A DNA stretch of 62,571 nt from Bacteroidia bacterium. GTDB taxonomy: Bacteria > Bacteroidota > Bacteroidia > Bacteroidales > UBA932. A program made the position numbers and the translations under genes. The stretch covers positions 1 through 62,571 of the forward strand of contig SABC01000008.1 in assembly GCA_009929175.1 (NCBI GenBank). Reading direction: 5' to 3'. Position 1 is the stretch's first letter, and the number at the start of each line of letters is the position of its first letter. The notes below the pieces were generated by a model. It worked only from the letters and a program-made list of their open reading frames with translations. It was not told where the DNA came from and made no database searches. This document shows positions 1 to 62,571 of the stretch, one piece after another.

Positions 1-2348
1 TCCATTGGAAGGATCACCATCCTTGCAGGAGCTCCCAAACCTTTCAATGCCTGGAAGTAACGCTCAGTCTGCATTGTAAAGGTGCCCGAATTATTATCGG
101 CCTCCCCGTGGATAAGCAATATCGGAGTTTTCATTTTGTTTGCATTCATAAAGGGAGACATCCTTGAATAAACTTCGGGGACCTCCCAGTAGTTACGACG
201 TTCATTTTGAAAGCCGAAAGGTGTGAGGGTCCTGTTATAGGCTCCGCTCCTGGCTATCCCGCATGCAAAGAGATCACAATGGGACAACAGGTTAGCTGTC
301 ATGAATGCACCATATGAGTGACCTCCGGCAGCTACTTTGGTCCTGTCTATGTAACCCATGGCGTCAACCGCATCGATAGCAGCCTTTGCATTCATGATCA
401 GCTGCTCAACAAATGTATCGTTTGGCTCGGCATCACCCTCACCTACAATCGGGAATGCAGCATCCTGCAACACAGCGTAGCCGCGGGTAACCCAATACAC
501 AAATGATCCATACGAAGGCATTGTGAATTGGTTGGGGTTTTGGGTCACCTGACTGGCAGCAGATGCATCCTTGAACTCACGAGGGTAGGCCCATAGCAAC
601 ATGGGAACCTTCTCTTTTTTCTCCTTGTCGTAACCAACAGGCAAATAAAGGGTGCCGGAGAGTTCAATACCATCTTCCCTTGTATATCGTATAACCTCTT
701 TGTGTACATCGGAAAGAACTTTAAAGGGATTAACGAAATCGGTCAGTTGCACCAAGTTGTTTCTCTTACGTGAAATATTTCGCATAAACAGGTTGGGATA
801 CTCTGTCTGGGACTGAATCCTCACCAGCATATTACCATTTACAATATCTGTTATGGACTCGATATCCTCTTTTTTGTCGGTATATTGGCTTTGGTAAACA
901 CGCTCTTTCTTTAAGGTTTTCAAGTTAAGCTTATCCACGAAGGGGAATTGTCCTTCCGGTGTAAAGCCTTGTCCAACAAGGTAAATATGATCTTTGATTA
1001 TCATCATCACCTGCCTGTCGAACTGATTTTTCACAGTGGCAATCTGTCCGGGATCGGAGTATACATCCTGAGTGTTGCGGTCATTGATCAAAACAGGTGA
1101 AACCGTAGGGTCCGAAGGGTTGAACAGATATGTCTTTGCGTTGGACTTCTCCCTTTTGCTGTCCATGAAGATGGCTCGGAAATCGTCTCCCCAAGAGACA
1201 CCTGCAAACCGTTGTGGGGTTTTGACTAAAGAAGTGGGTTCGTTTTCAAAAGGCGCCTCCCAACTGAATAGCTCATCCCTGAAATCGGCCTCTTTGTCGC
1301 CGTCACCACCATCTATAGCCTCCACAAAATAGAGTGTGGCAGGTTTGTCGCTCCTCCAATACATGGCCCTGCGGCCCGTCCTTGTGCTGGAATAACCTCT
1401 TGGGGAGTACTCCTGCAAAGGGACTTCGTTTACAACCTTGATCTCTTTTCCCGAAAAATCATACACCACGCTCTTTTGAGGGAAACGATTCATCGGCACT
1501 ACGTATGAGTATGGCTTTTCTAAAGTCGTGATCATTATGTAATTGCCATCCGGAGAGAGGGACTCTCCTACATAAAGTGCAGCATCCATGAATTTGGATG
1601 AGGTACCGTTGACATTAAAAACGTGAAGTTCCGACATTATAAGGGTTTCAAAATTTTGCTCATCTACCCTGTTTTTAAGAAGGTCCTGGTAGGTCCTGTT
1701 TTGAGACTCTTTACCATCGCTCTCCGAAATTATCGGTCCTTTGGGAATAGCCAGGTTTTGGTCAGTCAGCTTGCCCCTGCTTGGAGGCAAAACCCTGACC
1801 AATAATGATTTACTATCATTTAACCAACTGTATGGATTTCCCAGATTTGCATTGATAACAGCTTCTGACACCCTCTTTGCCGAGGCACTCTCCACATCAA
1901 GAACCCAGAGCTCCACACCTGTACCCGAAGTATGTGTAAAAGCCATCATACTCTCGTCAGGGGAAAATCTCATGAATGCAAGTTTGGGATTTTCGGGAAG
2001 ACCCTCAACCGGTATCTCGGTAAGGTCGGCAATCCTTTTTATTTTTATATTGTTGAAATAATTAACCCCGGTTTCTATATTGGTCACGGGGTTAATACGT
2101 AAACCGGCCAACCTCATTTCGGGTTGGTTGAGCTCATCCAGTGATTTGTAATTATCCCTGTAGGAAAAAATCATGTAACGGTTGCGGGAATCGGTGGTTA
2201 CTTGTGGCGGCCTTTCGAAATCCAGCATATCCAGTATCTCCTTGGGAGGTTTCTGGTAGTTCAGGTTCTCCTGTGCTGTGACCTTACAAGTCAACACAAA
2301 TGTGAAGGCCAGCAACGTCAAAAATAATTTAGATAGTCTTAATTTCAT
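1..2348 (-). CDS. S9 family peptidase, glutamyl-endopeptidase-like (3' end beyond window)
   Basis: Secreted serine peptidase of the prolyl oligopeptidase (S9) family, resembling the glutamyl-endopeptidase-like branch; it probably cleaves peptides in the periplasm or at the cell surface. The 782 visible codons begin with a signal peptide (MKLRLSKLFLTLLAF, cleavage near TAQ/EN). A long region that should form the beta-propeller follows, then the alpha/beta-hydrolase domain with the nucleophile motif GGHSYGAF (Ser about residue 678) and the acid motif HGEADNNSGT. The frame is open to the window edge, so the catalytic His (normally in an SHGY-like motif) lies just outside. The ATG is chosen because the signal peptide starts there. 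It lies 25 bp downstream of the histidine kinase gene on the same strand and may be co-transcribed with it. Family is confident; substrate specificity is inferred. Confidence 0.88.
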   Translation of the reverse strand, partial: MKLRLSKLFLTLLAFTFVLTCKVTAQENLNYQKPPKEILDMLDFERPPQVTTDSRNRYMIFSYRDNYKSLDELNQPEMRLAGLRINPVTNIETGVNYFNNIKIKRIADLTEIPVEGLPENPKLAFMRFSPDESMMAFTHTSGTGVELWVLDVESASAKRVSEAVINANLGNPYSWLNDSKSLLVRVLPPSRGKLTDQNLAIPKGPIISESDGKESQNRTYQDLLKNRVDEQNFETLIMSELHVFNVNGTSSKFMDAALYVGESLSPDGNYIMITTLEKPYSYVVPMNRFPQKSVVYDFSGKEIKVVNEVPLQEYSPRGYSSTRTGRRAMYWRSDKPATLYFVEAIDGGDGDKEADFRDELFSWEAPFENEPTSLVKTPQRFAGVSWGDDFRAIFMDSKREKSNAKTYLFNPSDPTVSPVLINDRNTQDVYSDPGQIATVKNQFDRQVMMIIKDHIYLVGQGFTPEGQFPFVDKLNLKTLKKERVYQSQYTDKKEDIESITDIVNGNMLVRIQSQTEYPNLFMRNISRKRNNLVQLTDFVNPFKVLSDVHKEVIRYTREDGIELSGTLYLPVGYDKEKKEKVPMLLWAYPREFKDASAASQVTQNPNQFTMPSYGSFVYWVTRGYAVLQDAAFPIVGEGDAEPNDTFVEQLIMNAKAAIDAVDAMGYIDRTKVAAGGHSYGAFMTANLLSHCDLFACGIARSGAYNRTLTPFGFQNERRNYWEVPEVYSRMSPFMNANKMKTPILLIHGEADNNSGTFTMQTERYFQALKGLGAPARMVILPM

Positions 2349-2373
2349 TTTAATAAAATATTGGTTGATAATA

Positions 2374-3552
2374 TTAACCTAAGACTGGTGTTACAGGAAC
2401 CATTAAACGGAAAGTTGCCCCCTTTGCACTATTGTCCAACAACAGGAGTTCTCCGTTAAGCAACATGGCACAAGACTTTGAGATAAACAACCCCAGACCG
2501 GCCCCCCTTGTCCTTGTGTTGATCGGGTCATCAGCACGGTAGAAACTTTTGAAAAGGTTTGCTTCTACCTCCTTTTTAATCCCATATCCCTGGTCGGAAA
2601 CATCAAAAAACAACTGTGTCTTGTCATCGGAAATGAAAATATGCAGATGAACCGAACCGATTTCCGTGAACCTCGCTGCATTATCCAACAGCCTTAACAC
2701 AATATCCTTTACAAACTCCTTGTCAGTAAAAACGATCAATCCTTCATTGGCAGTCCCTTCAATAGTTGTTAACTCCAGGTTGACCTTATCATATTCCTGC
2801 AACAATTTGGTACCGGCCTTTCCCAGTTCCCTTGAGAGTTCGCCGGCTGTCATTCTGGAGATATGTGGTTTCAATTGGTTGGTCTCAATTTTTGAAGCCT
2901 GCACAATATCATCAATCAATTTTAAAAGAGACCTGTTGCTTTTGTGTATTATCTCAAGGCAATCAATTTTATCTTCATTGCTCAACCCCTCCTCGCTCAA
3001 TATTTGCGTAAAACCCATTATGGCATTTACGGGAGTCCTGATTTCATGGGAAAGATTGGACAGAAACTGAGACTTTAGGGTCATTGCCTCTTCCCTGCGT
3101 TTGTTTGCTTCAGTCAACTCCTGGTTGGCGAGGAGCAGGTTTTCATAAGCCTCCACCCTTTCAGTAACATCTGTGATATAACCATCCAGATACAAGAGCT
3201 CTCCGGTCACCTCGTCATATACACCCCTGCCCTGCTCCCACACCCATCTTTCCTGCCCATCCTTGCGGATAATCTTGTACTCCTCCTTAAGCACCTCCTT
3301 GTTCCTGATCACATCCACCCATCGCTCATGCAGGTATTCCCGGTAGGACGGCTCTATCACTTCATCATACGAAATAAACTTATTACCAGTTAATTCCCCG
3401 GCAGAATAACCGGTAATACGTTCACATTGGTCGCTTATAAAAAGCATGGTCCATTGCTGGTCATTACGGCACCTGTAGACAAAACCGGGCAGGTTGTGAA
3501 TCAATCTCTCGAGAGTATTACGAATCCTGTCCGGTTTGAAAATATCTTCCAT
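2374..3552 (-). CDS. PAS domain sensor histidine kinase
   Basis: Soluble two-component histidine kinase of 392 aa. Residues about 15-135 form one PAS/PAC domain (PAC part with KDGQERWVWEQG and DITERV-like ending). A short coiled coil follows, then a HisKA dimerisation domain with the phospho-acceptor in SHEIRTP (His169) and a HATPase domain with N box LLDNAARFTE, G1 box DQGYGI and G2 box GAGLGLFISK. No membrane segment or signal peptide is visible, so it should sense a cytoplasmic or membrane-soluble cue through PAS. There is no fused receiver domain and no response regulator gene next to it, so it is an orphan kinase here. A good promoter lies upstream at 3596-3625. Confidence 0.9.
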   Translation of the reverse strand: MEDIFKPDRIRNTLERLIHNLPGFVYRCRNDQQWTMLFISDQCERITGYSAGELTGNKFISYDEVIEPSYREYLHERWVDVIRNKEVLKEEYKIIRKDGQERWVWEQGRGVYDEVTGELLYLDGYITDVTERVEAYENLLLANQELTEANKRREEAMTLKSQFLSNLSHEIRTPVNAIMGFTQILSEEGLSNEDKIDCLEIIHKSNRSLLKLIDDIVQASKIETNQLKPHISRMTAGELSRELGKAGTKLLQEYDKVNLELTTIEGTANEGLIVFTDKEFVKDIVLRLLDNAARFTEIGSVHLHIFISDDKTQLFFDVSDQGYGIKKEVEANLFKSFYRADDPINTRTRGAGLGLFISKSCAMLLNGELLLLDNSAKGATFRLMVPVTPVLG

Positions 3553-3595
3553 CTATGGATAATTTGAACTTACCAATTTCTTTTATATCTCTTTA

Positions 3596-3625
3596 CAAAG
3601 ATAAAAAAGGTTTTCATATACCAAA
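3596..3625 (-). promoter_or_regulatory. Promoter of the PAS histidine kinase
   Basis: Read on the minus strand this has TTTG (3625-3622), an 18-nt spacer, then TATCTTTG (3603-3596). That fits the Bacteroidota primary sigma factor consensus (-33 TTTG, -7 TAnnTTTG). Transcription would start near 3590 and give a leader of about 40 nt before the ATG at 3552. It is the best two-box promoter I found in the window. Confidence 0.6.
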
Positions 3626-3635
3626 GGTGAGCATT

Positions 3636-4343
3636 TCAATTATCAGATAAAACAGGAGGTTGGTCATAAAAAACCGCTCCCGCTCCAATCTTATCCAAGA
3701 TCCAGGCAGCCGGGAAAAGGTTTTGAGCCTCTTTTTGCATCACCTTATCAAGGATTGGCTGTTTGTCGCTACCGTTCAGGTAAAAAGCCACTTTTGATGC
3801 TAACAAAATGGTTTTGCCTGTCATTGCTATCCTCTTTTGTCCACTGTACGGGTTGACCGAAGGGGCAAAAGGTTGCGGAAAATCCAACAAATATTCCTGA
3901 CCCGGGAAAATTGAAGAGGTGTGGCCATCTTCGCCAATCCCGAGCAATACAAGGTCAAACACCGGGAAACCCTCCTTTACTGGCAGTAAGGAAGATACCA
4001 GGTTACTGTACCTGAGAGCCTCTTCTGCAGGGTCGTTTTCACCCATTATCCTGTAAACCGACCCGGATGGCAGAGAGACTTTGTCCAGCAACTCCCTCTT
4101 TGCATTCCCGTAATTGCTCTCTTTGTTTTCGGGAGGGACCATCCTCTCATCCACCCAAAAAAAACGCACCCTCTCCCAAAGGATCATCTCCTTGTACTCT
4201 CCGCTCCACAAAGAAAAAAGAACCGAAGGACTACTCCCCCCGGACAAAGCGATATTTGCATACTCTCCCTCCTTTTTGCCATTAACGATATCCACAAAGG
4301 CCCGAGTAAGGGCGTGTGCTGCATCATTTTTTCCCATCATCAC
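3636..4343 (-). CDS. pgl: 6-phosphogluconolactonase
   Basis: Hydrolyses 6-phosphogluconolactone to 6-phosphogluconate, the second step of the oxidative pentose-phosphate pathway. The 235-aa protein is the usual size of the DevB/SOL family. It shows the sugar-phosphate-isomerase-like fold motifs LSGGSSP near the N-terminus, FFWVDERMVPP, and GIGEDGHTSSIFPG. The furthest start is a GTG at 4343 that overlaps the zwf stop (GTGA); two ATG codons follow immediately and could be used instead. It is the third gene of gnd-zwf-pgl, so the three oxidative enzymes are translationally coupled in one operon. Confidence 0.95.
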   Translation of the reverse strand: MMMGKNDAAHALTRAFVDIVNGKKEGEYANIALSGGSSPSVLFSLWSGEYKEMILWERVRFFWVDERMVPPENKESNYGNAKRELLDKVSLPSGSVYRIMGENDPAEEALRYSNLVSSLLPVKEGFPVFDLVLLGIGEDGHTSSIFPGQEYLLDFPQPFAPSVNPYSGQKRIAMTGKTILLASKVAFYLNGSDKQPILDKVMQKEAQNLFPAAWILDKIGAGAVFYDQPPVLSDN

Positions 4344-5791
4344 AATTCACAATATATGTTGGTATTGGTTAAATTCTTACAAGGATTTGTCCATTTGTGG
4401 CCATTATCTATTATCGCCTCACTCTCAAGGGGACCCCAGCTTCCTGCAGGGTAGCCTTGCAGAGGCAAACCCGATTGCGAATCCAGATACTCCAGCACCG
4501 GGGCAAAATATCTCCAACTTGCTTCAACGGCGTCACTACGGGTAAACAGGGTGTTGTCCCCTTTGAGTGCCTCTTCCAATAATCTCGGGTACCCATCCAG
4601 ATTTCCCAAGTCCCCCAGCTTGTCATAAGTGAACTCCATTGGTACTTGGGTAACATTGAACTGGCTGCCAGGAATTTTCATATCGAATTTGAGCACCATC
4701 CCCTCATTGGGCTGTATCCGGATAATCAGCTGATTTTGCTCCGGACACTCCTCCCTGCAACTGAACAGCCGGTGCGGGGTTTGCCGGAAGTGGATCACTA
4801 TCTCGGTAACCTTGGTGGGCATTTGTTTACCCGTCCTGATATAGAAGGGCACCCCCTCCCAACGCCAGTTGGCAATATTCACCTTCATTGCCAAAAAAGT
4901 CTCGGTATAGGACTCGGGGGCCACACCCTTCTCCTTGCGGTATGCAGTGGCCATAACCCCCTTCTTTTCTCCCTCTATATACTGTCCCCTCACAACCCTG
5001 GAAGGGATCTCCTCTTTTTGCAAAGGCTTGAGGGAGTTGTATACCTTCACAACCTCATCCCGGAACTCCCTCTCTCCAAAAACCACAGGAGGTTCCATTG
5101 CAACAAGGGCAAGCAACTGTATAAGGTGGTTCTGGACCATATCCCTCAATGCACCTACTCCATCGTAGAATCCACCCCGACTGCCAATACCCATATTTTC
5201 GACAGCGGTAATCTCTACCCTGTCAATATAATTGCGGTTCCAGATAGGTTCAAAAATCGTGTTTGCAAAACGGAGTGCCAGTATATTTTGTACGGTTTCC
5301 TTCCCGAGATAATGGTCTATCCTGTATATTTGCCTCTCTTTGAAAGACTCTTTGAGCACCAGGTTCATTTTGTGACCGCTTTCAAAATCGTAGCCGAAAG
5401 GCTTTTCAACTATTATCTTGTGCCCCTCATTCAGCTTATGTTCTTTGAGGAAGAGAGGAATCTTTCCGTAAAGTGAAGGAGGTGTTGCAAGATAAAAAAG
5501 ATACTCCTTTTGTTGGAACTTTTCCAGCCGTTCCGTCAGTTTATGGTACTCCTCCCCTTTGGATGGGTCCATCTGCAAATAGAAGACTCTCTCCAAAAAA
5601 CTTCCGGAAGGGTAGTCTCCCAGAGATTGAAGATGTTCCCGGAAAGTTTCGTTGTCAAATCCTGTCCTGCCTACTGCTAAGACCATGAAATTACCTGATG
5701 ATTTCTCATGCAAGGAGTATAATGCAGGCATCAGCTTCCTGGATGTCAGGTCACCGCTACCCCCGAATATAATAATAAGATTCTCTTTCAT
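4340..5791 (-). CDS. zwf: Glucose-6-phosphate 1-dehydrogenase
   Basis: Oxidises glucose-6-phosphate to 6-phosphogluconolactone with NADP+ or NAD+, the entry step of the oxidative pentose-phosphate pathway. The nucleotide-binding GGSGDLTSRK motif is at the N-terminus, EKPFGYD lies in the coenzyme/substrate region, and the catalytic signature RIDHYLGKE is present. The start used here is the ATG at 5791 (483 aa), which puts the Rossmann strand (MKENLIIIFGG) right at the N-terminus as in homologues. An in-frame ATG at 5809 overlaps the gnd stop codon and is a plausible alternative; the frame is open further upstream inside gnd, but that extension is not homologous. It lies between gnd and pgl. 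Confidence 0.96.
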   Translation of the reverse strand: MKENLIIIFGGSGDLTSRKLMPALYSLHEKSSGNFMVLAVGRTGFDNETFREHLQSLGDYPSGSFLERVFYLQMDPSKGEEYHKLTERLEKFQQKEYLFYLATPPSLYGKIPLFLKEHKLNEGHKIIVEKPFGYDFESGHKMNLVLKESFKERQIYRIDHYLGKETVQNILALRFANTIFEPIWNRNYIDRVEITAVENMGIGSRGGFYDGVGALRDMVQNHLIQLLALVAMEPPVVFGEREFRDEVVKVYNSLKPLQKEEIPSRVVRGQYIEGEKKGVMATAYRKEKGVAPESYTETFLAMKVNIANWRWEGVPFYIRTGKQMPTKVTEIVIHFRQTPHRLFSCREECPEQNQLIIRIQPNEGMVLKFDMKIPGSQFNVTQVPMEFTYDKLGDLGNLDGYPRLLEEALKGDNTLFTRSDAVEASWRYFAPVLEYLDSQSGLPLQGYPAGSWGPLESEAIIDNGHKWTNPCKNLTNTNIYCEL

Positions 5792-5801
5792 ATCGGCAAC
5801 C

Positions 5802-7253
5802 TTAAACATTATAAACCCCGGAACTGGTTTCGCCTCCCTCTCCGGTCCAGTTAACATGGAAAAAGAGTCCCCTCTCCTTATCGACTCTCTCAAAAGTGTG
5901 GGCTCCAAAATAATCCCTTTGGGCCTGCAGCAGGTTGGCCGGCAACCTTTCGGTAGTTAGCGAATAGAAATAGTTGAGTGCACTGCTGAATGCAGGCAGG
6001 GGAACCCCTCCCACTGCAGCTTTTGCTACCAGTGAGCTCCAGGCAGGGAGCGAATTGAGTATCTCTTCCCTAAAGTAATCGTCCATCAACAGATGTTCCG
6101 GCTTTTGCGTTTTGGAGTATGCCTCTGCTATCTTGTTCAGGAATCCCGAACGGATTATGCAGCCGTTGCGCCAGATTTTGGCAATTGAGGCAAGGTCCAG
6201 GTTCCACCCATACTCCTTTGAAGCAGTCTCCAGCAAATCGAATCCCTGGGCATAGGAGACCAGTTTTGAGGCGTAAAGTGAATCATGTATCTCCTGTGGT
6301 TCGGGAGTAGCATATTTTCCATGTGACCTTTTCAGGCGAGATGCTGCCTTTACTCTCAGCTCTTTGGTGTAACTCAGCGACCTTTCAAATACAGCCGTGG
6401 CAATCAGGTTCAAAGGAATCCCAAGTTCCATGGCATTGAACACCGAAAGCTTTCCGGTGCCCTTTTGCCCTGCCCTATCCAGGATTTTGTCTATAGTATA
6501 GGAGCCATCACTCTCCTTGTGCTTCATGATGTTGCCGGTTATCTCAACAAGATAGCTCTGCAACTTACCCTTGTTCCAGGTTTCAAACACATCGGCAATC
6601 TTGTCATTTCCGTACCCGGCCATATTCTTCATTACAGAATATGCCTCTGCAATAAGCTGCATGTCACCGTACTCGATACCATTATGCACCATTTTTACAA
6701 AATGGCCCGACCCTGCAAGACCCACCCACTCGCAACACGGGGTCCCGTCACCGGCCTTGGCTGCAATATCGGTGAATATCGGCTTTATATGAGGCCATGC
6801 TGCTGCAGATCCCCCGGGCATGATTGCAGGACCTTTCAAGGCCCCCTCCTCTCCGCCTGAGACACCTGCACCAACATACAACAGCCCTTTTAGCTCAAGC
6901 TCCTCTACCCTCCTTGAGGTATCGGCATGGTCCGAATTCCCTCCGTCAATGATGATATCCCCCCTTTCCAGCAAAGGTACCAATGAGGCAATCAATTCAT
7001 CCACAGCTTTGCCGGCCCTTACCATCAACATCACTTTCCTTGGGCTTTTAAGGGAAGAGACCAACTCTTCCAAGGTTTCGTAACCCTCAATTTCCTTGCC
7101 TTTTGCCCTCCCGTTCACAAAACGTTCGGTAACAGAATATGTGCGGTTGAAAACAGAGACTTTGTATCCTTTGCTCTCCATGTTCAGTACCAGGTTCTCT
7201 CCCATCACGGCAAGCCCTGCTACGGCAATGTCAGATTTATTTGTGCAATCCAT
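5802..7253 (-). CDS. gnd: 6-phosphogluconate dehydrogenase, decarboxylating
   Basis: Converts 6-phosphogluconate to ribulose-5-phosphate and CO2 with reduction of NADP+. At 483 aa it is of the long, dimeric type. The N-terminal Rossmann domain carries GLAVMGENL and FNRT (the cofactor loop, Arg/Thr consistent with NADP+). The substrate region shows GGNSDHADT, GAGVSGGEEGA and KMVHNGIEYGDMQ with the catalytic Lys and Glu. It heads the gnd-zwf-pgl operon, an order reversed relative to the pathway. The 106-bp gap to the divergent thioredoxin-like lipoprotein gene must hold its promoter; no exact TAnnTTTG box was found for this direction. Confidence 0.97.
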   Translation of the reverse strand: MDCTNKSDIAVAGLAVMGENLVLNMESKGYKVSVFNRTYSVTERFVNGRAKGKEIEGYETLEELVSSLKSPRKVMLMVRAGKAVDELIASLVPLLERGDIIIDGGNSDHADTSRRVEELELKGLLYVGAGVSGGEEGALKGPAIMPGGSAAAWPHIKPIFTDIAAKAGDGTPCCEWVGLAGSGHFVKMVHNGIEYGDMQLIAEAYSVMKNMAGYGNDKIADVFETWNKGKLQSYLVEITGNIMKHKESDGSYTIDKILDRAGQKGTGKLSVFNAMELGIPLNLIATAVFERSLSYTKELRVKAASRLKRSHGKYATPEPQEIHDSLYASKLVSYAQGFDLLETASKEYGWNLDLASIAKIWRNGCIIRSGFLNKIAEAYSKTQKPEHLLMDDYFREEILNSLPAWSSLVAKAAVGGVPLPAFSSALNYFYSLTTERLPANLLQAQRDYFGAHTFERVDKERGLFFHVNWTGEGGETSSGVYNV

Positions 7254-7329
7254 TGTTTTTATATCTTAGTTTTAATAGTCATTTCAAAAAATACAATATA
7301 GTAAACAAACAAAAGCCCCACAAGTTTTA

Positions 7330-7337
7330 TAACTTTG
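7330..7337 (+). promoter_or_regulatory. -7 box of the thioredoxin-fold lipoprotein gene
   Basis: TAACTTTG matches the Bacteroidota -7 consensus TAnnTTTG and lies 22 nt before the ATG at 7360. No clear -33 TTTG is present at the expected distance. Confidence 0.5.
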
Positions 7338-7359
7338 TAAGGCAAAAGATATTTGACAC

Positions 7360-8310
7360 ATGTACAAACACCCTTTCTTACCTATCTTGCTTTTCTCTTT
7401 AGTCCCTTTGTTTTCGGTGATTTCATGCAGCAACAGCAAAGGCAGCAAAGAAAAGGAGAGCTCTTTACTACCGGTTCCGGTCATGGCAGAGGTTCCATTA
7501 TCTATATCGGACAAGGTGGCTGCACACAGTTACCTTGCACAACATTTTTGGGAGAATACAGATATCACAGACACCCTCTTCCTGAAAAACCCCAAAGCAC
7601 TCAGCGGTTTTTTTTTCAAATACCTTCAACACATCTGGCATGGCGACTCTTCGGTTGCAGCCAACTCTTTGAAAGAATGGACAACAAAAGTGCTGGAATC
7701 CCCAAGAAACATGCAGGATTTCATGCTGGAGCTTGCAGAGAACACCCTTTACGATCCAAACTCCCCCGCCAGGAATGAAACCCTGTACATATCAATGCTG
7801 GAGGTACTCTCTACAGACACTTCCCTGATACCGGTCATCCGCCAAAGGTATAGCGAGCAGTTGCACATTGCCAAACAAAACAGGCCGGGGAAAATGGCCA
7901 ATGACTTTGTAATGGTTGATATCAACGGTAAAAACAGCTCCCTGCACAACTTTAAAGGAAGACACACATTGGTAATGTTTTACGAGCCATACTGCCCGGC
8001 TTGCGAAGCATCCCTGGATGTTTTGAACAACAATAAAACATTTGAAAAAGCGTCCCAAGCACTCAACCTTTTGGCAGTCTATACCGGGGATAACCTGCAG
8101 GAGTGGAGGGAGAGCACAGGAAAATTCAACCCGGCCTGGAATGTAGTCCACGACCTGGAGATGGAGGTAAGCACAAAAAGGCTTTACGACAGACGCCCCT
8201 CCCCATCTTTTTACCTGCTGGACAAAAACCATGTTGTTATTCTCAAGGACGGCACCACATCACAACTTATCTCCATATTGGACAAGCTTAACAAACAACC
8301 CTCTTTATAG
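7360..8310 (+). CDS. Thioredoxin-fold lipoprotein with DUF5106-like N-terminal region
   Basis: Predicted lipoprotein of 316 aa. The signal peptide ends in a lipobox VISC (Cys23), so the protein should be anchored to a membrane facing the periplasm. Residues about 40-175 form a helical region like those that precede thioredoxin domains in Bacteroidota TlpA-like proteins (DUF5106-like). Residues about 180-316 are a thioredoxin fold with the redox motif CPAC (Cys212, Cys215) in MFYEPYCPACEAS and a cis-proline region near RPSPSFYLLD. Likely role: thiol-disulfide exchange in the periplasm; partner unknown. It stands alone, divergent from gnd, and ends 3 bp from the convergent addA stop. A second, double-thioredoxin protein is encoded at 39077-40618. 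Confidence 0.8.
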   Translation: MYKHPFLPILLFSLVPLFSVISCSNSKGSKEKESSLLPVPVMAEVPLSISDKVAAHSYLAQHFWENTDITDTLFLKNPKALSGFFFKYLQHIWHGDSSVAANSLKEWTTKVLESPRNMQDFMLELAENTLYDPNSPARNETLYISMLEVLSTDTSLIPVIRQRYSEQLHIAKQNRPGKMANDFVMVDINGKNSSLHNFKGRHTLVMFYEPYCPACEASLDVLNNNKTFEKASQALNLLAVYTGDNLQEWRESTGKFNPAWNVVHDLEMEVSTKRLYDRRPSPSFYLLDKNHVVILKDGTTSQLISILDKLNKQPSL

Positions 8311-8313
8311 CAG

Positions 8314-11295
8314 TCAAAGAGAGACCTCCACTATCTCGTTATCATCGGGGTACCAAACAAAACCTTTCACGTAGGCGGTGCCGGCTTGCTTTACAAGTGA
8401 CATATATTGCCTTACTTGGTTGATGTGTGATTGTTCCCGTTTTTTACCGAACTTGAAATCGATAACCTGGGCCTCTGCTCCCATAAGTACCCTGTCGGGG
8501 CGTTTTGAACCACCTCCCGGCAGGAGTATCTCCAACTCCCGGAACACCCTGAAGCTGTTGTCAAACCAATGCCTGTCGCGCACCCTTTGAAACATCTGAG
8601 CAATAAAATCCTTAACCTCGTCCCTCATTCCGGGTTGCAGGATACCTTCGGAAAGGACAGTCTCAATAGCCCTCCCAAGGTCATCCTCACAAACGATATG
8701 CTCCATTATACGGTGCATCACCACTCCCCATCCCCTTTGACTGCTCTCTCTGTAGTATTCCTCTCCCCTCAATGCAAGCTTCATACGGTCACCTGATTCA
8801 TAACTTGCAAACAATGGCATTGCAACACCTCCATCACAAGGCTCATGTTTGGCTGCTAAATAGGCCGATGGTTCTCCCAAAGAATATTCATTCCCGTCCA
8901 TTTTACCATCCAAAAAGCCACCCATTATTGTCGAAACCGAGATGGAATCACCTTTCATTGGCAAAGGAGGGCATACCAAATACATCTCCTTCTCGGCCCT
9001 GGTCATTGCCACATAAGCCAGGTTGAGGTTGTCCACGTAGCTACGTCTCTTTTCGGTGAAATAATCCTGCTCGAACACCGTGCCTTCCAGTTTGGACGAG
9101 TACTTGACAGGTAAAACCGGGAAGCGTGAATAGGGCTTTCCGGTAGTGGAACACCACAATACCGGCCCCCTGTTGCCCCTGTGGTCCAGTGGCAATTCAA
9201 AGAAAGGAAGGAAAACCACGGGAATTCCCAATCCCTTGGCCTTGTGTATTGTCATCACCCTCACCGCATCCTGTCCAAGCGGAGCAGGTACACTTTTTTT
9301 GCTTCCCTTTTCTTCCCACCATTTTACAAAAGAGGCAATATCGGCCATCTCACCTTTGCCCTGCTCCAATACCACATCCAGGAAAGAGTTGATGAATACC
9401 GAATCTGATTCCCCGTAACCTTTACCAGCAAGCATTAAACACTCTTGGCAAAGTTCGTATAGAGGGAGATGCGACAAAGTCAGTGCATCAGATGGCTCTA
9501 CCCCCAAAAATCGGGCTATTGTGTTGTTGATACTGTCGCCCGGATCAATTATGTACTTAAGGATTGCAATAACCTTCCTCACCACCGGTGATGAGCCTAT
9601 CAAAAGTGCCTCGTCCGAAATTACAGGAAATCCATTCTGCAGCAGTGCATTCACAACCATCTGCCCCTCGTCATTAGTCCTCACCAGGTATGTGATATCG
9701 CTCATGTTCAAACCTCTCTCCACACAATTCCGGGTTTTTTCCACACACAACCCAAGTGCTCTCTCTTTCCATCCGGCCCCATCCTCCTTATCCATAAAAC
9801 TTACCCATACATATCCATCGCTCTCCCTTTTGGAAGGGGAGGTCTCCTGGACGGCACCGGTGTATATAGCAGTCTCGTTTTCCGAAATATGTTCTTTGCA
9901 AACCATACCGGCATAAGGGAAGAAACCGTTGTTGAACTCGATAATATTTTTGGAGGAGCGCCAGTTATGTTTTAAATCTGCCAAAGCAATGCTGCCATCG
10001 GGAATATCGTTGTAAATACCGCTGTTAAGCAGGCTCCAGTCAGAGCCTCTCCAACGGTAAATACTCTGTTTAACATCTCCCACAACAAGGTTGTCCATCC
10101 CTCTGGCGAGGCTGTCGAGGACAAGTGGCAAAAAATTCTTCCATTGTAACATTGAGGTATCCTGGAATTCATCCAGCATGAAATGGTCTATCTTGGTACC
10201 GGTTTTCTCATATATAAAAGGGGCATCGCTGCCATCAATTATTTTATTCAGGAGCTCAGTAGTCTCCGGAATCAGCACCACGTTATGTTCGGTAGTATAG
10301 TCATGCACAAACCTCTCCACATCGGCAATCACACCCATCACCTGCAGGTTGGAAAGGGCGGCCACAGCCGACATATAACCACGTAATTCAGCATCATACA
10401 ATAAGCAGAGCTCTTCTATAGCCTCTGCCAAACCATCGCTCCAGCACTGCTCGATTGAGTTGTAAAGGGCAGGGTCACTTTTGATGGTTGCTTTGGTGGT
10501 GATATTTTCGGGAGAAGATGCCATATCCCTCAAACTATCCTTTAGCTCAGGTATATAACCGTCTGCTACCTTTGCAAAGAAATTCAAAGGGCTCCTTGAA
10601 CCACCTTTGAAGTGTAGAAGCAACAGGTTGTGCCTCTCAATGGAGTCCAATGCCTTTTTGGCAATAGCTCTTAATTTTCCCTCAAAATCATTCTTTATTG
10701 CAATCAGCTCGCCCCGCAGAATTTCAATTTGTCCCTTATCAATCAAAAAACCCTCTTCTTTTCCGGCCACCTGTTTGAAAGACTCTTTGAAAATCTCGTT
10801 GGCCAGCTCTGCCAGTTTTTTCCTGAAATTCCACCCCTCCCCGCTCTCCACCGACTCGGTGCCTATTGCGGTGAGCCATTCAAGCAAATAACTGTTTTCT
10901 TCTTTGTCCAGGTTGTAAATCATGTTGTCGATTGCCTCCTGCAAAACCATTGCGGTATCCAGCTCAACGCCGTAGGCCCCGTTTTTCCCTATTTCACGGG
11001 CAAAAGCCCTCATGGTTTGCTGGAAAAAACGGTCTATGGTACTTATGGCAAATGCAGAGTAATCGTGAAGTATCTCCGAAAGCCTTTTTGCCGATTCGGG
11101 GTCAGTTTGGCTCTGGGCATACAACCTCTCCACCACCCTCCTTTTCATCTCCTCGGTGGCCTTGTTGGTAAAGGTCACAGCCAAAATATTACGGTATGCC
11201 CTCTCCTTTTTTGAAAGAAGTTCCAGGTATTCGTTTGTAAGGGTGTAAGTTTTACCCGACCCTGCCGATGCCTTTATAAGTTTGAGTTGTCCCAT
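8314..11295 (-). CDS. addA: UvrD/Rep-type helicase-nuclease, AddA-like subunit
   Basis: Helicase-nuclease subunit of an AddAB-type double-strand-break resection complex. The Walker A motif SAGSGKTYT lies close to the N-terminus and AVTFTNKATEEMK follows. DEFQDTSMLQW is the Walker B region, and VMTIHKAKGLGIPVV with LAYVAMTRAEKEMYL are C-terminal superfamily-1 helicase motifs. The C-terminus is a RecB-like PD-(D/E)XK nuclease (PDRVL, VIDFKFG, then a Gln/Tyr motif HINQVRQYM). The start is the ATG at 11295 (993 aa): it has AAAGGAG 6 nt upstream, a strong Shine-Dalgarno for this genome, and lies 10 bp after the addB stop. The longer open frame lies inside addB. Partner addB is immediately upstream. 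Confidence 0.9.
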   Translation of the reverse strand: MGQLKLIKASAGSGKTYTLTNEYLELLSKKERAYRNILAVTFTNKATEEMKRRVVERLYAQSQTDPESAKRLSEILHDYSAFAISTIDRFFQQTMRAFAREIGKNGAYGVELDTAMVLQEAIDNMIYNLDKEENSYLLEWLTAIGTESVESGEGWNFRKKLAELANEIFKESFKQVAGKEEGFLIDKGQIEILRGELIAIKNDFEGKLRAIAKKALDSIERHNLLLLHFKGGSRSPLNFFAKVADGYIPELKDSLRDMASSPENITTKATIKSDPALYNSIEQCWSDGLAEAIEELCLLYDAELRGYMSAVAALSNLQVMGVIADVERFVHDYTTEHNVVLIPETTELLNKIIDGSDAPFIYEKTGTKIDHFMLDEFQDTSMLQWKNFLPLVLDSLARGMDNLVVGDVKQSIYRWRGSDWSLLNSGIYNDIPDGSIALADLKHNWRSSKNIIEFNNGFFPYAGMVCKEHISENETAIYTGAVQETSPSKRESDGYVWVSFMDKEDGAGWKERALGLCVEKTRNCVERGLNMSDITYLVRTNDEGQMVVNALLQNGFPVISDEALLIGSSPVVRKVIAILKYIIDPGDSINNTIARFLGVEPSDALTLSHLPLYELCQECLMLAGKGYGESDSVFINSFLDVVLEQGKGEMADIASFVKWWEEKGSKKSVPAPLGQDAVRVMTIHKAKGLGIPVVFLPFFELPLDHRGNRGPVLWCSTTGKPYSRFPVLPVKYSSKLEGTVFEQDYFTEKRRSYVDNLNLAYVAMTRAEKEMYLVCPPLPMKGDSISVSTIMGGFLDGKMDGNEYSLGEPSAYLAAKHEPCDGGVAMPLFASYESGDRMKLALRGEEYYRESSQRGWGVVMHRIMEHIVCEDDLGRAIETVLSEGILQPGMRDEVKDFIAQMFQRVRDRHWFDNSFRVFRELEILLPGGGSKRPDRVLMGAEAQVIDFKFGKKREQSHINQVRQYMSLVKQAGTAYVKGFVWYPDDNEIVEVSL

Positions 11296-11305
11296 TACCA
11301 CTCCT

Positions 11306-14032
11306 TTAATAACATATTGTATTGAAATCGCACCATTCACAAAGCCTTGTGTTGCTGGTTGGGGAGAATGGTACCTCTTTGTCAAAAACCTCTTGCAGCA
11401 ACACCTTCAATCGTCCGGTGTATTCGTCAAGTTTTTCCCCGGCAATGAACTCCGAACAGGATTTCCCTTTTGCCAGTTCCCTTATGAAATAGGGCTCTGC
11501 TATCATTTCCTGGCTCTCACCAAGCAAAAGCGCATACATGAACATCTGGAAAACAACTTTGTTACGGTTTGTCTTTGTACCGTCAAAAAGGGATTCCATC
11601 CCATTGTATTTAAGGTCTCCGCTCCCTGTCTTGTAATCCACAATCCTCAATGCAGAGGTTTTGTCCAGGCGGTCTATGAAGCCTTTGAGTGGCACAACCA
11701 CTCCGTTTTGGAGTGTAACACTACCCTTGACACTCTTTTCCGATTCCAAATAGACAAACGGCGCAATGCTTTTGTCATGCCCGAGGGTTATCTCCATGTA
11801 TTTGACAATCATCTTTTTTACCAATAAAGCATACCCCACGGGCCTATCCATGTTCTTGTATTTGGCAAACCCCATGTCTACAAAAGATTCCATCTGCTCC
11901 TTCATGGAGAGAATCGTCCCTATATCCTTTGCAGTAACCATTTTTCCTAAAAAGGGTTTGTATAGTTGCTCCATGGCAAAATGGAAAATGGAACCGAATT
12001 CGTTGGCTTCAACACCCTCTTCCACATCTTCGGCAGCCTCAAGCCCCTCCACCTGGGAAAAATAGAACTTCAGCGGGCAATCTATGTAGTTATTTAGGGC
12101 AGACGCCGAAAGTGCCTTTCCCACATCCCCAAGGAAAAGGGAAGTCATTCTTTCCATTATAGCAGCATCCTTCCCCACCACTATCCCTTTATGATTGTGG
12201 GGGTCAATCCTGTAATTCACAACACTCTCCTTATGCACCATGTCATAGAGGTATTTGAGTTGCAGTATAAACCGGCTGGGTTCACCACTCTTTAGGCCAT
12301 CGGTACGAGTATCATATATCAAGGTTACATTTTTAGCACGTGAAATCAAGCTGTAAAAGAGATAAGTGTAAAGGGCATCTTCATGTTCCTTTACCGGCAA
12401 CCCGAACCCTGCCCTAAGGTTGTAAGGAATGAATGAGTTGGATGGACTCTTCTTTGGAAAAACACCTTCGTTGACAGAGCATATTACCAGATTCTCAAAA
12501 TCCAGGGCCCTGGTTTCCAAAACACCCATCACCTGCAAACCTGCCAAAGGTTCCCCGGAAAAAGGAATTGAAATCCCTTCGGTAATCATGGAAAGGACCC
12601 TTCCGAAACTTTTTATGTTCATTGGAATCATTATGCCCTTGATACGGGTGAGAGCGTTCCGGATATGGTAGATGAATTCCTTCTCAATCTTGTCACTCCT
12701 GCTGCATGATGCAAACATGGAGAGCAAATTGAGTAGTTTGTCGCACAACTCCTGCTGTGGGTCGTCGCCTCCGGTCTTGGAAAAGAGCAGTGAAAGCACC
12801 TCGCTGCCATCAAAGTAAGATCCCGGTACATATACCCTGTTCTCCCTTTTTATACGCGATGCAACCTCCCGGGCCTCCTCCCCGGCAACCTTGTGGATAA
12901 AGCTGTGGTTGAGCAGGGGTAAAACCTTTTTAAAATATATTCCCCTCTCATCCCACTCCATCTGTGCAACCATTTTGACAAGTGAAACCAGCGGAGTCCC
13001 CGAAAGAGGATATCCCATGGTAACATTAATGCTTTCTATGTTAGGTGGTACCGAGCCAAGCAATGGCATCAGCAATGACTCGTCTGGTAATACAACTGCA
13101 CTCTCTTCGCTGCCCGGGAATCCCTTAAGCAACTCTCCGGCAATCTTTGCCTGCATCACCAATGAGGCAGCCCCAATCACATTTACGGTTGGTTTGCCAA
13201 GCGGAACGGCGGCCAATCCATATTCCCTTTTGGAGGGAAAGGCAGAGAGGTTTTCATTTGCAAACCAACTGGCTTTGTTCTCCTTGTCCTTAATGAATTC
13301 ACGGTCATAGTCCCAGTAGAAATCGGCAATACCAGCTTGTTGCACCTTTTTCATGATGTCCCGTTCGCACTTGTTTAGTGCATTGAAGCCCACGAACACC
13401 ACCTCCCGGTAATCGGAAAGCATGTCGGCAATATCATCCATTGTGGCCACCTTTCTGTATATGGCACCCTCGTAGGCACAACCTTTGGACTCCAGTTTTC
13501 GATTGAATGCCTTGTAAAGAGGGTAAAGGATTTCCCAAGTCTTCAAAAAGGACTCTTTAGTTTCGCTGCCGCCCTCTGCAAGGAACCCCTCCCAGAACCT
13601 TTTGACTGCCACCAACTGGGACGGTGAGAGGAAACTGTAATCACTCTCAATTTGCTTTAACTCTTTTACATTGGAAAATAGCTGTTTGGCATTTGCTATG
13701 TACTTATCCGTGTCATTGAAGTCTCCTATTATGATTTCGCCCCAGTACAGGAAATCATCGAAACTCTCACCTGAGGGGAGTAACTCCCTGTATGTTTCGT
13801 ACAGGTCAAACAACAAGTGCGTACGGTCGGCCTCCCTGATGACCGAAAGTGAAAGCACAAGGTCTTTGAATGTTGTGATATGGGGAGAGAAAAGAGGTTT
13901 GTCAACCATTTCCGACAAATACTTCTTAAAAAAGAGAGCCGACCTTTTATTTGGGAAAACAAAACACAACTCTCTTATTCTCCCTTGGTATTCATCATAG
14001 AAACCACGGGCGATGCTTTCAAGGAATTTCAT
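11306..14032 (-). CDS. addB: PD-(D/E)XK nuclease family protein, AddB-like subunit
   Basis: 908-aa partner of the AddA-like helicase. It starts with an inactivated-helicase-like region (CFVFPNKRSALFF replaces the P-loop). The C-terminal domain has the PD-(D/E)XK nuclease signature IVDYKTGSGDLKYN near residue 800. It ends in a cysteine group (LCEWCDFNTIC) that may be part of the Fe-S staple known in AddB proteins; Cys at YIDCPLKFYF, about residue 650, would be the distal ligand. Together with addA it should form a two-nuclease, one-motor complex for recombination repair. It lies 20 bp downstream of pgi and 10 bp upstream of addA on the same strand. Assignment as AddB rests on architecture and the partner gene. 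Confidence 0.85.
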   Translation of the reverse strand: MKFLESIARGFYDEYQGRIRELCFVFPNKRSALFFKKYLSEMVDKPLFSPHITTFKDLVLSLSVIREADRTHLLFDLYETYRELLPSGESFDDFLYWGEIIIGDFNDTDKYIANAKQLFSNVKELKQIESDYSFLSPSQLVAVKRFWEGFLAEGGSETKESFLKTWEILYPLYKAFNRKLESKGCAYEGAIYRKVATMDDIADMLSDYREVVFVGFNALNKCERDIMKKVQQAGIADFYWDYDREFIKDKENKASWFANENLSAFPSKREYGLAAVPLGKPTVNVIGAASLVMQAKIAGELLKGFPGSEESAVVLPDESLLMPLLGSVPPNIESINVTMGYPLSGTPLVSLVKMVAQMEWDERGIYFKKVLPLLNHSFIHKVAGEEAREVASRIKRENRVYVPGSYFDGSEVLSLLFSKTGGDDPQQELCDKLLNLLSMFASCSRSDKIEKEFIYHIRNALTRIKGIMIPMNIKSFGRVLSMITEGISIPFSGEPLAGLQVMGVLETRALDFENLVICSVNEGVFPKKSPSNSFIPYNLRAGFGLPVKEHEDALYTYLFYSLISRAKNVTLIYDTRTDGLKSGEPSRFILQLKYLYDMVHKESVVNYRIDPHNHKGIVVGKDAAIMERMTSLFLGDVGKALSASALNNYIDCPLKFYFSQVEGLEAAEDVEEGVEANEFGSIFHFAMEQLYKPFLGKMVTAKDIGTILSMKEQMESFVDMGFAKYKNMDRPVGYALLVKKMIVKYMEITLGHDKSIAPFVYLESEKSVKGSVTLQNGVVVPLKGFIDRLDKTSALRIVDYKTGSGDLKYNGMESLFDGTKTNRNKVVFQMFMYALLLGESQEMIAEPYFIRELAKGKSCSEFIAGEKLDEYTGRLKVLLQEVFDKEVPFSPTSNTRLCEWCDFNTICY

Positions 14033-14052
14033 GGTAATCTGTTTTGGGAGGG

Positions 14053-15402
14053 TTACAGCCTCTCCTTAAGTTTTTCTGCAAGCTCTTCGTAGCCAGGTTT
14101 CCCCAGCAAAGCAAACATGTTTTGTTTGTAATCTTCTACTCCAGGCTGGTCGAATGGATTGATTCCAAGCATATATGCACTTACACCACAGGCAAATTCA
14201 AAGAAATAGAAAAGAGCCCCCAGGCTGAATGCGTCCAGCCTCTCCGCTTCGAGCAGAATGTTTGGAACACCGCCATCAATATGAGCCAGTTTGGTACCGG
14301 CACGTGCTTTTTTATTGACCTGCTCCACCTCCATCCCGGCAAGGAAATTAAGCCCGTCGACATCTGCCGGGTCGTTACCTACCGAATATTCGCGGGCAGG
14401 ATGCTTCATATCCAACACCGTTTCGAACATAATCCTCTCACCCTCCTGTATATACTGCCCCATAGAGTGAAGGTCGGATGTAAAGTTAACTGAGGCCGGG
14501 AATATCCCTTTCCCCTCCTTACCCTCACTCTCTCCGAACAACTGCTTCCACCACTCTGCAAAATATTGCAACTTGGGATTGAAATTCACCAGAATCTCAA
14601 TGGTTTTCCCTTTGCCATAGAGCAGGTTCCTAAGGGCTGCATATTGAATTGCAATGTTATTGCCCGACCTCTCCATACATATCTCCCTCATTTTGGCAGC
14701 ACCTTGAATCATCGAATCAATATTTACTCCGGCAACAGCCATGGGCAGCAAGCCCACCGGGGTGAGTACGGAGTACCTCCCTCCCACATCGTCAGGGATA
14801 ACAAATGTACGGTAGCCCTCCTTAGAAGCAACCTCTTTCAGGGCTCCTCGTGATTTGTCAGTCACTGCAATTATACGGGTAGCTGCCTCCTCTTTGCCGT
14901 ATTTTGTCTCAAGGTGGTTTTTGATTATCCGGAAAGCAATTGCAGGTTCGGTAGTTGTGCCCGATTTTGAAATCACTATTGCTGCATACTCCTTTTCTTC
15001 CAACAGATCCATCAGTTCAGCCATATAATCCTGAGAAAGATTCTGGCCTGCAAAGAGAATTTTCGGACCTTGATTGAGAGCGAGTTCATTTGCAAATGGG
15101 TGCAGCAATGCTTCGAGTGCTGCTTTTGAACCAAGGTATGACCCTCCGATGCCTATCACAACCACTACCTGTGCTTTTAACTTCCACTCAGCAGCTATCT
15201 TCTTCATTGCATCTTGCTCCGGTCTGTTGTTGTCTGTAGGCAAATCCAGCCATCCCAGGTAATCGTTGCCCCTCCCTTTGCGGGTTGTCAGAGTGTCAAA
15301 CGCCTCCAATGCTTTGGATAGCGACAACTCGAGCTCCCGGCTGTTTATAAAAGGGGTAATACCTTTTATATCAATATCTAATATCTTGTTTTTGCTCTCC
15401 AT
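14053..15402 (-). CDS. pgi: Glucose-6-phosphate isomerase
   Basis: Interconverts glucose-6-phosphate and fructose-6-phosphate. At 449 aa it is of the short bacterial type. Visible signatures are IGIGGSYLGSKAALEAL, VISKSGTTTEPAIAFR and DVGGRYSVLTPVGLLP (sugar-phosphate-binding segments), the catalytic Glu region GESEGKEGKGIFP, and the C-terminal PFDQPGVEDYKQNMF with the active-site Lys. It starts 1 bp after the gpsA stop and ends 20 bp before addB, so it sits inside a gpsA-pgi-addB-addA transcription unit. It supplies glucose-6-phosphate to zwf, encoded about 9 kb away. Confidence 0.97.
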   Translation of the reverse strand: MESKNKILDIDIKGITPFINSRELELSLSKALEAFDTLTTRKGRGNDYLGWLDLPTDNNRPEQDAMKKIAAEWKLKAQVVVVIGIGGSYLGSKAALEALLHPFANELALNQGPKILFAGQNLSQDYMAELMDLLEEKEYAAIVISKSGTTTEPAIAFRIIKNHLETKYGKEEAATRIIAVTDKSRGALKEVASKEGYRTFVIPDDVGGRYSVLTPVGLLPMAVAGVNIDSMIQGAAKMREICMERSGNNIAIQYAALRNLLYGKGKTIEILVNFNPKLQYFAEWWKQLFGESEGKEGKGIFPASVNFTSDLHSMGQYIQEGERIMFETVLDMKHPAREYSVGNDPADVDGLNFLAGMEVEQVNKKARAGTKLAHIDGGVPNILLEAERLDAFSLGALFYFFEFACGVSAYMLGINPFDQPGVEDYKQNMFALLGKPGYEELAEKLKERL

Positions 15403-15403
15403 G

Positions 15404-16417
15404 TTATTGTAAATTTTCGGTTAATTGTTTAATAACATACGCCGGGTACTTCTGTTCATAGAGTATCTTGTACATAGCCTCTGCAATAGGCATATGAACT
15501 CCATATTTTTTATTTATCTCATAAATACACTTGGTTCCATAGTATCCCTCTGCCACCATGTTCATCTCCACTTGGGCCGACTGCACCGAATATCCTTTAC
15601 CTATCATGCTCCCGAATGTGCGGTTGCGGCTGAACTGGGAATAACAGGTTACGAGCAGGTCGCCAAGGTAAGCACTGGTTGAGGTTTGCCTTGAGATATC
15701 GGGATGGGAGGCGTGAAGAAAATCCCTCATCTCATGGAAAGCATTGGTTATCAATACAGCCATAAAATTATCCCCATAAGAGAGGGCGTGGCAAATACCG
15801 GCTGCCACAGCATAAATATTCTTTAGGACGGCTGCAAACTCAACCCCGTAAATATCGGTGCCCGGGACAGTCTTGATATAACTGCAGGCAAAAACATCAC
15901 ACAAAGAACGAGCAACTTCTATATGTTTGCTCGAAAGGGTAAGGTAAGAGAGTCTCTCCATGGCAACCTCCTCGGCATGGCAGGGGCCACTCACAACTCC
16001 AATCCTGGAAAAAGGGATATTGTAGTTTTGGTTGAAATACTCGGCAACGGTTATGTTGTCAACCGGGATAATCCCTTTGATTGCACTTATTATAAACTTG
16101 TTATCCAGCGAAACAGTAATTTTGGATGCTTCGGGGAGAAAGTATGCCGAGGGAATACAAAAAACCAGCACATCGGCCTCTGCAATTACTTCATTGATAT
16201 CGGAGCTGAAAAAAATCCTGTTTGGATCGAATTTGGCCGAAGGGAGGTAGTATGGATTGTGGTTGGAAATTTTCATTTGCTCTATCATCTCATCGTCCCT
16301 AACATACCATGCGATCCTCTCCTGGTTATTCATCAGTAGTTTAGCCAGGGCCGTTGCCCAGCTTCCGCTCCCGATCATTGCATAACGCAAATTTTCCTGA
16401 TCGAAAAAATTATCCAT
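15404..16417 (-). CDS. gpsA: NAD(P)H-dependent glycerol-3-phosphate dehydrogenase
   Basis: Reduces dihydroxyacetone phosphate to sn-glycerol-3-phosphate, the backbone for phospholipids. The N-terminal dinucleotide-binding motif is MIGSGSWATALAKLL. IKGI and VVSGPCHAEEVA are family signatures. The catalytic Lys is in EFAAVLKNIYAVAAG, and SRNRTFG in the C-terminal helical domain is typical. The ATG at 16417 is chosen (337 aa), placing the Rossmann strand about 12 residues in as in homologues; the 32 codons upstream overlap the promoter region and are AT-rich. It is first gene of the gpsA-pgi-addB-addA unit, divergent from mqnC. Confidence 0.95.
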   Translation of the reverse strand: MDNFFDQENLRYAMIGSGSWATALAKLLMNNQERIAWYVRDDEMIEQMKISNHNPYYLPSAKFDPNRIFFSSDINEVIAEADVLVFCIPSAYFLPEASKITVSLDNKFIISAIKGIIPVDNITVAEYFNQNYNIPFSRIGVVSGPCHAEEVAMERLSYLTLSSKHIEVARSLCDVFACSYIKTVPGTDIYGVEFAAVLKNIYAVAAGICHALSYGDNFMAVLITNAFHEMRDFLHASHPDISRQTSTSAYLGDLLVTCYSQFSRNRTFGSMIGKGYSVQSAQVEMNMVAEGYYGTKCIYEINKKYGVHMPIAEAMYKILYEQKYPAYVIKQLTENLQ

Positions 16418-16448
16418 TATAATATCAAATTGGTTTAGATTTAATCTA

Positions 16449-16456
16449 CAAATATA
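16449..16456 (-). promoter_or_regulatory. -7 box of gpsA
   Basis: TATATTTG on the minus strand matches TAnnTTTG and is 31 nt upstream of the gpsA ATG. No TTTG is seen at the expected -33 distance. Confidence 0.45.
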
Positions 16457-16488
16457 CCCTTTTTGTAACAATATATGAATAAATCTCT

Positions 16489-16496
16489 TACTTTTG
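16489..16496 (+). promoter_or_regulatory. -7 box of mqnC
   Basis: TACTTTTG matches TAnnTTTG and ends 22 nt before the mqnC ATG. A TTTG at 16462-16465 could be the -33 box, although the 23-nt spacer is long. Confidence 0.45.
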
Positions 16497-16518
16497 TCCA
16501 ACACACAAATCAAGGGAT

Positions 16519-17631
16519 ATGAAGAGAGAGAATATTAAAGATAAGATACTTAAGCAACAAGATATTACCCAGGATGAGGCTCTTTTCCTTTACAACATTT
16601 TGCCTGTACAGGATTTGCTTTCTCTTGGCAACGAAGTCAGGTTTTCCAAAATCCCGCATCGCAGGGTAAGCTGGCAGATTGACCGGAATATCAATTACAC
16701 AAATGTTTGCATTTCGGCTTGCAAATTCTGCAATTTCCATTGCACCTTATCCCAAAAGGAACGCTCATTCACGACCGGGATGGAGGAGTATAAGGTCAAA
16801 ATCGACGAATTGCTGGAGGCAGGAGGCAACCAGGTGCTTTTACAGGGAGGGCTCCACCCACATTATGACATAACCTTTTACGAAGAGCTTTTCACTGCCC
16901 TCAAGGAGTACTGCCCATCCCTAAAACTAAATGCTTTAGGGCCACCAGAGGTTTCACACATTGCAAAAATGAGCAAACTCACAGTAAAAGAGACCCTCAT
17001 CAGGTTAAGGCGAGCCGGATTGGACTCCCTTCCAGGTGCCGGAGCCGAGATTTTATCGGATCGGGTAAGGAGGGAGATTTCGCCGGGCAAACCCGATGCA
17101 AAAAGCTGGATTGAGGTTATGGAAGAGGCTCACAAACTTGGCATCGGAACTACTGCAACAATGGTATATGGCCATATAGAGACTACTGAAGAGAGGGTTG
17201 GCCATCTTTTTGCAGTAAGGGACCTGCAAAAAAGGAAACCAGACGGAACACCCGGTTTCACAGCATTTATCGCATGGCCCATGCAGGTCCGAGGGACCAA
17301 ACTGGAAAGGCTTTACCATATTGGCAAATGCTCCCCGGTCGAACACCTTAAGATGGTGGCACTTAGCAGGATCATACTGTACAATGTACCGCACATACAG
17401 GTTTCCTGGCTCACAATAGGCAAGGAACTGGCAAAATTGGCACTCCATTCCGGAGCAGATGACATGGGATCGATAATGATGGAGGAGAATGTAGTTTCCA
17501 GTGCAGGTGCAAATCACCGCATCAGCAAGGAAAAAATGATCCGGACTATTGAAGAGGCAGGCTTCCGGGCATGGCTGAGGAATCAGGATTACACTCCGTA
17601 TACCCCACATCAACAGGAAGGCTTGGCTTAA
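16519..17631 (+). CDS. mqnC: Cyclic dehypoxanthinylfutalosine synthase (radical SAM)
   Basis: Radical SAM enzyme of the futalosine route to menaquinone, which cyclises dehypoxanthinylfutalosine. The Fe-S cluster motif is CISACKFCNFHC (CxxxCxxC plus further Cys). Further signatures are LLQGGLHPHYDITFYE, SLPGAGAEILSDRVR and SPGKPDAKSWIEVM. The closest alternative is the paralogue MqnE, but PGAGAEIL and QGGLHP favour MqnC. At 370 aa it has the family length. Its last 86 bp overlap the 3' end of the convergent rnhA gene. The UbiD-type decarboxylase at 43465-45177 probably acts late in the same pathway; the other mqn genes are not in this window. Confidence 0.9.
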   Translation: MKRENIKDKILKQQDITQDEALFLYNILPVQDLLSLGNEVRFSKIPHRRVSWQIDRNINYTNVCISACKFCNFHCTLSQKERSFTTGMEEYKVKIDELLEAGGNQVLLQGGLHPHYDITFYEELFTALKEYCPSLKLNALGPPEVSHIAKMSKLTVKETLIRLRRAGLDSLPGAGAEILSDRVRREISPGKPDAKSWIEVMEEAHKLGIGTTATMVYGHIETTEERVGHLFAVRDLQKRKPDGTPGFTAFIAWPMQVRGTKLERLYHIGKCSPVEHLKMVALSRIILYNVPHIQVSWLTIGKELAKLALHSGADDMGSIMMEENVVSSAGANHRISKEKMIRTIEEAGFRAWLRNQDYTPYTPHQQEGLA

Positions 17632-18037
17632 GGGAGGCCTCTACCGCAAGCTGGTCGCACCTCTCATTCTGGGGGTGTCCGTTGTGCCCTTTTATCCATA
17701 CAAACTTCACTCTGTGTTTTCGGTATACAATCAAAAAGCGTTTCCACAGGTCAGGGTTTTTCTTTTTTGCAAAATTTTTACTCTCCCATTGGAAAACCCA
17801 TCCTTTGTTTACCGCATCGCACACATAAGAGGAATCTGACCAGACAGTTATCTCTGCATTACATCTTTTAATTGCTTCAAGGGCACTGATTACGGCCAGC
17901 AACTCCATTCGGTTGTTGGTTGTACATGCAAAACCTCCCGAAATCTCCTTGTAATGTGCTCCCGAACGGAGTACAGCTGCCCACCCGCCGGGACCAGGAT
18001 TTCCTTTGGCAGCACCATCTGTGTATATCTCTATCAT
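17546..18037 (-). CDS. rnhA: Ribonuclease HI
   Basis: Endonuclease that degrades the RNA strand of RNA-DNA hybrids. The four catalytic acidic residues are visible: Asp in IEIYTDGAAKGNPG, Glu in NNRMELLAV, Asp in VWSDSSYV, and Asp in NERCDQLAVEA. At 163 aa it is slightly longer than the usual 150-155; the extra C-terminal residues (after SLPVDVGYTE) lie in the 86-bp overlap with the convergent mqnC gene. It starts 5 bp after the pdxA stop and should be co-transcribed with pdxA. Confidence 0.95.
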   Translation of the reverse strand: MIEIYTDGAAKGNPGPGGWAAVLRSGAHYKEISGGFACTTNNRMELLAVISALEAIKRCNAEITVWSDSSYVCDAVNKGWVFQWESKNFAKKKNPDLWKRFLIVYRKHRVKFVWIKGHNGHPQNERCDQLAVEASLKPSLPVDVGYTECNPDSSAMPGSLPLQ

Positions 18038-18042
18038 CCCGC

Positions 18043-19107
18043 TTAATCAAACTCCCTTACGGTACCAGGCACCTCAATCCTCAATGGATTAGCCCTCAAT
18101 TGGTCGTAACTCTTACGATTTTTAAAAACATCACAAGCCGTGTAAATCGATGCCAGCATCGATAGATGCCCGGCTTTTCCCTTTCCTGCAATATCAAATG
18201 CTGTCCCATGATCTGGTGAGCACCTGACCACAGGCAATCCTGCTGTATAGTTGACTCCTCTTTCCCGGTCAGTCAATTTGAACGGAATCAATCCCTGATC
18301 GTGGTACATTGCCAATACTCCGTCAAACCCTTTGCTGTATGCAGATGCAAAAAAACCATCCGAAGAAAATGGTCCAAAAACCAATTCTCCGGCAGCAAAC
18401 ATCTTTTCAATCACAGGTTTGATAATCTCCTTCTCCTCTTTACCCAACAGACCGTTGTCCCCGGAGTGGGGGTTGAGTGAAAGGACTGCAATCTTTGGCC
18501 TGTCCACTGCAAAATCCCTCTTGAGCGATTCCGACATAAGCATGATCTTACTCTCTATAAGCTCCCCGGTAATTGCAGCAGGAACTTCATCTATAGGGAG
18601 GTGGTTGGTAACCAATCCTATCTTCAGCTCCTCCGACACCATCATCATAAGTGAACCGGAGCTGCCAAACTCATTTGTAAGGTATTCGGTATGGCCCGGG
18701 AATGCAAAACCCTCCCTGGATACCGACGACTTATTGAACGGTGCTGTAACCAATACATCTATTAAACCAGCCTTCAAATCCTTAACAGAAGCCTCAAGCG
18801 ACAGGATTGCCGCTTTTGCCCCTTCGGGTGTGTCATTGCCCGGGTCGGCCAAGTAAGTGTCCGGAATTACATTGATCAGATTTACCCTTTTTGGATGTGC
18901 TTCCGCCGCACCCGACACCAGATTAGTAGTAAGACTCTCTGCTTCAGGTATACCCTTTTTATAAAAACCGAATATTTTGGATGAACCATACACCACCGGA
19001 GTGCAGATTTCCAACAGCCCCTGGCTGGCAAGGGCCTTTATGATAATCTCGTATCCCACACCATTGCTATCGCCCTGGGAGATTCCAACTACAATTTTGC
19101 TGTTCAT
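18043..19107 (-). CDS. pdxA: 4-hydroxythreonine-4-phosphate dehydrogenase
   Basis: Oxidises 4-phosphohydroxy-L-threonine in the DXP-dependent route to pyridoxal phosphate. Signatures are VGISQGDSNGVGYEIIIKA at the N-terminus, the metal-binding His regions FPGHTEYLT and AMYHDQGLIPFK, LNPHSGDNGLLG, and SPDHGTAFDIAGKG near the C-terminus. The ATG at 19107 (354 aa) is chosen because it places the first beta strand at residue 3; the 37 upstream codons run across the divergent promoter region and lack homology. It is co-oriented with rnhA and divergent from recG across an 82-bp gap that contains an 11-bp inverted repeat. Confidence 0.94.
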   Translation of the reverse strand: MNSKIVVGISQGDSNGVGYEIIIKALASQGLLEICTPVVYGSSKIFGFYKKGIPEAESLTTNLVSGAAEAHPKRVNLINVIPDTYLADPGNDTPEGAKAAILSLEASVKDLKAGLIDVLVTAPFNKSSVSREGFAFPGHTEYLTNEFGSSGSLMMMVSEELKIGLVTNHLPIDEVPAAITGELIESKIMLMSESLKRDFAVDRPKIAVLSLNPHSGDNGLLGKEEKEIIKPVIEKMFAAGELVFGPFSSDGFFASAYSKGFDGVLAMYHDQGLIPFKLTDRERGVNYTAGLPVVRCSPDHGTAFDIAGKGKAGHLSMLASIYTACDVFKNRKSYDQLRANPLRIEVPGTVREFD

Positions 19108-19151
19108 GTTATTATATCTATTATGATTGGATGCTTTTGCTAAAGTTGTGC

Positions 19152-19183
19152 AAGATACAAATTTTAGATAAGATTTGTATCTT
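19152..19183. repeat. Perfect 11-bp inverted repeat between pdxA and recG
   Basis: AAGATACAAAT at 19152-19162 is the exact reverse complement of ATTTGTATCTT at 19173-19183, with a 10-nt spacer. The right arm contains most of the recG -7 box (TATCTTTG, 19178-19185). The left arm read on the minus strand gives TATCTTG, a one-base-short version pointing at pdxA. It may be a divergent promoter pair or an operator. Confidence 0.6.
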
Positions 19184-19185
19184 TG
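19178..19185 (+). promoter_or_regulatory. -7 box of recG, close to the start codon
   Basis: TATCTTTG matches TAnnTTTG and ends only 4 nt before the recG ATG at 19190. If it is used, the transcript would begin at or next to the start codon, that is, leaderless or nearly so. Confidence 0.45.
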
Positions 19186-19189
19186 TTTC

Positions 19190-21295
19190 ATGTCATCTAT
19201 TCTGGACAGCGATATCAAGTTTTTACCCGGAGTCGGGCCAAAAAGGGCCGAACTTCTGGAAAAAGAGTTAGGGATTAAAAGCTTTCACGATATGCTTTTG
19301 TTCCTGCCCTTCCGTTATATCGACCGGACAAAAATCTATTCGGTTTCCGAAATAGAGCCCTCAATGAGCTATATCCAGCTAAGGGGAAGGATCTCTTCGG
19401 TCTCCCTCACAGGCGATAAGCCCCGTTCAAAAAGGCTGGTTGCCAAATTTTATGACACTACCGGATCGGTTGATCTGGTTTTTTTCCAGCGTATAAAATG
19501 GATACAAGAGTGGATAAAACCCAATACAGAATATATTGTATTTGGCAAACCAGCGGTCTTTAACAACAGTTGGAACATAGTCCATCCCGAGATCGAAGTT
19601 GCAACAGCAGAGGATCCCATATATATTGGCAACATGCTGGGAGTATACCCTTCAACTGAAAGACTAAAAAATTCAGGATTTGGCAATAAGCAAATAGCCA
19701 GGCTCATATCCATCCTTCTAAAACAATGCTCCCCGGCCCTTGCCGAGACCCTCCCACCGGAGACAGTAGAACAAAAAAAATTGCTTCCGTACCGTGAGAG
19801 TATCACCAACATACATTTTCCAAAAGATCTTCATATGCTGGCCCAGGCCCAGTTCCGGCTTAAGTTCGAAGAGCTCTTTTACCTGCAACTATCACTGCTC
19901 AAACAAAAAGGGATTCGTGAAAAGCAGATACCGGGTATTGTGATGTCCAAGGTAGGAGCTTTTTTCAACGACTGCTACAGAAACCTTCCGTTTGAACTCA
20001 CAAATGCCCAAAAAAGGGTGATCAAGGAGATCCGGAAAGACATGGTTGGCGGAAAACAGATGAACCGCCTTCTGCAAGGCGATGTGGGCAGCGGGAAGAC
20101 AATGGTTGCAGTGCTCTCTGCATTGCTTGCGGCAGACAACGGTTACCAATCATGCATCATGGCACCCACCGAGGTGCTTGCGGGGCAACACTACAAAGGC
20201 TCTCTCAAACTGTTGCAGGGAATCGGTGTAAAGACAGCCTTGCTCACAGGCAGTACAAAGAAAAAGGAACGCGAGGCAATTGCTGCCGGCCTTAACGATG
20301 GTAGTATCCATATACTCTTTGGCACCCATGCCCTTATTGAGGATACCGTACAATTTTGTAACCTGGGTTTGGCTGTTATTGACGAACAACACCGTTTTGG
20401 GGTGGAGCAGAGGGCCAGGTTGTGGAACAAAGGTAAAACCTTGCCCCATATACTTGTGATGACAGCCACCCCTATTCCCAGGACATTGGCTATGACCCTT
20501 TACGGGGACCTGGATGTATCTGTCATTGACGAACTCCCGCCCGGTCGCAAACCAATAAAAACCATCCATGCCAACGATACTCAAAGGGAACGGATTCACT
20601 CCTTCATGAAAGAGCAGATCAAAAAAGGGAGACAGGTCTTCGTTGTTTACCCCCTCATAAAGGAGAGTGAAAAGATGGACTACAAGAACCTGCAGGATGG
20701 TTACATGAACATAATAGAAGAGTTCAAAGCTCCTGAATACATCACTGCTGTGGTCCACGGCAAACAGAAAAACGAAGACAAAGCACATGACATGGAGCTG
20801 TTTGCATCGGGAAGAGCCCACATTTTGGTTGCCACATCCGTAATCGAGGTAGGTGTAGATGTTCCAAACGCCTCCGTTATGGTGATAGAGAGTGCCGAGC
20901 GCTTTGGTCTGTCTCAACTCCACCAACTTAGGGGACGGGTAGGCAGGGGTGCCGAGGAGTCATGGTGCATACTTATGACCGGATACAAGCTGAGCAAGGA
21001 GTCTCGGCAGAGGATTGAACTCATGTGCTCTACCAATGATGGATTTGAACTGGCAGAGGCAGACCTTAGAATGAGAGGGCCGGGAGACATGGAGGGCACA
21101 CAACAAAGCGGGCTGCCAGTGGACCTTAGGATATCAAACCTTGCAAGGGACGGACAGATCCTGGAAGATGCCCGGAGGACAGCTCAGGCCATACTGAATG
21201 AGGACCCTCTGCTCGAAACCGGGAAATACCAAATCCTTAGACATTCACTTGGAAAACTCAAAAGGGAGCAAAAAGATTATTCGCTCATCAGCTAA
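19190..21295 (+). CDS. recG: ATP-dependent DNA helicase RecG
   Basis: Superfamily-2 helicase that remodels stalled forks and branched DNA. An N-terminal wedge/OB domain (about residues 1-230, beginning ILDSDIKFLPGVGPKRAELL) precedes the motor. Walker A is LLQGDVGSGKTMVA, the DExH box is VIDEQHRFG, motif III is MTATPIPRTLA, and QLRGRVGRG is motif VI. The RecG-typical C-terminus (DLRMRGPGDMEGTQQSG) is complete. The ATG at 19190 gives 701 aa and fits the family N-terminus; a start 15 bp upstream would lie within the promoter. It is first gene of a plus-strand group with nfo, msrBA and a MATE transporter. Confidence 0.97.
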   Translation: MSSILDSDIKFLPGVGPKRAELLEKELGIKSFHDMLLFLPFRYIDRTKIYSVSEIEPSMSYIQLRGRISSVSLTGDKPRSKRLVAKFYDTTGSVDLVFFQRIKWIQEWIKPNTEYIVFGKPAVFNNSWNIVHPEIEVATAEDPIYIGNMLGVYPSTERLKNSGFGNKQIARLISILLKQCSPALAETLPPETVEQKKLLPYRESITNIHFPKDLHMLAQAQFRLKFEELFYLQLSLLKQKGIREKQIPGIVMSKVGAFFNDCYRNLPFELTNAQKRVIKEIRKDMVGGKQMNRLLQGDVGSGKTMVAVLSALLAADNGYQSCIMAPTEVLAGQHYKGSLKLLQGIGVKTALLTGSTKKKEREAIAAGLNDGSIHILFGTHALIEDTVQFCNLGLAVIDEQHRFGVEQRARLWNKGKTLPHILVMTATPIPRTLAMTLYGDLDVSVIDELPPGRKPIKTIHANDTQRERIHSFMKEQIKKGRQVFVVYPLIKESEKMDYKNLQDGYMNIIEEFKAPEYITAVVHGKQKNEDKAHDMELFASGRAHILVATSVIEVGVDVPNASVMVIESAERFGLSQLHQLRGRVGRGAEESWCILMTGYKLSKESRQRIELMCSTNDGFELAEADLRMRGPGDMEGTQQSGLPVDLRISNLARDGQILEDARRTAQAILNEDPLLETGKYQILRHSLGKLKREQKDYSLIS

Positions 21296-21368
21296 CCCCT
21301 GTGCGGGTTGAACAATACCAATTCCAACTTGTTTTGGATTTACAAAAAATCAGACAAACTTAAAAGAG

Positions 21369-22214
21369 ATGAAATATATTGGAGCACACGTAAGCGCATC
21401 GGGAGGAGTGGAATTTGCCCCCCTCAACGCAAAGGAAATTGGAGCCACCGCCTTTGCCCTTTTTACAAAAAACCAACGTCAATGGGTTTCAAAACCACTT
21501 TCACCGGAAAGTATTGAGGCATTCAAAGATAATTGCAGCAAATACGGCTTCTCACCAATGCAGATACTGCCACACGACAGCTACCTGATCAACCTCGGAC
21601 ACCCCGAGACGGAAGGTCTCGAAAAGTCCCGTGCAGCTTTCCTGGACGAGATGCAACGATGCGAACAATTGGGACTTGACAGGTTGAACTTCCACCCAGG
21701 CAGCCATCTTAACAAAACAGATATTGACAGCTGTCTCCGCACAATCGCAGACTCGATCAACATAGCCCTGGAAAAGACAAAGGGTGTCACAGCTGTTATA
21801 GAAAATACTGCCGGCCAAGGGACCAACCTGGGCCACTCATTTGAACAGATTGCCCAAATAATCCACCATATCGACGACAAAAGCCGTATAGGAGTCTGCA
21901 TCGACACTTGCCACTCTTTTGCCGCCGGTTACGACCTCTCTACTGCCGATGGTTTCAAAAAAGCATTCGACCATTTCGAACAAGTTGTTGGTTTCAAATA
22001 TCTTAGAGGCATGCACCTGAACGATGCTAAGAAAGGGCTCAATTCCAGGGTAGACAGACACGACTCACTGGGTGCTGGCGAGTTGGGAGAGGAGACATTC
22101 AAACTGCTTATGAAGGACAGCAGGTTCGACAATATGCCACTGATACTGGAAACACCAAACCCCGATATATGGAAAGAGGAGATAGAACAACTACGCAAAT
22201 GGGAAAAAGAATAA
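21369..22214 (+). CDS. nfo: Endonuclease IV (AP endonuclease)
   Basis: Class II AP endonuclease that cuts 5' of abasic sites and removes 3' blocks during base excision repair. It is a 281-aa TIM barrel with the trinuclear zinc ligands visible in order: His in [13 protein letters not shown], His in LNFHPGSH, Glu in [10 protein letters not shown], Asp and His in [15 protein letters not shown], His in GMHLNDAK, Asp and His in [14 protein letters not shown], and Glu in LILETPN. It starts 73 bp after recG, and its 3' end overlaps the start of msrBA by 16 bp, indicating a repair operon. Confidence 0.97.
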
Positions 22215-23095
22215 TTTACCTGTTATTACTATTAATACCAATGACAATCAACGGACAACAATACAGGGAACTCACCAAGGAAGAGAAGCAGGTGATTCTG
22301 GAAAAGGGAACCGAAAGACCCTTTAGCGGAGAGTACTACCAGCACGACCAACCGGGGACCTATCACTGCAAACAGTGTAATGCCCCACTGTACAAATCCA
22401 CATCCAAATTCGATGCCGGTTGCGGATGGCCCAGTTTCGACGACCAAATACCCGGGTCCGTTACAAGGTTACGCGACCCGGACGGGCGCAGGACTGAGAT
22501 AGTGTGCTCCAACTGCAACGGCCACCTGGGACATGTTTTCCTGGGCGAAGGATTTACACAAAAAAACACACGGCACTGTGTGAACTCTATTTCAATGGTA
22601 TTTATCCCCGAAAAAAGGGACACTGCAATTTTTGCAGGAGGTTGCTTTTGGGGAGTTGAGCACCTGCTGCAAAACCAACCCGGAGTAATCTCGGTAACCA
22701 GTGGTTATACAGGCGGTTCAGTTAAAAACCCGACCTATGAAATGGTATGTTCCGGCACCACCGGTCACGCAGAGGCTGTGGAGGTGGTCTTTGACAAAAA
22801 CCAGGTAAGTTACCGGAAGCTTGCCCAACTCTTCTTTGAAATACACGACCCCACCCAACTTAACCGTCAGGGACCCGATATAGGCACCCAATACCGGTCT
22901 GGAATCTTTTTCAAGGACCAGGAGCAGAGAAAAATTGCCGAAGAGCTAAAAGAGACACTCAAGCTCAAAGGTTATAATGTCGTTACCCAAATTACTCCGG
23001 CATCCGATTTTTATCCTGCCGAGTCATACCACCAGGATTACTACCTGCGTAAAGGAACGCAACCCTACTGCCACTCCTACGTCAAAAGATTTTAA
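22199..23095 (+). CDS. msrBA: Secreted bifunctional methionine sulfoxide reductase MsrB-MsrA
   Basis: Repairs both R- and S-methionine sulfoxide in exported proteins. The ATG at 22199 (298 aa) gives a clean signal peptide ([20 protein letters not shown]), so the enzyme acts in the periplasm. The MsrB domain comes first (about residues 22-135), with zinc Cys pairs 57/60 and 103/106 and the catalytic Cys127 in RHCVNS. The MsrA domain follows (about 140-298), with its catalytic Cys149 in GGCFWG and a [18 protein letters not shown] signature. The B-then-A order is the reverse of the Neisseria/Streptococcus A-B arrangement. It overlaps nfo by 16 bp and precedes a MATE transporter by 15 bp. Confidence 0.93.
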
Positions 23096-23110
23096 AAATC
23101 CCCTTCTTCA

Positions 23111-24469
23111 ATGAAAGACCTCACAAAAGGAAAAGAGGGGGTACAGATCCTCAATTTTGCCGTTCCCATGTTGATAGGCAATGTTTTCCAGCAGCTTTAT
23201 AACGTTGTGGACAGCATTGTGGTAGGAAAGTACATAGGGTCTGTGGCCTTGGCAGCAGTGGGAGCAAGCTTTCCCATACTCTTCACAATGAGTGCTATGA
23301 TAGGCGGCGTAACGATTGGTGGTTCGGTACTTGTTTCACAGTATTTTGGGGCAAAAGAGAACCAAAAAGTCAAGATAACCTCCGATACACTGCAGATATT
23401 CCTGCTGGTAAGTTCCGTCATTTTATCACTTCTCTTTTTTGCTATCAGCCGCCCGCTTTTTGTCCTGCTTGGTATACCTCCGGAGGTTTTGCCCGATGCT
23501 GTCCGCTATTTTGATGTTATTATCCTGACCACCACGGTCCCCACCTTTGCCGTTTTTGGGATGGCTGCAATTCTCAGAGGTGTAGGCAACTCCAAGACCC
23601 CTGTTTACTTTGTGGTGTTATCTTTGGTGCTCAATATGGCACTGGATATAATCTTTGTTTTGGTGTTTGGATGGGGAATCCTGGGTGTGGCCTGGGCAAC
23701 AGCAATTGCTACTGTAGTATCATGGGTAGCATTATGGTACCACCTGAATTCTAAAGAAGATGCCATCATAAGGTTCAACCTCAATTACAAGAAATGGCAA
23801 TTCAACTGGGAAAATTTCCGGATTTCCCTAAAGATAGGTCTGCCCTCCGGTATACAACAAACCCTTGTAGGACTGGGATCCCTGGCGTTGCTCAGTATTG
23901 TCTCTCCGTTTGGAGTAGCTGTGCTTGCTGCCTATACTGCGGCAGGCAGGGTGGATATGTTCGTCTCCATGCCTGCAATGAACCTGGCTGCTGCACTTTC
24001 ATCGTTTGTGGGGCAAAACCTTGGGGCCGGCAGGCTGGACAGGGTTAAGCAGGGGCTTAGATCCACCCTTTTATACTCTACAGCTATCTGCCTTACCCTG
24101 ACATTGGTGGTTGTTTTCTTTGGGGGAGAGATCATGAGACTCTTCACCGACTTAAACTCCGAACACCATGCCGATATTGTAAGGATTGGCAAAGAGTATC
24201 TGGTTATAGTAACTTCGTTCTATATCGTGTTCTCTACAATGTTTGTCATCAACGGAGTTACCAGAGGAGCCGGGGCAACTTTTGTTCCAATGCTCATTAC
24301 CACCCTTTCATTGTGGATCATACGGGTTCCTTTGGCATGGCTGCTATCCAGATACATGGGGCCGTCAGGAATCTGGTGGTCAATTCCAATAGGATGGAGC
24401 GCCGGACTTATTGGAGCATATCTCTACTACAGGTCGGGCAAATGGCTTAAACACAGGGTTAAAACTTAA
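23111..24469 (+). CDS. MATE family efflux transporter
   Basis: Inner-membrane multidrug and toxin extrusion transporter, normally exchanging cations for H+ or Na+. The 452-aa protein has about twelve hydrophobic segments in two repeats. It shows the N-terminal NFAVPMLIGNVFQQLYNVVDSIVVGKYIG motif typical of MatE domains, in pieces: PMLIGNVFQQLYN and VDSIVVGKYIG. The second half begins with SLKIGLPSGIQQTL. It is the last gene of the recG-nfo-msrBA group, and its stop is 5 bp from the convergent glnS stop. The substrate cannot be read from sequence; the context suggests stress or toxic compound export. Confidence 0.92.
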   Translation: MKDLTKGKEGVQILNFAVPMLIGNVFQQLYNVVDSIVVGKYIGSVALAAVGASFPILFTMSAMIGGVTIGGSVLVSQYFGAKENQKVKITSDTLQIFLLVSSVILSLLFFAISRPLFVLLGIPPEVLPDAVRYFDVIILTTTVPTFAVFGMAAILRGVGNSKTPVYFVVLSLVLNMALDIIFVLVFGWGILGVAWATAIATVVSWVALWYHLNSKEDAIIRFNLNYKKWQFNWENFRISLKIGLPSGIQQTLVGLGSLALLSIVSPFGVAVLAAYTAAGRVDMFVSMPAMNLAAALSSFVGQNLGAGRLDRVKQGLRSTLLYSTAICLTLTLVVVFFGGEIMRLFTDLNSEHHADIVRIGKEYLVIVTSFYIVFSTMFVINGVTRGAGATFVPMLITTLSLWIIRVPLAWLLSRYMGPSGIWWSIPIGWSAGLIGAYLYYRSGKWLKHRVKT

Positions 24470-24474
24470 AAAAG

Positions 24475-26160
24475 CTACCAGGTCGATTTTAAACCTGTAG
24501 TTCTGTTGAAAACGGTTTTGCCCTCGTTACTATCGAGCAAATCCTTAAAAAAGTAACCGGTACGTTCGAATTGCACGGCAATCCCGGAGTTATCCAAAAG
24601 TAAAGCCTCCTCGGCATAACCGGTTACAATCTTCAATGAATCGGGATTGAGGTAATCGATATACTCCTTACCCTCTTCCAGGTCATCCATCTCCGGCTTA
24701 GTGAAAAGCCTGTCAAACAGATTTACAGTCACCTTTTTGGCATGATTTACACTTACCCAGTGGATGGTACCTTTGACCGAGCGCCACTCTCCGGCTCCAG
24801 GTTTGCTTGTTGGGTCATATGTACAGCGTATCTCTGTTATATTTCCCTCGGAGTCCTTTACCACCTCTTCGCATTTGATTATGTAAGAGTATTTGAGGCG
24901 CACCTCTCCACCCGGTTTGAGACGGAAATATTTTTTAGGGGGATCTTCCATGAAGTCCTCCCTCTCTATATACAACTCCCTGGAAAAATGAACAACTCTT
25001 TTCCCTGTGCCGGGATCCTCGGGGTTGAGTGAGGGCCGGAAATTCTCGACCATCCCGTCGGGGTAATTGGTTATAACCAGCTTGACAGGGTCCAGTACAA
25101 CCATATAACGGTTGGAACGTTTGTTCAGGTCCTCCCTTACACACCATTCAAGCAGGGATAGGTCTATTATGTTGTCACGTTTTGCAACTCCCACCTTGTC
25201 GGCAAACAGCCTAATCGATTCAGGGGTATATCCGCGCCTTCTCAGCCCACAGATCGTGGGCATCCTCGGGTCATCCCAACCGGTTACAAATCCCTGTTTG
25301 ACAAGTTCCAGCAATTTTCTCTTGCTCATGACCGTATAGGTGAGGTTGAGCCGTGCAAACTCGTACTGTTTTGAAGGGAAAATATTCAGTTTGTCTATAA
25401 ACCAGTCATACAACGGCCTATGGACATCAAATTCCAAAGTACAAATTGAGTGGGTGATTCCCTCAAGGGAGTCGCTCTGCCCATGGGCATAATCATACAT
25501 GGGATATATGCACCAATCGTTGCCGGTACGATGGTGATGGGCATGTATTATCCTGTACATAAGCGGGTCCCTCATGAGCATGTTGGGATGTGCCATATCA
25601 ATCTTAGCCCTCAACACCCTGGAGCCATCGGGGAACTCCCCTGCCCTCATCCTATGGAAAAGATCCAGATTCTCTTCGGCAGAACGTTCCCTGTAAGGGC
25701 TGGGGACTCCAGGCCTGGTTACCGTTCCCCTGTTGAGACGGATCTCTTCCTGGCTTTGGTCATCTACGTAAGCCAATCCCTTATTGATCAGTTCGCAAGC
25801 CCACTGAAACAGTTGCTCGAAATAGTCCGAAGCATAAAGTTCGTTGGACCAGTCAAAACCAAGCCATTTTACATCCTCTTTTATGGAATCCACGTACTCC
25901 ACATCCTCTTTTGTAGGGTTGGTATCATCAAACCTAAGGTTGGTCTTTCCTCCGTATTTTTTGGCCAGACCAAAATTTAGGCATATACTCTTGGCATGAC
26001 CAATGTGAAGGTAACCGTTAGGTTCGGGCGGAAACCTGGTGAGTATGGTTTTATGGACACCCTTTTGCAGGTGTTCTTCTATGATCTCCTCAAGGAAGTT
26101 CAGACTTTTACCTTCGGCCGGCTCCTCTGCCGCTGCCCCTTTTTTAATCTCATCCATCAT
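24475..26160 (-). CDS. glnS: Glutamine--tRNA ligase
   Basis: Class I aminoacyl-tRNA synthetase charging tRNA-Gln. HIGH motif: [21 protein letters not shown]-like motif: [12 protein letters not shown]. The specific catalytic regions [18 protein letters not shown] and [20 protein letters not shown] are present, followed by the C-terminal beta-barrel anticodon-binding domains. At 561 aa from the ATG at 26160 it matches the family; the next codon is also ATG (26157). Upstream in-frame codons cross the promoter and are excluded. It is transcribed alone, divergent from yicC. Confidence 0.96.
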
Positions 26161-26187
26161 TGTAGTCTTGGTATTCGAATAATTGCG

Positions 26188-26195
26188 CAAATATA
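26188..26195 (-). promoter_or_regulatory. -7 box of glnS
   Basis: TATATTTG on the minus strand, 27 nt upstream of the glnS ATG. No matching -33 TTTG is seen. Confidence 0.45.
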
Positions 26196-26218
26196 AGAAA
26201 TTCCTGCCGCCATTTTTG

Positions 26219-26226
26219 TAACTTTG
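26219..26226 (+). promoter_or_regulatory. -7 box of yicC
   Basis: TAACTTTG matches the TAnnTTTG consensus and ends 35 nt before the yicC ATG. It faces away from the glnS box, giving a compact divergent promoter. Confidence 0.5.
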
Positions 26227-26261
26227 TTGCTTATTGGACAACAATTGATTTTTATAGGATC

Positions 26262-27149
26262 ATGATACAATCTATGACCGGGTACGGCAAAGCAGAGTGC
26301 CTTTGCGACAACAACAAGATAACAGTGGAAATCAGGTCGGTAAACGGGAAAGCAGCCGACATTTCCCTTAAAACCCAGATCATTCCGAGGGAGAGGGAGA
26401 TTGAGGTGCGGCAACTGCTGGCATCCAAGCTCCAAAGGGGCAATATTGACCTTTTTGCACTCTCTGCTTCGGCCGAGGAAAATCCAGGGAGAACCATTAA
26501 CCAAGAGGTTGTCCTATCTTATGTAAGGCAACTCAGGGAGCTCGCAAGTGCTGCCGGAGAGAATCCTGGATTTGAAACCTTGCTTGCCTCTGCACTAAGG
26601 TTTCCCGAAGTATTCGAAAATGCAACAGCCAAAGAAGAGAACCAAGAGCTTCTGAATGAAAACTGGGACAAAATATTCAAAGCAATTGATGAGGCCGCAA
26701 TGATGCTCATCAGTTTCCGCAAAACAGAAGGTAAAAGGTTACAGGAAGACCTCTCAGAAAGGGTAATGCTGATCACAAAATACCTTGATCAAACAGAATC
26801 ATTCGATCATGAACGTATAGAGTCCGTCAAGTCCAGGCTGGGTTCAAAGATCCAGGAGGCTTTGGATTCTCCCGATATGAACCGCTTCGAACAGGAGATG
26901 ATCTACTACCTGGAAAAACTCGACATTACTGAAGAAAAGGTGAGGCTTGCCCAACATTGCCGATATTTTTTGGAAACCATGGAAACCGAAGAGTTCCCTG
27001 GCAAGAAACTTGGCTTCATTGCTCAGGAAATGGGTCGTGAAATCAATACTTTGGGATCAAAGGCCAACCATGCCGGCATACAGCAGATTGTGGTACGTAT
27101 GAAGGATGAGCTCGAAAAAATCAAAGAGCAATCTCTTAACATCTTATAA
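26262..27149 (+). CDS. yicC: YicC family endoribonuclease
   Basis: 295-aa member of the YicC/YloC family, shown in E. coli and B. subtilis to be ribonucleases acting on RNA. The N-terminal signature MTGYGKAE and EIRSVNGKAADISLK are diagnostic (YicC_N). The C-terminal DUF1732-like end has LEKLDITEEKVRLAQH and KKLGFIAQEMGREINTLGSKA. It is cytoplasmic with no signal peptide. It lies alone between divergent glnS and a secreted protein gene. In many bacteria yicC sits next to gmk; the guanylate kinase gene is not here. Confidence 0.93.
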   Translation: MIQSMTGYGKAECLCDNNKITVEIRSVNGKAADISLKTQIIPREREIEVRQLLASKLQRGNIDLFALSASAEENPGRTINQEVVLSYVRQLRELASAAGENPGFETLLASALRFPEVFENATAKEENQELLNENWDKIFKAIDEAAMMLISFRKTEGKRLQEDLSERVMLITKYLDQTESFDHERIESVKSRLGSKIQEALDSPDMNRFEQEMIYYLEKLDITEEKVRLAQHCRYFLETMETEEFPGKKLGFIAQEMGREINTLGSKANHAGIQQIVVRMKDELEKIKEQSLNIL

Positions 27150-27228
27150 AATTTGGTTAAAAAAATGCAACTTTTGGCAACTACTGATCGTCTATTGAAC
27201 AGAAAAACCAAAAATCATTTTTTTTACC

Positions 27229-28173
27229 ATGAAAGCAAAAGCCTTATTTATTTTACTGTTCCTTACCACGTTACATTTTTCGGCAACTGGGAACCCCGGG
27301 AAAAACGACATCCATCCCAAGCATGATGCCGCATCTTTGGTAATGCATGCACTCTCTGCCAGGGCACATAACTACCCTTCGACCAACAACACCATGAATG
27401 CCTTTTACAAGGAGAGAGTGGAAAAGAACAACACCTGCATAACTGTAAATGAAGCCATCCTGGATGTCAACAAAGCATCCTACCTCAACTCCAGGAGAGA
27501 TGTTGTGGCTATACGTGATATCAGGGGAAACTGCACTCCTGGCAAAAACGACGACTTGCTGGTAAAACTCCAGGGAGGCCCACTGTCGGCACTGGAACTG
27601 GATGTTGTAAAGTACCCGTTCCTTGGATCTTTCAGCCACAAAATCGATGAATCCTACGAATTCGAATACGCGAAATCCGAGAAACACGGAAACAAAGAGT
27701 TCTATGTAGTTTCGTTTACTCAAAAACCCTCCGACAACAGGACCCTTTACCGTGGAAACATATTTATAGAAAAGAACTCCCTTGCCATTGGCAAAATCGA
27801 GTACTCAATGAATGTAGAGAACAGAGAGTGGTCATATGACAACTTCTTTGTAAAAAGGCCCAAAGGGAGCAAAGTACAAATGATTAGTGCCGACTATGTT
27901 GTGAACTACAGGGAGTATGACGGCAAATGGTACTACGATTATTCCACCTCCGATATCAAATTCAACTTGATGAATCCAAAAGACAATTCATATGACATCT
28001 ACAATGTCAGCACCCAAATGGCTGTTACAACCCTGATTGCCGACAACTTTACCATCGACAAAAAAGATATGCTCAATAGCAAGGATGTTCTTACCGACAA
28101 AGTATTGGATCACAAGATTGCTTCAGAATGGGATATATACAACCTGATTATGCTGATGGCTGCCAACTTCTAA
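27229..28173 (+). CDS. Secreted protein of unknown function
   Basis: 314-aa protein with a signal peptide (MKAKALFILLFLTTLHF, cleavage near ATG/NP). The segment NYPSTNNTMNAFYKERVEKN and the VNEAILDVNKASY motif resemble the middle part of large Bacteroidota outer-membrane proteins that carry a carboxypeptidase-like regulatory domain before a LolA-like beta sheet, but that N-terminal domain is absent here. The segment with LYRGNIFIEKNSLAIGKIEYS could be LolA-like beta structure. No catalytic motif is visible. It follows yicC by 79 bp and ends just before a strong bidirectional terminator. I do not assign a function. Confidence 0.7.
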   Translation: MKAKALFILLFLTTLHFSATGNPGKNDIHPKHDAASLVMHALSARAHNYPSTNNTMNAFYKERVEKNNTCITVNEAILDVNKASYLNSRRDVVAIRDIRGNCTPGKNDDLLVKLQGGPLSALELDVVKYPFLGSFSHKIDESYEFEYAKSEKHGNKEFYVVSFTQKPSDNRTLYRGNIFIEKNSLAIGKIEYSMNVENREWSYDNFFVKRPKGSKVQMISADYVVNYREYDGKWYYDYSTSDIKFNLMNPKDNSYDIYNVSTQMAVTTLIADNFTIDKKDMLNSKDVLTDKVLDHKIASEWDIYNLIMLMAANF

Positions 28174-28230
28174 ATCTTCCGACCTCATGTAATTAAGTTT
28201 TGGTTAGTTTATTTTACAAAGTATCGAAAA

Positions 28231-28259
28231 AAAAGGTGACCCTTGGGGCCACCTTTTAT
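28231..28259. terminator. Bidirectional intrinsic terminator
   Basis: AAAAGGTG pairs with CACCTTTT around a GC-rich centre (ACCCTTGGGGC), with a T-rich run after it and an A-run before it. It can therefore stop transcription from the secreted protein gene (plus) and from DPP IV (minus), which converge here. Confidence 0.75.
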
Positions 28260-28283
28260 TTTGTTATAAGCCTAATTAGATGA

Positions 28284-30404
28284 TCACTTCAGCAAAGTCC
28301 TCTTCCAAAAATCAACAACAGCCTTTTCGGAATGTGCACCCTGATAACCTCGGTATCCATGCATGGCCCCGGGATAAAGCATCATTTCGAATTGTTTGCC
28401 CTCCTTTTGCAGCGCATCTAATAGCTGTAAAGTGTTTTGAAAATGCACGTTGTCGTCGCCTGTACCATGGGTTATGTAAAGAACTGAGCCACTTTCACTT
28501 CTATAAAGTGCTGCCTTATTCACTGCAGCACTTTTACGGTACCCTTCGGTATTATCATCGGGGTGGTCCATATATCTTTCGGTATAATGGCTGTCATACA
28601 GGTGCCAGTCATATACTCCAGCCCCTGCAACCCCATATTTGAAATAATCAGCTCCCTCTGTAAGTGCCAGTACAGTCATGGTTCCTCCGTAGCTAAAACC
28701 AGTTATCCCAATCTTTTGGTCATTGACAAAAGGCAATGATGTCAAGTATTCAGCCCACTGGATATAATCCCTGAGCTCATAATGGCCAAGGTTCCTGTGT
28801 ACATAATTTATTCCCTCCTTTCCAAAATGGCCCGAAGCCCTGTTATCCAATGTCACCTGGATTACTCCGAGTTCTGACCACATTCTTTGGGTTGGCGACG
28901 GATTGCGCCATGAATCCATAACGTTTGTAGAGTTAGGCCCTCCGTATACATTTACAATTACGGGATATTTGCGGGTAGAGTCAAATCCGGCAGGGAAGAT
29001 TATTGTTCCCGGAAGTTTGAAACCTTCGGGTGTGGTAGTATACATAAGCTCGGGCAGTGACAGGGACAATGATTCGAAATCATCTGATTTACTGTCACTC
29101 AATATCTTGAATTCGCCTTTATTGACTGCACCTCTGCGGTTATCCGAAAGCAACACCAGGCGTGGAGGGGTGTCAAGGTTGGATTGAATGGCAGCAACAT
29201 GGCTCCCGTCGGGTGATACAACAGGCATTGTGTAATTGTATTCACCGGCAGAGATTCTGCTTGGACGGCTTGCAGAGGTATTGGTTGAGCCTGCATTTGA
29301 AAGGGTCAGGCGGTAAATATCATTTCTTAAAGAACTCTCCCTCCTGGCGGTAAAAATAATGGTACCCTGCTGCTCGTCAAAATAGTTGATACGCACTCCC
29401 CAGTTCATCCCGTCTGTCAGCCTTTTGAGTATGCTTCCATCGTAGCTCTGGAAATATATATGTTCCCACATCTCAAAGTCCCTTACAAAATAAAAACCTG
29501 TTTTGCCAAAATGGATCTCCTCAATCCAGTCTATCCATGTTTTTTGAAATTCCTGGTAAATAGGCTTTTTTGAGCCATCATAGCTATTTACATCGTAGAG
29601 CATAAATGTGGATTGATCCCGGTCCATCCATTGCACCATAATGTTTGCTCCGTTCGAATTCCAGTAGGGAGTACCAAAATATTGGTCCTCGGAAGGGTCA
29701 AAATCAGCCCAAAGAACCTCACCTCCTTGGGAAGGGACGAATCCCAGCTTTACTTCGGGATTTTTATCGCCTGCCTTTGGATAGCGTGTCCTGTTCAGTG
29801 AACCATGTTTGCCGGATGCATCGTAGATCGGGAACATTGGGACCTGGGAATCATCAAACCTGTAAAAGGCAAGCTTCCGGCTGTCGGGTGACCACCAAAA
29901 AGCCCTGTACTGACCGCTCCTTCCAAAAATCTCTTCGAAGTAGACCCAGGAGGCCCTTCCGTTGAGAATCAGTTCCGAACCGTCAAAGGTTAACCTGGTC
30001 TCTTGACCAGTAGAGACCTCAATAGTATAAAGGTCATTCCCTCTTGTAAATGCAACAAGGCTAAAATCGGGTGAGAGAGTAGGATTGTTCTCTGCCTCGG
30101 TGGTGTTTGTAAGTTGTATCTCCTTTCCTTGAGGAGAGTAGTAGAATATATCCCCACGTTTTAGGGCAACCGACGGCTCCGTGACAGGGGTCAAAGCCAG
30201 GTCAATCTTACTGGTCGTCTCTTTTTTGATGTTGTATGCGTGGTAGCTCCTTTTACCCTCAACAATTTTCATCAACACCAGGTTGTCGTTATCTTTCCAG
30301 GTGTGTGGCACCGGCAGAGGTTTTACAGGGCTTTGTGAAAAAAGTTGGCCTGCAGCCAAAAAGGTCAATAAAAGTAAGGTAAAAAAGTTTGATACTGCTT
30401 TCAT
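28284..30404 (-). CDS. Dipeptidyl peptidase IV (S9B family)
   Basis: Periplasmic serine exopeptidase that removes X-Pro or X-Ala dipeptides from the N-terminus of peptides. The ATG at 30404 (706 aa) opens a signal peptide (MKAVSNFFTLLLLTFLAAG). The beta-propeller carries the double-Glu motif that holds the substrate amino group (WVYFEEIFGRS). The hydrolase domain shows the nucleophile GFSYGGTM, the acid in GTGDDNVHFQNT and the His in MHGYRG. It is the last gene of the HAMP-trkH-recD-dpp group, starting 10 bp after the RecD-like stop. Together with the other S9 peptidases it points to growth on peptides. Confidence 0.93.
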   Translation of the reverse strand: MKAVSNFFTLLLLTFLAAGQLFSQSPVKPLPVPHTWKDNDNLVLMKIVEGKRSYHAYNIKKETTSKIDLALTPVTEPSVALKRGDIFYYSPQGKEIQLTNTTEAENNPTLSPDFSLVAFTRGNDLYTIEVSTGQETRLTFDGSELILNGRASWVYFEEIFGRSGQYRAFWWSPDSRKLAFYRFDDSQVPMFPIYDASGKHGSLNRTRYPKAGDKNPEVKLGFVPSQGGEVLWADFDPSEDQYFGTPYWNSNGANIMVQWMDRDQSTFMLYDVNSYDGSKKPIYQEFQKTWIDWIEEIHFGKTGFYFVRDFEMWEHIYFQSYDGSILKRLTDGMNWGVRINYFDEQQGTIIFTARRESSLRNDIYRLTLSNAGSTNTSASRPSRISAGEYNYTMPVVSPDGSHVAAIQSNLDTPPRLVLLSDNRRGAVNKGEFKILSDSKSDDFESLSLSLPELMYTTTPEGFKLPGTIIFPAGFDSTRKYPVIVNVYGGPNSTNVMDSWRNPSPTQRMWSELGVIQVTLDNRASGHFGKEGINYVHRNLGHYELRDYIQWAEYLTSLPFVNDQKIGITGFSYGGTMTVLALTEGADYFKYGVAGAGVYDWHLYDSHYTERYMDHPDDNTEGYRKSAAVNKAALYRSESGSVLYITHGTGDDNVHFQNTLQLLDALQKEGKQFEMMLYPGAMHGYRGYQGAHSEKAVVDFWKRTLLK

Positions 30405-30414
30405 ATGTTTGTGG

Positions 30415-31833
30415 TTAACTGTTTGCAAAAAACTTATCGTCAAAATTAACAAAATAAACCTTATGAGTGGCCCTGGTTATTGCAGTGTAAAGCCATTTGA
30501 GGTCTTCGACCGAAATTTCGCCCTTCCAAAAGGGATTATCTACAAACAGGGTACTCCACTGACCTCCCTGTGACTTGTGACATGTTATGGCATTTGCATG
30601 TTTGATCTGTAATGCATTGTAATAACGGTCCTCCCTTACCGCAGCAATCCTCTTTCTCTTGAGCCGGATATTGGAGTAATCCTCCATGACCTCATTGAAC
30701 AGCCTTTTTTGTTCCAATGCTCCCAAACTTGCACTCTCACTTTCCAAAGTATTGAGAATTACTTTTGCTGTAACCTCCACATCGTTGTAATCGGGAAACC
30801 TGAGGGTGGCCTCAGCAAAATCGAGTCCGTAACGCTCCTGGTAGTTGCCTATCGAAAGTACCTCTGCAACATCCCCGTTGGCTATAAAATCAAGCTCAGG
30901 AATCTCTTCAAGGAACTGGTAACAATTCTTCACTACCATTATGTGGTCCCCTCTGTTGACCCGCTCCTCCTTGAACAACACAGATGACCTGATACCGTTG
31001 TTGTACCTGTTGGCCCTTTTGTTGGAGCGGCATAAAACCAAAGCATTCTCCCTCCCCCACCTGTCGTACGCCCCCGAAATGGACTCAATCAGGTCCGACC
31101 CGGTAATCCGCTCCACATCGTCAAAACCATCCGTGACCAGCTTTGGAAAACCCCCTTTACCCGACTCTATCAGCCTGCGAATCAACGTTGCATTGTAAAG
31201 TATCCCGGAGTCATGGGCCTGCCTCACAACACTGGTCAGCGTTGCATGGCATACCTCTCCGTATCCTTTTAAATAATCGGGGTTGAGTGCATTCGAAATC
31301 TCCTCACCAACCGGTGGCAACTGTGCTGAGTCGCCTATCAGGATCAATTTGTTCCCTTCGTTGGAACGGAGGTAGGTGATCAGGTCATCCAACAGCCTGC
31401 CACTTCCAAAAACCCCGGAATCACCGTATGCAGAGGAGATCAAGGAGGCTTCGTCTACTATGAATATTGTCTCCTTGTTTTTGTTCATATCGAGGGTAAA
31501 GTACCCAACCCCGTCTTTGAGTGATTTTTGACGGTAAATCTGCTTGTGGATCGTGAGTGCCTTTTCACCGGTGTAACCAGCCAGTACCTTGGCTGCCCTG
31601 CCGGTCGGTGCCAATAAAACATAGCCAAGGGAAAAACCCTTCAGTACCCTTACCAAAGATGCCAGTGAGGAGGTTTTGCCTGTCCCTGCATAACCATTTA
31701 TCAAAAACAGATCGCAACCCTCCTTTGAAGTGATGAAAGCAGCCAGCTTTTCAAAAAGCCTGGTCTGGCAAACAGTTGGTTCAAATGCCAGGTTTTGGTT
31801 TAGTTTTTCAAGTACGAATTTTTCAAGTGACAT
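30415..31833 (-). CDS. RecD-like ATP-dependent DNA helicase
   Basis: 472-aa superfamily-1B helicase. Walker A is INGYAGTGKTSSLA, and LLAPTGRAAKVLAGYTG is motif Ia. IFIVDEASLIS is Walker B and LILIGDSAQLPPVG motif III. ITCHKSQGGQW and LYTAITRATHKVYF form the C-terminal UvrD_C_2 motifs V and VI. It is shorter than RecD2 and lacks its N-terminal extension, so it is closer to a minimal RecD/Pif1-like motor (Dda-type). It lies 8 bp downstream of trkH and 10 bp upstream of DPP IV, an unrelated context that only suggests shared transcription. Its link to the AddAB-like complex at 8-14 kb is unknown. Confidence 0.85.
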   Translation of the reverse strand: MSLEKFVLEKLNQNLAFEPTVCQTRLFEKLAAFITSKEGCDLFLINGYAGTGKTSSLASLVRVLKGFSLGYVLLAPTGRAAKVLAGYTGEKALTIHKQIYRQKSLKDGVGYFTLDMNKNKETIFIVDEASLISSAYGDSGVFGSGRLLDDLITYLRSNEGNKLILIGDSAQLPPVGEEISNALNPDYLKGYGEVCHATLTSVVRQAHDSGILYNATLIRRLIESGKGGFPKLVTDGFDDVERITGSDLIESISGAYDRWGRENALVLCRSNKRANRYNNGIRSSVLFKEERVNRGDHIMVVKNCYQFLEEIPELDFIANGDVAEVLSIGNYQERYGLDFAEATLRFPDYNDVEVTAKVILNTLESESASLGALEQKRLFNEVMEDYSNIRLKRKRIAAVREDRYYNALQIKHANAITCHKSQGGQWSTLFVDNPFWKGEISVEDLKWLYTAITRATHKVYFVNFDDKFFANS

Positions 31834-31841
31834 CCAACCTC

Positions 31842-33287
31842 CTATCTAGAACGGAATACAACAAAAAGCAACATTATGGGGTAAATTTCCAGACGACCCA
31901 GCAGCATTTGAACCGACAACAATAATTTTGCAACAAACGGAAAATCTGAATAGTTCCCCAAAGAGCCCACCGATCCAAAGCCTGGACCCACATTACCCAT
32001 ACATGCAGCCGACGAACTAAATGCCTCAGTGAGTTCCAGCCCAAACAGGGTTAGCAGCATTGTCACCAAAAAAACCATGGTTATGTAGATTGCAATATAC
32101 AGATTGACGGAATACACCATGTCCCTTTCCAGGGAGTGGTTGTTTACTTTTATGGAAACTACTGCATTTGGGTGAACCTGCCGTTTCAAATGAGCTTTAA
32201 TGGAGGAGAGGAAGATAAATACCCTGTCGGCCTTCAGCCCTCCTGTCGTAGAGCCCGAACATGCACACTGGAACATGAAATAAATGAGTACAAGCATTGA
32301 GAATGAAGGCCATATTGAGGAGTCAGCCGTAGCAAAACCTGTTGTTGTACCGATTGATATAACCTGGAAAAACCCCTGCCTAAACGCTGTCCCCCATTCA
32401 TTTACGCTGCCACCCATCCTGATGTTGAGGGAAACCAGCAATCCACCGGCCAACAAGGATAACAGGTAGAACCTTACGATTGAAGATTTGAAAAGGCTTG
32501 CCGGTTTACCGGCAAAAACAGAATAGAGCAAGCCAAAATGAATTCCCGATAATACCATGAAAACCATTATTATAAGTTCAATCCTAAAGGAATCGTAGTA
32601 AATCACAGAGTTGTTCCTGGTACTGAAACCTCCTGTTGAAACAGTGCTGAATGCATGATTTACAGAATCAAAAAGATCCATACCCGCAAGATGGAGCAAA
32701 AATGTCTGGATTATTGTAAGTCCCAGGTAAACAGTAGATATTATCCTGATTGTCTGTTTTACTTTGTAACGGAAATTCTCTTTGGACAATGAGGATATCT
32801 CCATTTTGGAAAGCTTCATCCTAAAGCTGCTGACAGTAGGCAAAACCAGCAACATGAAAACAACCACACCCAACCCCCCCAGCCAGTGTGTCGATGAACG
32901 CCAGAAAAGCAATCCTTTTGGCAACGCTTCCACATCAACAACTGTAGTTGCTCCGGTGGTAGTATAACCCGACACGCTTTCGAACCAAGAATCAATTATA
33001 GAGAATTCCCCTCCGTACATTGCATAAGGCAGCGTACCAAAGAGGCACGAGATTACCCAGGCAAGTACCACTATTGTAAATCCCTCCCTAAGGTTTATAT
33101 CGTAGTAACGGTTTACAAAAATAAGGGGGAAGCCTCCTGCCAGTGATGTGATGAGCGCACTGAGCAAAAGGGGAGAAAATGAGGCATCAAACCCATATAT
33201 GGCCGATACAACTGCCGAAATATACATGAAGAGAGCATTGAGCAACAGTGCAATACCAATATTACGGGATATGACTTTGGGATCCAT
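31842..33287 (-). CDS. trkH: Trk-type potassium uptake protein TrkH
   Basis: Inner-membrane K+ channel-like subunit of the Trk/Ktr system. The 481-aa protein has four M1-P-M2 units. Its filter segments are readable as SGYTTTGATTV, STVSTGGFSTRN, SIGTTTGFATAD and CMGNVGPGFGSVG. Such proteins normally need a cytosolic RCK subunit (TrkA/KtrA), which is not encoded in this window. The ATG overlaps the stop codon of the upstream HAMP-type membrane protein by one base, so the two are translationally coupled. K+ uptake in other bacteria is controlled by c-di-AMP; a PgpH-like c-di-AMP phosphodiesterase is encoded 19 kb away. Confidence 0.94.
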   Translation of the reverse strand: MDPKVISRNIGIALLLNALFMYISAVVSAIYGFDASFSPLLLSALITSLAGGFPLIFVNRYYDINLREGFTIVVLAWVISCLFGTLPYAMYGGEFSIIDSWFESVSGYTTTGATTVVDVEALPKGLLFWRSSTHWLGGLGVVVFMLLVLPTVSSFRMKLSKMEISSLSKENFRYKVKQTIRIISTVYLGLTIIQTFLLHLAGMDLFDSVNHAFSTVSTGGFSTRNNSVIYYDSFRIELIIMVFMVLSGIHFGLLYSVFAGKPASLFKSSIVRFYLLSLLAGGLLVSLNIRMGGSVNEWGTAFRQGFFQVISIGTTTGFATADSSIWPSFSMLVLIYFMFQCACSGSTTGGLKADRVFIFLSSIKAHLKRQVHPNAVVSIKVNNHSLERDMVYSVNLYIAIYITMVFLVTMLLTLFGLELTEAFSSSAACMGNVGPGFGSVGSLGNYSDFPFVAKLLLSVQMLLGRLEIYPIMLLFVVFRSR

Positions 33288-34051
33288 CAGCTGCTCTTTA
33301 GTTTTTTGTTTTCTTCAATTATGCTCCTGACCTCGCCGTTCATATCGTCAAGTTCGTCATCGTTGTCCAGTGTAACAGTATAACTTTTGCGGAACTCCCT
33401 GTAATTCTTGATACCCTTGGATATTTTCAACAACGGGGTTATTACAAAAGAGTTGATAAAAAAATGGAATAGCAGAACCAATACTATACCCACACCCACT
33501 GCAATGATTCCGGGCATGATGCTCCTGTAATACCCCTCCTGCAACTCGATGCTGTTTTGGGCAAGAGCAGTCTGAGTAAGCATCCCCAAATCCTTTTTGT
33601 ATTTTCTCAAATCGGTATAAACCGGGGTAAGGCTCCTCTCGTACCACTCTTTCCTGGCTTGATAGTCTTGTTGCATCACTGTCCTGGAATTACTGATTAC
33701 TGCCAGGTAACGGGAGTACGAATGAGCCAGCGAATCGGCAGTGGCACGTTCCGAATCGTTAGTGAAATTTTTGCGAATACTCGCTATGTATTCGTCAAAT
33801 CTCTCGTCGTAGAGGATCTCTTCGGCTTTGATCGAAGAGTCTATTATCACCCTCCCCAAGAGGATAAAGTTATACTCTTCGGTGAGTTCCATTAGTTTAC
33901 GGGATGTGTTTATACTGTTGATATTGGCTGTCATTAGCCGGGTTACCGACTTTCTCATCCTGCTAAATTCAAATACAGCTATAGCACTGGACAAAAAGAG
34001 AATAGAGCCAATGATAATAAATCCCAGCGAAATTTTCCTCCGAATTTTCAT
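33287..34051 (-). CDS. Sensor-like membrane protein: 4-helix-bundle ectodomain plus HAMP, no output domain
   Basis: 254-aa protein of unrecognised function. Residues 7-27 form a first membrane segment (ISLGFIIIGSILFLSSAIAV). Residues about 30-178 are predicted helical with MCP-like four-helix-bundle character. A second membrane segment follows at about 180-202. Then comes a HAMP-like stretch (ITPLLKISKGIKNYREF) and a short acidic, coiled-coil tail ending EENKKLKSS. No kinase, cyclase or methyl-accepting domain follows, so it looks like a sensor cut short after HAMP; there is no downstream remnant, because the stop codon overlaps the trkH start. It may regulate TrkH directly or pair with a separate kinase; this is inference. 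Confidence 0.75.
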   Translation of the reverse strand: MKIRRKISLGFIIIGSILFLSSAIAVFEFSRMRKSVTRLMTANINSINTSRKLMELTEEYNFILLGRVIIDSSIKAEEILYDERFDEYIASIRKNFTNDSERATADSLAHSYSRYLAVISNSRTVMQQDYQARKEWYERSLTPVYTDLRKYKKDLGMLTQTALAQNSIELQEGYYRSIMPGIIAVGVGIVLVLLFHFFINSFVITPLLKISKGIKNYREFRKSYTVTLDNDDELDDMNGEVRSIIEENKKLKSS

Positions 34052-34090
34052 AGCACAAGTTTAAAGCGCAAATATATATACAAAAATCAA

Positions 34091-34124
34091 GAGGATGTCC
34101 AAAATCTTAGTTTTGGACATCCTC
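34091..34124 (-). terminator. Intrinsic terminator of gapA
   Basis: GAGGATGTCCAAAA (34091-34104) and TTTTGGACATCCTC (34111-34124) form a perfect 14-bp stem with a 6-nt loop. On the minus strand the stem is followed by TTGATTTTTG. It lies about 20 bp after the gapA stop and also insulates the HAMP-trkH group downstream. Confidence 0.85.
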
Positions 34125-34145
34125 CCGAAAATAAAAGAATGCTGT

Positions 34146-35162
<1,017 letters not shown>

Positions 35163-35207
35163 TTAATTTGAATGTCTTATCTCTAATTACCTTTGGGAAA
35201 GGCGCTG

Positions 35208-35215
35208 CAAAGTTA
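35208..35215 (-). promoter_or_regulatory. -7 box of gapA
   Basis: TAACTTTG on the minus strand matches TAnnTTTG and lies 57 nt upstream of the gapA ATG, giving a leader of about 50 nt. Confidence 0.5.
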
Positions 35216-35317
35216 ATACTTTTTAAAAAACACGCCACTAAAATTCGCATTATAATAAACAAAAATCTGGCCAAAAAATGTTAACTTCGCAAATTGATAC
35301 TTACAGGATAAACAATC

Positions 35318-36085
35318 ATGAGAAAAATACTAATAACCAATGACGATGGAGTCAAATCCAGGGGGATCGGCATTTTAACCGAAATGATGAAGCCATACGG
35401 CGAGATAACAGTAGTTGCCCCGTTCGAAGCCCAAAGCGGTATGTCGGCAGCTCTTACTATTGGCAAACCGTTAAGGCTCACCGAGCTGAAAAGTGAAGAA
35501 AACCTCAGGATATATGCTTGTTCAGGCACACCGGCAGATTGTGTAAAGATGGCCATGAACCAGTTGTTCAGTGATCAAGCTCCTGATTTATTGGTTTCCG
35601 GAATAAACCATGGCTCTAATGCTGCAATCGCATCGCTCTATTCGGGAACCCTGGGGGCTGCGGCCGAGGGAACGGTTTACGGAATCCCCTCAATTGGTTT
35701 CTCGATGGCATCCCACGACCTCGAAGCCGATTTCAGCGGTGCAATTTTTTACGGGAAACTCATCATCGACAATTTTTTGAAAAATCCAACCGTGCCAGAC
35801 ACATACCTTAATGTCAATTTCCCTCCTTTACCCAAGGATGAGGTAAAAGGCATCCGGTTTTCGCACCAAGGAAGAGGCCAGTGGATCAAGGAATTTGAAC
35901 AACGTAAAGACCCATACGGTTTTGACTACTTCTGGATGACCGGAGAATTCTTCAACATTGAGCCCGAGGATGGTACTGCCGACCACAACCTGGTGGCAAA
36001 CAATTACATCAGTATTGTACCACACAAAATAGACACTACCGACTACAATGAGATAGAACGGTTGGAAAAACTCTGGAAACTCTGA
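35318..36085 (+). CDS. surE: 5'/3'-nucleotidase SurE
   Basis: Metal-dependent nucleoside monophosphatase, a stationary-phase survival protein. The 255-aa sequence begins with the metal-binding ILITNDDGVKSRGI. VVAPFEAQSGMSAALT and VSGINHGSNAAIASLYSGTLGAAAEG follow (given here as VSGINHGSNAA and YSGTLGAAAEG), containing the metal-ligand Ser and Asn. It ends 7 bp before lpxB, and surE-lpxB adjacency is common in Bacteroidota. A TAACTTCG near-match to the -7 box lies at about 35281-35288. It probably starts a long plus-strand operon reaching at least to the UbiD gene. Confidence 0.96.
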   Translation: MRKILITNDDGVKSRGIGILTEMMKPYGEITVVAPFEAQSGMSAALTIGKPLRLTELKSEENLRIYACSGTPADCVKMAMNQLFSDQAPDLLVSGINHGSNAAIASLYSGTLGAAAEGTVYGIPSIGFSMASHDLEADFSGAIFYGKLIIDNFLKNPTVPDTYLNVNFPPLPKDEVKGIRFSHQGRGQWIKEFEQRKDPYGFDYFWMTGEFFNIEPEDGTADHNLVANNYISIVPHKIDTTDYNEIERLEKLWKL

Positions 36086-36092
36086 TTACATC

Positions 36093-37718
36093 ATGAAATA
36101 CTACATCATAGCAGGAGAGGCTTCGGGGGACCTGCATGGATCCAACCTGATGAAAGGGCTCAAGGTCGCCGACCCCGAGGCCCGGTTCAGGTTTTGGGGT
36201 GGTGACTTTATGCTTGCCCAAGGGGGTGAGTTGGTCAGGCATTACAAAGAGACAGCCGTAATGGGGTTTGTAGAAGTCTTGGGTTCTCTCGGCAAAATCG
36301 CCTCCAATCTCAAGCTGTGCAAAAAGGACCTGGCGGAATACAATCCCGACATTGTGATCCTTATAGACTACCCAGGTTTTAACTTCAGGATAGGTGAATA
36401 TGCAAAAGAGAATGGTTACAAGGTTTTCTACTATATTGCACCAAAGGTATGGGCCTGGAAAGAGGGTCGGGTAAAAAAACTTAAGAAATTCACCGACCGG
36501 CTTTTCATTATATTCCCCTTCGAAATTGAATATTTCCGCAATCACGGAATTGAGGCTGTTTACCGTGGGAATCCCCTGCTTGATTCGGTAAGCGGTCATA
36601 AATTCAGGGACGAAGGATTGGATGAATTCAGGAAACGCAACTCAATAGGCGAAAAACCAATTATCGGACTCCTTCCCGGAAGCAGGATGATGGAGATAAA
36701 ATACCTGATGCCCAGAATGGTCAAACTGGAAAAAGAGTTCCCAGACCATCAGTTCCTTTTGGCAGGAGCCCCCTCAATAGCTCCCGAAGTTTATTACAGG
36801 TATCTGCAAGGCACCAATATCCGGGTACTTACAGGAGAGGCGTATTCAATAATGAAACATGCTAAGGTCACCGTTTTGGCATCCGGCACCGCAAGCCTGG
36901 AGGCAGCCCTTTTGGATTCGCCGCAGGTGGTGTGTTACGGAGGGAACGAAATCTCCTACCAGATTGCCAAAAAGGTTGTCAAGGTAAAGTATGTGAGCTT
37001 GGTAAACCTGATTTTGGACCAGCCTCTGGTAAAGGAACTTTTGCAACACGACTGTACTGTTCAAAACATTGCCAGGCAGGTAAATCTTCTGCTGGAACCT
37101 AAAGAGAGGGAAAAAGTGCAAAAGAAATATTCAAAGCTGAGGAAGATACTGGGTGGAGAGGGTGCCTCCTTGAAAGTGGCAGAAGCCATGGTGGAAGAGT
37201 ACAACAAAATCGTGTCACTCCAAAGGTTCCACTGTACTGTGGAATCCCCCATAGGCAAATTGCTTCTTACCTCGGACAACGACTCCCTATTATCGGTTTC
37301 ATATACCGACAATGAGGAGCAAAACAATCAGGACCAGACCCTTCCGCAGGTTTTGAAGGAGGCCGGACGTCAACTGGCTGAGTACTTTGCAGGAGAGAGG
37401 GAAACATTTGATCTCCCCCTTAATCCACATGGCACCGATTTCCAGCTCAAGGTTTGGGAAAAACTAAGGGAAATCCCATTCGGTAAAGTTAAAAGCTACG
37501 GAGAGGTGGCAGCACTTATAGGTGACAAAGATGCCAACAGGGCTGTCGGTATGGCATGCAAATCCAACCCATTGTTAATAATAACCCCTTGCCACAGGGT
37601 AATCGGGGCAAACAATAAATTGACAGGTTTTAATATTGGACTGGATAAAAAAAGTTATCTCCTCAATCTCGAAAAAGTGACACTTAACGGGGATGGAGAC
37701 CTTTTTACGGGGGAATAA
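36093..37718 (+). CDS. lpxB: Fusion of lipid-A-disaccharide synthase (LpxB) and methylated-DNA--protein-cysteine methyltransferase
   Basis: One uninterrupted 541-codon frame encodes two complete enzymes. Residues 1 to about 374 are LpxB (GT19), which joins UDP-2,3-diacylglucosamine and lipid X: IIAGEASGDLHGS at the N-terminus, IDYPGFNFRI, YYIAPKVWAWKEGR, IIGLLPGSRMMEI and LASGTASLEAAL. Residues about 377-535 are an Ogt/MGMT repair protein: VESPIGKLLLTSD, GTDFQLKVWEKLREIPFGKV, NRAVGMACKSNPL, and the methyl-acceptor Cys500 in TPCHRVIG. The linker is only a few residues, and no frameshift signature is visible. An in-frame GTG (37212) or ATG (37188) might allow separate MGMT expression. It lies 7 bp after surE and 16 bp before dapF. 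Confidence 0.9.
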   Translation: MKYYIIAGEASGDLHGSNLMKGLKVADPEARFRFWGGDFMLAQGGELVRHYKETAVMGFVEVLGSLGKIASNLKLCKKDLAEYNPDIVILIDYPGFNFRIGEYAKENGYKVFYYIAPKVWAWKEGRVKKLKKFTDRLFIIFPFEIEYFRNHGIEAVYRGNPLLDSVSGHKFRDEGLDEFRKRNSIGEKPIIGLLPGSRMMEIKYLMPRMVKLEKEFPDHQFLLAGAPSIAPEVYYRYLQGTNIRVLTGEAYSIMKHAKVTVLASGTASLEAALLDSPQVVCYGGNEISYQIAKKVVKVKYVSLVNLILDQPLVKELLQHDCTVQNIARQVNLLLEPKEREKVQKKYSKLRKILGGEGASLKVAEAMVEEYNKIVSLQRFHCTVESPIGKLLLTSDNDSLLSVSYTDNEEQNNQDQTLPQVLKEAGRQLAEYFAGERETFDLPLNPHGTDFQLKVWEKLREIPFGKVKSYGEVAALIGDKDANRAVGMACKSNPLLIITPCHRVIGANNKLTGFNIGLDKKSYLLNLEKVTLNGDGDLFTGE

Positions 37719-37734
37719 TATAAAACAAATTGAA

Positions 37735-38607
37735 ATGAAGTTAAAAGTCAGTAAGTACCAAGGAGCAGGTAACGATTTTGTAATTCTGGACAACAGGGAT
37801 GGTTTGGCAAACCTTTCCAGGGAACAGATCAAATTACTTTGCGACAGAAGGTTCGGAGTCGGAGCTGATGGATTGATGTACTTGAACGCCAGTAACAAGT
37901 ACGACTTTTCCATGAAGTATTTCAACTCAGACGGAAACGAAGGCACTATGTGTGGCAACGGAGGCAGATGCCTTGTAGCTTTTGCAGCCCACAAAGGCAT
38001 AAAAAAGTATCGTTTCGATGCAATTGACGGAGAGCATATCGGGAAGGTATACAAATACTCGCCATCTGTCTCCGATGTAGAAATCAGAATGATTGATGTC
38101 CATGGCATCAAGGAGCACTCTCCAAAAAGTTTCTATCTTAACACCGGTTCGCCCCACCTTGTCATATTTGTGGATAACCTCAAGGATTACGATGTTGATA
38201 ACAACGGTAAGCTTTGGCGGCACCACCAGGTTTTTCCCGGTGGTACTAATGTCAATTTTGTACAGGGAAACTGGGGGAAAGACTCCTCGGGATGGAGCCA
38301 GTCCCTTGAACCTGGCAGCTCCCTTGAACTCTCTGTCAGGACCTACGAACGAGGGGTTGAGGCCGAAACATTTGCTTGCGGTACAGGCATTACAGCCTCT
38401 GCAATCGCCTATCACAGACTGCTCAATAAAAACTACATAACCCGATTTGGCAAAGAGGAGTTTTACCCTGCAGATATTAAAACCCGGGTCAAGGCCATAG
38501 GGGGCGACCTTGAAGTAAATTTCCGATACCTGGGCAACGAAAAGTACTCCGATATCTTTTTAAGGGGTCCTGCCACTTTTGTATTCGAATGTGAAATCAA
38601 CATATAA
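37735..38607 (+). CDS. dapF: Diaminopimelate epimerase
   Basis: Converts LL- to meso-diaminopimelate for lysine and peptidoglycan synthesis. The N-terminus KYQGAGNDFVILDN is typical. The two catalytic cysteines are Cys73 in TMCGNGGRC and Cys215 in FACGTGITAS. The ATG at 37735 (290 aa) is chosen because the first strand starts there; the 14 codons upstream begin inside the lpxB-MGMT gene. It is slightly longer than E. coli DapF (274 aa), with an insertion around residues 175-195. It is 9 bp upstream of coaD. Confidence 0.96.
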   Translation: MKLKVSKYQGAGNDFVILDNRDGLANLSREQIKLLCDRRFGVGADGLMYLNASNKYDFSMKYFNSDGNEGTMCGNGGRCLVAFAAHKGIKKYRFDAIDGEHIGKVYKYSPSVSDVEIRMIDVHGIKEHSPKSFYLNTGSPHLVIFVDNLKDYDVDNNGKLWRHHQVFPGGTNVNFVQGNWGKDSSGWSQSLEPGSSLELSVRTYERGVEAETFACGTGITASAIAYHRLLNKNYITRFGKEEFYPADIKTRVKAIGGDLEVNFRYLGNEKYSDIFLRGPATFVFECEINI

Positions 38608-38616
38608 TCCTGATTT

Positions 38617-39093
38617 ATGAAAACAGCTGTTTTTCCCGGTTCTTTCGATCCTTTCACCCTTGGACACCTGGATGTGCTCACCTCTGCACTCAAACTTTTT
38701 GACAAAATCATCGTTGCAGTAGGTTTCAACGTTCAAAAAGCCGGATATTTTAGTGTAGAAGAGCGAGTCAGGATAATTAAAGAGTCCGTCAAAGGAATGG
38801 AAAACATTGTTGTGGACAGCTACAGCGGGCTAACCATAGATTACTGCAATAAGGCCGGGGCCGGATTCATTGTCAGAGGCCTAAGGACAACCACCGATTT
38901 TGAGCTGGAAAGGGTAATTGCCCAAGCCAATTATAAGATGAATCCCGATATTACAACGGTATTCATTCCTTCTGGGCCCGAATTTGCATTCATTACCTCG
39001 ACTGTAGTCAGGGATGTCTTGGTAAATGGTGGATGCATCGACTCATTCATGGCAAAAGGGGTAAAAATAGAACGTAATGAAAAGAATCTTTAA
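38617..39093 (+). CDS. coaD: Pantetheine-phosphate adenylyltransferase
   Basis: Fourth step of coenzyme A synthesis, transferring AMP to 4'-phosphopantetheine. The 158-aa nucleotidyltransferase fold has the HxGH-class motif GSFDPFTLGHLDVL near the N-terminus, IVRGLRTTTDFELE for substrate binding, and a C-terminal ISSTxxR-like segment (FITSTVVRDVL). It overlaps the next gene by 17 bp. Confidence 0.96.
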   Translation: MKTAVFPGSFDPFTLGHLDVLTSALKLFDKIIVAVGFNVQKAGYFSVEERVRIIKESVKGMENIVVDSYSGLTIDYCNKAGAGFIVRGLRTTTDFELERVIAQANYKMNPDITTVFIPSGPEFAFITSTVVRDVLVNGGCIDSFMAKGVKIERNEKNL

Positions 39094-40618
39094 GATTCAA
39101 TTGCTTGCAATCCTGCTCCTGTCACTTCAAACACAATTGTTTTCACAGGAGAATAAAGCAAAGGAGGCAACATCATCTCAGGAGGCTTTCGTTTTCATTG
39201 AAAGTTATCTTGATGGTATTCCCAATGTAAGGGACTCGTTGATTGCAGCATGTGATTTACTTATTGGCTCTGCAACCAACAAAGAGGCAGCCACATCAAT
39301 TGCCGGATATCTTTTCAACCGTTTCAGCACCTCCCGGGTAATGGGAGATGAATCGGTTGCAATACATATTTCAAAAAACTATTTCCTAAACGGAAAACTG
39401 GAATGGCAGGGTGACGGTGGGTTGGCTTTGCTGAGGCTTTATACTGAGTTTAACGAAAACTCTTTGTTGGGGATGAAGGCACCATCCCTTGACCTTCAAA
39501 CCCCGGACAGGGCTGTACTTTCGCTTTACAAGGTCAAGTCAAGGTATACGCTTTTGTACTTCTTTGACTCCTCCTGTAACTATTGCCGGGAACAACTTCC
39601 GTCACTTACCGCAACATTGAGCCGTTTCTCACATCTCAACATCACTGTTCATGCAGTTTACTCCCAAACCGACACAGCCGGTCTAAATCGTTTCAGGGAA
39701 GAGTTTGCCCATCATATAACTGACTCTGGTGTCAAATGGAACTTCGTGTACGATCCATGTAACACAAGTAATTTCCATAAACTTTACAACGTGTTATCAA
39801 CCCCCAGGATTTACCTACTGGATCAAAACAAAATCATAATCGGCCGCAATCTGGACAATCCTTCCCTAAACGAACTTTTGGATTCCGAGGAAAAGAAGCA
39901 TTCCCGGATGCACTCAGTTGCCGAAGGTTTCGTCCCCCAATATCTCTCCCTTTTTGACCTCTCCGACACAACCCAATACAGTCAGGCATTCAACCCCTTG
40001 TTTGACAGGATCAACCGTGAAAATCCTGAGATGCTCAATCCTGTGTTTTACCACATTTTCGAATACCTTGCCGGTTCCGGTGAAGAACACCTTAAACAAT
40101 GTGCCCTCCATGTCGCCCGCAAATACATCCGGGGGAAGGCGGAGTACTGGTACGATCCTCTTTTCACAGATTCGAGGGTTCCTCAAGTGGTGTCACATAT
40201 AATTAACAACAGCATAGGGTCGGACTTTCCATTGGCCTCCTTTTTCAATAAAAGAGGGAGGTCATACAGCTTTGGGTTTGACCGCAACCAATACACATAC
40301 ATCTATTTTTTCAACCCCGGATGTGCTATATGCAAACCCTTCACCCATGAATTGAAACAAATCCATAAAACCTTGAAGAGGCGTGGTGTAAAGGTGGTTG
40401 CAATTCATACTGCCGGAGGGAAAAATGAGGTAAGGGAGTATCTTAAGGAAACAAAGGTACCCTGGGACGTATTATACTACAATCCAGACAATATTTTACC
40501 TTTGCACCAGATTTACGAATCAGGGTTGCTGCCAATGACCTACCTTATTGATAACAAGGGGATTATCCAGGCTAAAGTAATCAACACAATCAAACTGTTA
40601 GAACTGATACAAAAATGA
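39077..40618 (+). CDS. Periplasmic protein with two thioredoxin-like domains
   Basis: 513-aa exported protein with a signal peptide (MKRIFKIQLLAILLLSLQTQ, cleavage after LFS/QE). A helical N-terminal region (about 30-130, DUF5106-like) is followed by a first thioredoxin fold with CNYC (Cys167, Cys170). A second helical region (about 275-385) leads to another thioredoxin fold with CAIC (Cys416, Cys419). Each fold has a Pro-containing TPRIYLLD- or LPMTYLID-like cis-Pro region. The layout looks like an internal duplication of helical region plus thioredoxin. Likely role: periplasmic disulfide reduction or exchange. The start overlaps coaD by 17 bp, and its end overlaps the next gene (ATGA), so expression is tightly coupled to an FAD/Fe-S dehydrogenase. 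Confidence 0.8.
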   Translation: MKRIFKIQLLAILLLSLQTQLFSQENKAKEATSSQEAFVFIESYLDGIPNVRDSLIAACDLLIGSATNKEAATSIAGYLFNRFSTSRVMGDESVAIHISKNYFLNGKLEWQGDGGLALLRLYTEFNENSLLGMKAPSLDLQTPDRAVLSLYKVKSRYTLLYFFDSSCNYCREQLPSLTATLSRFSHLNITVHAVYSQTDTAGLNRFREEFAHHITDSGVKWNFVYDPCNTSNFHKLYNVLSTPRIYLLDQNKIIIGRNLDNPSLNELLDSEEKKHSRMHSVAEGFVPQYLSLFDLSDTTQYSQAFNPLFDRINRENPEMLNPVFYHIFEYLAGSGEEHLKQCALHVARKYIRGKAEYWYDPLFTDSRVPQVVSHIINNSIGSDFPLASFFNKRGRSYSFGFDRNQYTYIYFFNPGCAICKPFTHELKQIHKTLKRRGVKVVAIHTAGGKNEVREYLKETKVPWDVLYYNPDNILPLHQIYESGLLPMTYLIDNKGIIQAKVINTIKLLELIQK

Positions 40619-43452
40619 TTCACGGAAAATACCTCGATTTTTACAATCGACTCAACACAATCATTCCCAAAGAGAGGTTATTGCACGACTCTTTGAGCAC
40701 AATAGCCTTTGGCACCGATGCCTCATTTTACAGACTCATCCCCAAACTGGTAGTCAAGGTTTATAACGAACAAGAGCTGGTCCATACAGTAAAGGAGGCA
40801 TACTCTCTCAATATCCCGCTCACCTTCCGTGCAGCAGGAACATCACTTTCGGGGCAAGCAGTGACAGATTCGGTACTGGTAATTGCAACGCATGGATGGA
40901 AAGAGCATAAGATACTGGATAACGGTAGTAAAATCAGGTTGCAGGCAGGTATCAGGGGCGGAGAAGCAAACAAGATACTGGCACCCATTGGAAAGAAAAT
41001 CGGTCCCGACCCTGCCTCCATCGAGAGTGCGATGATTGGTGGTATAGCTGCCAACAATGCAAGCGGCATGTGTTGCGGCACCAGTGAAAACTCATATAAG
41101 ACAGTGTCCGATATAAGGGTTGTGCTCCACGACGGAACCATACTGGATACTTCCAATCCACAAAGTTGTGCCGACTTCATGGAAAAACAGCCTGCAATTG
41201 TATCCAAGTTGGCAGAGATGTCGGAATATGTCAAAAACCAGCCCCGGTTGCACGAAAGGATTGTCAAAAAATTCAAAATAAAAAATACAACCGGTTACTC
41301 CCTCAATGCACTGACCGATTTCGACGAACCAATTGAGATACTTAAACATCTGATAATTGGCTCCGAAGGAACTTTAGGTTTCATTTCGGACATAACCTAC
41401 AGGACAGTAACTGAAGATCCCCACAAGGCTCTGGCACTGATAACTTACCCCGACATCGAAAGCGCCTGCAATGCTGTGATTATCCTTAAAAAACAATCGG
41501 TTACAGCAGTTGAGATAATGGACAGGGCAGCCCTCCGCTCGGTTGACTCTGCACGTGGAGTTCCCTCCTATCTCAAGACTTTGCAGCCAAATGCATGTGC
41601 AATACTGGTAGAGACCAAAGCCGACAACCCCGCACAGTTGGATGAAAATATTGTCCAAATCACTACGAGCATCGGAAATATCCAAACCGAACTCCCTTAT
41701 GCATTCACCAAGGATAGTAAGGAACAGGCATACCTTTGGAAAGTACGTAAAGAGATCTTTGCAACCATTGCCGGTATGAGAAAATCGGGGAGCACTCCAA
41801 TCATTGAGGATATATGCTTTCCTATTGAACATCTTGCAAACGGCACTATGGACCTCATAGAGTTGTTTGTTAAACACGGTTATGAAGAGGCAGTCATCTT
41901 TGGACATGCATTGGAAGGCAACCTCCACTTTGTATTCAACCAGGATTTCCAACACCGGGCAGAATTGGACAAGTACAGCCGTTTCATGAACGAAGTGGTT
42001 GCAATGGTTGTGGATAAATATGACGGTTCCCTTAAGGCTGAGCACGGGACGGGCCGCAACATGGCTCCTTTTGTAGAAAAAGAGTGGGGCGAGCAAGCCT
42101 ATGCCATGATGAAAGAGATCAAATCGGCCTTCGACCCGAAAGGGATACTCAATCCTGGTGTTATCCTCAATGACGATAAAGAGATCCACCTTAAAAACAT
42201 CAAGCCAATACCCTCCACACGGGAAAGCGTGGACAGGTGTATGGAGTGCGGATTTTGTGAAGGCACCTGTGTATCGGAAGGTTTTACCCTGTCTCCAAGA
42301 CAGAGAATAGTGGTTTTCAAGGAGATGGAAAGACTCAGGACAACCGGAGAAGAACCCCACAGGGCTGCAGAGTTAAACAAGTTATACCAATATTCCGGAC
42401 TGGATACATGCGCAACAGACGGTCTTTGCTATATCAAATGTCCGTTGGATATAGATACCGGCAAGCTGGTAAAGGAGCTGCGTTACGAAGGCCACAGCCA
42501 AAAGGCCCAAAAGAGGGCCCTCTCCCTGGCCAGGAATATGGACAAGGTGACATCGGGAATGCGGTTTGGGCTCAACACTGTCTATTACATGAGGTTGCTT
42601 ACAGGAAAGAGGATATTTGGAACAGCAGCTACGACCATTCACAAAGTCACTGGAGGTTTCGTCCCGTTATGGAACCAATACTTTCCCAAAGGAGCTTCCG
42701 GTATCAAAATCAAGGAGTCCCAAAACAACGGGGTTGTCCAAAATAAAAGTAACAAACCCAAGGTGGTCTATTTTCCCTCTTGTATAACCCGTAGTATGGG
42801 GCAATCCAGGGAAAAGAGTGCCGAGTCCAAGGTTACCGAAATAACGCTGACACTCCTGGAAAGGGCTGGTTACGAAGTTATTTACCCGGCAAACATCAAT
42901 TCTCTCTGCTGTGGCATGGCTTTTTCCAGCAAAGGTTTCACTCAAGCAGGGAAAGAGGCTTCGGACAAACTGGAAGAAGCATTGCGTATAGCTTCCAATG
43001 AGGGACAAATTCCCATTTTGTGCGATATGAGCCCTTGCCTCTATACAATGCAAACCAATTTTGGTGACAGGTTAAAGCTTTATGAACCTGCTGAATTCGC
43101 TTATCTTTTCCTTATGGATAAACTCACAATCCAAAAACTTGAAAAGAAAATTTCGGTTTTTGCTGTATGCAGTGCAAAGAAACTAGAGGTGGACAACTAC
43201 CTATACGACATTGCCCGTAGGTGCGCCAAAGATGTTACGGTAATTGACAGCAACTGCTGCGGGTTTGCCGGCGACAGGGGCTTTTTGCTCCCCGAACTCA
43301 ACAAACATGGATTGAGGAACCTTGCAAAACAGACACAAGGGTGCAGTGAGGGATATGCAACCAGCCGCACCTGCGAAATCGGGCTCTCAAACCATAGCGG
43401 AATCAATTTCTCATCAATTTTTTACCTGCTGGAAGAGGCCAGCAGACAATAA
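40615..43452 (+). CDS. FAD- and Fe-S-containing dehydrogenase, D-lactate dehydrogenase/glycolate oxidase-like
   Basis: 945-aa fusion of a GlcD-like FAD domain and a GlcF-like Fe-S domain, the Dld-II/YdiJ type that oxidises D-2-hydroxyacids and passes electrons to the quinone pool. The FAD-binding region shows TFRAAGTSLSGQAVTD and GGIAANNASGMCCG. The cap domain has FGHALEGNLHFVFN and AEHGTGRNMAPFVE. Two 4Fe-4S motifs follow (CMECGFCEGTC and the group ending CYIKCP), then two CCG domains (NSLCCGMAF and SNCCGFAGDRG). The exact hydroxyacid is unknown. It lies 12 bp upstream of a menaquinone decarboxylase gene, fitting a role in feeding menaquinone. Confidence 0.87.
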   Translation: MIHGKYLDFYNRLNTIIPKERLLHDSLSTIAFGTDASFYRLIPKLVVKVYNEQELVHTVKEAYSLNIPLTFRAAGTSLSGQAVTDSVLVIATHGWKEHKILDNGSKIRLQAGIRGGEANKILAPIGKKIGPDPASIESAMIGGIAANNASGMCCGTSENSYKTVSDIRVVLHDGTILDTSNPQSCADFMEKQPAIVSKLAEMSEYVKNQPRLHERIVKKFKIKNTTGYSLNALTDFDEPIEILKHLIIGSEGTLGFISDITYRTVTEDPHKALALITYPDIESACNAVIILKKQSVTAVEIMDRAALRSVDSARGVPSYLKTLQPNACAILVETKADNPAQLDENIVQITTSIGNIQTELPYAFTKDSKEQAYLWKVRKEIFATIAGMRKSGSTPIIEDICFPIEHLANGTMDLIELFVKHGYEEAVIFGHALEGNLHFVFNQDFQHRAELDKYSRFMNEVVAMVVDKYDGSLKAEHGTGRNMAPFVEKEWGEQAYAMMKEIKSAFDPKGILNPGVILNDDKEIHLKNIKPIPSTRESVDRCMECGFCEGTCVSEGFTLSPRQRIVVFKEMERLRTTGEEPHRAAELNKLYQYSGLDTCATDGLCYIKCPLDIDTGKLVKELRYEGHSQKAQKRALSLARNMDKVTSGMRFGLNTVYYMRLLTGKRIFGTAATTIHKVTGGFVPLWNQYFPKGASGIKIKESQNNGVVQNKSNKPKVVYFPSCITRSMGQSREKSAESKVTEITLTLLERAGYEVIYPANINSLCCGMAFSSKGFTQAGKEASDKLEEALRIASNEGQIPILCDMSPCLYTMQTNFGDRLKLYEPAEFAYLFLMDKLTIQKLEKKISVFAVCSAKKLEVDNYLYDIARRCAKDVTVIDSNCCGFAGDRGFLLPELNKHGLRNLAKQTQGCSEGYATSRTCEIGLSNHSGINFSSIFYLLEEASRQ

Positions 43453-43464
43453 AATATATCCAGC

Positions 43465-45177
43465 ATGTACAAAAACCTTGGAGAGTACGTAAGTTTTCTT
43501 GAATCCAAAGGAGAGCTCCTGAGGATAAAAGAGTTTGTAGACCCGGTACTGGAGATTGCCGAAATTACAGACAGGGTAAGCAAAAGTGAAGGTGGAGGCA
43601 AAGCGTTGCTGTTCGAAAACACAGGGACCTCCTTCCCTGTTCTGACAAATATGATGGGATCGGAAAGACGCATCTGTTATGCCTTGGGTATTGAGACATT
43701 TGATGAGATTAACAGCTACATGGAGTCTTTGATCAAGGAGCTTACTCAGGAGAGAGGCTCATTTTTGGACAAACTCAAGATTTTACCTTACCTCAAGGAG
43801 GCCTCCAGATGGCTCCCTGCCAGGTTCAAGGGACACCCGCCATGCCAGGAGAGCGTGCTTTTCCAACCTGACCTCGAAAAGTTCCCGGTTTTGAAATGCT
43901 GGCCCGACGACGGAGGCCGGTTCATAACCCTCCCGCTTGTCCATACAAAGGATCCTGTTACCGGAGCACGTAATGTGGGTATGTACAGGATGCAGGTATT
44001 CTCTAAAACCACAACCGGGATGCACTGGCACCGTCACAAAACGGGAGCCAGGCATTTTGCAGCATTCCGTGAAGGAGAATTTCCTATAGCAGTTGCTTTG
44101 GGTGGGGACCCTGTTTATACATATGCTGCTACTGCCCCGTTACCAGATGGAATTGACGAATACCTGCTTGCAGGATTTCTCCGGAACAAACCTGTGCAGC
44201 TTGCCGATTGCCTCACCCAGCCACTCCAGGTTCCGGCAGACTGCGATATTGTGATTGAGGGATATATCAACAAAAACGATTCCTTGGTGACCGAGGGTCC
44301 GTTTGGTGACCATACAGGGTTTTATTCCTTGGCCGATCTCTATCCAAAGATGACCATAACATGCATAACCCACAGGAAAAATGCCATTTACCCTGCAACT
44401 TTGGTTGGTATACCTCCACAGGAAGATAAATACATTGCTGTAGCCACCGAAAAGATTTTCCTTACTCCAATTAAATTTGCAATGGTTCCCGAAATACTTG
44501 ATCTCCATATACCGGAGGAGGGTTGCGGGCACAACCTGGCATACGTCAAGATAACTAAAAGCTATCCCGGCCAGGCAATCAAAGTGGCTCATGCACTTTG
44601 GGGAGCAGGACAAATGATGTTCAATAAGATAATGTTGATAACCGATCAGGATATTGATCTACGGGACCACAGTCAAATTGCCAGTGTAATTACCAAACAC
44701 TACAATCCAAGGACCGACACACACTTTAGCAGAGGTCCATCGGATGTGCTGGACCATGCCTCTCCTGCCCTTGGTTTTGGAGGCAAAGTGATGTTCGATG
44801 CCACTGCAAAGCTGCCCGAAGAGAGTGGTCATGGATTCCAAAATACCTTACCTGCCATATCCAAGGCCATACACTTTACACCAGACCTCTCTGATTTAAA
44901 GGGTAAAATCAACATAATAACAGATACCGGAATCTCCGGGGAGTACCACTCCATGTGGATCTGGGGCAGCAATTGCGATCCTGTGAGGGACTCTTCGTTC
45001 CATGACAATCTGCTGGTCATGGATGCCACGGCAAAGTCACCGGGCCCTAATGTCAGGGAGTGGCCTCCAATGGCACTCTCCTCGGCAGAGACCATACAAC
45101 AAGTCGACAAAAAATGGGAATCCTTGGGAATCGGCGGTTTTATTGAATCTCCTTCGCTTCGCTTTCGTCAAAAATAG
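43465..45177 (+). CDS. UbiD family decarboxylase, probably menaquinone biosynthesis
   Basis: 570-aa UbiD-fold decarboxylase that would use prenylated FMN. The signature MHWHRHKTGARHF, RMQVFSKTT just before it, and EGPFGDHTGFYSL with active-site acidic residues are present. In bacteria with the futalosine pathway such long UbiD proteins are annotated as menaquinone decarboxylases acting on 1,4-dihydroxy-6-naphthoate derivatives, and mqnC is encoded at 16.5 kb. No UbiX flavin prenyltransferase is in the window. The stop codon TAG lies inside a perfect 18-bp palindrome that also carries the probable -7 box of the next gene. Confidence 0.88.
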   Translation: MYKNLGEYVSFLESKGELLRIKEFVDPVLEIAEITDRVSKSEGGGKALLFENTGTSFPVLTNMMGSERRICYALGIETFDEINSYMESLIKELTQERGSFLDKLKILPYLKEASRWLPARFKGHPPCQESVLFQPDLEKFPVLKCWPDDGGRFITLPLVHTKDPVTGARNVGMYRMQVFSKTTTGMHWHRHKTGARHFAAFREGEFPIAVALGGDPVYTYAATAPLPDGIDEYLLAGFLRNKPVQLADCLTQPLQVPADCDIVIEGYINKNDSLVTEGPFGDHTGFYSLADLYPKMTITCITHRKNAIYPATLVGIPPQEDKYIAVATEKIFLTPIKFAMVPEILDLHIPEEGCGHNLAYVKITKSYPGQAIKVAHALWGAGQMMFNKIMLITDQDIDLRDHSQIASVITKHYNPRTDTHFSRGPSDVLDHASPALGFGGKVMFDATAKLPEESGHGFQNTLPAISKAIHFTPDLSDLKGKINIITDTGISGEYHSMWIWGSNCDPVRDSSFHDNLLVMDATAKSPGPNVREWPPMALSSAETIQQVDKKWESLGIGGFIESPSLRFRQK

Positions 45178-45186
45178 CTATTTTTG
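45169..45186. promoter_or_regulatory. 18-bp perfect palindrome with -7 box of the TonB receptor gene
   Basis: CAAAAATAGCTATTTTTG is its own reverse complement. The right half is a TATTTTTG -7 box (45179-45186) pointing at the TonB receptor gene 26 nt downstream. The left half is the same box pointing back into the UbiD gene and includes its stop codon. A close relative of this palindrome occurs at 54290-54308. Confidence 0.55.
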
Positions 45187-45212
45187 CCGCCCGAAACATT
45201 AACAAAACTAAG

Positions 45213-47519
45213 ATGAGAAAAGAAGCGAAAGGATTTGCAGCACTTTTTTGTGCAGCCATGTTTACATTCACCCTGCAGGCCAATGCCCAAGACACGGTGA
45301 CAGAAGAGAACGACACAACATACAAATACGCAATAACGAAGGCAGCGGTCATCTCCACTCCAAAAGAGACTTACTACATCAGGCAACTGCCTGCCTCTAC
45401 ATCAATATTGGAAGAGGTCCAGATCAACAACACGGTAACACGCTCCATCAAGGGACTCTCTTACCAGGTACCAAACCTTTATATACCTTCGTACGGATCT
45501 AAAATCACCTCTGCAGTCTACATTCGGGGTATAGGCTCAAGGTTTAGCCCATCTCCCTCAATAGGACTCTACTCCGACAATGTACCTTACCTGGATAAAA
45601 GTGCATTTGATTTTGAATTCCTCGATGTAGAGAGAGTTGAGGTTTTGAGAGGCCCACAAGGGACACTTTACGGCAGAAATGCCCTCGGTGGTATCATACA
45701 TGTGAGGAGCCGCTCGCCATTCGCATCACCCTTGACAAAAATTGAACTGACCGGCGGAACTTACGGACAGGCAAAGGGAGCTTTTTCTACAAATCATCAT
45801 GTAGGTGATAATATCGCTTTTTCACTCGGTGGTTTTCTCGCACACGAAGATGGGTTTTTCACTAATGTTTACACTGGTCAAAAGACAGACCGAGGAGACA
45901 ACGCCGGGGGCAAGCTTCGTTTTGACCTCAAAATATCTCCCAGATGGCTGATGGAGATAGGCAGCCATTTGGAATCTACCAGACAAAACGCCTACCCATA
46001 CGGCCTATACGACCCCGCAACCAAAGAGACAGCTGCACCATCTTACAACGATACCAGCTCTTACCGTAGAACATTGATTACCAACTCTCTTCAGTTTACC
46101 CATAATGCCCCCGGCTGGAAGCTCAGTCTCATTTCGGCTTACCAATACCTCGACGACAAAATGCGTCTGGACCAGGATTTTAGTCCTGAACCGATCTATA
46201 CAATGTACCAAAAACAGGACCAACACAGTTTTAGTCAAGAGGCTGTTTTCAAATCCGAAAACTCAAAAAATTATCAATTTGTATCTGGGGCATCTCTCTT
46301 TTACCAAAAAAATGTAACCGAAGCTCCGGTAACATTTGGCGAAGTGGGGATGGACCGTTTTTTCCAGCAAACATTTGACCGGCTTTACCAAAATGGGCAA
46401 ATGCCCCTCAGAATGACTGTTACCGATAACTCAATGGTTGTTGACGGACTATTTGACCAACGCTCATACGGACTCGCTCTTTTCCATCAGACAACACTTA
46501 GGAGAATCTTCACTGACGGCCTCTCCCTGACACTGGGTCTCAGGTATGAGCACGAAGAGCAAAAACTGGACTACAGCAGCTCTGCCATACTAAACCTGAG
46601 TTTCATAAGACCTCCGGCTCCAATGCCTATACCGGTATCGATCCCTGCCCTTATCGAAGGGAACAGCAATCAAAACTTTGGGGTTTTCTTACCAAAAGCA
46701 GCCCTTCAATACCAGTTCAGTGAGACAGGGAAGGTCTTTTTCACCTCAGCAAGAGGCTATAAAGCCGGTGGATACAATATCCAGATGTTCTCCGATCTTA
46801 TTCAGTCTTCCATGATGGGAGGAATGCCCGGACAAGGAGGAGGCTCAGCTGGGGCCGGCGGCGAAGATGTTTCGGAGACAATTTCCTACAGACCTGAATT
46901 CAGCTGGAACAACGAACTAGGGTACAGCGGAGAGCTGCTCCCCGAAAAACTATCATTGAATGCGGCATTGTTCTACATTGAGAGCAGGGACCAGCAGATA
47001 GTTCAATTTGCAGGAACCACAGGTTTTGGAAGGATAGCCCGTAATGCGGCAAAATCCTATAGTACCGGGATTGAAGCCCTGCTTGCCTATTCTCCTTTTA
47101 ACAACCTTACAGCTTCTTTTAACTGGGGCTACACTTACTCCAGGTTCATTGAGTATAACGACGGAAGGGAGGATTACAAAAACAAATTTGTCCCATTTGT
47201 ACCGAGGAATACTGTCAGTGCTTCTGTTCGGTATAGAAAGGATATCAACGGTAACTGGCTCAAAAGCTTCACAACCTTTCTCCAGTACTCTGGAGCCGGT
47301 AAAATTTACTGGACCGAAGACAACAGTGTTTCACAAAAATACTATTCTGTCTTGGATGGTTCTGTTTCATTTAATTTTCCTATTTTTGAACTATCGTTGT
47401 GGTTCAGGAACATAACAGATGCAAAGTACAACACATTTTATTTTGAAACATTAGGAACAGGGATTGCCCAGCTCAACAATCCGTTTAACACCGGAGTTAC
47501 CTTGAGATTTGTCCTTTAA
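45213..47519 (+). CDS. TonB-dependent outer-membrane receptor
   Basis: 768-aa receptor of the siderophore/cofactor type rather than SusC type: there is no carboxypeptidase-regulatory domain. The signal peptide ends at NANA/QD. The plug region has VYIRGIGSRFSPSPSIGLY and VERVEVLRGPQGTLYGRNALGG. The 22-strand barrel ends in the aromatic-terminated VTLRFVL. One predicted extracellular loop, about residues 525-555, is rich in Gly and Met (MMGGMPGQGGG); another near residue 470 is Pro-rich. The ligand is unknown. A LysE-type exporter gene follows after 12 bp. Confidence 0.9.
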   Translation: MRKEAKGFAALFCAAMFTFTLQANAQDTVTEENDTTYKYAITKAAVISTPKETYYIRQLPASTSILEEVQINNTVTRSIKGLSYQVPNLYIPSYGSKITSAVYIRGIGSRFSPSPSIGLYSDNVPYLDKSAFDFEFLDVERVEVLRGPQGTLYGRNALGGIIHVRSRSPFASPLTKIELTGGTYGQAKGAFSTNHHVGDNIAFSLGGFLAHEDGFFTNVYTGQKTDRGDNAGGKLRFDLKISPRWLMEIGSHLESTRQNAYPYGLYDPATKETAAPSYNDTSSYRRTLITNSLQFTHNAPGWKLSLISAYQYLDDKMRLDQDFSPEPIYTMYQKQDQHSFSQEAVFKSENSKNYQFVSGASLFYQKNVTEAPVTFGEVGMDRFFQQTFDRLYQNGQMPLRMTVTDNSMVVDGLFDQRSYGLALFHQTTLRRIFTDGLSLTLGLRYEHEEQKLDYSSSAILNLSFIRPPAPMPIPVSIPALIEGNSNQNFGVFLPKAALQYQFSETGKVFFTSARGYKAGGYNIQMFSDLIQSSMMGGMPGQGGGSAGAGGEDVSETISYRPEFSWNNELGYSGELLPEKLSLNAALFYIESRDQQIVQFAGTTGFGRIARNAAKSYSTGIEALLAYSPFNNLTASFNWGYTYSRFIEYNDGREDYKNKFVPFVPRNTVSASVRYRKDINGNWLKSFTTFLQYSGAGKIYWTEDNSVSQKYYSVLDGSVSFNFPIFELSLWFRNITDAKYNTFYFETLGTGIAQLNNPFNTGVTLRFVL

Positions 47520-47531
47520 TGGATTAACTAT

Positions 47532-48176
47532 ATGGTCGAGAGCTTTATAAAAGGTTTTATAGTAGGAATGGGAGCCTCTATTCCCCTCGGCCCATTGGGT
47601 GTGATGTGTGTCCAAAAAACATTGAGCAAAGGAAGGCTCTCCGGTCTGGCAACAGGGTTGGGGGCCTCTTTGACTGATACTTTTTTTGCTGCCTTTGCAA
47701 TTTTAAGTCTGGCTCTGATCCAGGAGTTTGTAAAATCAAACGAAACTGCAGTTTTATTGGGTGGAGGATTGGTGGTTATTGCAATCGGACTCAAAATATT
47801 CCTTACAAATCCCGTAAAACAGATCAGGCAAAACAAAGGTGGTAAGAGATTACTGGAAGATTTTGCATCGGCAGTTGTGATGACAGTTACAAACCCCGGA
47901 GCGATTTTCCTTATCCTTGGTCTCTTTGCCTTTACAGGACTCGAAGTGGACGGCACATCCAGCGGCCCTGTCATAACCTCAGCCTTAGCCGGAGTTTTTG
48001 CCGGTGCCTTTGCCTGGTGGCTTATACTTAGCACTACTATAAATTTATTCCGCAACAAATTCAGGTTAAGGCAGCTGCTCTTGATAAACCGGGTTGCCGG
48101 AGTAGTAATCATGTTCCTTGGATTACTCTCTTTCCTGGAATCAATATGGAATATTATCTCATCTTACTTCGATTAA
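47532..48176 (+). CDS. LysE family transporter
   Basis: 214-aa inner-membrane protein with about six hydrophobic segments, related to amino-acid and small-molecule exporters of the LysE/RhtB superfamily. The N-terminus IPLGPLGVMCVQKTLSKGR and GLGASLTDTFFAAFAI are family motifs, and MTVTNPGAIFLILGLF matches the repeated NP-containing helix. The substrate is unknown. It is tightly spaced after the TonB receptor, so the two probably form one unit, ending 51 bp before the tmRNA gene. Confidence 0.85.
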   Translation: MVESFIKGFIVGMGASIPLGPLGVMCVQKTLSKGRLSGLATGLGASLTDTFFAAFAILSLALIQEFVKSNETAVLLGGGLVVIAIGLKIFLTNPVKQIRQNKGGKRLLEDFASAVVMTVTNPGAIFLILGLFAFTGLEVDGTSSGPVITSALAGVFAGAFAWWLILSTTINLFRNKFRLRQLLLINRVAGVVIMFLGLLSFLESIWNIISSYFD

Positions 48177-48209
48177 TCTTTTTTTGCACATTTTTTGCAA
48201 TCCTTTTGT

Positions 48210-48217
48210 TAACTTTG
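48210..48217 (+). promoter_or_regulatory. -7 box of the tmRNA gene
   Basis: TAACTTTG matches TAnnTTTG and ends 10 nt before the predicted 5' end of the tmRNA. TTTG at 48183-48186 may be the -33 box (23-nt spacer). Confidence 0.55.
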
Positions 48218-48227
48218 CACTTTAATT

Positions 48228-48625
48228 GGGGATGTTTTGGTTTTGACAGCATTCACAATCTGGAAGTAAGCACGCCGAGCGTTGTATCACCGGCTCGTAA
48301 ATCCCGGAGTACAAGCCATAACTGGCAACAACAACTATGCACTCGCTGCGTAATTAAGCTTAGCTTAATCGCTTAATCGCCGCCGGCCAGGTCCGGCCTC
48401 GACGAGTATCCCGCCGGGCTTTGCGCCCTCTATGACCGGTATATGGGGTATCATTAAAGAGAGGATGCGGGGGAGGACTCCTTTAATGCCCCTTAAGTAA
48501 TCAAAGGATAAGTTGTGAATGGCCTGCCTCCCGGCAGTTCACAAACGAAAACCGAAGAGAGGATAAGCGCGTAGAAAGCTTTTGGATGGTTTGTTTGGAC
48601 GGCGGTTCGAGTCCGCCCATCTCCA
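48228..48625 (+). ncRNA. ssrA: tmRNA (transfer-messenger RNA)
   Basis: Rescues stalled ribosomes by acting as tRNA-Ala and then mRNA. The 5' end GGGGATG (48228-48234) pairs with CATCTCC (48618-48624) to form the acceptor stem. The T arm is GGCGG-TTCGAGT-CCGCC (48601-48617). CCA is not encoded; the genome continues ACAAAA, so the tail must be added. The tag reading frame runs 48324-48353 (GGC AAC AAC AAC TAT GCA CTC GCT GCG TAA) and encodes GNNNYALAA, giving A-GNNNYALAA on substrates. GC-rich segments after the tag should form the pseudoknots. Size is about 398 nt. The 3' end lies 10 bp from the stop of the convergent histidine kinase gene. Confidence 0.95.
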
Positions 48626-48635
48626 CAAAAATCAA

Positions 48636-51600
48636 CTACTTACCGGGGATGTACGGGATCTTGAAAGTAAACCTGCTCCCTCTCCCCGGTTCCGACTCAA
48701 CAAAGATTTCCCCTCCAAAAGTGTCAATGTAACCCTTTACAATGGAAAGGCCCAAACCCGAACCTTCATATGGTCTTGTGTACTGACTGTCCACCTGGAC
48801 AAAACGGTTGAATACGGCCTCTATTTTTTCGGGAGGAATTCCTATCCCGGTATCTTCTACGTAAAATACAAGTCTGTTTCCCTCCCTGTAGTTCCCGAAC
48901 CTGACAAAACCATCTTCAGTAAACTTCAAAGAATTGTTTATGAGATTGGTTAGTATTGCATCCAATTTAAACTTGTCGGTTTCGATTATTGCCTCTTCAC
49001 CTGTTAGGTACTTTTCCAGTATTATGGAAACACCTTTGTCTGCAGCAGCCTTTTCAAAGAAACGGCGGTGGAAATCCATAATTTCGGAACAATCTGTAAT
49101 ATCAAGGTTAAGATTAACCTGGCCAGATTCAATTTTAGAAATCTCGATTATCGCGTTTATGGTATCTAACAGCCGGCTTCCGCTTTTATGCATCAGAGAA
49201 AGGTAAAGCTCTTTTTGACTCTCCTCCAGGTCTGGTTCCGACAATAGCTCCATAAACCCGAGTATCCCGTTCATTGGGGTACGGATTTCGTGAGAAATAT
49301 TTGTAAGGAAAGCCGTTTTGAGCCTGTCGCTCTCTTCGGCCTTCTCTTTGGCCGCAACCAACTCGTTTATCATGGCTTCCCTTTGGAGTATGATTGATAG
49401 TTCCCTGGCTATCATTTCAAGCAACTGCGCGTTTCCTTCGTTGAATGCATCAGGGTCGGTATAACTTTTTAGCACTATGATTCCCATTCCCTTATTCTTA
49501 TCCTTGATTGGTGCACACAAACAGCATTGGGTTTCGGAATCATATTCAAAACCATATTGGATAGACATGGACTGTAGTTCTGTTTTCGACATTACCCTTG
49601 TAACACCGTTTTCCATGATATGTTTTACAACTTTCCTCTGGCCGTCAGTCACCAACCCATTTGATTCCCCTCCTTCCAATAAAACATTACGGAACGTATC
49701 ATTGTTTGGGTCATACAATGATACATAAAGGTGGGAAGTGTCCATAACCTCAGAAAGAAGGTTTTTTACCAACAGCAGCAACTCATCCAACCTGGTGTAG
49801 GTCATGGACTGACGGGCAATTTCATACAGGATATGCTGAACTTGTTGGTCATATTTTCTCCTGGTGATATCCAAAAATGTCAGGACAGTTCCCGAAACCT
49901 TGTCATCCCTGAAGATTGGATAGGACCAGAACTCAACCGGGAACGGCGTACCATCACTCTTAAAAAAATAATCATCCGAAACATGTACCGGCACCTTCTC
50001 TGCCATGCTTTTGAAAACCCTGCATTTTGACTTTTCATGCCCGCCATCACCTTTCCCGGACAAATGGATTATATCGTGAATCAACGCTCCGACGACTTGG
50101 CTTTCATCTTCCAGGCCAAGTAACCTTAAAGCCGATTTGTTACAAAAAGTACATATCCCATCATTGTCGGCACCCAGGATTCCCTCTGCTGTGGAGTTGA
50201 ACAACAATCTGATCGTTTCTTCATTTTCAATCAGCTCTTGCTCCATTTGCTTCCTGAGGGAAATATCCCTGGTTACCCCGAGGATTCCAATTGGTTTTGC
50301 ATCCTTATCCCTTAAAAAGGTCACATTAATCCCAAGCCATACCAGATTGCCATTTGCATCGAAATGTTCAATTTCAAACATCCTGGTTCTCATCTTGTCT
50401 GCACCCGGGTCATTGTCTTTTTTGATTTCCTCCCTCAAAACGCTAGCCATTAGCATTATAGACTCCTTAGGCATCTTCTCCTCAATGGATTTTGCCATAT
50501 GGACTTCGGCAGTTTCTCCCAACAATTTTTCTACTGAAGGGGAGACGTAAGTTGTATTGAAATCCATATCCATGATCCAAACCACGTCGGTGATATTGTC
50601 CGTTATCCTTCTGTATTTCTCTTCACTTTTGGCTAATTGATCGCGTCTTATGTTGCCCTGGAGAACCTCCCACACAATGTCGGCCAAAGAAACAAGTATA
50701 TCGGCGTCATTATTGTCATAGGGTGCCTCTTTGTTTGCAACTCCTACAATTGCTACAACCTTCCCGCCCCTTTTAACAGGTACTACCATTTCCCTGGAGA
50801 TATGGGGATGCCCTTCGACCATGGGTTTTCGTGATATCTCATTGAAATCGTTGTGGATTACTGCTCTGTTCCCGTGCAATCCCTCGGACCACATGGATGA
50901 TATCTTAAGCCTGCAGTCACCAACACTCTCGTCGATATTACAATATATCCCTTTCATGTTTGAACTCCATGCCTTAAGGTCTACATAATCCCCTTCGTTC
51001 ATAAGTGTATGGAAAAAACCAAACTTGCTCCCTGTAAAATTGCACATCTTGTCTGTTGCAAAAACCAGAAGACTCCCGGCAGTACTCTCCTCGGACATTT
51101 GAATCATATCCAGTCGGAACTTCATTATATTGTTGCGCAACATCTCCTCCCTTGTCAATTCACTTTTACTGGTTTCCAATTCTTTATTGATAACCTTTTG
51201 CCTTTGTAAAAAATATCGGGAAACCAAGCCAATGGCTATGACCAGCATAAGCAAAAAGATCACCCCTATCAAAAAAGACCTTTTATTGAGCTCGGAGTAG
51301 ATATTCCAAAGCGGGGTTTTGACAACCAAAACCCAATCAGAGCCCGCAACCTTGTTAATCTCTGCCAGCACCATTGTTCCGGAATAGTCCTTTGCTATGA
51401 CCATGCCTCTCCTGCCGGTTGCTGCAAGAGTCTCTGTATATGTGCTGTCCCGTAACGGCAGGGTTGTCTCCATCCGGCTGTTAGATTTTTGCAGCAGGTT
51501 GTTGAGCAGTCTTACACTATCACCCTCCCTTCTCACTATGACCGCCTCAGAGCCGACAGAATGTACCGGCCATCTCTCAATTACAGGAAAGAGATATTCG

Positions 51601-52163
51601 GTTGGATCTGTTAAGAAAAGCATTGCCATCACAACCTCCCCCGACGGGGAAAAAACAGGTGCTGCAATCTCGCTGTGTACTTCGCCGTGTTCCAGGCAAT
51701 AAAAGAAATCCCTTACATGAGTATGTCCTGCCCCGAAAACATCCTCAAGGTTCTCCCTCGATTTATGATCGAATATATAGATATCTTGATAGACCGAAAA
51801 TAAGGTGTTACCCGCATTGTCGAGCAGGTATATGTTCTTATAACGACCGTTTGACATTATAGCCTGCAAAGACCTCCTGTAATCGGTGTTTTCTGAGGTG
51901 TCCCCTTCAAAAACAGCAAGGGCATAGGCAGCGAAAGGTTTTGATGTAGAAAAAAAACTTGCCTCTGAGAGACGTTCCGTACGCCATTGTTCCAGCTGCT
52001 TGATTTTAAGCTCTGTAATCGATTGTAGCTCCTTGTGTTTGGATATGGCAGCCAGCTGCTTCTGTTGGTTGTAACGTAATAATGACAGCAAAATAAGAGC
52101 TGCTATTGTCAGGAAAACCAAAAACAACCTGATAATTCTGCTTTTACTTGTTAATGTATTCAT
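48636..52163 (-). CDS. Multi-domain PAS/GAF sensor histidine kinase
   Basis: 1175-aa membrane-bound kinase. The first membrane segment is at about residues 11-28, and an extracytoplasmic sensor of about 260 residues (Cache-like double domain) ends at a second segment about 295-315 (FLIGVIFLLMLVIAIGLV). In the cytoplasm the order is: a GAF domain (about 360-510), PAS (about 520-640), PAS (about 650-770), GAF (about 780-920), HisKA with phospho-acceptor His958 in NISHEIRTP, and HATPase with LINNSLKF, EDTGIGIP and GSGLGLSIV. No receiver domain is attached and no response regulator is adjacent. It lies 71 bp downstream of the PgpH-like gene on the same strand. The signal is unknown. Confidence 0.88.
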   Translation of the reverse strand: MNTLTSKSRIIRLFLVFLTIAALILLSLLRYNQQKQLAAISKHKELQSITELKIKQLEQWRTERLSEASFFSTSKPFAAYALAVFEGDTSENTDYRRSLQAIMSNGRYKNIYLLDNAGNTLFSVYQDIYIFDHKSRENLEDVFGAGHTHVRDFFYCLEHGEVHSEIAAPVFSPSGEVVMAMLFLTDPTEYLFPVIERWPVHSVGSEAVIVRREGDSVRLLNNLLQKSNSRMETTLPLRDSTYTETLAATGRRGMVIAKDYSGTMVLAEINKVAGSDWVLVVKTPLWNIYSELNKRSFLIGVIFLLMLVIAIGLVSRYFLQRQKVINKELETSKSELTREEMLRNNIMKFRLDMIQMSEESTAGSLLVFATDKMCNFTGSKFGFFHTLMNEGDYVDLKAWSSNMKGIYCNIDESVGDCRLKISSMWSEGLHGNRAVIHNDFNEISRKPMVEGHPHISREMVVPVKRGGKVVAIVGVANKEAPYDNNDADILVSLADIVWEVLQGNIRRDQLAKSEEKYRRITDNITDVVWIMDMDFNTTYVSPSVEKLLGETAEVHMAKSIEEKMPKESIMLMASVLREEIKKDNDPGADKMRTRMFEIEHFDANGNLVWLGINVTFLRDKDAKPIGILGVTRDISLRKQMEQELIENEETIRLLFNSTAEGILGADNDGICTFCNKSALRLLGLEDESQVVGALIHDIIHLSGKGDGGHEKSKCRVFKSMAEKVPVHVSDDYFFKSDGTPFPVEFWSYPIFRDDKVSGTVLTFLDITRRKYDQQVQHILYEIARQSMTYTRLDELLLLVKNLLSEVMDTSHLYVSLYDPNNDTFRNVLLEGGESNGLVTDGQRKVVKHIMENGVTRVMSKTELQSMSIQYGFEYDSETQCCLCAPIKDKNKGMGIIVLKSYTDPDAFNEGNAQLLEMIARELSIILQREAMINELVAAKEKAEESDRLKTAFLTNISHEIRTPMNGILGFMELLSEPDLEESQKELYLSLMHKSGSRLLDTINAIIEISKIESGQVNLNLDITDCSEIMDFHRRFFEKAAADKGVSIILEKYLTGEEAIIETDKFKLDAILTNLINNSLKFTEDGFVRFGNYREGNRLVFYVEDTGIGIPPEKIEAVFNRFVQVDSQYTRPYEGSGLGLSIVKGYIDTFGGEIFVESEPGRGSRFTFKIPYIPGK

Positions 52164-52234
52164 AGCCAGATAGCATAGGTTATAAATTTATGGTACCCTG
52201 CTATAAAGTTAGCAAATAAATTTTTACATAGAAA

Positions 52235-54253
52235 TTATCTTTTTCTGTCCGGATAGACAATCCTGGCGTGGTATGACTGGGATAGCTTCCGCTTCATAAC
52301 CTCCCTTATTGTATTTATCTCTTTTATTGTTACATCTGCCTCAGCAAGTTGGTTTTCGTTGATCCTGTCATCAATCATCTTGTCCACAAGGCGGGAAATA
52401 TTCTCTTTTGTATGGTTGGCCAATGTACGTGACGCTGCTTCAACAGCATCGGCCATCATCACAATTACCTGCTCCTTGGATAACGGAAGGCTGCCTTTGT
52501 ATGTGAACTTATCAATCATCGAAGGGTCTCCTCCTTGGTTGACATACTGGTTGTAGAAATATACTGTTTGAGACTTCCCGTGGTGGGTGAGAATAAAATC
52601 ACTCACCACAGCAGGGATCTTCATTTTCTTTGCAATGGCAAATCCTTCGTCTACATGTCTTAGTATTACCGATGCGCTCTCCTCAGGCGTCAGGTTTTTG
52701 TGTGCATTAACCTCGCCTGCAGGAATATTCTCAATGAAAAAAGAAGGGTTGGATAGTTTGCCGATGTCGTGGTAAAGGGCCCCGACCCTGGTTAACAGCA
52801 AGTTTGCACCGATTTCCCTGGCAGCACCCTCTGCTAGGCTTGCCACCTGGAGCGAGTGGTGGAAGGTACCCGGAGCTTCTACGGCCAATCTGGTCAAAAG
52901 AGGAGAAGTGGCATCCGAAAGATCCCTTAACCTTGAACTTGAGACCAAACCAAAAATTTTTTCAAACAAGAACAGGAAGGGATATGCCGCAATAACCAAC
53001 AACGAGTTCCATGCAAAATAGAGGAACACCCTCCCATCATTAAAGACCAAAGCCCCCTCTTCCAATAACCTTAAAGAAGAGTAAATGGCCGACAAAATGA
53101 GAAAGATGAAAATCGAATTTATAAACTGCAACCAGCCTCTGTCCCAATACCTGAATGTGTAAGATGCGGCAGATCCGGCGACCAGGTTAATGAAGTATAT
53201 TTCGAATCCACCGGACGAGATAAACACTACAGGCATCAAAAGCATTGCATAAACCGGAATAACAATCGAACTTCGAAAAAAAGAGTAGAGGTAAAGAGCT
53301 ACTACACTATATGGTAAAATCAGCAAGTATCTGTTGCTTGTATCCATAACCAAAGAAGAGGTTATGATTACTATTATAAAAAGCAAATAGAGGAAATTCA
53401 TGCTTTTTGGATCCGAATAAATTTCCGGGGCCAGAAAGGAGACTAAAGCCAAAAAAACAAGTATTATGGCCAGTGTGACAATCATATGACCAAGCTTGAG
53501 CAAAAGTAAACTTCCCGAAAAGCCCATTGACAATTCGTACTCGGCACGGAATGAGTCAAGTATTTGTTCTGTTTCGGCCGTAATGATTTCGCCGTTACTT
53601 ACAATCAACTGTCCCGAATAAATAATCCCTTTTGTAGGTGAAATCCTGGAAACCTCCTCCCTCAACGTTTTCTGTGTAGTGTTTTTATCGTAGATCATGT
53701 TGGGCAAAACAAACCCCGAAGGGAACAATACGGCCATGATATGTGGATTAGCCGGCTGAAGCTCCTCAGCAACATCCTTAATTTTAGAATAAGCTTCACG
53801 GCTGGCAGTTATCTTTTTTTGCTGTACGAATAATTTTTCTCCATCAGACAACATTGTAATGACTCCACCAATATAGCTCGAATCGGGCAACTCATCAGCT
53901 ATTCCGTTACGGTAAAGATTGAAAATGGTTTCGTACAGCTTGGCAGCTGCCGAGTCTGGAAGGTTTTCCCTCAAAAGGGTTGATATTTCCGATAAAACCA
54001 CTGTTTCGGACTTGTGGTTGTAGTTTGGTGAGATATCTGCTGCAACCTTGTTGCGCTCATTCCTGAGTTCGGAGTCGGATTTCAGGATGGGAAAATCCAC
54101 AGGTGCCACAAGGGTTTCGTACAACCAAGGTCTTCCCCTTTGGTATTCATACTTGAACTTCCCTTTGTTTGGTATCAGCACAGTAATAAGCAACACTACA
54201 AATGCTATATTGACAATCCTGATGAATTTTTTATTGTTGAAATTAATAGACAT
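52235..54253 (-). CDS. 7TM-HD phosphohydrolase, PgpH-like c-di-AMP phosphodiesterase
   Basis: 672-aa membrane protein of the 7TMR-HD family, whose characterised members hydrolyse c-di-AMP. An N-terminal membrane segment and the WLYETLVAPVDFPILKS motif lead into an extracytoplasmic domain (7TMR-HDED, about residues 50-250). About seven membrane segments follow (about 255-430). The HD domain shows TFHHSLQVASLAEGAA, GALYHDIGKLSNP, an ILTHHGKS motif and MMADAVEAASRTL, which supply the metal-binding His and Asp residues. It is divergent from an esterase gene across an 85-bp gap with a palindromic -7 element. It probably lowers c-di-AMP, a regulator of K+ and turgor; trkH is elsewhere in the window. 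Confidence 0.9.
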   Translation of the reverse strand: MSINFNNKKFIRIVNIAFVVLLITVLIPNKGKFKYEYQRGRPWLYETLVAPVDFPILKSDSELRNERNKVAADISPNYNHKSETVVLSEISTLLRENLPDSAAAKLYETIFNLYRNGIADELPDSSYIGGVITMLSDGEKLFVQQKKITASREAYSKIKDVAEELQPANPHIMAVLFPSGFVLPNMIYDKNTTQKTLREEVSRISPTKGIIYSGQLIVSNGEIITAETEQILDSFRAEYELSMGFSGSLLLLKLGHMIVTLAIILVFLALVSFLAPEIYSDPKSMNFLYLLFIIVIITSSLVMDTSNRYLLILPYSVVALYLYSFFRSSIVIPVYAMLLMPVVFISSGGFEIYFINLVAGSAASYTFRYWDRGWLQFINSIFIFLILSAIYSSLRLLEEGALVFNDGRVFLYFAWNSLLVIAAYPFLFLFEKIFGLVSSSRLRDLSDATSPLLTRLAVEAPGTFHHSLQVASLAEGAAREIGANLLLTRVGALYHDIGKLSNPSFFIENIPAGEVNAHKNLTPEESASVILRHVDEGFAIAKKMKIPAVVSDFILTHHGKSQTVYFYNQYVNQGGDPSMIDKFTYKGSLPLSKEQVIVMMADAVEAASRTLANHTKENISRLVDKMIDDRINENQLAEADVTIKEINTIREVMKRKLSQSYHARIVYPDRKR

Positions 54254-54289
54254 TATCCCTTGTTCAGAATTTAAACTTTTACTTTAAAG

Positions 54290-54308
54290 CAAAAATAGTC
54301 TATTTTTG
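54290..54308. promoter_or_regulatory. Palindromic divergent -7 boxes between pgpH-like and esterase genes
   Basis: CAAAAATAG-T-CTATTTTTG is a perfect 9-bp inverted repeat with one central base. Each arm is a TATTTTTG -7 box: minus-strand 54297-54290 for the PgpH-like gene and plus-strand 54301-54308 for the esterase (ATG 54339). The arms are so close that RNA polymerase could hardly occupy both. Confidence 0.55.
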
Positions 54309-54338
54309 AACAAAATATTGAATTTAAACTACGATATA

Positions 54339-55139
54339 ATGAAAACCAGACTATCACTCATTTTTGCAACCATCGTATTGCTCCTGCAAAACAACCTCAC
54401 AGCCCAGGAGAGGTTGGTTATCGAATCATCCCACCTCAAATGCAACGACACCATATTGGTTTTCACCCCTGTAAACGTTGAACCGGGAAACCCTCTGTTA
54501 TACCTTTTACACGGCTGGAGCGGCTCTTACAGTGATTGGCACCGTAAAACCGATATTCAGGCATTAAGCGACAAGTACGGATTCACTATTGTTACCCCTG
54601 ACGGTTTTTACAACAGTTGGTACCTCAACAACACAGACAGCTCCAAAATGCAATGGCGCAAGTTTTTCGACAAAGAGCTATATCCCATGATTTCGGAACG
54701 TTACGGAAATCTTCCCGTAAACACCTTCATCACCGGTCTGAGCATGGGCGGTCACGGCGCCATCAATATTTTCATTGACGACACAACAAGATTCCGGGCT
54801 GCCGGCAGCATGTCGGGGGTACTCAACCTGCACGACACCCGCCTTAAGGTAAACCAGATAAACGAAGTGCTTGGAGAGTATACCCCTCAAAACCTGCTTT
54901 TTGACAATAGCTCTGCAATAAACAGGGCAGAGTCAATAGCAGGATGCACCAAAATGTTGTTGATAACCTGCGGGGCTGAGGATGGACTGGTAAAAAGCTC
55001 GATGGATTTTGCAAAGAGGTGCCGAGAACTCAAAATCAACAACACTTTGGTCATAAGCCCTGGTGTACATAGCTGGCAATATTGGACATATATAGTAAAT
55101 CTGCACCTGTTCCTGTTTAAAAAAGAGTTGGAAAAATAG
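54339..55139 (+). CDS. Secreted esterase, alpha/beta-hydrolase fold (esterase D-like)
   Basis: 266-aa exported hydrolase of the putative-esterase family (PF00756 type, related to feruloyl esterases, S-formylglutathione hydrolase and antigen 85). The ATG at 54339 begins a signal peptide (MKTRLSLIFATIVLLLQ, cleavage near TAQ/ER). LLYLLHGWSGSYSDW is the oxyanion-loop region, GLSMGGHGA the nucleophile elbow, TCGAEDGLV the acid and GVHSWQYW the catalytic His. The substrate is unknown; an acyl or sugar ester in the periplasm is likely. It ends 3 bp from the convergent LPS-kinase-like gene. Confidence 0.87.
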   Translation: MKTRLSLIFATIVLLLQNNLTAQERLVIESSHLKCNDTILVFTPVNVEPGNPLLYLLHGWSGSYSDWHRKTDIQALSDKYGFTIVTPDGFYNSWYLNNTDSSKMQWRKFFDKELYPMISERYGNLPVNTFITGLSMGGHGAINIFIDDTTRFRAAGSMSGVLNLHDTRLKVNQINEVLGEYTPQNLLFDNSSAINRAESIAGCTKMLLITCGAEDGLVKSSMDFAKRCRELKINNTLVISPGVHSWQYWTYIVNLHLFLFKKELEK

Positions 55140-55142
55140 TCA

Positions 55143-55880
55143 TCATTTCCTTAAAAACCTTTTTGCCCTGGCTTTGGATTCGATTTTCTTCACAAACCCT
55201 TCCCGGTAACGAAGGATACCCTCCAACACCAAACTCTCATCCAAAGAGGAGACCTGGGAATAACCCTTTGCAATAAACCCAAAGTGCCTCCTTTCCAATG
55301 TAAGCCTGCAAAAATTTTGCATTGCCCTTTTATACGAAAACCTTCCAAATCTTGTCCTGTTATTGTCTATCAGGCAAAAATGGGTTTTTCCATGGGATTG
55401 TTCATACAGGATGTTGGTTACATTGAAATCACCATGGTAAATACCTTTTTGGTGCAAATTATAGGCAAAGGCTGCCAGCTCCATCAAAACAGACTCTTCC
55501 TTTGGCGTACCTAAAATATTTTCCAAAGGAGAGTATCCGGTATGGAGAGAAACATAATAACTCTCCCTGAGCAAACCACTTATTATACAATCAAGCCAGG
55601 CAACCGGTTCGGGTGAATTGAAACCATTTTCCAGGAAATACCCGGAGTATTCGTAGGATCTCTGGGCCTTGGATTTGCGGAGCCAGGCATAGACAAACTT
55701 GTTTATAAACGGAATTTTTCCAAAGCTTTTTACAACAACCGTTACACCATTAACATCAAATTCTTTAACCAGGTTGCGACCCTTGTACAGAAGCCGGCCA
55801 CTGCCATCAAAAATTGCAGGAAGCGAAGCAGTGAACTTTTCAATTCCAGGATATTTGCTGTTGACAACCATCTTTTTCAT
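55143..55880 (-). CDS. Lipopolysaccharide kinase (Kdo/WaaP family)
   Basis: 245-aa kinase of the Kdo/WaaP (InaA) family, which phosphorylates sugars of the LPS core at the inner membrane. The catalytic loop YHGDFNVTNILY (HxDxxxxN) and the metal-binding Asp in CLIDNNRTRFGRF are present. KSFGKIPFINKFVYAWLRKSKAQRSYEY is the N-lobe ATP-binding area, in part KAQRSYEY. No signal or membrane segment is visible. It starts 17 bp after the S9 peptidase gene and is probably co-transcribed. Phosphorylation of a core Kdo is a reasonable guess for Bacteroidota, where KdoK-type enzymes are known. Confidence 0.85.
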   Translation of the reverse strand: MKKMVVNSKYPGIEKFTASLPAIFDGSGRLLYKGRNLVKEFDVNGVTVVVKSFGKIPFINKFVYAWLRKSKAQRSYEYSGYFLENGFNSPEPVAWLDCIISGLLRESYYVSLHTGYSPLENILGTPKEESVLMELAAFAYNLHQKGIYHGDFNVTNILYEQSHGKTHFCLIDNNRTRFGRFSYKRAMQNFCRLTLERRHFGFIAKGYSQVSSLDESLVLEGILRYREGFVKKIESKARAKRFLRK

Positions 55881-55897
55881 CTTCCTTTGCTCATCTC

Positions 55898-58519
55898 TTA
55901 GTTATTGGCATCCATCCAATCAGGCTTACCGGCATCCAGGAGGTAATAATCAAAAAACTCAGACATTCTCCTGTTCCAGTCAATGGAAATATCCCGTTTT
56001 TTTATGTTATGGCCCTCACCTTTGTAATTGAACATCCATACCGGCTTGTACAAACGTTTGAGCCCAAGGAAGAGTTCCAGCCCTTGCGAATAAGGGACAG
56101 CCTCATCTGCATCACAATGCCTGGACAACAGAGGTGTTGTAACCTGGTCCAGGTAAAACAAAGGTGAATTTTTGATATAATTATCGGGCATCTCCCAAAT
56201 TGTCCCCCCAATACGACTTTGGGTTGATTCGTACATGAACATCCTTGGTTTTCCTGCACCTGCCCTCAAACCGGAGTAGGCAGAGGTCATGTTGGCAACG
56301 GCAGTCTCGGTGCAGGCACAACGGAAGAGTTTACTTTGGGTGATTATATATGCTACCTGGTATCCGCCCCAACTGTGGCCTTGTATTCCTATCTTTTCCG
56401 GATCAGCAATCCCCGAACCAACAAGATGCCTTGTACCGCTCTCAACAATGTTTAGTGCACTCTGGCCAGGCCACCCTACCTTGTACCTGATATCCGGCAT
56501 AAAAACCACATACCCCTTGCTAGTGTACATTACCGGATTGATCTCGGATGATGTTGGCTCCGGGGTATAGAACATGTTGGTGTTTTCACTTTTGGTTTCG
56601 TACAAATGGACTATCACAGGATATCTACGGGATGGATCGTACCCTTCGGGCTTGAACAGTACACCACTTTGCTCCATTCCACTGCTGTCCCTCCACCAGA
56701 TTACCTCCGAGGTTCCTGTACTGTAACCCTCGAGCTGTTCATTGAGTCCGGTTAACCTTTCACCTGACTTGAAATCTTTTGAAAAAACCCAATAATCCGG
56801 AGCTTCGCCAAAACTTTCTCGTTTTAACAGGTGCTCTCCGTTTAACAATGGTTTTTGATAACTGTATCTATAGGGTCCCGACAAGAGTTTACGGGGGTCC
56901 TTCCCTTTTGCTGCCATGTAAAACCCAGCATCCCTGTTCTTCAAATCCGTTGATTCTACAAGGAACGGAGCACTGATGTCGATCTCGGCAGTCACACCTC
57001 TGCCGCTTCGCTTCACGACCTTGAACCTGATCCCGTTTTTCCGACCGTATCCATTTGTCAGGCATACTGCCTTACCCTCTCCCGAAACAGGTATGGCCCA
57101 AATATCATATTTGTCGTAAACAATAAAATGGTCCTTCCTTTTTGTAACCCCTGCCTGACCATAGGATCCCGGAGGTTGTGGTTTGTCAAAGGACTCATCA
57201 GTAAGGGTGAATGGCACCAAAGACGAAAGATTGGCTGACTCTCCATTTTGGAGATTTACCGAATACCATAAAGAGTCTTCATATTTGTAGACAAACAGGT
57301 AGGGAGTTATTGCAGAGGGTGCAAATGTACCATGGAAGGCTTTGAACAACAGCTTATTCTCTCCATTTGTCATATTTGTCACATAAAAATCCCTGGGCAA
57401 TGGATCCCTCCAGTGTTCCTCGTACTGGTATGGTCTGCGGTCCAGTTCAAAACCGAAAGGGGAGTCCTCACTACCATCAAGGTAGACTCCCCTGCCATAT
57501 GAAAGGCGGACAAGACGCTCTTGTTCCGGATAAAAAACCCACTTGAACGAATTGGAAAAAACTGATGCAGAGCCTCTTTTCTGGGATGGTAAAAGTGTAT
57601 CATTCCACCTCCATAGTTCCAATGTTTTGGGAAATCCTTTATCCTTAGTAACAGTTTTTGGTTCATCATTGAGAAGCGAGGTTTCAAACAGCAAATAATC
57701 ACCCTTTTCCGAAAACTTGATTCCCTTTTTAAAATTAAGCACCATACCTCCCGGGAGCATACTCCCTGGAATAACATTTTCTACAAACAGATAGCCACCA
57801 CTCTTCTCCTTTGTAAGGATGCCAGATACAATTTCTTTGGACCCCAGGCTGTCACTGCTGGTAAGAAAAGCAATCTTTCCCAAAGGTTCAGAATAGTCAA
57901 AATCCCTGATTGTCCTTTGGGTCGAGTATATCTCCTTGACAACAGGGGAGGTGTTGCCGGTAAGCAGGATCTCAAAAAAAATGTGGCGGGACCCCATTAC
58001 ACTGTCAGGGAGCCTTCCCAAGATAATAAGCACACCTTCCCCGATAAAAAGACTTTTTTCCATGGTAAAGGATGAATCCAAAATGGGATATTCCCAAGAT
58101 GGATTGGATGCATCGACAACAGTCAGGTTGCTGCCTTTGTACAGGACAAACGGAGAATCTTCGCTTGCAACAGGTTTCGAAGCCCCGGCAATCTTGTGGG
58201 TGAATCCCGAACCAGTTTCAAACAGGAAAAGGGTATCCTTGGCTGTGAAAAAGACATTCTTGCCATTGTTGAATGTTTTTGGAACTGATGTTCCATGAAA
58301 CACCTTTCGGTATTGTCTTTTACGGTTTTCTATCACCAGTTCGCCGGCTTGTGAGTGACCTTTGTACAATGTGACATAGTAAGTGCCGTCATCGGCGATA
58401 TTGAAACTTTCAATATTTTTCCAAGTATCGTAGTTGGTTTCGTCCAGCTTCTTGTTTTGGGCAAAACTAGCAGTTAAAAAAAACAAAAAACACAGGGAGA
58501 GAGATAACAGTTTTTTCAT
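55898..58519 (-). CDS. S9 family peptidase (prolyl oligopeptidase-like), secreted
   Basis: 873-aa secreted serine peptidase. The ATG at 58519 gives a signal peptide (MKKLLSLSLCFLFFLTASFA, cleavage before QN). A long N-terminal region (about residues 25-600) should be a beta-propeller-like domain. The hydrolase domain carries the nucleophile GIQGHSWGGYQ, acid HCDADEAVPYSQG and His KGEGHNIKKRD. It is longer than DPP IV and lacks that enzyme's double-Glu anchor, so it is probably an endopeptidase or of unknown specificity. It is one of three S9 peptidases in the window, and is followed by the LPS kinase gene. Confidence 0.88.
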   Translation of the reverse strand: MKKLLSLSLCFLFFLTASFAQNKKLDETNYDTWKNIESFNIADDGTYYVTLYKGHSQAGELVIENRKRQYRKVFHGTSVPKTFNNGKNVFFTAKDTLFLFETGSGFTHKIAGASKPVASEDSPFVLYKGSNLTVVDASNPSWEYPILDSSFTMEKSLFIGEGVLIILGRLPDSVMGSRHIFFEILLTGNTSPVVKEIYSTQRTIRDFDYSEPLGKIAFLTSSDSLGSKEIVSGILTKEKSGGYLFVENVIPGSMLPGGMVLNFKKGIKFSEKGDYLLFETSLLNDEPKTVTKDKGFPKTLELWRWNDTLLPSQKRGSASVFSNSFKWVFYPEQERLVRLSYGRGVYLDGSEDSPFGFELDRRPYQYEEHWRDPLPRDFYVTNMTNGENKLLFKAFHGTFAPSAITPYLFVYKYEDSLWYSVNLQNGESANLSSLVPFTLTDESFDKPQPPGSYGQAGVTKRKDHFIVYDKYDIWAIPVSGEGKAVCLTNGYGRKNGIRFKVVKRSGRGVTAEIDISAPFLVESTDLKNRDAGFYMAAKGKDPRKLLSGPYRYSYQKPLLNGEHLLKRESFGEAPDYWVFSKDFKSGERLTGLNEQLEGYSTGTSEVIWWRDSSGMEQSGVLFKPEGYDPSRRYPVIVHLYETKSENTNMFYTPEPTSSEINPVMYTSKGYVVFMPDIRYKVGWPGQSALNIVESGTRHLVGSGIADPEKIGIQGHSWGGYQVAYIITQSKLFRCACTETAVANMTSAYSGLRAGAGKPRMFMYESTQSRIGGTIWEMPDNYIKNSPLFYLDQVTTPLLSRHCDADEAVPYSQGLELFLGLKRLYKPVWMFNYKGEGHNIKKRDISIDWNRRMSEFFDYYLLDAGKPDWMDANN

Positions 58520-58540
58520 GATAAAATGGTTTGCAGACTC

Positions 58541-58548
58541 CAAAAATA
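58541..58548 (-). promoter_or_regulatory. -7 box of the S9 peptidase gene
   Basis: TATTTTTG on the minus strand, 21 nt upstream of the ATG at 58519. It is divergent from the identical box at 58570-58577. Confidence 0.5.
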
Positions 58549-58569
58549 GGCAAATCCCACGATTATGGC

Positions 58570-58577
58570 TATTTTTG
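58570..58577 (+). promoter_or_regulatory. -7 box of the serine hydrolase gene
   Basis: TATTTTTG, 18 nt before the ATG at 58596. It is the mirror image of the box at 58541-58548, 21 bp away. Confidence 0.5.
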
Positions 58578-58595
58578 TTCAGAAATCTACTTATT

Positions 58596-59738
58596 ATGTC
58601 CAGATCACATCTTTTGCTAGCCCTTTATATCATATCTATGTTTTTTCACTCAAATCTCTCACATGCCCGGAATATTTGTCCGGAAGAGAAACACTTGACA
58701 ATCAAAGAAAAACTCCAAAAAATAATAGAAAGGGCCTCAATCCCCATGATTCAGGTTGCATACAGGGAAAATTCGGAAACTTCACTATACGAGGCACATT
58801 CAAACTCATACAACCCGCCGGCACCAAACAACCTAACTGTTTTCCAGGCAGCATCGCTGAGCAAGACCATATTTGCATCCATAGTATTGCGAATGGCACG
58901 TGACGGGAAAATTGATTTAAACAAACCTCTTGCAGAGTATATGCCAAACAACAGGGTAATCAAAGAGCAACAGGTTTGGGCAGGCAAGCTGACTGCTGCC
59001 ATGGTTCTTTCTCACAAGACAGGTCTTCCAAACTGGAGTACATCTCCATCATCAGAATCCTGGCCTGTCTCGGAACTCAGCTTCCGGTTTGCACCGGACA
59101 GCGCCTTTAGTTACTCCGGAGAAGGGTATTACTATTTGCAGCAGGTGGTTGAAGCTATCCAGGGTAAATCCCTGCAGGAGATAGCAAGGAAAGAGATTTT
59201 TGAACCACTAGGCATGAAAAGCAGCAGTTATGGATGGGAAACAGGTGCAACTACGTTTGCAGATTACGAGTTGGTTACTGCTCATGGTTTTGACAAAGAG
59301 GGGAAAGATAAAGGGAAAGGAAGACATCCAAGGGAAAATTGTGCATACACCCTAAGGACAACAGCCCACGATTACTCACTTTTCATTGATGCTTTGTTTT
59401 CGGGACGGCTGACAGGCAAAGATGCTCTCGAGGAGATGCTCAAGCCAGTGGTAAAGGCTGTGAGGTTCCCGGGTAATGAACGGTTATGTGACAAAAATAT
59501 CTTTTGGGGATTGGGAATTGGCATGGAAACGCATCCAAAATTTGGAACCATTTACTTCCACTGGGGGGACAACGGTAATTTCAAAGCCCTTTTTGTTGTG
59601 GTTCCTTCCCAAGAAAAAGACCTGGTTTATTTTACAAACAGTTTCCACGGGCACTCTATAATTGACAGTATCACAAAACTATTTTTCGGGACGGAAAATC
59701 TTTTTGAACTATCGGAATGGGTCAACCGGATTCCATGA
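58596..59738 (+). CDS. Serine hydrolase, class C beta-lactamase fold
   Basis: 380-aa exported penicillin-binding-protein-like hydrolase. The ATG at 58596 begins a signal peptide (MSRSHLLLALYIISMFFHS, cleavage near SHA/RN). The catalytic SxxK is SLSK (Ser87, Lys90). The second motif is YSG (Tyr173) in place of the YxN of true class C beta-lactamases. The third is HWG in HWGDNGNFK, in place of KTG. These substitutions are common in esterase or peptidase members of the family, so it need not be a resistance gene. It ends before a strong hairpin terminator. Substrate unknown. Confidence 0.87.
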   Translation: MSRSHLLLALYIISMFFHSNLSHARNICPEEKHLTIKEKLQKIIERASIPMIQVAYRENSETSLYEAHSNSYNPPAPNNLTVFQAASLSKTIFASIVLRMARDGKIDLNKPLAEYMPNNRVIKEQQVWAGKLTAAMVLSHKTGLPNWSTSPSSESWPVSELSFRFAPDSAFSYSGEGYYYLQQVVEAIQGKSLQEIARKEIFEPLGMKSSSYGWETGATTFADYELVTAHGFDKEGKDKGKGRHPRENCAYTLRTTAHDYSLFIDALFSGRLTGKDALEEMLKPVVKAVRFPGNERLCDKNIFWGLGIGMETHPKFGTIYFHWGDNGNFKALFVVVPSQEKDLVYFTNSFHGHSIIDSITKLFFGTENLFELSEWVNRIP

Positions 59739-59792
59739 TGACTTGCTCAGTAATAATTACACTTTTTGCCGAATATTCGTTTACCTCTTTTG

Positions 59793-59835
59793 TAATCTTA
59801 TGTTATTCATTAGCATAAGATTATTTTATTTTTAT
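59793..59835 (+). terminator. Intrinsic terminator after the serine hydrolase gene
   Basis: TAATCTTATG (59793-59802) pairs perfectly with CATAAGATTA (59814-59823) around an 11-nt loop, followed by TTTTATTTTTATAC. It lies 55 bp after the serine hydrolase stop and upstream of the promoter of the next gene. The stem is AT-rich. Confidence 0.65.
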
Positions 59836-59881
59836 ACTATCATTTGATTATTAAAATTAAATTTCATTATATTCGCCACTG

Positions 59882-59889
59882 TATATTTG
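59882..59889 (+). promoter_or_regulatory. -7 box of the AMP-dependent synthetase gene
   Basis: TATATTTG matches TAnnTTTG and ends 17 nt before the ATG at 59907, giving a short leader. No -33 TTTG is seen at the right distance. Confidence 0.5.
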
Positions 59890-59906
59890 ATAATTTTTTA
59901 ACAATC

Positions 59907-61436
59907 ATGCTGCTTCACCACAAATTCATCGCTACAGCCAAGCAATTCCCTTCAAAGAATGCAATTATAGATAAAACTACCAACAAAACAGTAACTTACG
60001 GCAAATCACTTATAGCCACACTAATACTCTCTGCAAGATTCAAGAAAATTCCTGACCAGTTTATCGGAATTTTGCTGCCAACCTCGGCAGGAGGTGCTTT
60101 GGCTACTGTTGCTGTACTTATGGCAGGCAAAGTGCCGGTAATGATAAACTACTCCACCGGTGCAAAGGATAACTCCCTTTATGCTCAAAAGAAATGCTCT
60201 TTCTCTACGATCCTGACATCTGGAGCCTTGCTGGAAAAGATAAACTGTCCAAGGATTGAAGGTATGGTTATCCTGGAAGACCTGATGAAGGAGATTACTC
60301 CGTTAGAAAAAATCGGGGCAGCATTAAAAAGCAAATTGCCACTCAAAAAACTTGTCACATTGATTGCTGGAGGAGAGGAAAGCGACACTGCCGCAATTTT
60401 GTTTACAAGTGGCAGCGAAAAAGATCCCAAAGCTGTACAACTCACCCATAAGAACATCTCTTCCAATATCGAAAATTTTGGCAATTATGTGAATATATCC
60501 AGTGATGATTCAATACTTGCAAACCTGGTGTTTTTCCATGTATTCGGACTTACCGTAAACCTTTGGGTAACCTTTTATTACGGGATGACCATGATTACCT
60601 ACGCGAATCCTCTTGATTTCAACACAATCTGCACAATTGCCCGAGAAGAAAAACCGACGGTAATGGTAGGAACACCCAGCTTTTTTTGGGGCTACCTTAA
60701 CCGCTCCCGCCAAGGTGACTTCAAATCAATCCGCATAATGGTTGCAGGGGCTGACAAATGCCCTGACGCACTCAGGGAGGGTTACCTGCAAAAACATGGC
60801 GTCACTTTGCTGGAGGGTTACGGGGCAACAGAAACCTCCCCGGTTATCTCTGTAAACACATCCCGGTTCAACCGCCCGGGCAGCACCGGAAAGGTGATTC
60901 CTGGAGTTGAGGTAAAGATTGAACATTTTGAGACAAATGGCGAGTGTGAGGTTGGTGAGGTGGGCAAGATACTTGTTAAAGGGGACTCCGTGATGAAAGG
61001 ATATTACGGCGACCCGGAACTGACAGCAGAGGTTATCAAGGATGGCTGGTACAACACCGGGGACATGGGTTATTTTGATCACGAAGGGTACCTTTGGCAC
61101 TCAGGTCGTTTCAAAAGGTTTGTTAAAATCGGGGGAGAGATGGTATCCCTGGTAAAGGTAGAGAACACACTGGAAAAATATCTCCCGACAGGAGTTTCCT
61201 GCTGTGTTGTTGATGTGTCGGACGAACGCAAAGGTTCTTCGATTATTGCAACCGTTACAATCGAGGTCAATAAAACTGAGATTTTGAAACAAATGAGCAA
61301 AGATTTGCCTAACATTGCTCTGCCAAAACATTTTGTTGTAATCAGGGAGTTGCCAATGATGGGTACAGGTAAAATTGACTTCAGGTCTGTTACCCGTATT
61401 GTTCAGGAACTGATGAAAGAAGAGGAAGTAGCATGA
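59907..61436 (+). CDS. AMP-dependent acyl-CoA/acyl-ACP synthetase
   Basis: 509-aa ANL-superfamily adenylating enzyme, without signal peptide. The P-loop-like motif AAILFTSGSEKDPKAVQL is the variant (SGSEKDPK) seen in acyl-ACP synthetase domains of Aas and related lipid-recycling enzymes. LEGYGATETSP is motif A5, WYNTGDMGYFDHEGYLW is A7, and the A10 Lys is in GTGKIDFRSV. The ATG at 59907 is chosen because it puts the start just before the conserved ATAKQFPSKNAIID; the codons upstream overlap the promoter. Likely role: reactivating free fatty acids for membrane lipid synthesis. It converges 2 bp from a PagL-like lipid A deacylase, an enzyme that would release such acids. Confidence 0.86.
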   Translation: MLLHHKFIATAKQFPSKNAIIDKTTNKTVTYGKSLIATLILSARFKKIPDQFIGILLPTSAGGALATVAVLMAGKVPVMINYSTGAKDNSLYAQKKCSFSTILTSGALLEKINCPRIEGMVILEDLMKEITPLEKIGAALKSKLPLKKLVTLIAGGEESDTAAILFTSGSEKDPKAVQLTHKNISSNIENFGNYVNISSDDSILANLVFFHVFGLTVNLWVTFYYGMTMITYANPLDFNTICTIAREEKPTVMVGTPSFFWGYLNRSRQGDFKSIRIMVAGADKCPDALREGYLQKHGVTLLEGYGATETSPVISVNTSRFNRPGSTGKVIPGVEVKIEHFETNGECEVGEVGKILVKGDSVMKGYYGDPELTAEVIKDGWYNTGDMGYFDHEGYLWHSGRFKRFVKIGGEMVSLVKVENTLEKYLPTGVSCCVVDVSDERKGSSIIATVTIEVNKTEILKQMSKDLPNIALPKHFVVIRELPMMGTGKIDFRSVTRIVQELMKEEEVA

Positions 61437-61438
61437 TT

Positions 61439-62571
61439 TTAAAATGAATAACCGAATGAAAACGTCAGGGGAATCTTGACCCCGCAATTCATGGGAAAAA
61501 TATTACCGTTGGAGTAATGGGCTATCCGGAGTTCGGCATTCAACACCCTCTCTTTCCCAAAAAAAGCACCTATTCCCAAAGCATCATAAAATGTAAACCT
61601 TTTCCCTGTGTCATTCCCGTCTATGTAACTGTGTGATAAATAAGTCGGGCCACCCAGTATATAGAAAAAGTATGGATCAAACAACTTGTTGTGCAAAAAG
61701 TTGAACCTGAATACCGGGTACAACGAAAAAGCAAAAAGATCCTCTTTCATGGCATTGGTTTTCCAGTAGGCAACATTTGACCCGACATCAAAAGAGAAAA
61801 TCTTTGGACCATTAAACAGGTTCCTTTGGTATGATGCCATAAAACCATAATCAACCTGGGCCGCCCCACCCCAAAAAAGGTAAATACTTTTGAAAAACTC
61901 ATTTACCCCGTATCCAAAGCTGTTCGTGGAGTAAGAGAGGCTGATCCACTGCTTTGGGAAAATCCTGCCTTCTTTTCTTGTTTTTTGCAGTTTGTCTTCA
62001 TCAAAAGGCGCAAAGCTGTAACGGAATCCCGCTCCTGCATAGGTTACGGGCGGCTGGTCGTAACCTTTTGCCGGAAAGGTATGGCCAACCTGCATTGTTA
62101 CAGCGCACTTTTCGTCAAACGAATAGGCTATGCCAGCACCTGCAGTTATAGTGGCAAAACTTAGGTCCTTTACAACAATGTTGTTGTTTTTATCCCTTAT
62201 CCCGTGGCGGGTTACCACACCCAAGCCACCCTCTGCATTTAAAGATATCCTGTCCGAAAGGGAGACCACAGGTTTTAATGTGGCAGAGGCAACATTCATC
62301 CATACAGTTCGGGTCTCTGCAACATCATTTGGGGTGGAATTGTTCCTGAAACTGTACTTTACCCACCATATAGGTCTCATGTAGGTCACCTGGGCATGGA
62401 GGTAAGGTGTGATTTCGTAACCCAGCAACACCAGTCTCACCGCAGGGTGCCTTACAAGCACAGATTCCATTGTGTAACCAGGTTGCAACTGCTTTTCCGA
62501 AAAAGGATAACCTACGTACCCTACTCCAATCTCAAAAAAGGATTTTTGCATTGCAGCCGGCATCTGACTTA
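61439..62571 (-). CDS. Acyloxyacyl hydrolase / PagL-like lipid A 3-O-deacylase (5' end beyond window)
   Basis: Outer-membrane beta-barrel protein; about 377 codons are visible. The frame is open across the window edge, and the visible start lacks a signal peptide, so the true start lies outside. The C-terminal half matches the PagL/acyloxyacyl hydrolase family: catalytic His and Ser in RIAHYSNGN, and a terminal aromatic-ended strand (TFSFGYSF) typical of barrels. The protein is about twice the size of Pseudomonas PagL (about 150 aa mature), so the N-terminal half may be a second barrel-like region. It would remove an ester-linked acyl chain from lipid A. Its stop is 2 bp from the stop of the convergent AMP-dependent synthetase. 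Confidence 0.8.
   Translation of the reverse strand, partial: SQMPAAMQKSFFEIGVGYVGYPFSEKQLQPGYTMESVLVRHPAVRLVLLGYEITPYLHAQVTYMRPIWWVKYSFRNNSTPNDVAETRTVWMNVASATLKPVVSLSDRISLNAEGGLGVVTRHGIRDKNNNIVVKDLSFATITAGAGIAYSFDEKCAVTMQVGHTFPAKGYDQPPVTYAGAGFRYSFAPFDEDKLQKTRKEGRIFPKQWISLSYSTNSFGYGVNEFFKSIYLFWGGAAQVDYGFMASYQRNLFNGPKIFSFDVGSNVAYWKTNAMKEDLFAFSLYPVFRFNFLHNKLFDPYFFYILGGPTYLSHSYIDGNDTGKRFTFYDALGIGAFFGKERVLNAELRIAHYSNGNIFPMNCGVKIPLTFSFGYSF

Follow-up and report, generated by a model that had tools for sequence, protein, structure and literature searches.

In Ada, an MGMT domain lies in one chain with another domain, the protein also comprising an AdaA methyl-phosphotriester domain and an AraC-type regulator. 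LpxB of Escherichia coli, a GT19 enzyme, is a C-terminally swapped dimer. Further fusions are described in passages of a 2023 review (PMC10779285), namely AGT-EndoV of Ferroplasma and Caenorhabditis elegans AGT-2, which carries a histone-like part. The gene analysed here resembles Ada, AGT-EndoV and AGT-2 in that an MGMT is chained to another domain, but whereas in those proteins the other domain works on DNA, chromatin or transcription, LpxB is an envelope lipid glycosyltransferase. With E. coli LpxB (PDB 5W8N, 5W8S and 5W8X) the fusion shares the family match, the catalytic and UDP-binding residues and the fold identified by Foldseek, but it bears approximately 165 further C-terminal residues, which are an MGMT. 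With Mycobacterium tuberculosis OGT (PDB 4BHB and 4WXC) it shares both MGMT domains, six active-site residues and a C-terminal LF, but its MGMT is not free, the end of LpxB adjoining its N-terminus. A search of the open-access literature found no description of an LpxB-MGMT fusion, which fits the view of the original prediction that such a protein was undescribed.

Results

In the window (the whole stretch of DNA analysed, 62,571 nucleotides), the lpxB-mgmt gene occupies positions 36093 to 37718 of the + strand, a frame of 541 codons that is open from ATG to TAA without internal stop. The original prediction read this frame as full-length LpxB followed by a full MGMT, and Pfam bears this out with three matches above their curated cut-offs: LpxB at residues 4-359 (E 9e-87), Methyltransf_1N (PF02870) at 382-444 (E 1e-9) and DNA_binding_1 (PF01035) at 449-529 (E 3e-30), the last two giving the two-domain build of MGMT/Ogt, N-terminal ribonuclease-like and C-terminal DNA-binding. 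The protein also belongs to the NCBIfam lpxB equivalog TIGR00215 (261.2 bits against a cut-off of 190.25) and scores 103 bits against the ogt superfamily (cut-off 46). Pfam found neither of the Ada-type domains (AdaA methyl-phosphotriester, AraC-type regulator) in it, and it is not a member of the Ada type. Among solved structures, the best sequence match of the first half is 5w8n, E. coli LpxB (residues 5-338, E 1e-44), and that of the second is 4wxc, M. tuberculosis OGT (residues 380-538, E 5e-34). On the + strand, the LpxB (GT19) part comprises residues 1-376 (36093 to 37220), as judged by Pfam and alignment to E. coli LpxB, and the MGMT part residues 377-529 (37221 to 37679), as judged by Pfam and aligned active-site residues. 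The junction (37164 to 37247, + strand) leads in the model from the final helix of LpxB (358-376) through two residues into the first strand of MGMT (379-385), and a C-terminal tail of low confidence (530-541; 37680 to 37715, + strand) contains L537 and F538, as seen in the model and in tail comparison. The positions given earlier for Cys500 in TPCHRVIG, for ATG 37188 (codon 366) and for GTG 37212 (codon 374) are correct.

The window comes from a draft genome (342 contigs, contamination 6.6%), which would favour an assembly chimera or annotation artefact as the source of the fusion. Against this, the fusion is found in 35 genomes of three genera, including two, G010 and G011, that are single-contig assemblies, and an artefact, to which we assign virtually no probability, is refuted by these relatives. 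In g1, the genus of the window (25 genomes), 22 genomes have the full fusion; one (G005) has LpxB alone, and two, 82% and 76% complete, have no match. Full-length homologues that align to both LpxB and MGMT at 53-74% identity are present in the 21 other g1 genomes with the fusion and contain no stop, which rules out chance and a missed stop between the domains and supports a join of few residues, in frame and free of frameshift. Another genus of the same family, g37, has the fusion in 12 of 13 genomes, 10 times at full length, once split by a contig end (G139) and once with a frame break inside LpxB (G168); the thirteenth, 82% complete, has no match. The single genome of g28 (G051) carries it on two contigs, covering profile positions 1-258 and 221-548. 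Sequence identity ranges from 40 to 74% across the three genera. Among the 80 of 593 places kept from a search with two LpxB peptide patterns, at least three fusion loci bear a name, each from a metagenome assembly: Bacteroidales bacterium C8_concoct.bin.51 (identity 65%), Bacteroidales bacterium AS06rmzACSIP_227 (identity 43%) and Bacteroidetes bacterium ADurb.Bin139 (identity 42%). LpxB-MGMT is a real, conserved fusion in a group of Bacteroidales.

Its range appears narrow within the scans made, the first pass of which scored at most three candidates per genome. In the family (398 genomes, 25 genera) a profile of the fusion gave 35 matches at E <= 1e-185, namely 34 fusions and the LpxB alone of G005, and at this cut-off none of the other genera had a fusion outside g1, g28 and g37; G051 is absent from these matches because its fusion is split. 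In the order (393 genomes) the fusion was seen only in three sampled g1 genomes among the approximately 150 best matches listed, the next match after these stopping at profile position 379; one borne by a very divergent LpxB may have ranked too low for this list. In the phylum (395 genomes) only the genome of the window itself passed E <= 1e-165, and this cut-off, like that for the family, would miss broken or very divergent fusions. In 34 of the 35 fused genomes, some of them incomplete, the fused MGMT is the only PF01035 match at E <= 0.001, and G012 has a second on another contig.

In the window, surE lies directly upstream of the fusion in an operon-like arrangement (35318 to 36085, + strand), and dapF directly downstream (37735 to 38607, + strand; its start was picked from the sequence, the mechanical open reading frame beginning at 37693), followed by coaD (38617 to 39093, + strand); surE and coaD were placed by the list of open reading frames and by comparison of neighbourhoods. 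All six g1 loci checked, that of the window included, share the order GAPDH (on the other strand), surE, lpxB-mgmt, dapF, coaD, and dapF and coaD also stand behind the fusion on the g28 piece. Among 25 unfused loci of the family, 11 have surE-lpxB-dapF, six have surE before lpxB with dapF not found, and in eight neither gene adjoins. G005, a member of g1, has GAPDH-surE-lpxB-dapF-coaD (L048:3314-4453), in which a TGA closes LpxB after 380 residues and mgmt is absent; its free MGMT is encoded on a different contig and falls in another clade of the MGMT tree. The unfused LpxB of G005 may represent the old state or a reversal. In g37 (L034-L045), dnaN, encoding the beta clamp, lies directly behind the fusion in all 12 loci (domains confirmed for L042), with a DnaQ-like exonuclease behind dnaN in all 11 that reach that far, and this gene run unites lipid A synthesis, alkylation repair and the sliding clamp. 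In G056, a genome of g33, the order is surE, free mgmt, dnaN and dnaQ (L160:135-2549), the best LpxB match being weaker and on another contig; in at least one genome mgmt therefore stands, unaccompanied by lpxB, where g37 has the fusion, and this arrangement may either precede the fusion or be what is left of it. Genomes of g25, g33, g35 and g40, and four of five tested in g29, have only a divergent LpxB where one was listed, scoring approximately 145-235 bits compared with 553 for G052, and the gene may have been replaced there.

A rival explanation is that the fusion is purposeful, LpxB as a peripheral membrane protein holding MGMT close to the replisome or at the inner membrane, so that it would meet lesions early; tethering to the membrane was also raised in the original prediction. 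We consider this rather unlikely. It would accord with the retention of the fusion, there mostly the sole MGMT, in three genera, with the invariant length of the junction described below, with the gene order of g37 and G056, and with a C-terminal LF or IF in all 35 fusions (LF in 34, IF in one). The review cited above (PMC10779285) reports co-precipitation of human AGT with the PCNA clamp, and this was the only related statement in the literature searched, which offered nothing usable on a bacterial link between clamp and MGMT. However, the gene behind the fusion is dapF rather than dnaN in every g1 and g28 locus checked (the window, five further g1 loci and one of g28), and UbiD and the other partners in the sister fusions presented below suggest no common purpose. 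The clamp-binding motif is given as Q-phi-x-[L/M]-[F/L] in a section of PMC11139829, and none of the 35 fusion tails has a Q four residues before the F. As a canonical beta-clamp-binding motif the tail was rejected, the Gln being missing and only the last two places resembling the motif. The Y-family polymerase of G078 has QQLDLF. An LF tail is also present in six of 33 other MGMT sequences, including one UbiD fusion and the IFF end of G005, and M. tuberculosis OGT has LF at residues 163-164 of 165. The tail of the latter moves on DNA binding, according to a portion of PMC5751216, and the LF of the fusion may thus serve the MGMT fold.

Trees of the two halves were built from sequences chosen from match lists, the LpxB tree with 25 unfused family loci, G005 and seven loci of the order beside the fusions, and the MGMT tree with the 33 other MGMT sequences. 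In the LpxB tree g37 is one clade (100/100) and g1, g28 and G005 group together (85/93) on a poorly settled backbone; in the MGMT tree g1 (with g28) and g37 form tight clades, and the two half-trees disagree on the backbone. A single group of all fusions was not rejected by LpxB (p-AU 0.332 with G005 free, 0.229 with G005 outside) or by MGMT (p-AU 0.418), and a g1 and g28 group without G005 gave p-AU 0.296 in the LpxB tree. An identical junction of 22 residues favours one origin, short of proof, whereas dapF downstream in the g1 and g28 loci checked and dnaN in g37 require either a rearrangement or two events.

Both halves retain their active sites. Residues E9, S11, D92, S197, R198, T266, E270 and N305 are identical in all 32 aligned full-length fusions and align to E15, S17, D98, S200, R201, T277, E281 and N316 of E. 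coli LpxB, the first seven of which are catalytic or UDP-contacting residues according to the relevant part of PMC5785501; at the position of a further contact residue, E. coli P198, 13 of the 32 have P and 19 have A. MGMT residues Y469, R483, N492, C500, H501 and E527 are likewise identical in 32 of 32, and their roles are supported by an excerpt of PMC4605297 for the Arg finger and the Cys. Unfused LpxBs of the family are all 370-396 residues long (n=26), and the fused LpxB has therefore lost little or nothing. In the MGMT half we take the conserved set to represent the PCHR active site, the Asn hinge, the Arg finger, and the Glu and Tyr of the family. In 16 close pairs (NG86), some saturated at silent sites and thus without a ratio, dN/dS is 0.03-0.13 for LpxB (14 pairs with finite dS), 0.00-0.14 for the MGMT C-domain and 0.02-0.20, where finite, for the MGMT N-domain; the short junction and tail are looser, reaching 0.47 and 0.90 in single pairs. 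These ratios indicate that purifying selection is acting on both halves of the protein.

The distance from M366 to G388 is 22 residues in all 32 full-length fusions, while a loop of the MGMT N-domain varies in length by approximately 13 residues. In the structure model, a monomer, a helix (358-376) is followed by the first MGMT strand (379-385), with block confidence of 95, 83 and 77 across the join; because a large part of the MGMT half is at low confidence, use of the model was confined to the fold of LpxB and to secondary structure. Its top Foldseek matches are 5w8s, 5w8n and 5w8x, all E. coli LpxB. It superposes on 5w8s with a large rmsd, which would fit a monomer model of a C-terminally swapped dimer.

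A suicide cysteine on the same chain as an envelope enzyme, across a short junction of fixed length, could also act as a trigger, alkylation of Cys500 destabilising the MGMT half and dragging LpxB into degradation or misfolding, so that damage would slow lipid A synthesis. Alkylated hAGT and SsOGT are indeed destabilised and degraded, as stated in part of PMC4605297, but the cell would pay heavily if each lesion took an LpxB with it, and degradation may be limited to the C-terminal domain; we consider this course of events improbable. That LpxB-MGMT thereby links genome damage to envelope synthesis, suicide alkylation being a one-shot fuse that removes or inhibits LpxB and slows lipid A synthesis, seems quite improbable.

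The gene might alternatively give two products, the full fusion and a free MGMT made from an internal start or by proteolysis, and the original prediction had offered ATG 37188 and GTG 37212 as such starts. An in-frame ATG at codon 366 is present in 31 of 32 fusions, but a Met equivalent to 366 was read by eye in 19 of 26 unfused LpxB tails as well, and the 20 bases before ATG 366 are 50% A+T, close to all internal Met codons (51%) and well below the 73% before lpxB starts. Shine-Dalgarno-like words precede none of 31 ATG 366 codons and two of 32 lpxB starts, and since they are rare before lpxB too they are no guide here. We thus found no signal for an internal start, and two products have in our estimation only a slim chance.

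Discussion

We favour, with a probability of roughly 60%, the explanation that LpxB-MGMT is stable and bifunctional, a single chain whose two activities are independent of each other and which would have arisen by loss of the stop between adjacent genes. In the proposed scheme, mgmt would have come to adjoin lpxB, after which the lpxB stop and a short gap were presumably lost, both partners being retained over essentially their entire length. The operon-like surE-lpxB-mgmt-dapF unit would now yield a single LpxB-MGMT polypeptide, of which the LpxB half, a C-terminally swapped dimer at the inner membrane, would make lipid A disaccharide and the C-terminal MGMT half would strip O6-alkyl groups from DNA via its suicide cysteine. 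Supply of the repair protein would be tied to that of LpxB, and no direct coupling of the two reactions would be needed. In support of a bifunctional protein are the intact active sites, purifying selection, the sole MGMT in 34 of 35 genomes and the same gene order, unfused, in G005. Against its simplest form, the junction is invariant in length at 40-74% identity while the MGMT N-domain loop varies, and none of the 12 fusion-bearing g37 genomes has reverted to two genes. The invariant junction suggests that the placing of the domains may matter, which a neutral tether would not need, yet it is bordered by secondary structure on either side. A simple reading as two activities accounts least well for this constant length and for the C-terminal LF.

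The family contains four other kinds of end-to-end fusion of LpxB or MGMT. A UbiD-family menaquinone decarboxylase is fused in frame to a C-terminal MGMT in two g29 genomes (G070, L261:934-3156, + strand; G052, L191:1891-4206, - strand; 741 and 772 residues). A 719-codon open frame opposite the first of these (L261:931-3090, - strand) is probably a shadow of its codon use. LpxB is fused in frame to HydG, an [FeFe]-hydrogenase maturase, in two g38 genomes (G095, L262:1180-3903, + strand; G169, L263:1083-3806, - strand; 908 residues). MGMT is also joined to an HhH-GPD glycosylase (G161, L167:1483-2628, - strand, with a near-copy in G098) and to a GNAT acetyltransferase (G084, L164:574-1806, + strand). 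UbiD-MGMT and LpxB-HydG, each known from at least two genomes, have one partner, the end-to-end build and the genome family in common with LpxB-MGMT, but differ in the other partner. With partners so mixed, no special link of DNA repair to lipid A need be assumed, and the UbiD-MGMT and LpxB-HydG fusions argue for general fusion tolerance more than for such a link. The fusion described originally stands, and a special link is weakened by the relatives' other fusions of both partners.

Over three genera, one chain joins a step of lipopolysaccharide assembly to what is, in nearly all of these genomes, the sole MGMT found. Naming this protein after one half in annotation would hide the other. UbiD-MGMT and LpxB-HydG extend it to a natural series on when neighbouring genes fuse and why fusions stay. 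If both halves of LpxB-MGMT work, each repair event would spend a protein that also makes lipid A, and the fusion would test whether joining unrelated enzymes in one polypeptide can come free of cost.
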